Assembly (NCBI GenBank): GCA_024275575.1 | Contig: JAJRYV010000027.1 | Coordinates: 1 to 33,017, forward strand | DNA: 33,017 nucleotides | Reading direction: 5' to 3' | DNA from: a bacterium | GTDB taxonomy: Bacteria; Zhuqueibacterota; Zhuqueibacteria; Zhuqueibacterales; Geothermadaptataceae | Shown here: positions 1-33,017 of the stretch, piece after piece | Layout of the letters: the number at the start of each line of letters is the position of its first letter | How positions within the stretch are numbered: position 1 is the first letter of the stretch | Program-made: the position numbers and the translations under genes | The notes under the pieces: model-generated | Seen by the model: only the letters and a program-made list of their open reading frames with translations | What the model was told of the DNA's origin: nothing | The model's database searches: none

Positions 1-69
1 ATGGCGGTCAAAGTAGAGACTACCCTGCGGCGTGCCAAAAAACGGCACGGTCTTGACTTTGATCCTCAT
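1..69 (-). CDS. Possible 5' end of a gene cut by the left window edge
   Basis: An ATG on the minus strand at 69 opens a frame of 23 codons that is still open at base 1. The peptide begins MRIKVKTVPFFGTPQGSLYF. I do not recognise it, and no Shine-Dalgarno sequence precedes it. It would be divergent from the PhoH gene, with a shared promoter region of about 200 bases. The plus strand also has a short frame here (ends at 81), so the assignment is weak. Confidence 0.3.
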   Translation of the reverse strand, partial: MRIKVKTVPFFGTPQGSLYFDRH

Positions 70-165
70 TACACATGCTGATCGCTAAGACAATTCAAGG
101 GAAAAAACACAACAATCATTAAACTGTAGAAAATTAACACATCTTAAACAACCCACAAATTTATC

Positions 166-194
166 TTGACATTGGTGCCCACTTTAGAGAATAA
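166..194 (+). promoter_or_regulatory. Candidate sigma-70-type promoter for the PIN-PhoH gene
   Basis: A perfect -35 hexamer TTGACA (166-171) is followed after 16-17 bases by a weak A/T-rich -10 (AGAATA or GAATAA). This places transcription start about 70 bases before the ATG at 271. Only the -35 is convincing. Confidence 0.35.
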
Positions 195-270
195 AAATCC
201 ATACCGAAGCATTAAAATAGCGCCCATCCCGTTGGAAGCTCGCCACTGCTAACAAAACCGAGGTTTAGTC

Positions 271-1599
271 ATGCCCGTTAGAAAAAAGCTGCTCATTCTC
301 GATACCAATGTCATTTTGCACGATCATGCCTGCATCAATCATTTCGGCACTGATGATATCGTGATCCCGATCACCGTTCTCGAAGAACTTGATCAGTTCA
401 AAAAAGGCAACGACACCATCAATTTTCATGCGCGTGAATTCGTTCGCCACCTCGATAAACTCAGCCGTGAGCGCATTTTTAAAAACGGGGTGAAAATGGG
501 CCCCGGGCTGGGAAAGATCATCATCAAATTTGACCAAAAAATGCATGAAGTTTTGCGTTTTAATTTTTCCGATAGCAAACCCGATCACCGGATTCTCAAC
601 ACCGCCTTTATTCTGGCGCAGGACAATCCGCAGAAAGATGTCATCTTGGTGACCAAGGATGTCAATTTGCGCATGAAAGCCAAGAGTATCGGTTTATTCA
701 GTGAAGATTATGTCCCGGATCATGTACCGGATATCTCACTGCTTTATACCGGCAGGCGGATTGTCGAAAATTTCCCTGGAGAGACGATCGATCAATTATA
801 TAAAATGCCCTTTGAAATTCCCGTTGCAAAATTTCCCCTTACCGAAGCGGCGCGGCCGCATGAGTATTTCATCATTCGCAACGGTCAGCGTTCGGGCCTG
901 GCGACTTATCAGCCGCAATCACAGGTTTTCCACCGGGTCGATAAAATACCCGGTTACGGCATCATGCCGCGTAATGCCGAACAAACTTTCGCCCTCAATG
1001 CATTGCTCGATCCCAATATCCAGTTGGTCACCGTCGCCGGCAAGGCCGGAACCGGAAAAACACTGCTGGCCCTGGCCGCGGCGCTGGAACGGCGCCGCAA
1101 TTACCGGCAGATTTATCTGGCACGCCCGGTGGTGCCGCTGAGTAACAAAGATATCGGCTATCTGCCCGGCGATATCAGCACCAAACTCAGTCCCTACATG
1201 CAGCCATTGTTTGATAATCTCGCTGTCATTCAGAATCAATTCAGGGAAAATGATCGCAATCATCAGCGTATTCGTGAATATCTCGATAGCGAGAAGCTGG
1301 TGATCACACCACTGAGCTATATTCGCGGACGCAGCCTAAGCCGTATTTATTTTATCGTTGATGAAGCACAAAACCTGACGCCGCACGAGGTAAAAACGAT
1401 CATTACGCGGGCTGGTGAAGGCACAAAAATGATCTTTACCGGCGATATTTTTCAAATCGATCACCCCTACCTTGATACAAACTCGAACGGGCTCACTTAT
1501 TTGATTGAAAAAATGAAGGGGCAGGAAATTTATGCGCATGTGATGCTGGAAAAAGGCGAGCGCTCCCCCCTGGCGGAACTGGCGAGCAATCTGCTCTGA
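271..1599 (+). CDS. PIN-domain / PhoH-like ATPase (PhoH2 type)
   Basis: A 442-residue protein in two parts. The N-terminal PIN nuclease fold starts at residues 7-14 (LLILDTNV) with the metal-binding Asp11 and a following [11 protein letters not shown] segment. The C-terminal PhoH P-loop ATPase has Walker A GKAGTGKT at 257-264 and Walker B IVDEAQ at 362-367, with the conserved GDIFQID segment after it. This fusion is the PhoH2/YlaK family, in which characterised members are ATP-dependent RNA-unwinding ribonucleases; the cytoplasmic RNA role here is inferred from family. The length is normal for the family. The start is supported by a CGAGG sequence about 8 bases upstream. It ends 4 bases before the convergent DUF3078 stop codon. 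No antitoxin-like small gene precedes it, unlike the mycobacterial phoAT-phoH2 pair. Confidence 0.93.
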
Positions 1600-1603
1600 C
1601 ACT

Positions 1604-2455
1604 TCAGATAAATGTATAGGTCAAACCCAGGGCTAATGACTGATTCAGCTGCCGCTTGATGGAGACGGTTTTATCGTATAACAGGCGGAAATTCATGACC
1701 ACACTGATATATTTAGCCACTTTTGCCCGGAACATGTTATCCCAGTTGACATCGATCTGATCAAAAGTTTCAAGGTTGGAAAACATTTCCAGCTTTGAAA
1801 TCAATTCGAGGTTTTCACTTAATTTGCGCGAAAAATCAGTGGTCGATTCAAAGCCGACCTCAATTTTTATTTTTTCGGTTTTCGCGGTTTTGGGGTTGTC
1901 TGCGTAAGGTGCCGAAAAATCGATGGTCACGGTTTCTTTCATGCTGAGTCCGGCGCGGGTTTTCAAACCTTTCGCTGGTTCGATGCCGAAACCGGTGCTC
2001 TGGGTGAAGTAGCCGGGATCGAGAAAAGCGGAAACCTGCTCACGCGTATTTTCACCGCTATATTTATAGCCCTCGACGAACTGTGTGAGTATGGTCGCGG
2101 CGGCATAGGGGTTAATATAACTGCCGATTTTATAAGTAAATACCGTCTCTAATCGTAGTTCATCTACGGATTTGCGAAATTCCAGACCATCGAGTTTGGT
2201 TTTGCCAAAATTGAATTTTCCGGCCGTCAGCCATTTGTATCTATTGTGGTTTTTTTCGAATTTTCCGGTGAATAAAATCTGCCATGTCACTGCATTCTCA
2301 CCGCCTTTTGCCCAATTATCAAAAGTAACTTGTGACATATTGAGCCCGCCGACGAGCTTGTTGTTCCATCCGGGTTGCTCTTTTTTCTCTGCCGCCGGCA
2401 GCACCTGATAACTTAACATAATCAACAGAATAAGTCCGCTATTCCATCTTCGCAT
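1604..2455 (-). CDS. DUF3078 family outer-membrane beta-barrel protein
   Basis: 283 residues. An N-terminal signal peptide (MRRWNSGLILLIMLSYQVLPAA) is followed by the DUF3078 signature region with NWAKGGENA, then alternating amphipathic strands rich in aromatic residues. The C-terminus ends in strand-like TYTFI with a terminal hydrophobic residue, as in outer-membrane barrels. DUF3078 proteins are typical of Bacteroidota and related FCB phyla; their function is unknown. I place the start at ATG 2455 because GGAGG lies 5-6 bases before it; the frame also has a GTG at 2467 that overlaps that Shine-Dalgarno sequence. The gene is monocistronic and convergent with the PhoH gene, with only 4 bases between stop codons. 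Confidence 0.85.
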   Translation of the reverse strand: MRRWNSGLILLIMLSYQVLPAAEKKEQPGWNNKLVGGLNMSQVTFDNWAKGGENAVTWQILFTGKFEKNHNRYKWLTAGKFNFGKTKLDGLEFRKSVDELRLETVFTYKIGSYINPYAAATILTQFVEGYKYSGENTREQVSAFLDPGYFTQSTGFGIEPAKGLKTRAGLSMKETVTIDFSAPYADNPKTAKTEKIKIEVGFESTTDFSRKLSENLELISKLEMFSNLETFDQIDVNWDNMFRAKVAKYISVVMNFRLLYDKTVSIKRQLNQSLALGLTYTFI

Positions 2456-2780
2456 TCTTTCCTCCACGCCATCGGGATATCGATTTAATAAAACTCGAGC
2501 AGGCTCCGAAAGCAGAGACCTTTTGAGACAAACATGATTTAAGCGGTCCGAAAGGGGAAGATCGCCCTCAGCTACCGAATCAACTTTGTTAAAATAAGAG
2601 CAAATTCAGGGTCTTGCAACTCAGAATTTCTCTTTTGAACATGTTTTACATTTGAACAGACAAAATATGACATTCCCGCCGAAATAAAACAGACGCAGGC
2701 AGCAAAAGACGATAAAAATTGCCTGGACACCGGCGCTGTAAAAAATCTGCTTGCGAAGCTGTCAGCGCTTTTGTACATTT
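2456..2780. other. Intergenic region between DUF3078 and marR genes
   Basis: Divergent promoter region for two genes. Apart from the operator at its right end I see no repeat, RNA gene or convincing coding frame. The short minus-strand frames here lack ribosome binding sites and run into the marR start. Confidence 0.6.
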
Positions 2781-2805
2781 CGTAGCACGATTTAATCGTA
2801 CTACG
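2781..2805. promoter_or_regulatory. Palindromic operator for the MarR-family repressor
   Basis: A 25-base inverted repeat directly before marR. The left arm is CGTAGCACGATT and the right arm AATCGTACTACG around a central T. Ten or more paired positions match, with one mismatch per arm. Position (18 bases before the likely TTG start) and symmetry fit a dimeric MarR repressor that represses its own marR-MFS operon. The binding itself is inferred. Confidence 0.75.
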
Positions 2806-2822
2806 ATATAGTGGAGGTGGAA

Positions 2823-3299
2823 TTGCAGACAAAAGATGAACGTCTCGATGAATTGGTGCGGATTTTTCCCGGCATTATGCACCATTTTCATAACCTGAGC
2901 AGCGCCGTTTCCCGTATTCATGATTTAACGATTGCACAGTACAGGCTGATCCAGATTTTATCTCAAAAAGAGTGTTGTACGGTGAATGAGCTAGCGCAGG
3001 CATTGGGTATTGCCCAGAGTTCGGCCAGCGAACAAACCACGCGCATGGTCAACGCAGGGTTGCTGCAGCGGTTGCCCTCGGAAACGGATCGTCGTATCAT
3101 CTACATCGCATTGAGCAAAAATTCCAGAGAGATTCTGTCTCAGCGCGCCGAAGCCATGCGAGATCATATCAAAAGCACGCTGGACCGTTTATCAGAGAAA
3201 CAACAGCGCGAATTCCTCGCTGCATTTAAGCAAATCAGTGCTTTGCTGCAGATCGCCAACGATCCAAAACCTGAAAAAAGAAGGCCGCATGAAAAATAA
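2823..3299 (+). CDS. MarR-family transcriptional regulator
   Basis: A winged-helix repressor of about 158 residues. The central helix-turn-helix reads CTVNELAQALGIAQSSASEQ, followed by the wing with the typical DRR motif (ETDRRIIYI). N- and C-terminal helices form the usual MarR dimerisation region. A frame is open from GTG 2811, but the GGAGGTGG at 2813-2820 is better read as the Shine-Dalgarno for TTG 2823, so I start there; this choice is tentative. The gene overlaps the downstream MFS gene by 11 bases, so the two are co-transcribed and probably translationally coupled. A palindromic operator sits immediately upstream, consistent with autoregulation released by a ligand exported by the MFS pump. 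Confidence 0.88.
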   Translation: MQTKDERLDELVRIFPGIMHHFHNLSSAVSRIHDLTIAQYRLIQILSQKECCTVNELAQALGIAQSSASEQTTRMVNAGLLQRLPSETDRRIIYIALSKNSREILSQRAEAMRDHIKSTLDRLSEKQQREFLAAFKQISALLQIANDPKPEKRRPHEK

Positions 3300-4563
3300 A
3301 GGTGCCCTGTCCGTCATTTTCATTACGATATTCGTCGATCTTATCGGTTTCGGCATTATTTTGCCGATCCTACCGTTTTACGCTGAAACCTTTGGCGCCA
3401 GCGCCACGCAAATCGGTCTGCTGGCCGCTTCATTTTCGCTTATGCAATTTATTTTTGCGCCGTTTTGGGGGCGCCTTTCCGATCGTGTCGGCAGGCGACC
3501 GATCATCATCATGAGCTTGTTTTTTTCATCGATCTCGTTGATTTTTTTCGGCGCCGCACAAAATTTGGTCATGCTTTTTGCAGCGCGTATTTTCGCCGGT
3601 ATTTTCATGGCCAATTTCTCGGCAGCGCAAGCCTATATCGCCGATATTACGACACCGGAAGAACGCGCCAAAGGCATGGGGCTGGTCGGCGCTGCTTTTG
3701 GCCTGGGTTTTATTTTCGGCCCTTCAATCGGCGGTTTGCTCAGCAGTCAGTCGATCTTGCTCGGTCTGGAAAATGCATTTTTCAACCTGATAAAAATCAA
3801 TATCAGCGGTGTGCTGACAGCACACCCATACCAGATTCCGGCTTATTTTGCCGCTTTGCTGGCTTTTATCAACACCTTCTGCGCCATCAAATATCTGCCT
3901 GAATCGCGCAGTGCTGCCGACCTCATCGCGGCAAAAGAAGAGCAGAAAACCAGCCATTCACGCCTTGAACTGATGAAAAAATCGATTTTCCATCCGGTTG
4001 TGGGTTTTTTTGTCGTACTCTATTTTCTCATCACCCTAGCTTTTGCCAATCTCGAAGCGACCTTCGCTCTTTTTACCGAACGCGTGCACCATTATACTTC
4101 CACTGATAATGGCTATCTCTTCGCCTACATCGGTGTCGTCATCGCTATCGTTCAGGGTGGGCTCATCGGCCCGCTAACGAAAAAATTCAGAGAAGCGCCA
4201 GTGCTCATTGCCGGGCTTATATTGCAGGGCAGCGCTTTTTTATTTTTACCATACACTGTTTCTCTAACCTCGTTACTGGTGGTCATCGGCCTGCTTTCCG
4301 CCGGAAACGGCCTGACCAATCCGACGCTGCAAAGTTTGATTTCGCGCAACACCGATCGGAACAAACAGGGTGGGGTGCTGGGTATCACGCAGTCTTTCGG
4401 CAGCATGGCGCGGGTCATCGGCCCGGCCTGGGGCGGTTTCTTTTTTGATGAGATCGGCATCGCAGCACCCTATTGGAGCGGCGGCATTTTGCTGCTGCTC
4501 TGCGCCTGGCTGGCATGGTATGCCGCGCAAAACATGCAACGCTCACAATACACAGCGGATTGA
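3289..4563 (+). CDS. MFS drug-efflux transporter, TetA/DHA1-like
   Basis: 424 residues with about 12 hydrophobic helices. The first helix (VIFITIFVDLIGFGIILPIL) and loop 2-3 motif A, GRLSDRVGRRP at residues 61-71, are typical of the DHA1 drug:proton antiporter family that includes TetA. A second related half starts near the cytoplasmic loop after residue 215. The start is at the ATG overlapping the end of marR, with AGAAGG just upstream; the frame extends further upstream but only within the marR gene. Paired with a MarR repressor, it is likely an inducible inner-membrane efflux pump; its substrate cannot be told from sequence. Confidence 0.9.
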   Translation: MKNKGALSVIFITIFVDLIGFGIILPILPFYAETFGASATQIGLLAASFSLMQFIFAPFWGRLSDRVGRRPIIIMSLFFSSISLIFFGAAQNLVMLFAARIFAGIFMANFSAAQAYIADITTPEERAKGMGLVGAAFGLGFIFGPSIGGLLSSQSILLGLENAFFNLIKINISGVLTAHPYQIPAYFAALLAFINTFCAIKYLPESRSAADLIAAKEEQKTSHSRLELMKKSIFHPVVGFFVVLYFLITLAFANLEATFALFTERVHHYTSTDNGYLFAYIGVVIAIVQGGLIGPLTKKFREAPVLIAGLILQGSAFLFLPYTVSLTSLLVVIGLLSAGNGLTNPTLQSLISRNTDRNKQGGVLGITQSFGSMARVIGPAWGGFFFDEIGIAAPYWSGGILLLLCAWLAWYAAQNMQRSQYTAD

Positions 4564-4606
4564 ATCGAAAAGTGTGGCAAGCAGATTTTAGAAATCATTT
4601 ATTTAA

Positions 4607-4674
4607 GCCACTGATATGCATGGATAAATACTGATTTTAAAAATATCTGTGTTCAATCAGTGTACATCTGTGGC
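4607..4674. repeat. Imperfect palindromic intergenic repeat
   Basis: A 68-base imperfect inverted repeat. The left half begins GCCACTGATATGCATGGAT and the right half ends ACATCTGTGGC, and they pair along most of their length. The text 'atctgtgttca..atctgtggc' resembles dispersed intergenic sequences I have seen in several FCB and PVC genomes (from memory, not searched). It may serve as the transcription end of the MFS gene, although no U-tract follows. Confidence 0.45.
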
Positions 4675-4751
4675 TATCATATGAGAAATACTCGCAGAAT
4701 TTACTGTGCCTCAGTGGTTGTTGCGAATTCTTTCAAAAATAAAGGATAAAC

Positions 4752-5948
4752 ATGCATCTTTTAATATGGCTGCTCACAGGGTTGACGGTTTTTACTGCTG
4801 AAAAAGATACACAGATGAAAAAAATCATGTTGCACCGCACATCGGCAGATAGCGGGAAGATTGCCGCAATCGCCATCGATTCCAGTCAAAACCTGTGCTT
4901 TATCGACATGCAGGAGAACACGATGCGATTTTCCGCTCAAAATTCGCAATCTGCTTTTGTGATGAAAAATATACCGCTGGCGGTGAAAATAAGTCAAAAC
5001 GGGTTATTCGCTGCTGCGCTTGGCAAAAGGACATCTGAAAAAGAAAGCGGTTTAACTTTGGCAATTTTAAACCGGCATAGCAGTACGATGAGTACAGCAT
5101 TCATTGAAAACGATAGTGATGAGCCGTTGCCTGAACTGGAAGTCAATTTCGACGGTACGGTAGCGCTGGGGCGGGTGCCGCAAAATTCTATCTCGATTTT
5201 CAATTTTGACGGCTATTTGCAGCAAACATTTGAACTATTTTCAACAAACCAATATGCACTCGAGCGCAGCCTGAAAATTGCTTTTGCCCCCGATGGTCAA
5301 AGTTTCTATACCGCTGCCATGTGCCTGCCGGCGCATCCCGGCAACGAATTGGCGCAACAAAATGTGCGGCTTGCCCGGTTTGATCTGCAGGGAAATGAGC
5401 AATGGTATATCGAAATGCCGGAACAGGCGCTCGGCGGGTTACAACCTGATGAAACCGGCGAAAAACTGGCGCTCTATACATACGATGCTTTTTCCGCACA
5501 CGGCATCAAACATGTCACGCGAATTATCAGCGTGGCGGGCGAAATCCACCTGGAAATTGCCGCCGGTTTTCGCGACGCACAATTTTCGAAAAGCGGGAAA
5601 ACATTGTTGCTGACACATAAACGCCGCGCTGCACTATATATCGCAGCGACAGGGCAACTGCAAACAGCAATACGCATTCAGGCGCCGGCGATGATCATCA
5701 GCGCTGTGCCGGATGCAACAGAAGAAAATTTCACATTGCTCAGCGGCATTTCGATTTTTGAAAAGGGTATATTTCAATTTGTGCGGAATACGTTGCAAAA
5801 AATAGATTTTGACGGGCGCATGCTGGCGAAGGTTCAATTGGAAGAAACATTGACGCCACAGGCAAAACTGTATGCTGCCGGCGCCGGGAAAATGATTCTT
5901 GCCGATGACTACCGCATTGAACGTATCGAATGGCTCTCAAAAAAGTAG
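4752..5948 (+). CDS. Secreted or lipid-anchored protein of unknown function, possible beta-propeller
   Basis: 398 residues; I do not recognise the family. An N-terminal hydrophobic segment (MHLLIWLLTGLTVFTA) looks like a signal peptide. The rest is soluble and made of repeated strand-turn units of the form 'GLFAAALG', 'DGTVALGR', 'IAFAPDGQSFYTAA', 'DETGEKLALYTY', 'SKSGKTLLLTH', which resemble the blades of WD40-like or NHL-type beta-propellers. No catalytic motif is visible. The start is supported by AAAGGA six bases before the ATG. It lies between the MFS gene and the M23-like gene in the same direction but with gaps of 188 and 88 bases, so a shared operon with the latter is possible but not shown. 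Confidence 0.7.
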   Translation: MHLLIWLLTGLTVFTAEKDTQMKKIMLHRTSADSGKIAAIAIDSSQNLCFIDMQENTMRFSAQNSQSAFVMKNIPLAVKISQNGLFAAALGKRTSEKESGLTLAILNRHSSTMSTAFIENDSDEPLPELEVNFDGTVALGRVPQNSISIFNFDGYLQQTFELFSTNQYALERSLKIAFAPDGQSFYTAAMCLPAHPGNELAQQNVRLARFDLQGNEQWYIEMPEQALGGLQPDETGEKLALYTYDAFSAHGIKHVTRIISVAGEIHLEIAAGFRDAQFSKSGKTLLLTHKRRAALYIAATGQLQTAIRIQAPAMIISAVPDATEENFTLLSGISIFEKGIFQFVRNTLQKIDFDGRMLAKVQLEETLTPQAKLYAAGAGKMILADDYRIERIEWLSKK

Positions 5949-6036
5949 TATTTCACTAAATTATTCGACAGCAAAAAATCGGCATCCGGGGGCTTCGACA
6001 ACTCATCTGCAGATTGAATTTGAGAGATAGAGAATT

Positions 6037-8307
6037 ATGATGAAGCTGAATAAATTCCGCACCTTGCTTTGGACACAAATCCTGTTACCCTTAGCGGCAA
6101 ATGCCCAGAGCTACCCGTGGCCGCTCACGCCGTTGAACCAGTCGCATGAAATTTCAGGCACATTTTGCGAATATCGCGATACCGGCAGCAGCGATCATTT
6201 TCACAACGGTGTCGATATTCCAAAAGTCGACGGCAGCCCGGTTTATGCTGTGAGCGACGCCGTCGTTACAGGGCTCGAACGCAATAGTGCCAATGCCTAT
6301 CTGCGCGCCGGACTTTATGCCTACGTTCACATCAAACCTGCATCATCGCTTTCTGTTGGCGATTCGGTTTTTACCGGCAAAACGATCGTCGGCACCATTC
6401 TTAGCGGCGCCGGGCACGTCCATCTCAACGATGGTTATTATGGCTCTGAGATCAATGCTTTGCGCCAAGGCGGTGGCCTGACGCCGTTCGACGATCCCTG
6501 GCCACCGATTATTTCAGATATCCGTTTTTTCCTGCATGATTCTCAAACAAGACTTCTCGCCTCAAAATTGAGCGGAAAGGTGCGCATCACTTTTCGTGTT
6601 CAGGAGCAAAACGGTCCCCCCGGTGCCTCAGCAGCCCGCAGGAATAACGGCGCCTATTGGGTGGGTTACAAAATTCTCGACAGCAACCGCAGCACCATCG
6701 TTTTTGCACCGGCAAACGACGGTATTCAGTTCAAATTTGACAGCAAACCGGATAACGGGTATGTGCACAATGTTTTCGATAAAAATCAGGCGACCTTAAG
6801 CAATCATGTCTATAACATCACCAACCGGCTGAGGCGCAAGGATTACTGGGATACCGAGGCTTTTTCTGAAGGCGACTACACGGTTATGCTTTTCGCCGGT
6901 GATACGCGCGGCAACGCTGATACGGCATATGTCAATGTTACGACGACCAGGCTGGACCTCATCGCACCGGCACAGCCGGTTTTGCAAACCATTGTTCAGC
7001 AGCATGACAGTCTGCATTTGTCATGGACTGGTGTCGCAGATGTTGATCTGGCAGGATACCGGCTTTACACTTCGCCAAATAACAGAACCTGGGCATTGCA
7101 CAGCAGTGAAAATGAGTTGGTCAGCGGCATGACTTCCACGGTATTTCAGCCGCCGGATTCTCTTGTTTCCTATTATTATCTCACTGCGGTTGATACGGCA
7201 GCGCCGGGCAACGAAAGTGAAGCATCCGACACTTACGCCGTGGCACTCGATCGGGCAGCCGGAAAAATTCTCATCGTCGATAGTTTCGATCGCATTCAAA
7301 ATTCCGGCAGCTATCATGAAGTCCGACATCCCTTTGCTACCACCCATGCGCGCGCACTGGCGGCGAACGGTTTCGGTTTTTCAACCTGTGCGAATGAAGC
7401 CATCGTCAGCGGGAAAGTTAAACTCACCGATTATGATGCTGTTTTCTGGCTGCTCGGCGATGAATCAACCACCGACGAGACATTCTCGGCCAGGGAGCAG
7501 GGCTTTGTGCGGAAATTTCTTGAAGATGGCGGTTTTCTCTTCGTTTCCGGATCGGAAATCGCCTGGGACCTGGGCGCCAAAGGGTCCTTTAGTGATCAAC
7601 AATTTATGCAGAATTATTTGAAAATCGATTATGAGTCAGACGATGCAAAAAGTTACACCGTCAGGGGCGTTTCCGGGACTGTTTTCGCAGGGATCCACCT
7701 TTCGTACGGTATTTCGACCTCGCCTTATCCCGAAGATTATCCGGATACATACAAGACTTTCGGCGGCAGCACACCTGTTTTGCGTTATGGCAATAATAAA
7801 ATCGCCGCTGTGCAGTATGAGGGAACTTTCGGCGAGGGCCATGCCACAGGAAAGCTCATCGTGATGGGTTTCCCTTTTGAGACGATTACGACGCCTTCCG
7901 GTCAAAACATTTTCTTCCGCTCTGTGCTGGAATTTCTTTTCCCGCAGGCAACGGCTGTAAGCCGGAATCAAAATAGCATGAGACCGGGCTTTTATTTATC
8001 ACAAAACTTTCCCAACCCGTTGCGGATAAAACAGAAGACGGGTGCCAGCCAATTCACACAAGTAGAATACTCGATCACCTCCCGTGCACGACTCAGCTTC
8101 CGGATCATTGACATCTTGGGCAGGACGGTGAAAACCTGGCCTGAATTTGAACAGGATCCCGGTTTTTATCGGCTGATTTGGGACGGCAGGAATGGGCGCG
8201 GGGAAATAATTGCTGCAGGGGTTTATTTCTGGCAGATGCAAGCACAACTAAAGGACAATGTTAAAAATAGCTTTCATCGTAAACATATAAAAATATTGGT
8301 TCAATAG
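6037..8307 (+). CDS. Secreted multidomain protein: M23-like peptidase fold, FnIII, GATase-like domain, C-terminal sorting domain
   Basis: 756 residues. Signal peptide residues 1-23, probable cleavage after NAQ-region Ala23. Residues about 35-135 form an M23/LytM-like domain: HNGVD (His56, Asp60), a GSPVYAVSDAVV strand pair, and HVH (His127, His129) match the zinc ligands of M23 endopeptidases, so activity is possible. Residues about 308-405 look like fibronectin type III (SWTGVADVDLAGYRLYTS). Residues about 410-625 resemble a class-I glutamine-amidotransferase-like fold (KILIVDSFDRI, DYDAVFWLLGDES, FLEDGGFLFVSGSE). Residues about 652-756 are a FlgD-Ig/type A sorting domain (YLSQNFPNP, RIIDILGRTV, WDGRNGRGEIIAAGVYFW), which directs secretion through the type IX system in Bacteroidota-like bacteria. 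It is therefore probably exported to the cell surface. The substrate is unknown; domain order is unusual for a cell-wall hydrolase. Confidence 0.82.
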   Translation: MMKLNKFRTLLWTQILLPLAANAQSYPWPLTPLNQSHEISGTFCEYRDTGSSDHFHNGVDIPKVDGSPVYAVSDAVVTGLERNSANAYLRAGLYAYVHIKPASSLSVGDSVFTGKTIVGTILSGAGHVHLNDGYYGSEINALRQGGGLTPFDDPWPPIISDIRFFLHDSQTRLLASKLSGKVRITFRVQEQNGPPGASAARRNNGAYWVGYKILDSNRSTIVFAPANDGIQFKFDSKPDNGYVHNVFDKNQATLSNHVYNITNRLRRKDYWDTEAFSEGDYTVMLFAGDTRGNADTAYVNVTTTRLDLIAPAQPVLQTIVQQHDSLHLSWTGVADVDLAGYRLYTSPNNRTWALHSSENELVSGMTSTVFQPPDSLVSYYYLTAVDTAAPGNESEASDTYAVALDRAAGKILIVDSFDRIQNSGSYHEVRHPFATTHARALAANGFGFSTCANEAIVSGKVKLTDYDAVFWLLGDESTTDETFSAREQGFVRKFLEDGGFLFVSGSEIAWDLGAKGSFSDQQFMQNYLKIDYESDDAKSYTVRGVSGTVFAGIHLSYGISTSPYPEDYPDTYKTFGGSTPVLRYGNNKIAAVQYEGTFGEGHATGKLIVMGFPFETITTPSGQNIFFRSVLEFLFPQATAVSRNQNSMRPGFYLSQNFPNPLRIKQKTGASQFTQVEYSITSRARLSFRIIDILGRTVKTWPEFEQDPGFYRLIWDGRNGRGEIIAAGVYFWQMQAQLKDNVKNSFHRKHIKILVQ

Positions 8308-8438
8308 AAAAGCGCGAACATTTTCTTCAAATAAATGCTTCAAGAACGCAACATGATTTGTCGATAGCTTTAGCAAACAAAACAGGATTATCGCTTTGAC
8401 AGTGCTCAAGTGATTTCACCATTAAGGAGGTTCCGACG

Positions 8439-8648
8439 ATGAACATTCAAACCGCTCTGACAACAGGTAACTTCAACGCTGGTTTCCATAGTGAGCAGGC
8501 CCGGGCTGTTCAGGAAACTCCGGCACAACAGGCACAGCAGCAGGTTCAGAAAAAAGAAGAGGAGCAACCTGCTGAACAAGCAAAACAGCAAAGCAGGCCA
8601 CGGCCTCAGGAAGAAGGCAAAGGTTTGGAGATCGATATTACAGCCTAG
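8439..8648 (+). CDS. Small Gln/Glu-rich protein of unknown function
   Basis: 69 residues, not recognised. A strong Shine-Dalgarno sequence (AAGGAGG, 8-9 bases before ATG) and an intrinsic terminator right after the stop support a real single-gene transcript. The N-terminal 25 residues are mixed polar. The middle (residues about 26-60) is a low-complexity, highly charged Gln/Glu/Lys/Pro stretch predicted to be helical or disordered, and the end is GLEIDITA. No signal peptide, no cysteines, no membrane segment. Confidence 0.72.
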   Translation: MNIQTALTTGNFNAGFHSEQARAVQETPAQQAQQQVQKKEEEQPAEQAKQQSRPRPQEEGKGLEIDITA

Positions 8649-8668
8649 TCTCAGTACTCAATATGAAA

Positions 8669-8697
8669 AAAACCGGTTTTTGAAACCGGTTTTTTTT
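8669..8697. terminator. Bidirectional intrinsic terminator between the small gene and fabF
   Basis: A perfect 11-bp stem (AAAACCGGTTT / AAACCGGTTTT) with a TTG loop is followed by a T-run on the plus strand. An A-run before it gives a T-run on the minus strand. It lies between two convergent genes and can end both. Confidence 0.9.
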
Positions 8698-8706
8698 GTG
8701 ACGGTT

Positions 8707-9954
8707 TTATATTTTCTCAAAAACCAATGCACTGTTCGTTCCGCCGAATCCGAATGAATTAGAAATGGCAAATTTAGAGGTTATTCGGCGGCTTTTATTA
8801 GCCACATGGTTGAGTTCGCATTCAGGGTCAATATCATCGAGATTGATGGTTGGTGGCAGCTCGCTGTAATGCAGCGCAAGGATCGAAAAAATAGCCTCTA
8901 TCGAGCCTGCAGCGCCGAGCATGTGTCCAGTCATACTTTTTGTCGAGCTGATACAGACGTCTGCGGCGGAACCGTTAAACACGGATTTAATCGCCGCTAC
9001 TTCCGCTTTATCACCGGCGCTGGTGGAGGTGCCGTGTGCGTTGATGTAGCGGACATCACCAGGTTCGATTCCGGCATCCGCGATGGCATTTTTCATCGCC
9101 AGAGCTGCGCCCTCGCCACGGATGCTCGGTGCTGTCGGGTGGTAGGCATCCGAGGAATAGCCAATACCGGAGAAACGTGCAAAAACTCGTGCACCACGCG
9201 CCCGGGCATGTTTTTCGTTTTCCAAAATAAGAATACCGGAGCCCTCCCCCATGACAAAACCATCGCGGCTTTTGTCGAACGGACGGCTGGCTTTTTCTGG
9301 CGCATCATTGCGTGTTGATAGTGCTCTGAGGGCGATAAATCCGGCAATACCGAGGGGGATAATCGCTGCCTCCGAACCACCAGCAATCATCACATCCGCA
9401 TCACCGCGTTCGATCATCCTGCATGCCTGGCCGAGCGCATGGGCGCCGGTGGCACACGCCGATGAGATAGAGAAATTGACGCCGCGGGTGCCGTAGCGAA
9501 TCGATAGCAAACCCGGCGCCATATTGGTAATGATCGCTGGAACAAAAAACGGCGAGACTCGGTAAGGCCCTTTTTCTTTCAATGTGAGTACATTTTCGAC
9601 AAAAGTTTGCATGCCGCCCATGCCCGAACCAACCAGAATTCCCGTTCGCTCTGCAGGCAAGTTTTCCGCTGCCAGACCCGCATTCTGCAATGCAAGATCG
9701 CCGGCTGCAATACTGAGATGGATGAAACGATCGTATCGGCGCGACTTTTTTTTGTCGATATAATCCAGCGGATTAAAATCATCAACTTCTCCGGCTATTT
9801 GCGTCGACAGATCCGCGGCATCGAATAACGAAATTTCACCAATACCCGATTTCCCAATTCGCAGATTTCCCCAGTTTTCCTGCAGACCAATTCCCAACGG
9901 TGTGACCAGCCCCATACCTGTGATCACGGTCGTGTTCTCTTTTGTGCTCATCAT
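8707..9954 (-). CDS. fabF: 3-oxoacyl-[acyl-carrier-protein] synthase II
   Basis: 415 residues, the usual FabF length. It condenses malonyl-ACP with acyl-ACP during fatty-acid chain elongation in the cytosol. The thiolase-fold catalytic triad is complete: nucleophile Cys167 in SSACATG, His307 in NAHGTSTSAGD, and His344 in KSMTGHMLGAAGS. The N-terminal VVITGMG-like motif (TVITGMGLVTPLG) and the C-terminal NSFGFGGTNSALVF are typical. The gene stands alone: no acpP, fabG or fabD lies beside it. A start one codon later (second Met) is equally possible. It shares a bidirectional terminator with the convergent small gene. Confidence 0.97.
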   Translation of the reverse strand: MMSTKENTTVITGMGLVTPLGIGLQENWGNLRIGKSGIGEISLFDAADLSTQIAGEVDDFNPLDYIDKKKSRRYDRFIHLSIAAGDLALQNAGLAAENLPAERTGILVGSGMGGMQTFVENVLTLKEKGPYRVSPFFVPAIITNMAPGLLSIRYGTRGVNFSISSACATGAHALGQACRMIERGDADVMIAGGSEAAIIPLGIAGFIALRALSTRNDAPEKASRPFDKSRDGFVMGEGSGILILENEKHARARGARVFARFSGIGYSSDAYHPTAPSIRGEGAALAMKNAIADAGIEPGDVRYINAHGTSTSAGDKAEVAAIKSVFNGSAADVCISSTKSMTGHMLGAAGSIEAIFSILALHYSELPPTINLDDIDPECELNHVANKSRRITSKFAISNSFGFGGTNSALVFEKI

Positions 9955-10165
9955 TTCGCGTCCCGGATTTTATTGATCCAACCAATTATCCCCAGCTTGA
10001 AATGCAAAATATAATTCTATACCTTGAGTGATTCAACTGGCCGGTAAAGAAGACGATTTTAGCCTCTGCACAATCCTATTGCGAACTGATTGTGCGCATC
10101 GTCGATTTCCATTCGGGTTCAAGCCCCTTTGAATCAATATACAAGCAAAAATTATGAACTGAGTT

Positions 10166-10480
10166 TTATTCGCTATTATTTTTTTTTAGTTTTTTATTCA
10201 CGCTATCTACTTTCTCCTGCATAGTTTGGGCTCGATCAGTGCGTGTTCCCAGCTTAATCGTCGTGCTGATTCGTGGCGCACCCATCGCATGCACCGTTGC
10301 GTGGCATTGCTTAACCACAGTAAAAACCTCATCCCAGGGCCCTTCGATGTTCGTTCCGTAGGCGTGCAGAGAATGCGAAAGTCCTGATTTTTTCAAGAGC
10401 TCATGGCAGGCTGCAACATATTTTGAAACCGAGACGCCAACACCGAGCGGAATGACACAGAGATCAAGAATGACATTCAT
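10166..10480 (-). CDS. MTH1187 / YkoF-family thiamine-binding protein
   Basis: 104 residues. The pattern of the MTH1187 (DUF77) family is visible: a first strand LDLCVIPLGVGVSVSKYVA, a central SHSLHAYGTNIEGPWDEVF, and the second strand-helix ending in RISTTIKLGTRTD. Family members are small ferredoxin-like proteins that assemble into tetramers; some bind thiamine or its pyrimidine part. The C-terminus is a short lysine-rich helix. AGAGGA 5 bases upstream supports the start. It is monocistronic; about 210 bases separate it from fabF downstream and from the divergent rhomboid gene upstream. Confidence 0.88.
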   Translation of the reverse strand: MNVILDLCVIPLGVGVSVSKYVAACHELLKKSGLSHSLHAYGTNIEGPWDEVFTVVKQCHATVHAMGAPRISTTIKLGTRTDRAQTMQEKVDSVNKKLKKNNSE

Positions 10481-10691
10481 TTTTTCCTCTTTTCGAAATA
10501 TTTAAATTGAAATTTAACAATTAAAGATTACATTATTGAATACCATTACATGGCCATTTTTACAACTAAAATTGATGAACCCTTGCACAGCAATCACCTG
10601 ATTAACAAATTTGAGCTTAAATACTGCTTCCGCTTTTTTTGTAGCAGTATAAATAGCCTTGAGTGCAAGATTATTTGAAAGCAGCAAAACT

Positions 10692-11243
10692 ATGAAAATC
10701 ACTTATAACTCACCATTCGTTTTGACCTATACTTTCGTCTGTGTCGCTATTCTCATCATCGATAGCCTGACGGTTTTTCAACTGATTCCCGGCTTGTTTA
10801 CGGTTTATCCGCATATGCCGTATCAAAATCCGCTTTCATGGTTTCGCCTGGTTTCCCATATTGCTGGACACGCCAATGCTGCCCATCTCGCAAGCAATTT
10901 TGTATTTATTCTGTTGCTCGGCCCGATCCTGGAGGAAAAATACAGCACACGGAAACTTTTTACTTATGTGCTGATTACAGCTTTAATCACCGGGTTGCTG
11001 AACAATTTCTTTTTCACCACCGGCCTGCTCGGTGCCAGTGGCGTAGTATTCATGTTTATCCTGTTGGCTAGTTTCGTGAATTTTCGTTCCGGAGAAATTC
11101 CGCTCACGTTTATCTTGATCATTTTTCTCTTTCTGGGAAAGGAAATTTTGCAGGCGTTTGCTAATGATAATATTTCACAATTTGCGCATATCATCGGCGG
11201 GCTTTGCGGCAGTATTTTCGGTTTCCGAACAAATTCGGGTTAA
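10692..11243 (+). CDS. Rhomboid-family intramembrane serine protease
   Basis: 183 residues and about six transmembrane helices, the compact bacterial rhomboid form. The catalytic serine is in the GASG motif (LLGASGVVF, Ser116) and the catalytic His166 is in the last helix (FAHIIGGLCG). The conserved helix-2 region HIAGHANAAHLASNF matches the family's H-x-N-like oxyanion area. It cleaves transmembrane substrates in the inner membrane; substrates unknown. I use ATG 10692 because the residues coded upstream (from TTG 10659) are polar and unlike the family. The biotin-ligase gene starts 8 bases after the stop, so the two are co-transcribed. Confidence 0.88.
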   Translation: MKITYNSPFVLTYTFVCVAILIIDSLTVFQLIPGLFTVYPHMPYQNPLSWFRLVSHIAGHANAAHLASNFVFILLLGPILEEKYSTRKLFTYVLITALITGLLNNFFFTTGLLGASGVVFMFILLASFVNFRSGEIPLTFILIIFLFLGKEILQAFANDNISQFAHIIGGLCGSIFGFRTNSG

Positions 11244-11251
11244 AATCTGTT

Positions 11252-12187
11252 ATGATTGTTTTCACGGATTCAATGCGTTATGCACAAAAGATATTGGGAA
11301 ATTCTTGCCGATGGCGCCCAATGGCGACAAAACGTTTTGACGAGTGCTATGCCAGGCTGGCACAGCACTTGTTTTCTCATAACGATATTTCTATTGCAGA
11401 GATGGAATCCGACCCCATTTTGGGGTGTGCGTTTATTACGGAATTTGCACCGCAATCGCAATTTGATATTCTCGCCGCTTTCATGCGCGAAAATCTGGAT
11501 TTTGCCGATGGCATTTTATGCCTCGCCGGCAGCGGTAATAATTTTAAAGGACAGCACCGGCGCAATTGGGTGAGCCTTGCCGGAAATATTCATCTATCGC
11601 TTTATTTAAATCCGGCGCAAGCCATTGAAAAATTCAACATCGGATTCTCAATTTTACCTGCGGTTGCCGTGCTGCAGGCGATCGATGCATGCAAGGGGTT
11701 ACGACAAAAAGCTGCGATCAAATGGGTGAATGACATCCTTATCGGGGATGCGAAAGTCGCCGGCGTGCTGACGAAAACACAGGTTTTGGGGCAGAAAGTG
11801 ACCGCTGTCATCTTAGGCATCGGCATCAATATCGAGACACAACCCGGCTTCGTTCCGGACCTGGTCGTGCCGCGAGCTGATTGTTTGCACTCCTTTGTTG
11901 AACAAAAGAATAAATGCAGCCAGCAAATTGTTTTATACAATCTGCTGCAAATGATCGCGGCAAATTACCGCCGCCTTTTGCAGGGAGGCTATGCGGACTT
12001 ACTCGATTTTTATCGCCGGCGGTCGGCGATAATCGGCAAAAGAATCGTTGTTTTGTCCGACCCAGTCGATGCCGAACCGGAGAAAATAACCGAGGGGATT
12101 GTACTGAGTATTGGTGAAAATCTCGAACTGCTCCTGGAAAATCACGACACACCAATCATCCACGGCAGAGTCGCATTGATCGATTAA
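11252..12187 (+). CDS. Biotin-[carboxyl-carrier protein] ligase, atypical
   Basis: 311 residues. It attaches biotin to a lysine of carrier domains using ATP. The N-terminus starts directly with the catalytic domain's first motif (VFTDSMRYAQKIL, equivalent to the usual DSTNxxA), and there is no DNA-binding domain, so it is not a BirA repressor. KWVNDIL at residues 157-163 matches the family's KWPNDL. The adenylate loop, normally GRGRxGRxW, is GSGNNFKGQHRRNW at 93-106, which is longer. About 55 extra residues lie between the first motif and this loop. The C-terminal small SH3-like domain (IVLSIGENLELLLE) is present. The gene is placed directly before the biotin-dependent decarboxylase operon, so the OadA-like protein is its likely substrate. 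The start is ATG 11252 because the upstream part of the frame overlaps the rhomboid gene. Confidence 0.87.
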   Translation: MIVFTDSMRYAQKILGNSCRWRPMATKRFDECYARLAQHLFSHNDISIAEMESDPILGCAFITEFAPQSQFDILAAFMRENLDFADGILCLAGSGNNFKGQHRRNWVSLAGNIHLSLYLNPAQAIEKFNIGFSILPAVAVLQAIDACKGLRQKAAIKWVNDILIGDAKVAGVLTKTQVLGQKVTAVILGIGINIETQPGFVPDLVVPRADCLHSFVEQKNKCSQQIVLYNLLQMIAANYRRLLQGGYADLLDFYRRRSAIIGKRIVVLSDPVDAEPEKITEGIVLSIGENLELLLENHDTPIIHGRVALID

Positions 12188-12247
12188 ATCATCGCAACTG
12201 TTTGCCAGAAAATTAATCGAATTTGAAATATATTTTCAGGAGGTTGA

Positions 12248-12457
12248 ATGCAAAGTCCAGACCTTATTTCAATGAGCATATCAGCATTCGTCATCGTATT
12301 TTTAATTTTAACAAGCCTTGCTGTGATCATGCAATTGATCATCAAATTATTTCCATACAAAGAAAAGAGGGATGACCTGGCTGTTTACTCAGCGGTCACC
12401 TCCATGTATACCACAGTCTTCCCAGGGACAAAAATAACAAAAATCGAGGAATTATAA
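12248..12457 (+). CDS. OadG-like small membrane subunit of a sodium-pumping decarboxylase
   Basis: 69 residues. One transmembrane helix (about residues 10-32, SAFVIVFLILTSLAVIMQLIIKLF) is followed by a short charged tail, the layout of decarboxylase gamma subunits (OadG/MmdD). In the known enzymes the gamma subunit holds the alpha and beta subunits together at the membrane. Sequence identity to OadG is too low to judge by eye; the call rests on topology and position. AGGAGG lies 4-5 bases before the ATG. The stop TAA shares its last A with the ATG of the alpha-subunit gene, so translation is coupled. Confidence 0.72.
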   Translation: MQSPDLISMSISAFVIVFLILTSLAVIMQLIIKLFPYKEKRDDLAVYSAVTSMYTTVFPGTKITKIEEL

Positions 12458-14322
12458 TGATTTTTACTCAAATACCAAAAGAAATCAAGGTGATGTTCAC
12501 ACCTTTCAGAGACGGTTTGCAAAGTTCATTTGGCGGAAAAGTTCGGATAAATGATTTTTTACCTGCCCTGCAGGCTTCTGCCGAAGCAGGTTTCCGGCAT
12601 TTCGAATTTGGCGGCGGCGCCCGTTATCAGGCGCCCTATTTTTATCTCGGCGAGAATCCTTTCGAAGATATGCAAATTATCAAAGACACTGTGGGCCCTG
12701 GTGTCGATTTGCAGATTCTCACCCGCTCCGTATCCGGTGTTACGCTGACGACACAATCCCTCGAAGGCCTGAAATTGCAGGCCAAATTGATGCAAGAATA
12801 TGGCACGACCTTCGATCGCAATTTTGATTATATGAACGATGTTGATAATCTCATCAAAACCGGCCAACCGATCATCGATTCCGGCATGCATCATCAGGTT
12901 TGTATCGCAATTATGGGATTGCCGTTTAAATCGGACAAAGTGCACACGGCCGAATTTTATATCAATGTCGGCAAAAAACTACTGGCCAGCGGTATGCAGA
13001 TCGACAGCATTTGTTTGAAAGATGCCAGCGGCACGACCGATCCAAAAACGATTTACGACACCGTAAAAGGCTTAAAAAAGATCATGCCCAAAGACATGCC
13101 CCTGTGGCAGCACACGCACGATACTGCAAGCATGGCCGTCGCCTGCTATATGGCCGGAATCGAAGCCGGCGTCGATGGCGTCGACCTGTCGATTCGCCCC
13201 ATGGCCAGCGGTACCGTGCAGCCGGACATTCGTTCGCTAAATCATGCCTTAAAAGGAACAGGTTATTCGTTGAATATCGATATCTCCAAAGTACATGATA
13301 TCGAAAACCTGCTCATTGAAGGCCTGAAAGATTACAGCTTTAATCCCACAACGACTACGGCCGATGCGCGCGTTCTCGGCTTTCCCATGCCCGGCGGCGC
13401 CATCGGGCCGAACGTACACATGATGGTTAAAGCCGGTATTCTGCACAAATACAACGAAGTGCTCGCCGAGTTTCCGGTGGTCGTTGAAGCAGGCGGCGCC
13501 TGGACAAGCGTCACGCCGGGCAGCCAGCAGTATTGGCTGCAGGCATTCAACAACATCATGTATGGCCGCTGGAAAATGATCGAATCAGGTTATGGCCGCG
13601 CAGTGCTGGGCTATTTCGGTAAAACACCGCTGCCGCCGGCTGCCGAAGTCGTCGAAGCCGCCTCAAAACAGCTCGACTTGCCGGTTTTTGAGGGCGACCC
13701 GCTGCAAGCCGCACCCAACAATATCAAACCAGCACAGGAGGCCTTGCGGGAAAGAAACCTCGAAGTCAATGATGTCAATACTTTTCTCGTTCTCGCAGCC
13801 ATGGTTCCTGGTAAAAAAATGGAGCTCAATGAAGGCATCCGCCTGCTCACCGGCAAAGGCAAAATCGATATCCCGTTGAAAAAAACTGAAGAAAAAAGCA
13901 CTGTCTCTCCCGCAACAGAAAAAACCGACGTTGCTACGGCCCTGGCTCAGGGTTCGGTCACGACGCGTTGTACAGTTGAAGAAAGGGGGAAAATCAGATC
14001 ATTTCTCGTCACTGTGGAACCGGTAAACGGCATGCCGAACGCAACGATTGGCGCCGCCTCACCCACAGTGCCTGTTGCGGCTCCGGCGCCGCAAAAAGCC
14101 GAAAGCAAACCGGTGTACTCGACCTTTGCCGGAAAAGTCGAAGTGGTGGATATTCTTGTTAAAGTCGGCAGCGTCATTACCGAGGGCGAGGTCGTCGCTG
14201 AGGTTGAGGCGATGAAAGCCAAGCACGAGATCAAATCGCAAATCGCCGGAACAGTGGCGACGGTGGATGTTGAAATTGGAGATGAGATCGACTCATCCCA
14301 ACCCATACTCACTGTCGTTTAA
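12457..14322 (+). CDS. Biotin-dependent decarboxylase alpha subunit (OadA / pyruvate carboxylase B-like)
   Basis: 621 residues. N-terminal carboxyltransferase TIM barrel (about 8-300): Asp19 in FRDGLQS, Lys188 in CLKDASGTTDP and His219/His221 in QHTHDT are the metal and carboxyl-lysine positions of the OadA/pyruvate carboxylase family. A PYC/OADA helical domain follows (about 310-470), then a Pro/Ala linker and a C-terminal biotinyl domain with the biotin lysine Lys587, 34 residues before the C-terminus as usual. The site reads EAMKA instead of the common EAMKM. The region equal to the substrate loop with a GYR-like motif in classical OadA is replaced by TRSVSGVTLTTQSLEG. The enzyme would decarboxylate an oxo- or acyl-CoA acid, most likely oxaloacetate, passing CO2 via biotin to the OadB pump. 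Cytosolic, membrane-associated. Confidence 0.88.
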   Translation: MIFTQIPKEIKVMFTPFRDGLQSSFGGKVRINDFLPALQASAEAGFRHFEFGGGARYQAPYFYLGENPFEDMQIIKDTVGPGVDLQILTRSVSGVTLTTQSLEGLKLQAKLMQEYGTTFDRNFDYMNDVDNLIKTGQPIIDSGMHHQVCIAIMGLPFKSDKVHTAEFYINVGKKLLASGMQIDSICLKDASGTTDPKTIYDTVKGLKKIMPKDMPLWQHTHDTASMAVACYMAGIEAGVDGVDLSIRPMASGTVQPDIRSLNHALKGTGYSLNIDISKVHDIENLLIEGLKDYSFNPTTTTADARVLGFPMPGGAIGPNVHMMVKAGILHKYNEVLAEFPVVVEAGGAWTSVTPGSQQYWLQAFNNIMYGRWKMIESGYGRAVLGYFGKTPLPPAAEVVEAASKQLDLPVFEGDPLQAAPNNIKPAQEALRERNLEVNDVNTFLVLAAMVPGKKMELNEGIRLLTGKGKIDIPLKKTEEKSTVSPATEKTDVATALAQGSVTTRCTVEERGKIRSFLVTVEPVNGMPNATIGAASPTVPVAAPAPQKAESKPVYSTFAGKVEVVDILVKVGSVITEGEVVAEVEAMKAKHEIKSQIAGTVATVDVEIGDEIDSSQPILTVV

Positions 14323-14334
14323 GGGGGCAAAAAA

Positions 14335-15456
14335 ATGGATGCTCTCTTTACGATAATCAAACAATCCGGTTTTGCCTCTTTGGGCTGGGGAAACTGGGTG
14401 ATGTTTGTGATTGCCGGGCTTCTTCTCTTTCTGGCAATCACCAAAGAATACGAACCCCTTTTATTGATTCCTATCGGCTTCGGCATCTTAATCGCCAATT
14501 TACCGCTGGCGGAGATGAGCGCGAACAGCGAAGGTATCATCGGGCTGATCTATAAAATGGGGATAAAAACGGAGCTCATGCCGCCGATTATTTTTCTCGG
14601 CGTCGGCGTTCTCACCGATTTTCGTCCGTTACTCGGCAAACCGCTGACCTTTCTGCTCGGCGCAGCGGCACAATTGGGCATTTTTGTCGCAGCCATCGGT
14701 GCGGCTTATTTATTTGGTTTCACCGTAAAAGAAGCGGCCGTGATCGGGATTATCGGTGGCGCCGACGGGCCGACCTCAATTTTTCTCGCCAGCAAACTCG
14801 CACCGCATTTGCTGGGGCCGGTTGCTCTCGCTGCCTATAGCTACATGTCGCTGGTACCGATTATTCAGCCGCCGATTCTTCGAATGCTCACCACCAAAAA
14901 GGAACGCGCCATCAATATGGGACAGGCGAGAGCGGTTTCCCGCACAGCCGTCATCCTCTTCCCGATCCTCACCGGGGCGGTCGCGTCGCTGGCCATCCCC
15001 TCCAGCGCGCCGCTGGTGGGCATGCTGATGTTCGGTAATCTGATTCGTGAAAGCGGCGTCACCGAACGTCTGAAAAAAACTGCCGGCGGCCCGATGATCG
15101 ATATCGTGACGATCTTTTTAGGCCTCTCCGTCGGCGCCACGATGGAAGCTAATCATTTTCTCACGTATCAAACGATCATGATTCTCATTCTCGGTGCGTT
15201 TGCCTTTTCCTTCAGCACGATTGGCGGCATTCTGTTCGCGAAATTCCTCAATCTTTTTTTGAAGAAAAAAATCAACCCATGTATCGGCGCGGCCGGCGTT
15301 TCGGCTGTTCCTATGGCTGCCCGGGTTGTACAAACATTTGTTTCCAGCGAAACCAACGGCAGGGTCAACCCGCTGATGGCTGCCATGGGGCCCAACGTGG
15401 CCGGAGTGATCGGTTCAGCGGTGGCTGCCGGCGTTTTTTTATCGCTGCTGCAATAA
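14335..15456 (+). CDS. oadB: Sodium-ion-translocating decarboxylase beta subunit
   Basis: 373 residues, multi-spanning (about 9-11 helices). It takes the carboxyl group from carboxybiotin and couples its release to sodium export. Family hallmarks are present: GIIGGADGPTSIF with the ion-binding Asp144, YSYMSLVPIIQPP, GNLIRESGVTERL and NPCIGAAGVSAVPMAARV. The helix 1 segment and overall length match OadB/MmdB/GcdB proteins, which cannot be told apart by substrate from this subunit. A GGGGG sequence 7 bases before the ATG and a gap of 12 bases from the alpha gene put it in the same operon. Confidence 0.95.
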   Translation: MDALFTIIKQSGFASLGWGNWVMFVIAGLLLFLAITKEYEPLLLIPIGFGILIANLPLAEMSANSEGIIGLIYKMGIKTELMPPIIFLGVGVLTDFRPLLGKPLTFLLGAAAQLGIFVAAIGAAYLFGFTVKEAAVIGIIGGADGPTSIFLASKLAPHLLGPVALAAYSYMSLVPIIQPPILRMLTTKKERAINMGQARAVSRTAVILFPILTGAVASLAIPSSAPLVGMLMFGNLIRESGVTERLKKTAGGPMIDIVTIFLGLSVGATMEANHFLTYQTIMILILGAFAFSFSTIGGILFAKFLNLFLKKKINPCIGAAGVSAVPMAARVVQTFVSSETNGRVNPLMAAMGPNVAGVIGSAVAAGVFLSLLQ

Positions 15457-15487
15457 CTGTTTCTGATTTTTATATAGGAGATATCAA

Positions 15488-15799
15488 ATGGTTGAAGTAA
15501 CATTCACTTACGATTTTCGTTCGGATTTAAATCTGGAGGAATATACAAAAATCGCCCGCAAGGCGACCGCGATGATGCTAACGGCTGAGGGATTTATCGA
15601 ATTTCATGCCAATAGAAACTACCTGGGCAGTCCGCATGTTCGCCGGACTTCTGTGTGGAAAAGCCTGGCACATTGGGCGAGTTTTGCCCAGCAGCCGGAA
15701 TTTCAAAAACTGACGGCAGAATTTCGCCAGCATGTCACCCATCTCGACGTGCAGCTTTGGGGGCCGTCGCCGATTTCTCCCGAACCGATTAAACCATGA
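15488..15799 (+). CDS. ABM-domain protein (dimeric alpha/beta barrel, monooxygenase-like)
   Basis: 103 residues with the antibiotic-biosynthesis-monooxygenase (ABM) pattern: first strand VEVTFTYDF, helix LEEYTKIARKATAMMLTAEGFIEFHANRN, strand with VRRTSVWKSLAHWASFAQQPEFQKL, and final strand HLDVQLWGP. Members form homodimeric ferredoxin-like barrels, and functions range from quinone oxidation to haem degradation or simple stress roles; no specific function can be assigned. TAGGAG 7 bases before the ATG supports the start. It is 31 bases after oadB and probably the last main gene of the decarboxylase operon. Confidence 0.75.
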   Translation: MVEVTFTYDFRSDLNLEEYTKIARKATAMMLTAEGFIEFHANRNYLGSPHVRRTSVWKSLAHWASFAQQPEFQKLTAEFRQHVTHLDVQLWGPSPISPEPIKP

Positions 15800-15915
15800 A
15801 TAAATTTGGTATTCCCGGAGTTTTTTTTCAAATTAGTGATGTGCTCTCAGTGCTCAATCGAGATCACTTTACCGCCGGAAATCCCGTGGACAATTTATTT
15901 CTGTTTTCTTCATAA
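15796..15915 (+). CDS. Short open frame overlapping the ABM stop codon (doubtful)
   Basis: 39 codons beginning MNKFGIPGVFFQISDVLSVL. Its ATG overlaps the ABM gene's TGA as ATGA, the classic arrangement for translational coupling. The peptide has balanced composition but matches nothing I know and has no Shine-Dalgarno of its own. It may be the start of a gene that has decayed downstream. Confidence 0.25.
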   Translation: MNKFGIPGVFFQISDVLSVLNRDHFTAGNPVDNLFLFSS

Positions 15916-16131
15916 ACACGAAAGAATCGGTACAAAATCTCCGGATGAGCAACAGTGGCGCATGTGCAACGGCGGCCAGCTTGCTTCGGCAGTTATGCGC
16001 GAAATAACATTCAGTCGCCCTCCAATCTTGCCGATGGAAAAAGGGATGGGAGCTGGTTTTTAATAATCAGTTATGCGCCATAATATCATTTTTTTCGCCA
16101 ATCAATACACAACTATGTAAAAGGAGTCAAC
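15916..16131. other. Spacer without a recognisable gene
   Basis: No family is recognisable. Frames here lack ribosome binding sites. The 11-base word CAGTTATGCGC occurs twice (15990-16000 and 16068-16078) in direct orientation. No terminator was seen after the ABM gene. Confidence 0.5.
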
Positions 16132-16377
16132 ATGGAAGCCCCCTCAAAGCCAAAACGGCAATATTTCCGGGGGCGATCCGATGGTTTGCAGAACCTGAAA
16201 AATTTATTCAGGGCGCCGCACATTCCGGAATGTTACAAACACATTCTTGCGGATGGAGGAAGCAGGGTTTCTCCCAACAGACCACGGGTCGTCAGCGCCG
16301 GAAAACATGCCAGTCGTTCCCCAGATGTCCAACGCATCATACATTCCGGGCAATCGACAGAATTTTTTGCAGCCTGA
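16132..16377 (+). CDS. Hypothetical 81-residue protein with a strong ribosome binding site
   Basis: Not recognised. AAAAGGAG lies 6 bases before the ATG, one of the best Shine-Dalgarno sequences in the window, which is the main reason to list it. The product is basic and rich in Arg, Ser and Pro, with no signal peptide or membrane helix. Two other plus-strand frames and two minus-strand frames are also open across 16204-16515, so base composition rather than selection may explain the open frame. It precedes pckA by 150 bases. Confidence 0.35.
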   Translation: MEAPSKPKRQYFRGRSDGLQNLKNLFRAPHIPECYKHILADGGSRVSPNRPRVVSAGKHASRSPDVQRIIHSGQSTEFFAA

Positions 16378-16526
16378 TAATCGTGTACACGAAAAACAAA
16401 AAACGAAAACGGCGGAATCTTGTACAAATACAGACCAGGCCTTTCCTGGTGATAAACGACGGATATCTGCAAGTTCGTCAGGATTTTGGCCGTTGACAAT
16501 TCTCACATTTAACAAAGAGACACATT

Positions 16527-18134
16527 ATGAGCACTTCAATTAATTTGGAAAAATATGGCATAACAGGGGTGACCGAAATTATTCATAATCCCTCATATGA
16601 ACAGCTTTTTGAAGAAGAAATGAAAGCTGATCTCGAAGGTTTCGAAAAAGGCCAGCTCACCGAACTTGATGCTGTGAACGTAAAAACCGGTATTTTTACC
16701 GGCCGTTCACCCAAGGATAAGTATTTCGTAAAAGATGCGACTACCGCAGATAATATTTGGTGGTTCGAACAAGCAAAATCCGCAGACAACAAACCGATGA
16801 CGCCGGAAACATGGGCGCATTGCAAAAATCTGGTCACAAAGCAGCTCTCGAACAAACGACTTTTCGTCATGGATACGTTTTGTGGCGCCAACGAAGATAC
16901 CCGCCTCAAAGTTCGCTTTGTGATGGAAGTTGCCTGGCAGGCTCACTTCGTTAAAAATATGTTTATCCGTCCCACTGCGGAAGAGCTGGCCAATTATGGC
17001 GAGCCGGATTTTGTCTCTTTAAACGGTTCGAAAACCACCAATCCCGATTGGCAAGCACAGGGCATGAATTCGGAAAACTTTGCTGCTTTCAATTTGACGG
17101 AAAACATGCAGGTTATCGGTGGCACCTGGTATGGCGGGGAGATGAAAAAAGGCATTTTCACCATCATGAATTACCTGCTGCCGTTGCGCGGTATCGCTTC
17201 GATGCATTGTTCGGCAAATGTCGGCAAAGACGGCGATACGGCTATTTTCTTCGGCCTTTCCGGCACCGGTAAAACGACGCTTTCCACCGATCCAAAACGC
17301 GCCCTCATCGGTGATGACGAACATGGCTGGGACGATGACGGTGTTTTCAATTTTGAAGGCGGCTGCTACGCAAAATGCATCAACCTGGACAAAAATGCCG
17401 AACCGGATATCTTCAACGCCATCAGACGGGATGCGTTGCTGGAAAACCTCTCCGTCGATGCTGATGGAAAAATTGACTTTGACGATGCCTCGATTACCCA
17501 GAATACCCGTGTTTCCTACCCGATTTATCACATTGAAAATATCGTCAAACCGGTTTCCAAAGCCGGCCATGCAAAAAAAGTGATCTTTCTCGTCGCTGAT
17601 GCGTTTGGCGTGTTGCCGCCAGTTTCAAAACTGACACCGGAGCAGACCAAATACCACTTTCTCTCCGGATTTACCGCGAAATTAGCTGGTACGGAACGGG
17701 GCATCACCGAGCCGACGCCAACATTTTCAGCCTGTTACGGCGCCGCTTTCCTCGCTTTGCACCCGACAAAATACGGTGAAGAGCTGGTAAAACGTATGCA
17801 GGCTGCCGGCGCAGAGGCCTATCTCGTCAACACCGGCTGGAACGGCAGTGGAAAACGCATTTCGATCAAAGACACCCGTGGTATCATCGATGCCATTCTC
17901 GATGGTTCCATCGAAAAAGCCGAAACCGAAACCATGCCCATTTTCAACCTTGAAATCCCGACGGCATTGCCGGGAGTTGATACCAATATCCTCAACCCGC
18001 GCAATACTTATGAAAACAAAGCTGAGTGGGATGACAAGATTCGTAAGCTGGCCCGACTTTTCATCGAAAATTTTCAACAGTACACGGACAATGACGAAGG
18101 CAAAGCACTGGTTGCCGCAGGTCCGCAACTGTAA
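16527..18134 (+). CDS. pckA: Phosphoenolpyruvate carboxykinase (ATP)
   Basis: 535 residues, close to the 540 of the E. coli enzyme. It interconverts oxaloacetate + ATP and PEP + CO2 + ADP in the cytosol, either for gluconeogenesis or, in anaerobes, for C4-acid formation. Substrate Arg60 lies in FTGRSPKDK. The P-loop is [11 protein letters not shown] at 243-253 with Lys249, followed by the metal-binding [24 protein letters not shown]. His227 in MHCSANVG is the other metal-site histidine. The start is supported by an AAAGAG-type sequence before the ATG. It follows the decarboxylase operon by about 730 bases and shares its substrate, oxaloacetate. A strong hairpin follows the stop. Confidence 0.98.
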
Positions 18135-18144
18135 TTGAATAACT

Positions 18145-18175
18145 TTGATTCCATCGCTTTAAGCGATGGAATCAA
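18145..18175 (+). terminator. Hairpin after pckA
   Basis: A perfect inverted repeat with arms TTGATTCCATCGCTT and AAGCGATGGAATCAA around a single T, which will form a stem of about 13 bp with a small loop. It starts 10 bases after the pckA stop. Only TTT follows, so it is either a weak intrinsic terminator or a 3'-end-stabilising structure. Confidence 0.75.
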
Positions 18176-18611
18176 TTTAGATCGAATATGATTCTTTTCC
18201 ATAGGCCAGGCCAACATTGGCGAACGGCATCTATCATTAATAAATCTCCTTTCGCATCTTAATCGTACGTCGCAAAAATATCCGATTCGATCTATCCCCG
18301 CTTCCGCCTCAACTGCCCTCAGGATAAACCAAGCGGTTTCCGCATACGGTGGTTTATTAATGTTCAGCCTTTCCCTTGCAAGGCTTTTGTAATAATTTAA
18401 GATCATTGTGTTGAGATTTTAAAATAAAACGAGTAAATTCCTGTACAAGAAGAATAAACCCGGGAGTATCAAATAGCAAGCAAGAATGAGTTGCTCAAGA
18501 AAATACGCCGCGAGCGGTTATGCTTTTCCATGTTTCAATCCCTGGGGATTTCTTTTGGGTACAATTCGGGTCGGCAGAAAAGCCAAATCTGTTTTTTCAT
18601 AAGGATACGAA
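18176..18611. other. Intergenic region downstream of pckA
   Basis: No plus-strand gene. On the minus strand a frame at 18074-18406 (110 codons) is open with a protein-like composition (for instance PPYAETAWFILRAVEAEAG) but overlaps the pckA end and hairpin and has no ribosome binding site. It could be a remnant of a repeated element. Nothing else is seen. Confidence 0.4.
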
Positions 18612-18839
18612 ATGAGTAAGAAAAATCAAATTGATGCGGTGCGTAAAATTGTGCACGATTTGCGGGCCAATCATCATGCCGCCAATTTAAATGCGCAGGC
18701 GGCGGCGATGTTGTGTAAAAAAAGCAATTCGGCGGAGGTTGGAAAAGTGACCAAACATCTGGCATTTATCCTGGCTGATCTGGAGAAATTTAAAAACAAT
18801 TTGGATGAACTGACGACAACCGTCAAAGCGATGGAATAG
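18612..18839 (+). CDS. Small helical protein resembling a lone histidine-kinase DHp domain
   Basis: 75 residues, all helix-forming. The first helix contains VRKIVHDLRANHHAANLNAQ with His15-Asp-Leu-Arg, which resembles the H-box HDLRNPL of HisKA domains. A turn rich in Lys/Ser follows, then a long second helix (VGKVTKHLAFILADLEKFKNNLDELTTTVKAME), giving the helical hairpin shape of a DHp dimerisation domain. There is no catalytic ATP-binding domain and no sensor. AAGGAT 6-7 bases upstream supports the start. It lies 74 bases before a sigma-54 response regulator gene that has no full kinase beside it, so a role as a phosphotransfer partner or inhibitor is possible. The family call is tentative. 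Confidence 0.62.
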   Translation: MSKKNQIDAVRKIVHDLRANHHAANLNAQAAAMLCKKSNSAEVGKVTKHLAFILADLEKFKNNLDELTTTVKAME

Positions 18840-18913
18840 ATGAACCAGGCCGGAATATTCAATCTTGAAATAGCCATGGATCGCGTTGTTTTTTGCCGGC
18901 AGGAGAATATTTA

Positions 18914-20320
18914 ATGGGACAAAATGAAATTAAAACCCGAATTTTGATCGCAGACGACGATGAATCTGTCACTTTTGCGATGGAATCGATTTTACAGGCA
19001 AGTGGAATATACGAGGTACACACGGCGAGCTCGGGTGCAGCGGCACTCAAAGCTTTGCAGACGCGGGCATTCGAGGTGGCATTCCTCGATCTTAAAATGC
19101 CGGATTTGGACGGCCTTGAAATTATCGAGCGGGTAAAAAATGCTGGTGTTACGACCGAAATAATCATGATCACCGGGCATGCCAGTATCGACACTGCAGT
19201 TGCTGCCATGCGCTGTGGGGCCTATGATTATCTGCCCAAACCGGTTGATAGCAACGATTTACTGCGAGTTGTGCAACATGCGATCGAGCGTTCGGCGCTG
19301 ATGAGGCAGAACCAACAACTGCAAAACCAGGTGGCATCCCTCACGCGCTACAATACGATCATCGGCAAATCAGCAGCGATGCAGACGCTTTTTCAAACAC
19401 TCGATGCGGTTGCAGGTAGTGACGCCACGGTTCTGATTCTCGGCGAGAGTGGCACGGGAAAAGAACTTGTGGCGCATGCTATTCATCAGGAGAGCGGTAG
19501 AAAAGAGGGCGCTTTTGTGGCGGTAAACTGTGCTGCGCTGCCGGCGACGATCCTCGAAAGTGAGCTTTTCGGGCATGAAAAAGGCGCTTTTACCGGCGCG
19601 GTGAAAGATAAAAAAGGCCTTTTTTCACAGGCTGATGGCGGAACAATTTTTTTGGATGAAATCGCCGAAATGCCATTTGAGCTACAGGCCAAATTGCTGC
19701 GTGTACTCGAAACCGGCATTTTTCGTGCTGTCGGCAGCCAGTCCGAGACGCATGTCGATGTGCGCCTGCTGGCGGCAACGAATCAGGAGCCGCAACAGGC
19801 GGTGGCGGAAAAACGCCTGCGCGAAGATCTATATTACCGCATCGCGGTCGTTGAGCTGGAATTGCCGGCACTGCGCGAACGAATAGAGGACATCCCCCTG
19901 CTCGCCAATGATTTTCTCAGCCGCTTTGCCGCTGCGAATGCTAAAAATATCGATGGATTTGCACCGGAGACTTTAGAAAGTTTGCTCAATTATGACTGGC
20001 CCGGCAATGTGCGTGAATTACGCAACGCCATCGAACGGGCGGTGATTTTATGCCGCAGCGCTGTTATCAGCCCGGGAAATTTACCGCCGCGCATCAAGAA
20101 ATCAGCACCGCTACCGGCAACGGCTTGTGAAACCGGCTACGATGGTGAGGTCGTGGTTTTTCCTGTGGGCATGCCGCTGGCCGCAGTGGAAAAAAAAATG
20201 ATACTCGACACACTCGCAGGTTGCAAAAACAATAAAACACGCGCCGCAAAAGTACTCGGCGTTAGCTTGAAAACACTACACAATAAACTCGGCCGCTATC
20301 ATGAAGATGGCGAGCATTGA
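18914..20320 (+). CDS. NtrC-family sigma-54-dependent response regulator
   Basis: 468 residues. Receiver domain 9-125: acidic pocket Asp14-Asp15-Asp16, phospho-acceptor Asp59 in FLDLKMPD, Thr in MITGH and Lys in LPKPVD. AAA+ domain about 150-380: Walker A GESGTGKE at 177-184, the sigma-54-contacting GAFTGA loop at 224-229, Walker B GGTIFLDEIAEM, and the WPGNVRELRN sensor II. C-terminal Fis-type helix-turn-helix: NKTRAAKVLGVSLKTLHNKL. When phosphorylated it should activate RNA polymerase holding sigma-54. I use ATG 18914 because AGGAGA lies 8 bases before it; the upstream TTG at 18893 would cover that site. No cognate sensor kinase is adjacent. A consensus sigma-54 promoter lies 350 bases downstream. 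Confidence 0.96.
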   Translation: MGQNEIKTRILIADDDESVTFAMESILQASGIYEVHTASSGAAALKALQTRAFEVAFLDLKMPDLDGLEIIERVKNAGVTTEIIMITGHASIDTAVAAMRCGAYDYLPKPVDSNDLLRVVQHAIERSALMRQNQQLQNQVASLTRYNTIIGKSAAMQTLFQTLDAVAGSDATVLILGESGTGKELVAHAIHQESGRKEGAFVAVNCAALPATILESELFGHEKGAFTGAVKDKKGLFSQADGGTIFLDEIAEMPFELQAKLLRVLETGIFRAVGSQSETHVDVRLLAATNQEPQQAVAEKRLREDLYYRIAVVELELPALRERIEDIPLLANDFLSRFAAANAKNIDGFAPETLESLLNYDWPGNVRELRNAIERAVILCRSAVISPGNLPPRIKKSAPLPATACETGYDGEVVVFPVGMPLAAVEKKMILDTLAGCKNNKTRAAKVLGVSLKTLHNKLGRYHEDGEH

Positions 20321-20673
20321 GGCGTTGTCGCAGCTCATTTCGATAAAAACAACCGGTGCTTGCCAAATTCAAATCCGTAATTCAAATCATGTGTAATTTT
20401 TACATATTCCTTTTAGCTTTTCACCGCTATTTTTTGCAACAAAATTTCAGCTAATATTTCAAAAAATTGTTTTTTAACCAATTAAACCCTGCAAAATCGC
20501 TCCGCCTGTGACCTTCCTTTATAAACCTGTCGCCTGATTTCCGCTAATTTTCTCTCCGGTTGCCAATTACGGAATATTATGTAATTATTATATGCTTTCT
20601 CAGAACTCCGGCAGGTTGCTAGGATGGTTAACTATTTAAAATTTCAATGAGTTAGCAAGAGAAATGTTTATTT
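20321..20673. other. A/T-rich regulatory spacer upstream of the sigma-54 promoter
   Basis: No coding frame. Two short inverted repeats are visible: TGTAA-TTT-TTACA at 20392-20404 and AATTAC-N10-GTAATT at 20565-20586. The latter is centred about 125 bases before the expected start of transcription, within the usual range for enhancer-binding activators, and could be an upstream activating sequence. Confidence 0.4.
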
Positions 20674-20688
20674 TGGCACTGCCTTTGC
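20674..20688 (+). promoter_or_regulatory. Sigma-54 (-24/-12) promoter
   Basis: TGGCACTGCCTTTGC: the -24 GG and -12 GC elements have the exact GG-N10-GC spacing and 11 of 11 core consensus bases (TGGCAC...TTGC) apart from the variable positions. Start of transcription is expected near 20700, about 47 bases before the ATG at 20747. The NtrC-type gene just upstream is the natural activator candidate. Confidence 0.85.
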
Positions 20689-20746
20689 CTGATCATGAAG
20701 CGTTAACCCAAATGAAGATGGGTGAAAATTGGCAACGGAGGTGTTT

Positions 20747-21046
20747 ATGAATTTCGAACATTTATTTATTATCATGCCGTCTTGTATCGCGGTTTCGAAA
20801 GCATTTATATATTTTGGCGAATTGGAATATAAAGGCCGCTGGCTCAACTACCTGATCGCTATGCTCGGTGGTCTCCTCGGCGCCCGTCTCGGTTTATTTG
20901 TTCCGGCGCTGCAATCCGCCATGCTGGTTGTCTCCATGCTCGTTGCAACGGGCGCACTCACCATTTATCAATTGCTGCGCTGGCGTTTCGTGGTCTGGCA
21001 GAATGGGCAGAAATCCCGCCCTCTGCAGCATAACCCGGCCTGGTAA
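20747..21046 (+). CDS. Small membrane protein under sigma-54 control
   Basis: 99 residues, not recognised. Two to three hydrophobic helices: a first weak one around residues 3-24 (HLFIIMPSCIAVSKAFIYF), then about 35-53 (LIAMLGGLLGARLGLFV) and 56-76 (LQSAMLVVSMLVATGALTIYQLL). The last 20 residues are basic and polar. GGAGGT 7-8 bases before ATG 20747 fixes the start; the TTG at 20729 in the same frame lies upstream of that site. A sigma-54 promoter precedes it and an intrinsic terminator follows, so it is a dedicated single-gene transcript. Confidence 0.78.
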   Translation: MNFEHLFIIMPSCIAVSKAFIYFGELEYKGRWLNYLIAMLGGLLGARLGLFVPALQSAMLVVSMLVATGALTIYQLLRWRFVVWQNGQKSRPLQHNPAW

Positions 21047-21188
21047 AAACACAAATTCATCGAGGCGCAACAGCAGAAGGTTTTAAGGCGTGTTTTCACC
21101 AACCAAAAGCCGTCAGAAGAAGTTGCGCTACACTGTAATTTTTAAAGTTAAACAAAAGTTTCCTCATATCTTCCCAGCCCCCCAGATG

Positions 21189-21222
21189 AACCCCGTGTGA
21201 CTTGTTCGCACGGGGTTTTTTT
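21189..21222 (+). terminator. Intrinsic terminator of the sigma-54-driven transcript
   Basis: Stem AACCCCGTGTGA / TTCGCACGGGGTT (one G-T pair) with a loop of about 5 bases and a run of seven T. It lies 143 bases after the stop of the small membrane protein gene. Confidence 0.9.
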
Positions 21223-21365
21223 AAGTTTTGAGAGCTGAGGGCGTTCCTGTCGCGTGTCCATTATTCTATCATAGCAGAGGCTACGATCAGCTATCCATAT
21301 GCAGAACCAGTGAAATTTTTTAATGCCGGCGATATTTATGTTGCTGAAATTTTCTTGTAAATAAT

Positions 21366-21393
21366 TTGCATTCGATGAAACAGGGTGTATATT
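21366..21393 (+). promoter_or_regulatory. Candidate promoter for rmlA
   Basis: TTGCAT (-35) and TATATT (-10) with 16 bases between. It would give a leader of about 185 bases. Assigned from hexamer similarity only. Confidence 0.3.
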
Positions 21394-21585
21394 CTCTAAT
21401 TATTCGATTACAGCCAGATGGGATCACTGCTTTATCGTGATGTTATCCGTGTGTATGCTCCTTAATTATTCGCTTCGTGCCCGGCGTGCCAAAAGCGGGA
21501 AAAAATATTTTCCTGCATTATTTATATTCGTTTAAACGCCGAAAATAATAAAAGTGAAACAGTCATTGCAGATATCGGAGACACT

Positions 21586-22455
21586 ATGAAAGGAATTATT
21601 CTCGCCGGCGGCAGTGGAACCCGCCTTTATCCCATCACCCAGGCAATCAGTAAACAGCTCTTGCCCATTTATGACAAACCGATGATCTATTATCCGCTTT
21701 CGGTGCTCATGCTCGCCGGTATCCGTGAAATTCTCGTCATTTCCACACCGGTTGATTTGCCGATGTTCAAAAAACTGCTCGGCAGCGGTGACCAATGGGG
21801 CTTGCAATTCAGCTATGCTGAACAGCCAAAACCCGAGGGACTGGCGCAGGCATTTCATATCGGCGAGGGTTTTATTGGCAGCGACGCGGCAGCTCTCGTT
21901 CTCGGTGATAATATTTTTTACGGCCACGGCTTATCAAACATGTTGCAGCGTGTCAGCGCACGCACAGATGGGGCGACGGTTTTTGGTTATTTTGTTCGTG
22001 ATCCGCACCGCTATGGTGTTGCAGAATTCGATGATGCCGGCCGTGTCATCAGCCTGGAAGAGAAGCCGGCCCAGCCAAAATCTAACTATGCTGTCACCGG
22101 CTTGTACTTTTATGATAACGATGTCGTTGAATACGCGAAGACACTCACACCCTCACCGCGGGGTGAACTTGAAATCACTGATTTGAACAAGGTCTATCTC
22201 AGCAAGGGGAAATTGCGTGTCGAGTTGCTCGGGCGCGGTTATGCCTGGCTCGACACCGGGACGCATCAATCTTTAACCGAGGCCAGCAATTTTGTTGAGA
22301 CCGTTGAGAACCGGCAGGGGCTAAAAATTTCCTGCATCGAAGAAATCGCTTATCGCATGCATTATATCGATGCGGCGCAGGTTGAGAAACTGGCAGCTCC
22401 TCTGGCGAAAAATGAATATGGCACCTATTTGCTGGAAATATTGAAACGAAAATAA
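21586..22455 (+). CDS. rmlA: Glucose-1-phosphate thymidylyltransferase
   Basis: 289 residues, the standard length. It makes dTDP-glucose from dTTP and glucose-1-phosphate, the first step of dTDP-L-rhamnose synthesis for cell-surface polysaccharide. Nucleotide-binding signature [11 protein letters not shown] at 8-18 with Lys23 in [18 protein letters not shown], metal-binding Asp108 in [12 protein letters not shown] at 158-161 and TGLYFYD at 171-177. The C-terminal extension with the allosteric helix region typical of the short RmlA type is present. rmlB, rmlC and rmlD are not adjacent. The gene stands alone between two terminators and is convergent with the nonahaem cytochrome gene. Confidence 0.97.
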
Positions 22456-22456
22456 A

Positions 22457-22488
22457 AAAAAGTCCACAGAGCCGAGCGTGGACTTTTT
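22457..22488. terminator. Bidirectional intrinsic terminator between rmlA and the bc operon
   Basis: Stem AAAAAGTCCAC / GTGGACTTTTT with a 10-base loop. It is flanked by A8 on the left (a T-run for the minus strand) and T5 on the right, and starts 2 bases after the rmlA stop. It ends rmlA and the convergent cytochrome operon. Confidence 0.9.
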
Positions 22489-22513
22489 AAATCAAAATAA
22501 TGAGCAGGAAATT

Positions 22514-23785
22514 CTATTCATCCCGTTCCATGTCTTTTATTTTAAAATACAGTGCAACCAGCACGATGGTCATAAAAAATGTGGCAATGCCGAATCCGAA
22601 ACGGCGAAAATCGAGCTCATCAAGTTCCTCTTTACCGAAGGCCAGCGCTTTTTTTGCAAACTCCAGCCCCTCATCGGTTTTCACTTTTACCCTATCGGCA
22701 TCAAAGGTATGAACCAGCGTTCTGGCGCTCAAAAGGCGCTGTTTTGCATCTTTAACCGCATAACTCATATCCAGATCGTCCATGCCGACGCGTTCGATTT
22801 TTTTCAACAAGACATTTGCAGAATTAAAAGCGGTGACCAGACCGATTAATTCTGTGTGAATTTTTTCCGCGGTTTCATAAGCGGATTCGCCTTCATCATG
22901 ACATTCGACACAGGTTGAGGTTTCGCCGGTGCCGACCATGTCGTCGTGGGTTTTTTGGATTTCGTGGTTGCCGTGGCATTCTTCGCAGGCATGCAGGTCG
23001 GCTTCCTCGAACTCGATGGCCATTTTGCTTTTGGAAAAATAAGCTTGATTATTGACATGACAGGTTCCGCAAATATGTCCGATGGAAGATATTCCCGGCG
23101 GCATGGCGCCGTGGTTGCCGTGGCAATCATTGCAGGCAGGGGCACCGGTATCCTGCTTTTCCAAAAGAGCGATGCCGTGCACACTTTTGACGTATTTATC
23201 ATATTGATTTGTCGGAATGTTATATTCCTTCATATATTCTTCGTCACTGTGGCATTTGTGGCAGGTTTCCGGAATATTCAGGCTGTAAATCGTTGAACGA
23301 GGATCGATAGCCGGAAAAATGGAATGTGCCATGTGGCAAGATGCGCACGTGGCAACTTTGGTATCGCCTTTGGCCAGTTTTTGCCCGTGGAAACTTTTAG
23401 CATATTGTTGCACCTGATCGGTAGCAATTCGTGGCTGATACTGACGCATAAAAGCGATGTCCGAGTGGCACTTACCGCACATCTCGATGATCGCTTTTCC
23501 TTTGGGTACACCGATAAATCCGCTGCCCTTGCGTTTTGCCACTTCTTCATCATCACTGGTGGAATCTCCGCCGTGACAACCGGCGCAGGACAAGCCTTTT
23601 TGCATGTGGATATCGGATTCTTCGAAATTTTCAGGCATCGCTTCGAGATCTTTATGACAAATAACACATTGGTCATTTTTATCAAACCTTGATTTTTCCT
23701 GGCCCAGTGCAGTTGCGGCCATGAAAATAATGGCAAGGTGGATGCAGAAAATTGACATGATTAGTCGTTTCATATTATTATCCAT
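22514..23785 (-). CDS. Membrane-anchored nonahaem c-type cytochrome of the bc operon
   Basis: 423 residues. Signal peptide (to about residue 28, ATALGQ) and nine CXXCH haem sites: CVICH (40-44), CAGCH, CGKCH, CASCH, CHKCH, CNDCH, CGTCH, CEECH and CVECH. After the last haem come about 75 residues of helix and a C-terminal membrane anchor (about 396-417, FGFGIATFFMTIVLVALYF), so the haem part is periplasmic. It is the last gene after Rieske and cytochrome b and starts 9 bases after the cytochrome b stop. It therefore most likely takes the place of cytochrome c1 as electron exit of the complex. It shares the pattern 'SxHGxxL...ATCxxCHxxHxI..NIPxTCxxCH' with the giant cytochrome further upstream, so the two are related. 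A start at Met5 is possible. Confidence 0.92.
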   Translation of the reverse strand: MDNNMKRLIMSIFCIHLAIIFMAATALGQEKSRFDKNDQCVICHKDLEAMPENFEESDIHMQKGLSCAGCHGGDSTSDDEEVAKRKGSGFIGVPKGKAIIEMCGKCHSDIAFMRQYQPRIATDQVQQYAKSFHGQKLAKGDTKVATCASCHMAHSIFPAIDPRSTIYSLNIPETCHKCHSDEEYMKEYNIPTNQYDKYVKSVHGIALLEKQDTGAPACNDCHGNHGAMPPGISSIGHICGTCHVNNQAYFSKSKMAIEFEEADLHACEECHGNHEIQKTHDDMVGTGETSTCVECHDEGESAYETAEKIHTELIGLVTAFNSANVLLKKIERVGMDDLDMSYAVKDAKQRLLSARTLVHTFDADRVKVKTDEGLEFAKKALAFGKEELDELDFRRFGFGIATFFMTIVLVALYFKIKDMERDE

Positions 23786-23794
23786 AATTAACTT

Positions 23795-24865
23795 TTAAAC
23801 GAGATAACCCCAGGCGGTCATTATCAAGATAAAGATGATAACGATAATGCCAAACCATTTTAAGACTTTAGGGCGAATACTTTCTTTGATGTACACATCC
23901 CAAAAGGGCACGGAAAACCACACCAGACCGCCGATACCGAAGAACAGAATGCCGAAAACCTCGCCTTCCATGATCAGGAAATGTGCCGGCAGCAGTTTCA
24001 GCGATTGGAACATGAACATAAAATACCATTCGGGCCGAATTCCCTCAGGGGCCGGAGCAAAGGCATCAGCTTTCACGCCCAGTTCCCAGGGGAAAAATAC
24101 AGCCAGGTAGAGCAGGATATTTAGAATAACGCCCCAGAGCAGAACATCACGCAGGATGAAGTTCGGAAAAAACGGCATCATCCGTTTTTTCTCAGTCGGC
24201 AATTCTTTAAAAAACTCCGGTTCGTGCATGCCCTGGCGTTGTACAAAGAGCAAATGCAAAAACAGCATGACGGTAAAAATGGCCGGCAGCAAGGCGATGT
24301 GGAATGCATAAAATCGCGACAGGGTTGCTCCAGTTACGCTATCACCGCCGCGTAGCAAAACTTTGATCGGTTCACCGATGATGGGTACTGCTCCGGCGAT
24401 ATCCGTGCCCACTTTGGTCGCAAAAAATGCCAGCTCGTTCCACGGCAGCAGATAACCGCTGAAACCGAAAACCATCGCGAGCAAGAAAAGTACGGCACCG
24501 GTAACCCAGGTCAATTCACGGGGTTTGGCATAAGTCCTGGTAAAAAATGCGCTGAACATATGTACGAAAACAAAGAACACCATCAGGTTGGCAGACCAAC
24601 TGTGGACGGAACGAAACAACCAGCCAAAGCTGACTTTCGTCGTGATAAAGCGAATGCTTTCATAAGCGCTGTCAACGCCGGGCTGGTAATATAGGAGCAG
24701 CAACATACCGGTCATAGCTTGCACTACAAATAAAATCATTGCAACGCCGCCCATGTAATACCACAAACTGTGTTTGTGTACCGGCACTTCTTTATGGCTC
24801 ATGAACTCGAACAGCGGTTGAATGTTAAACCGCTCATCAAGCCAGTCAATCGTTTTTTTAAACAT
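23795..24865 (-). CDS. Cytochrome b of a Rieske/cytochrome b complex (b6 + subunit IV fused)
   Basis: 356 residues. The N-terminal b6-like four-helix part carries the bis-His haem ligands His88/His102 (13 residues between) and His189/His204 (14 between, the b6f spacing). The Qo-site PEWY motif is at 278-281 in the C-terminal part equal to subunit IV, which here is fused to b6 in one chain. PWNELAF and FGFSGYLLPW segments are typical. It oxidises menaquinol in the inner membrane, sending one electron to the Rieske protein and one through the b haems. AGGA 6 bases before the ATG supports the start, which lies only 2 bases after the Rieske stop. It belongs to a tight three-gene operon. Confidence 0.96.
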   Translation of the reverse strand: MFKKTIDWLDERFNIQPLFEFMSHKEVPVHKHSLWYYMGGVAMILFVVQAMTGMLLLLYYQPGVDSAYESIRFITTKVSFGWLFRSVHSWSANLMVFFVFVHMFSAFFTRTYAKPRELTWVTGAVLFLLAMVFGFSGYLLPWNELAFFATKVGTDIAGAVPIIGEPIKVLLRGGDSVTGATLSRFYAFHIALLPAIFTVMLFLHLLFVQRQGMHEPEFFKELPTEKKRMMPFFPNFILRDVLLWGVILNILLYLAVFFPWELGVKADAFAPAPEGIRPEWYFMFMFQSLKLLPAHFLIMEGEVFGILFFGIGGLVWFSVPFWDVYIKESIRPKVLKWFGIIVIIFILIMTAWGYLV

Positions 24866-24867
24866 AG

Positions 24868-25308
24868 TTATCCTACTTGCTTCGGTTTAGATATTAACAC
24901 TTCTTTATCAACAATATTGATAACGTATTGATTGAGTGGTTTCGGCGGTGGGCCGGAGATATTTCTGCCGGCCAGATTGTAGGTGCCGTTGTGGCAGGCG
25001 CACCAGATATCCTGCCGGTCTTTACGGTATTGAACAGTGCAATCCAGGTGGGTGCAGGTAGCGGCAACAGCGCTGAACTTGCCGGTTTTTGTCCGAATAA
25101 GCAGAACCGGAATACGTCCAAATTTAAGGATTTTACTGCTGTTTGGCGGAATATCGGCAATAGCGCCTGCATTGACAGACTGTACGTTGGCTTCCGGTAT
25201 TTTCGGGGGTACTAAAAAAGTTAATACTGGATAGAAGAAACTGCCGAGCCACCCCAGGAATCCTCCTCCCAGAATGGTGTTGAGAAACGTCCGACGGTTA
25301 AGTCCCAT
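24868..25308 (-). CDS. Rieske iron-sulfur protein of the bc complex
   Basis: 146 residues. A twin-arginine-type N-terminus (LNRRTFLNTILGGGFLG) continues as a single membrane anchor. The [2Fe-2S] ligands are Cys85/His87 in CTHLDC and Cys103/His106 in WCACHNGTY, with Cys90 and Cys105 as the usual disulfide pair. GPPPKPLNQY is the conserved Pro loop. It passes electrons from quinol to the c-type partner on the periplasmic side. ATG 25308 is chosen because AGGAGATT precedes it by about 8 bases; the frame opens 6 codons earlier across that site. First certain gene of the Rieske-cytochrome b-nonahaem operon. Confidence 0.95.
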   Translation of the reverse strand: MGLNRRTFLNTILGGGFLGWLGSFFYPVLTFLVPPKIPEANVQSVNAGAIADIPPNSSKILKFGRIPVLLIRTKTGKFSAVAATCTHLDCTVQYRKDRQDIWCACHNGTYNLAGRNISGPPPKPLNQYVINIVDKEVLISKPKQVG

Positions 25309-25358
25309 AAAGCAATCTCCTGTCATTTTAGAAAATTTTTACTGATGATTTTCATGTT

Positions 25359-25538
25359 CTATTTCGGTTTTTCCCCGTTGCTCTTTTTGCCCTCTCCTCC
25401 AAAGGTCGCCAGGAGTCCCTCGATAAGTTTTTGTTCTTCACCGCTTGCAAGTTTGCTCCCAGGTGAGAAATGGTATAAAACCAAAGCGGCATCCCCCCTT
25501 ATGGCAAAAAATATGGCAATAATAATCCTGGATTTCAT
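25359..25538 (-). CDS. Small membrane-anchored protein candidate upstream of the Rieske gene
   Basis: 59 residues from ATG 25538 (MKSRIIIAIFF...). One N-terminal hydrophobic stretch is followed by a soluble tail with GEEQKLIEGLLATFGGEG and a Lys-rich end. It lies 50 bases before the Rieske start in the same direction. The ribosome binding site is poor, and two other reading frames are open across the first half, one beginning with a much better AGGAGG near 25620, so a frame error in the GGGGGG run near 25498 cannot be excluded. Confidence 0.42.
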   Translation of the reverse strand: MKSRIIIAIFFAIRGDAALVLYHFSPGSKLASGEEQKLIEGLLATFGGEGKKSNGEKPK

Positions 25539-25639
25539 CTCTCGCATCACTTTTATTCACTTTATTACAGAGTGCTGATATCATTGTTGTGCAGATTTTC
25601 TGCGAGTTCATTCATAGCCTCCTGTGCTTCCAGGAATGA

Positions 25640-25667
25640 AAAGGGAGAATTGAGCAATTCTCCCTTT
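25640..25667 (-). terminator. Intrinsic terminator after the tetrahaem cytochrome gene
   Basis: Perfect 13-bp stem (AAAGGGAGAATTG / CAATTCTCCCTTT) with a 2-base loop, which in practice will be 4 or more, and a short T-run on the minus strand. It lies 30 bases after the cytochrome stop and separates it from the bc operon. Confidence 0.85.
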
Positions 25668-25696
25668 CGCAGAATGGCGGGATTATTTATAGCAAG

Positions 25697-26245
25697 TTAC
25701 TTTTCAGGTACCGGATGGGCGATTTTTTCCTTCATTTTTTCAAAATCAAAAGATTTGAAGGTAGGGCTTTCATCATTGTGGCAACCAAGGCAGGTTTTCT
25801 CGGTCGGTATGATCAGCCCGACGGAAGCTGGATCGATTTTACCGGCACGAAGTGCCTTCATCGTTTTTTTCTTTTTGTAAAGAGAGCCGGCGCCGTGGCA
25901 GGACTCACAGCCGACGCCATCTTCAATAGCATATTTTTTTCCGAGCATTGATGCATCGGCATCGTAAGCAGTGACATGGCATTTCAGGCATTCTTTGGCT
26001 TTTTGCGGATTTTCAATGCCACGTTCCTTAGCGAATTTCAGCGCTTCCGGAGAAGCGAGTGTTTCATATGCTTTAGAATGTTTGGCTTTTTTCCATTTGG
26101 CAAACTGGGCGCCTGCCTTCTCTTTTTTATGACATGTTTTGCAGCCCTTGACACCAACGTACGTGGCCTTTTTTTCCTGAGCGAAAAGACCGCCCGCAAA
26201 AAGGAGTACGAGTGCTGCAATTAATGACCATTTAAAGAATTTCAT
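25697..26245 (-). CDS. Periplasmic tetrahaem cytochrome, c554-like
   Basis: 182 residues. A clear signal peptide ends in LLFAGGLFAQ. The mature protein starts with YVGVKGCKTCHKKEKAG..FAKWKKAKHSKAYETL, the typical opening of cytochrome c554-type proteins. Four CXXCH sites: CKTCH (35-39), CLKCH, CESCH and CLGCH. The final segment KEKIAHPVPEK contains a possible distal His. The likely role is a soluble electron carrier in the periplasm. GGAGG 8 bases before ATG 26245 fixes the start; the longer frame from 26341 lacks a signal and is not used. It follows the DUF2339 gene by 92 bases and ends at its own terminator. Confidence 0.93.
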   Translation of the reverse strand: MKFFKWSLIAALVLLFAGGLFAQEKKATYVGVKGCKTCHKKEKAGAQFAKWKKAKHSKAYETLASPEALKFAKERGIENPQKAKECLKCHVTAYDADASMLGKKYAIEDGVGCESCHGAGSLYKKKKTMKALRAGKIDPASVGLIIPTEKTCLGCHNDESPTFKSFDFEKMKEKIAHPVPEK

Positions 26246-26337
26246 TGGTTGTACCTCCAAATCTGAATTAATGATTGATTTATTGTATGTTATCCCGGTT
26301 TGGTTATCGGGCAATGTGCTTGTCCTTTTCATCATGA

Positions 26338-27972
26338 TCATTCAATATCCCTTTTTCGCTTTGCATAATACAATGAGGCGCTTAATGAAATGATCGCAAT
26401 GATTAAAAAGGCCACAATACTATATCCAATACCCATACGGGCTAAATCGACAGCAAAGAGATAAATACAAGTTGCAACCAACGTTAAAATGGCCAGCCAG
26501 CGGTATTTTACGTTACGCAGCCAGATGCTCAATAAAAAAAAGAGTGTTGCGGCTCCAGCCCAGGCCAAAGTGATATGTTGTTGCGGTACGGCATGATAAA
26601 GGCCATAGAGTAAACCGAAAAAGCTCGAGGCCAGGTAGGTATTGCGCATCATCTCTGTTTTTAAAGCCAGGCGCTCTTTCTGCCAGTTCATGATTCGCGC
26701 CGATGCCAGCGCAACGATGACAAAAGTAAAACTGGTAAAACCGGCCGGCGGTGCACCGATGATATAAGCGAGAAAGAAAAACAGAAATAGAAACGTATTT
26801 ACGACGATGATGAAACGCGATCGGAACCAGAGCGCCATCGATACGACCAGTAAGCTCTGCAGGGCAAGCCACGGGTAAACATCGGGGATGCCGGTGTAGG
26901 TGGCCACAGCGATGCTCAACGCCATAAATCCGGCACAGGCATAATAAGCCGCTGCGAATTTAAAATCGGTTTTTTTTCGAATAAGGATCGAAAATAAAAT
27001 ACAATAGATTGCTACGGCGCCGCTGATAGCGGTGTAGTTGTCCTGAAAAAAGGTTAAAACCACGAGCCAACAAATGATGGAAAAACCGGCGCCATTGAGT
27101 AGAAAACTCGCCGGAAAAACGATCTCCGGAAACCGTTCTTTATCTTTAACAAGCAACGGTAAGGTAAACAAAACAGCATAAATCGCCAAATAACCCAGAT
27201 TGTATTGATGCGCGCTCACTGCTTGCAAAGGATGGCCCATCAGTGGATTGCTCAACAACCACATCAAATGCCCGAGGTAGACCAGAATCAGCGCAAGAAA
27301 AAAAATACGCCACCATGTCCGGGTGGTGAACATTATGAGCGCAACGATGCCGATGACACCAAGAATTGCCAGCAAAATATGGGTGGAATCACTGACGATG
27401 GCAGTGATAAAAAGCAGGATAATCGTGAGACCGCCCAGCAATTCTGATTTTTCCCGCATGGCGATATAAAATAATGAGCCCAGGGAGATTGCCAATAGCA
27501 AAAGTGTCACTGCCGCGGAGGAAATCAACGGTTGCGTCAGAAAATAATGCAATCGTAAAGTTGTGTAATAGATCAGAATGTGCCCGATGAGTTTAAATAG
27601 AGAAACGAGATAGGGTAAGGTGCTGCGCATAAAATGCGTCAATAGAAAAAGCCCGGCAGCAAGTGAGTAACCCAGGACGGTCGACAGGAAAACGTGCCCG
27701 TTGTTGTACAAATAGGTCATCAAAAAAGCCATGCTCAGAAACAAAACGAATGCGCCGAGCCATGCCAGACCATATTCGCCGACTTTTGATTCGACCGTAG
27801 CGCTTTCGAGATGTGGCAAATCATCGATATATTCTTCAGCTTCGCCAGAGCGTTCCAACAGGCCGCTGTTCGCGAGCAATCCTTCGATTTGCTGTAGCCG
27901 CGATTCGAGTTCGTCGATTTTTACCGCCAATTTTTCGATGACCAAAATCTCATCTTTGCCGGTCTGGGGCAT
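26338..27972 (-). CDS. DUF2339-like polytopic membrane protein
   Basis: 544 residues. The first 60 residues are cytoplasmic with a coiled-coil-like segment (IEKLAVKIDELESRLQQIEGLL), then about 16 closely spaced hydrophobic helices to the end, with almost no extramembrane loops. This layout and the N-terminal coiled coil resemble DUF2339 proteins, whose function is unknown. No catalytic or cofactor-binding residues are evident and no CXXCH is present. CAGGT before the ATG gives modest support for the start. It lies in the cytochrome island, upstream of the tetrahaem gene, but the shared function is not evident. Confidence 0.75.
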   Translation of the reverse strand: MPQTGKDEILVIEKLAVKIDELESRLQQIEGLLANSGLLERSGEAEEYIDDLPHLESATVESKVGEYGLAWLGAFVLFLSMAFLMTYLYNNGHVFLSTVLGYSLAAGLFLLTHFMRSTLPYLVSLFKLIGHILIYYTTLRLHYFLTQPLISSAAVTLLLLAISLGSLFYIAMREKSELLGGLTIILLFITAIVSDSTHILLAILGVIGIVALIMFTTRTWWRIFFLALILVYLGHLMWLLSNPLMGHPLQAVSAHQYNLGYLAIYAVLFTLPLLVKDKERFPEIVFPASFLLNGAGFSIICWLVVLTFFQDNYTAISGAVAIYCILFSILIRKKTDFKFAAAYYACAGFMALSIAVATYTGIPDVYPWLALQSLLVVSMALWFRSRFIIVVNTFLFLFFFLAYIIGAPPAGFTSFTFVIVALASARIMNWQKERLALKTEMMRNTYLASSFFGLLYGLYHAVPQQHITLAWAGAATLFFLLSIWLRNVKYRWLAILTLVATCIYLFAVDLARMGIGYSIVAFLIIAIISLSASLYYAKRKRDIE

Positions 27973-28457
27973 GATTACCTGCCGTTTTAATTTGGACTGT
28001 TTCTTTAATTTGAGATCGAGCGTCGTTATTTTGCTATACCGCGGGCAGAGCGGTATTTATTCTCACACAGTCACACCATTTTGCGTAATCCGGGCTACGC
28101 TCTTGAACGCAGATATTTTATTACCACCCATGGGGTGATTGGTTATAAAATAATTTGATATTTATTCTCACTTTGCCTCATTAAAAACGTCATTAATTCC
28201 GACGCCGCCGGTAGCGGATTATTTCTTATAATTAATGCACTTCTACAAAACATTTAATAGCGCGCCGACAATATACATTTTCGACAGCTGCTACTAAATT
28301 AGACGCATTTGAGTATATTGTCAAGAAAAATAATACTAATGAGGTAAATTAGCCCGGTTTGAGCGGTGATAAGATTTTTTTTCTTAAAGATAGTCAGAAG
28401 AGAATTTAATGAGATTAACTGTCGTTTTAATTTTAATTCATTGAATTTATAAAACTT
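27973..28457. other. Intergenic region rich in small inverted repeats
   Basis: No credible gene. Three small palindromes (ATACCGC-N7-GCGGTAT at 28036-28056, GCGTA-N8-TACGC at 28083-28100, CACCC-ATG-GGGTG at 28125-28137) and a 13-base direct repeat TATTTATTCTCAC (28054-28066 and 28159-28171) lie within 140 bases. This may be a repeat unit or the control region of the DUF2339 gene. Confidence 0.45.
28036..28171. repeat. Cluster of short inverted repeats flanked by a 13-base direct repeat
   Basis: Described from the sequence only: the direct repeat TATTTATTCTCAC brackets about 92 bases that contain two palindromes. Such an arrangement could be a small mobile or REP-like element. No transposase or terminal structure confirms this. 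Confidence 0.35.
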
Positions 28458-28490
28458 ACCGGGAGATACGCTTTGGGTTTATCTCCCGGT
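28458..28490 (-). terminator. Hairpin downstream of the NapC-like cytochrome gene
   Basis: 11-bp stem ACCGGGAGATA / TATCTCCCGGT with an 11-base loop. It lies 135 bases after the stop codon. On the minus strand AAGTTTTAT follows, so it is a weak or factor-assisted terminator. Confidence 0.6.
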
Positions 28491-28624
28491 TCCTGAATTC
28501 AATTATTGGTAATGCAACAGGCAGATTAAAAAATATTCAGCTGCTTTAATAACGAAATAACGCAATTTTCCATAAAAATTTTATTAACAAATGCAAGAAA
28601 TTATGAGCACCGTTTTAAAAAATA

Positions 28625-30115
28625 TTATTCTGCATGACATTCGTAACAGCCTTCTTCCTTCCATTCCTCATCGATATCTTCGGGATGCTTGAAGGTCAGG
28701 CCTTTTAAATCAGCCTGTGAAAATTCTCCATTCCCTTGTTCGACGATCAAATGGCAGATGTTACAGTCGTTGGAGATGACTTCGTCATTCTCTGTGCGAT
28801 GCTTGCCATCGTGGCAACGGTAACAACCCGGCGCCGAGATATGCCCGATGTTATTGGGGTATGCCCGCCAATTGGCTTTCATTTCCGGGAAATAGTTATT
28901 TTGAAAAATGGTTTGCAATCCTTCCACGGCCGCATCAATTTGCCCTTTATTCGACTCATAAACATCAGGGTATTCGGATTTATAGAAGGAATTCAGCTCT
29001 TCTTCGATCCGTTTCATGCCCTGCTCAGTCAGGCTGTCTTCCTCGCAGGCTGCAAGAATTTCCATCGCTTTGAGTTTGATTTCCGGAATTTCAGTGGAGA
29101 TTTTACCGGCGACCATAGCTTTGTTGATGGTAAACTGCGGGTATCGGTAAATATGTGCCGGCCGATTGTGACAATCGATGCAATCCATGGTTTGCATGGG
29201 ATGTTCGGCGAGATTCAGGTCATCCGCGCCTTCGCTTTTAAAAATACGAACCGTGCCGTTTTCATCGACTGAGCGAACCCAGGGAATATCCTGGTGTCGT
29301 GCATCTGTAGTGATGAATTCGACTTTATTGTTGATATGCCAGTGAATATTGGATTCCCTTGTCAGGTCAATGCCGCTGCCGCCGCCGATGCGCAAGAGCA
29401 GATTGTAATCCCAGCGGGTATTTTCTTCGTCTTCCATAAAATGTGTGCGGGTGATTTGTTTTTTGCCATAGAATTTTTGTGGCCAGTGGCATTGTTCGCA
29501 GGTTTCTCGTGCCGGGCGCAAATTTTCGATTGGCGTCGGGATCGGTCGCTCGTATTTATTGAACAAAACTGAATAGACCTGATAAGCGCCGGAAAGCTTT
29601 GAGCGCACATACCACTCGGCGCCGTGGCCAACGTGGCAATCGACACAGGCAACACGGGCGTGCGGGCTGTTTTGATAGGCGACGAATTCAGGTTTCATCA
29701 CTGAGTGACATAACTGACCGCAAAAGGTAACGGATTCAGTGAACTCAAAAGCACGGTAGGTACCCAGGGAGGTGAACAAGGCAAGAATACAGGTGGTGGT
29801 TACAAAAAAGATGACGCTGCGCATATGTTGTGGATTATTTAAATCCACTTTGGGTAAACGCTGGGCGGCAAGCCCCCGCAACTGACGTCGGCGCTCACGC
29901 AAGGCGCCGATGGGAATGATGATCAGACCGATGACCAGAAATACCGGGAGAATGATATAAGTCAATATCCCGAAATAGGGCGTCTTCGATGGTGAAAACG
30001 CATCCAACAAAATGAGTAAAATTATAATACAGAGCACAACCCCCGCCAGGATGGCCCCAGCCAGGCTGATAAAGTTATAAAATGAATCGCTATACCGGCG
30101 TTCACTTTTTGCCAT
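28625..30115 (-). CDS. Seven-haem NapC/NirT-family membrane cytochrome (ImcH-like layout)
   Basis: 496 residues. Three N-terminal membrane helices (about 14-38, 48-70, 99-118) are followed by a periplasmic cytochrome region. The first haem site is CGQLCH (132-137), a CX3CH rather than CXXCH, followed by SVMKPEF as in NapC/NirT proteins. Six CXXCH follow: CVDCH (157-161), CEQCH (206-210), CIDCH, CYRCH, CNICH and CYECH. ERPIPTPIENLRPARETCEQCHWPQKF is a strong family block. Such proteins oxidise menaquinol and deliver electrons to periplasmic partners; size, three helices and seven haems match Geobacter ImcH as I recall it. AAGGAA 8 bases before the ATG supports the start. A terminator precedes it, so it may have its own promoter. 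Confidence 0.92.
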   Translation of the reverse strand: MAKSERRYSDSFYNFISLAGAILAGVVLCIIILLILLDAFSPSKTPYFGILTYIILPVFLVIGLIIIPIGALRERRRQLRGLAAQRLPKVDLNNPQHMRSVIFFVTTTCILALFTSLGTYRAFEFTESVTFCGQLCHSVMKPEFVAYQNSPHARVACVDCHVGHGAEWYVRSKLSGAYQVYSVLFNKYERPIPTPIENLRPARETCEQCHWPQKFYGKKQITRTHFMEDEENTRWDYNLLLRIGGGSGIDLTRESNIHWHINNKVEFITTDARHQDIPWVRSVDENGTVRIFKSEGADDLNLAEHPMQTMDCIDCHNRPAHIYRYPQFTINKAMVAGKISTEIPEIKLKAMEILAACEEDSLTEQGMKRIEEELNSFYKSEYPDVYESNKGQIDAAVEGLQTIFQNNYFPEMKANWRAYPNNIGHISAPGCYRCHDGKHRTENDEVISNDCNICHLIVEQGNGEFSQADLKGLTFKHPEDIDEEWKEEGCYECHAE

Positions 30116-30168
30116 TTCTTTATTCCTTTCGTTTATTTAGAAAATTGGCGTTTGTGAAGGTAATAAAA

Positions 30169-30217
30169 AAACAGGATAAACAAGAAAGTAAAGATATTTT
30201 TTTTGTTTAACCTGTTT
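30169..30217 (-). terminator. Intrinsic terminator or attenuator between the two large cytochrome genes
   Basis: Arms AAACAGGATAAACAA and TTGTTTAACCTGTTT pair over 15 bases with one mismatch. On the minus strand seven T follow. It lies 36 bases after the giant cytochrome's stop and 54 bases before the NapC-like start, so the second gene is either read through partly or transcribed separately. Confidence 0.8.
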
Positions 30218-30252
30218 TAATAAACATTCAATCGATATTTGTCAGTGTTGGA

Positions 30253-33017
30253 TTAATAATGCAAAATCAGGGCATAAACGGTCAGGATGATGATGGATAT
30301 TCCTGCCGAAAGGGCAAGGAATCCAAAAACCCGAGCCCATCGCTTCAGCCATTTTTCCGGCGTTTTAACAAGTTGTTTTTTAAAACTTTTTGATTTCAGC
30401 ATCAATTCGAATTCCCGCGGCCGATCTTCCCGCAATTCATCGATGACAACACTGCCGGTGAAGATAACGGTATCCATGGGGAATTTATCAGGTCGCATAT
30501 GGGTGTTGAAAAAATGAATGGCAAAGATAAAACAGGTTGCCAAAAGCGCCTCATCGCTATGGATGATGGTGGCGACATTCACCATCCAGCCGGGCAGCCC
30601 GAGACCGGTAAAAAATTCCGGGAACCATAAAACCAGCCCGCTGAAGCCAATGACAGCAACACCCCAGAAAACAGCAAAATAGTCAAATTTTTCCCAATAG
30701 GTCCAGCGGCCATAATTGGGTCTTTTGCCCAGGCCGACAAACCATTTGATCGTCTGACCGAATTCGATGAGATCGTGCCAGCGTGGAACCAGGGTATCCT
30801 CCCCGGTGAAGAGCTGTTTTAAAGTCAGGGTTTTGTTCCACAATTTGCGCCCAAGATAACCGAGATGCAGGATGAAATACAGTATCGTTATAATCGCGGC
30901 ATAACGGTGTGCATAGCCGGTTACTGCATAACCACCCAGCGCTTTTGAAATGTACTGGAATATGCCAACTTCGGAAAACTTGATGGTCAAACCGGTTAAG
31001 GCCAGGGAAATAAAACTCAGAATAACTAAAATATGGAGAAAGCGGGAAAAGGCATCAAAGCGTTGCACATGTTTGCCCTTATAAGGCATAGGCTTGCCCG
31101 CGTTTTCTTTTTTTGTCTTGTTGATTTTTCTGCGCTCAAGAATTGCCCGCGGGATCCAGAGGATCGTATGCAGACCGAAAAATCCGATCGTGCCGAGAAG
31201 CAAATAGGTCATAAACCAGAAGGTGTAATAAAGCGAAGGATTTTTTTCCTTGTCGGTATGTTTGGCATGCGCCAGATAGCTGGCGAAACGAACGTTGGAA
31301 TTTTTATGGCAGGTGCCGCAGGTGGCGACGATATTTGCCGGGTTCAACGTCGAGTTTGGATTATCCTGTTTGAGTATATTATGTGCCCCGTGGCAATCGT
31401 AACATTTTGCCGTCGAAATTTCGCCTAGTTTCGAGACTTTGCCGTGGAAGGTTTCGAAATAGGTTTTCGTTACTTTTTCATGACAATCACCACAGTAACT
31501 GAGAATTTGCTGACGAAAGCCGCTTACATCGACACGGGTGATCGTATGTGATGAATGGCAATCATTGCACGCCGGCAATTTTTTGTCGGTTTTTGTCACA
31601 GTGGGGCTGTGGATACTGTTTTTAAAGACCTCGAAAATGCCAAGATGACACTGGGCGCAGGTTTGCGGGATATTTTCCGCATGCACGGTTGAGGTGGAAT
31701 CGGCAATGGGTTTTTCATTGTGCGCGGTGTGGCAATCGACACATGTCGCCGTGACCATCAAACCACTTTCAAGTAACCCTTTGCCATGGATGCTCATCGT
31801 ATAGTTTTTGATGATATTCTTTTCAGGACCGGTATAAACGCGGGCAGCCTTTTCTCCTTCACGGTGACAATCGCCGCATAAATCCGGGATATTGCGCGCA
31901 AACGAGCGGGAAGTGATATCATTTTTTGATTTGATCAGGTGGCTGCCGTGGCAATTGGAACAATAGGGCGCGATGGTTATCGAATCCGCCCGATTAAACA
32001 GAATACCGTGCTGGCTCTCATTATATAAAGCCACCTCTTCTGCGTGACACATAGAGCAATCCACTTTGCCGCTATTTTTACAAACCGGATTGCTGGAAAT
32101 GCTCACCGTGCTGTGGCATTTGACGCAGGAATTATCCTTGTGAACGGAATTCTTAATATGCTCCGGATCAACAGTCAGCGAAATTTTTTTCCCATCAACG
32201 GTTTTAAAAACATCATTTTTCGTATGGCAGACAATGCAATCCTTGTCCGGAAATGTTTTTTCATATTCGACGCGGCGCACCTGATGCGGCTGGTGGCAAT
32301 CGATACAAATGGGAATTTCATCCGGTCGTTTTTGCCAAAGCTCGCCACGGATAACCTTGACATGCATCCGTTCGATTTCAGCGTGGCACTGTTCGCAGGT
32401 CATGGGAATATTCTTTTTGTTGATGGATGATTCCGGATTTTCATGCGGCAAAATATCATGTGAATTATGGCAACTTGTGCATACTGCTGTAACGATAAGC
32501 CCGCGCCGGAAGAGCCCGTCACCGTGAATTGACTGGGAATAATTGGCCAGGACTTCATGCTCGGAAATATCTGCCAGCTTGGAAACCGGCGTCCCCTCTT
32601 TATGGCATCCCCCGCAAAGGTTTGGAATATTCAAAACATAGGTTTTGGAGTTTTTGTTTTTTGCCGGCAAAATATCATGTTTGCCGTGACAGGTGATGCA
32701 AGTCGGTGCGAGGTATTTCTCCTTTTTCAAGGCCTCACCGTGCAGGCTGCGTTTGAAATGCGCCACGGCATCTTCATGGCAATCGGAGCAATCGACCCTT
32801 TCGACAGAGGTTTCATCATCCGGGTGCTCTTCGAGGTCGATATCAGCGTGGCATGATGTGCATTCCTCTTCTGCATGGATGGATTTCAGGAAGCGGGCGC
32901 CGTTGACATAAATGGAGACTTCCTTGCCTTCACGTTCCATGGTTTCACCTTTTTCCCCATGGCAATCGAGACATTCTTCGACTTCGTCTTGCCCGTAAAC
33001 GAGCTGGAACGATAAAA
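30253..33017 (-). CDS. Giant multihaem cytochrome fused to a b-type membrane domain (5' end outside window)
   Basis: At least 920 residues; the frame is open through the right edge. The first in-window Met (32938-32940) is internal, because the upstream codons (LSFQLVYGQDEVEECLDCHG) contain a haem site and look like the end of a signal peptide. Nineteen CXXCH motifs are visible: one in the upstream part, eight in module A (about 32889-32224), eight in module B (about 32157-31480), two more after it. Then come a membrane helix (YYTFWFMTYLLLGTIGFFGL) and a cytochrome b561/FdhI-like four-helix domain with candidate haem-b ligands in FLHIL, YAHRY, ILHLG, IIHSDE and AIHFFNTH, and one final C-terminal helix. 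Layout equals Geobacter CbcL-type inner-membrane quinol oxidases: the b part takes electrons from menaquinol and passes them to a periplasmic haem chain. Direction could be reversed. Confidence 0.93.
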   Translation of the reverse strand, partial: LSFQLVYGQDEVEECLDCHGEKGETMEREGKEVSIYVNGARFLKSIHAEEECTSCHADIDLEEHPDDETSVERVDCSDCHEDAVAHFKRSLHGEALKKEKYLAPTCITCHGKHDILPAKNKNSKTYVLNIPNLCGGCHKEGTPVSKLADISEHEVLANYSQSIHGDGLFRRGLIVTAVCTSCHNSHDILPHENPESSINKKNIPMTCEQCHAEIERMHVKVIRGELWQKRPDEIPICIDCHQPHQVRRVEYEKTFPDKDCIVCHTKNDVFKTVDGKKISLTVDPEHIKNSVHKDNSCVKCHSTVSISSNPVCKNSGKVDCSMCHAEEVALYNESQHGILFNRADSITIAPYCSNCHGSHLIKSKNDITSRSFARNIPDLCGDCHREGEKAARVYTGPEKNIIKNYTMSIHGKGLLESGLMVTATCVDCHTAHNEKPIADSTSTVHAENIPQTCAQCHLGIFEVFKNSIHSPTVTKTDKKLPACNDCHSSHTITRVDVSGFRQQILSYCGDCHEKVTKTYFETFHGKVSKLGEISTAKCYDCHGAHNILKQDNPNSTLNPANIVATCGTCHKNSNVRFASYLAHAKHTDKEKNPSLYYTFWFMTYLLLGTIGFFGLHTILWIPRAILERRKINKTKKENAGKPMPYKGKHVQRFDAFSRFLHILVILSFISLALTGLTIKFSEVGIFQYISKALGGYAVTGYAHRYAAIITILYFILHLGYLGRKLWNKTLTLKQLFTGEDTLVPRWHDLIEFGQTIKWFVGLGKRPNYGRWTYWEKFDYFAVFWGVAVIGFSGLVLWFPEFFTGLGLPGWMVNVATIIHSDEALLATCFIFAIHFFNTHMRPDKFPMDTVIFTGSVVIDELREDRPREFELMLKSKSFKKQLVKTPEKWLKRWARVFGFLALSAGISIIILTVYALILHY

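Follow-up and report, generated by a model that had tools for sequence, protein, structure and literature searches.

The 33,017-nucleotide stretch analysed here (the window) encodes an NtrC-type response regulator (18914-20320) with a receiver domain, a sigma-54 AAA+ domain containing the GAFTGA motif, and a Fis-type helix-turn-helix (HTH). Matches to PF00072, PF00158 and PF02954 are all present, so the activator is of the NtrC type, as originally predicted, and its orthologues are 48-73% identical. The gene is preceded by one for a 75-aa stand-alone HisKA/DHp-like protein (18612-18839). It is followed by a 426-bp intergenic region, a gene for a 99-aa three-helix membrane protein (20747-21046), an intrinsic terminator (21188-21222; a hairpin at 21188-21218 plus a T run) and rfbA, encoding glucose-1-phosphate thymidylyltransferase (21586-22455; TIGR01207, 511 bits). 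All of these features, and the regulatory elements described below, lie on the forward strand. The rfbA gene, which may lie outside the regulon, also follows the terminator in the related genomes G001, G003, G005 and G006. Further downstream (22514-32940) the window encodes multihaem cytochromes, cytochrome b and a Rieske protein, in an order shared with G001 as far as about position 27972.

A sigma-54 promoter, TTGGCACTGCCTTTGCC, was identified at 20673-20689, with its -24/-12 elements in GG-N10-GC spacing and TGGCAC-N5-TTGC spanning 20674-20688. It begins 354 bp past the regulator stop codon, close to the 350 bases first estimated. On a simple weighted -24/-12 scale it scores 24 out of 26, a score matched by none of 500 shuffles of the intergenic region, and no other site on either strand of the 33-kb window reaches 23. 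The genome from which the window derives (the window genome) encodes sigma-54 itself (PF04552, E=2.8e-61; C116:195210). Taken from the sequence alone the promoter would leave some doubt, because the 15-bp consensus has 12 matches in this genome compared with 4 for the reversed control. Conservation removes that doubt. A -24/-12 element scoring at least 20.5 out of 26 lies upstream of the small gene in all 13 orthologues, which span two families, and GG-N10-GC is kept in 12 of them, the exception being G002 with GT at -12. In G006, which belongs to another genus, the promoter core is identical though the small protein is just 43% identical. Both the absence of a sigma-54 gene and the lack of a conserved -24/-12 element had been named as grounds for abandoning the original prediction, and neither applies. 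That the match is a chance sequence, as the 12-to-4 count on its own might suggest, is contradicted by this conservation and by the pairing with a conserved enhancer described below, and we regard it as exceedingly improbable. Several of the other consensus matches in the genome precede genes for exported proteins and one lies between pspF and pspA, making a functional sigma-54 regulon plausible. The latter is a phage-shock locus (L009; C116:46566), and a like arrangement occurs in G002 (L104).

Two putative enhancers (predicted upstream activating sequences, UAS) of the form TGTAA-N3-TTACA precede the promoter. The distal one, TGTAATTTTTACA (20392-20404), matches at 10 of 10 positions and lies 281 bp upstream of the promoter; the proximal one, TGTAATTATTATA (20580-20592), matches at 9 of 10 and lies 93 bp upstream. 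Two congeners carry exact copies, TGTAAATATTACA and TGTAATTATTACA, aligned to the proximal enhancer of the window. The activator site had been proposed to be AATTAC-N10-GTAATT. This palindrome is indeed exact at 20565-20586, where its right half overlaps the proximal enhancer, but it rises above shuffle level in no relative, and its neighbour TGTAA-N3-TTACA is what is conserved instead. We therefore take TGTAA-N3-TTACA as the conserved activator element, to which the regulator is predicted to bind. The predicted enhancer is not equally strong in every family member, being degenerate (8/10) in the most divergent ones (G007, G009 and G014).

A genome-wide search for the promoter had been suggested as a check; the promoter pattern alone is no proof, as the counts above show, and it was combined with the enhancer. 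With 75-105 bp between the two elements, this pair was found 12 times across 82 genomes and never in the reversed controls. A relaxed version gave 30 matches compared with 6 in reversed controls across 63 genomes, a ratio implying that some of the 30 are due to chance; in the window genome it has exactly one match, at the 99-aa gene. Seven exact copies of TGTAA-N3-TTACA occur in this genome. Of these, just the copy at 20392-20404 has a strong -24/-12 element in its vicinity, and the other six were set aside as further targets. The idea that the DHp-regulator genes control their own expression through such elements was likewise rejected, as no strong pair lies upstream of 18612. Elsewhere in the same family, the enhancer together with TCTGGCACTGCCATTGC precedes a conserved exported-protein gene (L107 in G006, L108 in G004), a second candidate target. 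In other families, at L081 and L084, an enhancer and a sigma-54 promoter lie upstream of genes that probably also belong to the regulon; one of them encodes an exported, fibronectin-like protein whose C-terminal domain is of the sorting type. The window genome encodes a similar protein (L002), with a -24/-12 site but without the enhancer.

Sigma-54 activators are able to work at a distance, and in G006 the promoter and small gene are on a separate contig from the DHp gene. A different activator might thus serve this promoter, with the adjacent regulator controlling something else. Against this, clusters with this regulator recur together with the TGTAA-N3-TTACA enhancer, and their regulators share, with minor variation, the recognition helix SLKTLHNKL (in G061, SVKGLYNKL), from which two other activators of the window genome differ. 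Moreover, this genome has no second strong sigma-54 site with a correctly spaced enhancer matching at 9 of 10 positions. We consider service by another activator improbable, and the regulatory DNA part of our reading, enhancer and promoter, well supported.

The small gene begins with an ATG at 20747 behind a strong Shine-Dalgarno region (GGAGGTG; 20735-20742), with AAAGGAGGTGC at the equivalent place in G001 and G002. Both the ribosome-binding site and the 99-residue membrane protein are as first described. Orthologues were found in 13 of the 15 genomes of the order and in none of the 48 other genomes of the class, and are restricted to this one order of Calditrichota. Those of congeners are 60-63% identical to the window protein, and a single-protein scan of named genome records returned two Calditrichaeota metagenome-assembled genomes (63% and 60% identity), which places the window in that phylum. 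The middle helix is Gly-rich, and N34, Y35, G45, L60, L71 and R78 are invariant. A structure model of the protein has moderate confidence (70.7). There is no confident family match: PF04226 (Transgly_assoc; YeaQ/YmgE) is matched weakly by two of nine orthologues (best E=5e-4), the best score, from the G014 orthologue, being 20.6 bits compared with a gathering score of 25.3. Candidate identities as TauE, ThrE or cytochrome b559 were rejected, every match falling below the cut-off, and a search for plasmid carriage of the gene gave no match.

In relatives, the gene order is hybrid kinase, DHp protein, NtrC-type regulator, small membrane protein, LysM protein and terminator. The linkage of small gene and regulator, whose conservation had been proposed as a check, thus recurs. 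The LysM proteins, of a cell-wall-binding type, begin with a signal or anchor and continue through a LysM motif and a linker to a membrane helix at the C-terminus. Of the 82 genomes of the phylum, 31 yielded such a protein, and many of the matches to the combined pattern precede its gene. An enhancer-promoter pair, with a spacing of 92-189 bp, lies within 1 kb upstream of 27 of the 28 LysM genes that have upstream DNA, either directly or through the small gene; by a criterion at least as loose, 6 of 156 control 1-kb segments contain such a pair. The cluster of G061, from another family, lacks the small gene: the genes for kinase, DHp protein and regulator are followed by a pair of exact enhancers and a promoter, and then by the LysM gene. 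Given this and its wider spread, the LysM gene is probably the older output, to which the small gene was added in the order of the window genome. Its position in front of the LysM gene suggests an envelope role for the small protein, which most likely acts as an accessory beside the LysM protein. G013 has another LysM gene (L111) outside its kinase cluster, with an enhancer and promoter of its own.

A search of the window genome, 98% complete, yielded no homologue from this LysM family. The LysM gene of G001 is flanked by the small gene and rfbA. The terminator of the window aligns with that of G001 (blastn; 84% over 68 bp, E=7.6e-15), where the match begins beside the LysM stop codon. Because the two terminators are orthologous, the LysM gene appears to have been deleted from the window genome with the operon terminator retained, and the unit is derived from an operon minus its second gene. 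The original prediction of a lone gene with a dedicated terminator therefore describes the present, derived state: the gene stands alone here and belongs to an operon in relatives, and the hairpin and T run are those of that operon. Similarly, the small gene was suggested to be the main output of the regulator. It has the sole enhancer-promoter match in this genome, but the ancestral main output would be the LysM protein.

The promoter, ribosome-binding site, gene and terminator that were first described as a complete regulated unit are all present; the original prediction omitted the hybrid kinase and the 75-aa DHp-like protein. In relatives the kinase comprises PAS, HisKA, HATPase and REC domains, and every cassette kinase checked with profiles ends in a receiver domain. 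A chain built on such kinases needs a separate phosphotransfer protein, and we infer that the 75-aa protein provides this step between kinase and regulator. Across the family these proteins are about 70-88 aa long, and all 14 orthologues, divergent as they are, keep one His (His15) and one Asn. PF00512 (HisKA) is matched by 8 of the 14 members (best 6.2e-8), and the window protein alone is under the threshold. Its AlphaFold model is a helical hairpin (pLDDT 95), for which Foldseek returned histidine-kinase DHp domains among other hairpins, with non-significant E-values and a query shape that is not specific. Two features depart from a canonical H-box: the position following the His is variable (D, K), and so is H+4 (N, A, G, S). 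The protein could instead be a phosphatase, a competitor or a dimerisation partner of the kinase or regulator, with the kinase phosphorylating the regulator by another route. This is a possibility to be taken seriously though a doubtful one, given the invariant His, the HisKA matches and the location of the gene between those for the hybrid kinase and the regulator. A role as a phosphorelay step is moderately supported.

The kinase orthologue of the window genome lies on contig C70 (L152:1185-5315), unlinked from the regulator, and is 60% identical over the N-terminal 378 residues. It has an in-frame TGA at codon 83 (C70:1431), which may be an assembly error or real decay; the remaining frame is open, with a receiver domain at its end. 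Given this stop codon and the failure to find a LysM gene, the pathway here may be in decay. The regulon could then be real in relatives and the small gene and promoter here leftovers under weak selection, as the unlinked kinase gene and the single mismatch in the proximal enhancer would also allow. However, the promoter, the Shine-Dalgarno region and the frames of the small protein (still as similar to its congeners as given above), the regulator and the DHp protein are all intact, and one TGA could be an artefact of metagenome assembly. On balance we find it rather unlikely that the locus is such a remnant.

Instead, the locus is probably the output part of a sigma-54 regulon that is conserved in Calditrichota; in this reading a phosphorelay controls an envelope operon via sigma-54. 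In the mechanism we propose, the membrane-bound hybrid kinase (HisKA-HATPase-REC; C70) would pass phosphate via its own receiver domain to the DHp-like protein, and from there to the NtrC-type regulator. Bound to both enhancers (20392 and 20580), the regulator would drive the sigma-54 RNA polymerase at the promoter (20673). The resulting transcript would express the gene for the 99-aa inner-membrane protein and end at the terminator at 21188; in relatives it would run on into the LysM membrane protein gene, the ancestral output. In favor of this explanation we counted, beside the promoter, enhancer and terminator evidence above, the recurrence of the kinase-DHp-regulator-output order in relatives, and against it the in-frame TGA of the kinase, the LysM gene that was not found, the proximal-enhancer mismatch, the sub-threshold DHp protein of the window and the small protein without a confident family.

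We find the case finely balanced for a stronger proposal, namely that this is a previously undescribed Calditrichota regulon in which a bare DHp hairpin relays phosphate from hybrid kinase to NtrC-type activator, and a LysM/small-membrane-protein envelope operon is controlled via TGTAA-N3-TTACA. No description of the kinase-DHp-regulator cassette was found in the open-access literature. What began as a promoter guess in a metagenome-derived genome becomes a defined regulon in an almost unstudied phylum, with a named enhancer, an activator family and a conserved output. It includes a possible minimal phosphotransfer protein, of about 75 residues, and appears to be a clean example of a single-gene sigma-54 unit arising by deletion of the main gene of an operon.

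Several known systems resemble parts of this arrangement. With its three short helices in about 90 residues and Gly-rich middle helix, the small protein is reminiscent of GlsB/YeaQ/YmgE (PF04226); it differs in that the best orthologue stays under the gathering score and the window protein itself has no match. Spo0B and ChpT resemble the DHp-like protein: each acts between a receiver-bearing kinase and a response regulator and carries a conserved His on a helical hairpin of DHp type. They keep a degenerate ATPase-like domain, whereas the protein found here is a hairpin only, in the 70-88 aa range.

The PrsK/PrsR system of PEP-CTERM bacteria has an NtrC-type regulator with a Fis HTH, long intergenic regions and a 17-nt enhancer motif ending in TTTACA upstream of the sigma-54 site, and the motif was reported to be restricted to Proteobacteria (Haft et al., 2006; PMC1569441). 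The window shares with it the regulator type, a long intergenic region with a putative enhancer that precedes a sigma-54 site, predicted outputs at the envelope or surface and a nearby polysaccharide gene. TGTAA-N3-TTACA resembles the PEP-CTERM motif and may be its counterpart. On the other hand, the outputs here are a small membrane protein and a LysM protein, the enhancer spacing is wider, and a hybrid kinase and DHp protein stand in place of PrsK. Membership of the PrsR family was rejected (TIGR02915, 390.3 compared with a cut-off of 502.6), and exosortase (PF09721) has no match in the window genome (G000) and scores above the cut-off in 6 of 63 class genomes.

Another comparison is with PspF, pspA and pspG, where a sigma-54 activator also adjoins an output of small envelope proteins; the window genome has its own pspF-pspA locus with a -24/-12 site. 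Here, in contrast, the activator is receiver-controlled within a kinase cassette, and the enhancer and outputs are different. Sigma-54 has been argued from comparative genomics to be a controller of the bacterial exterior (PMC3162934), a theme that the Calditrichota locus would match outside the usual phyla.
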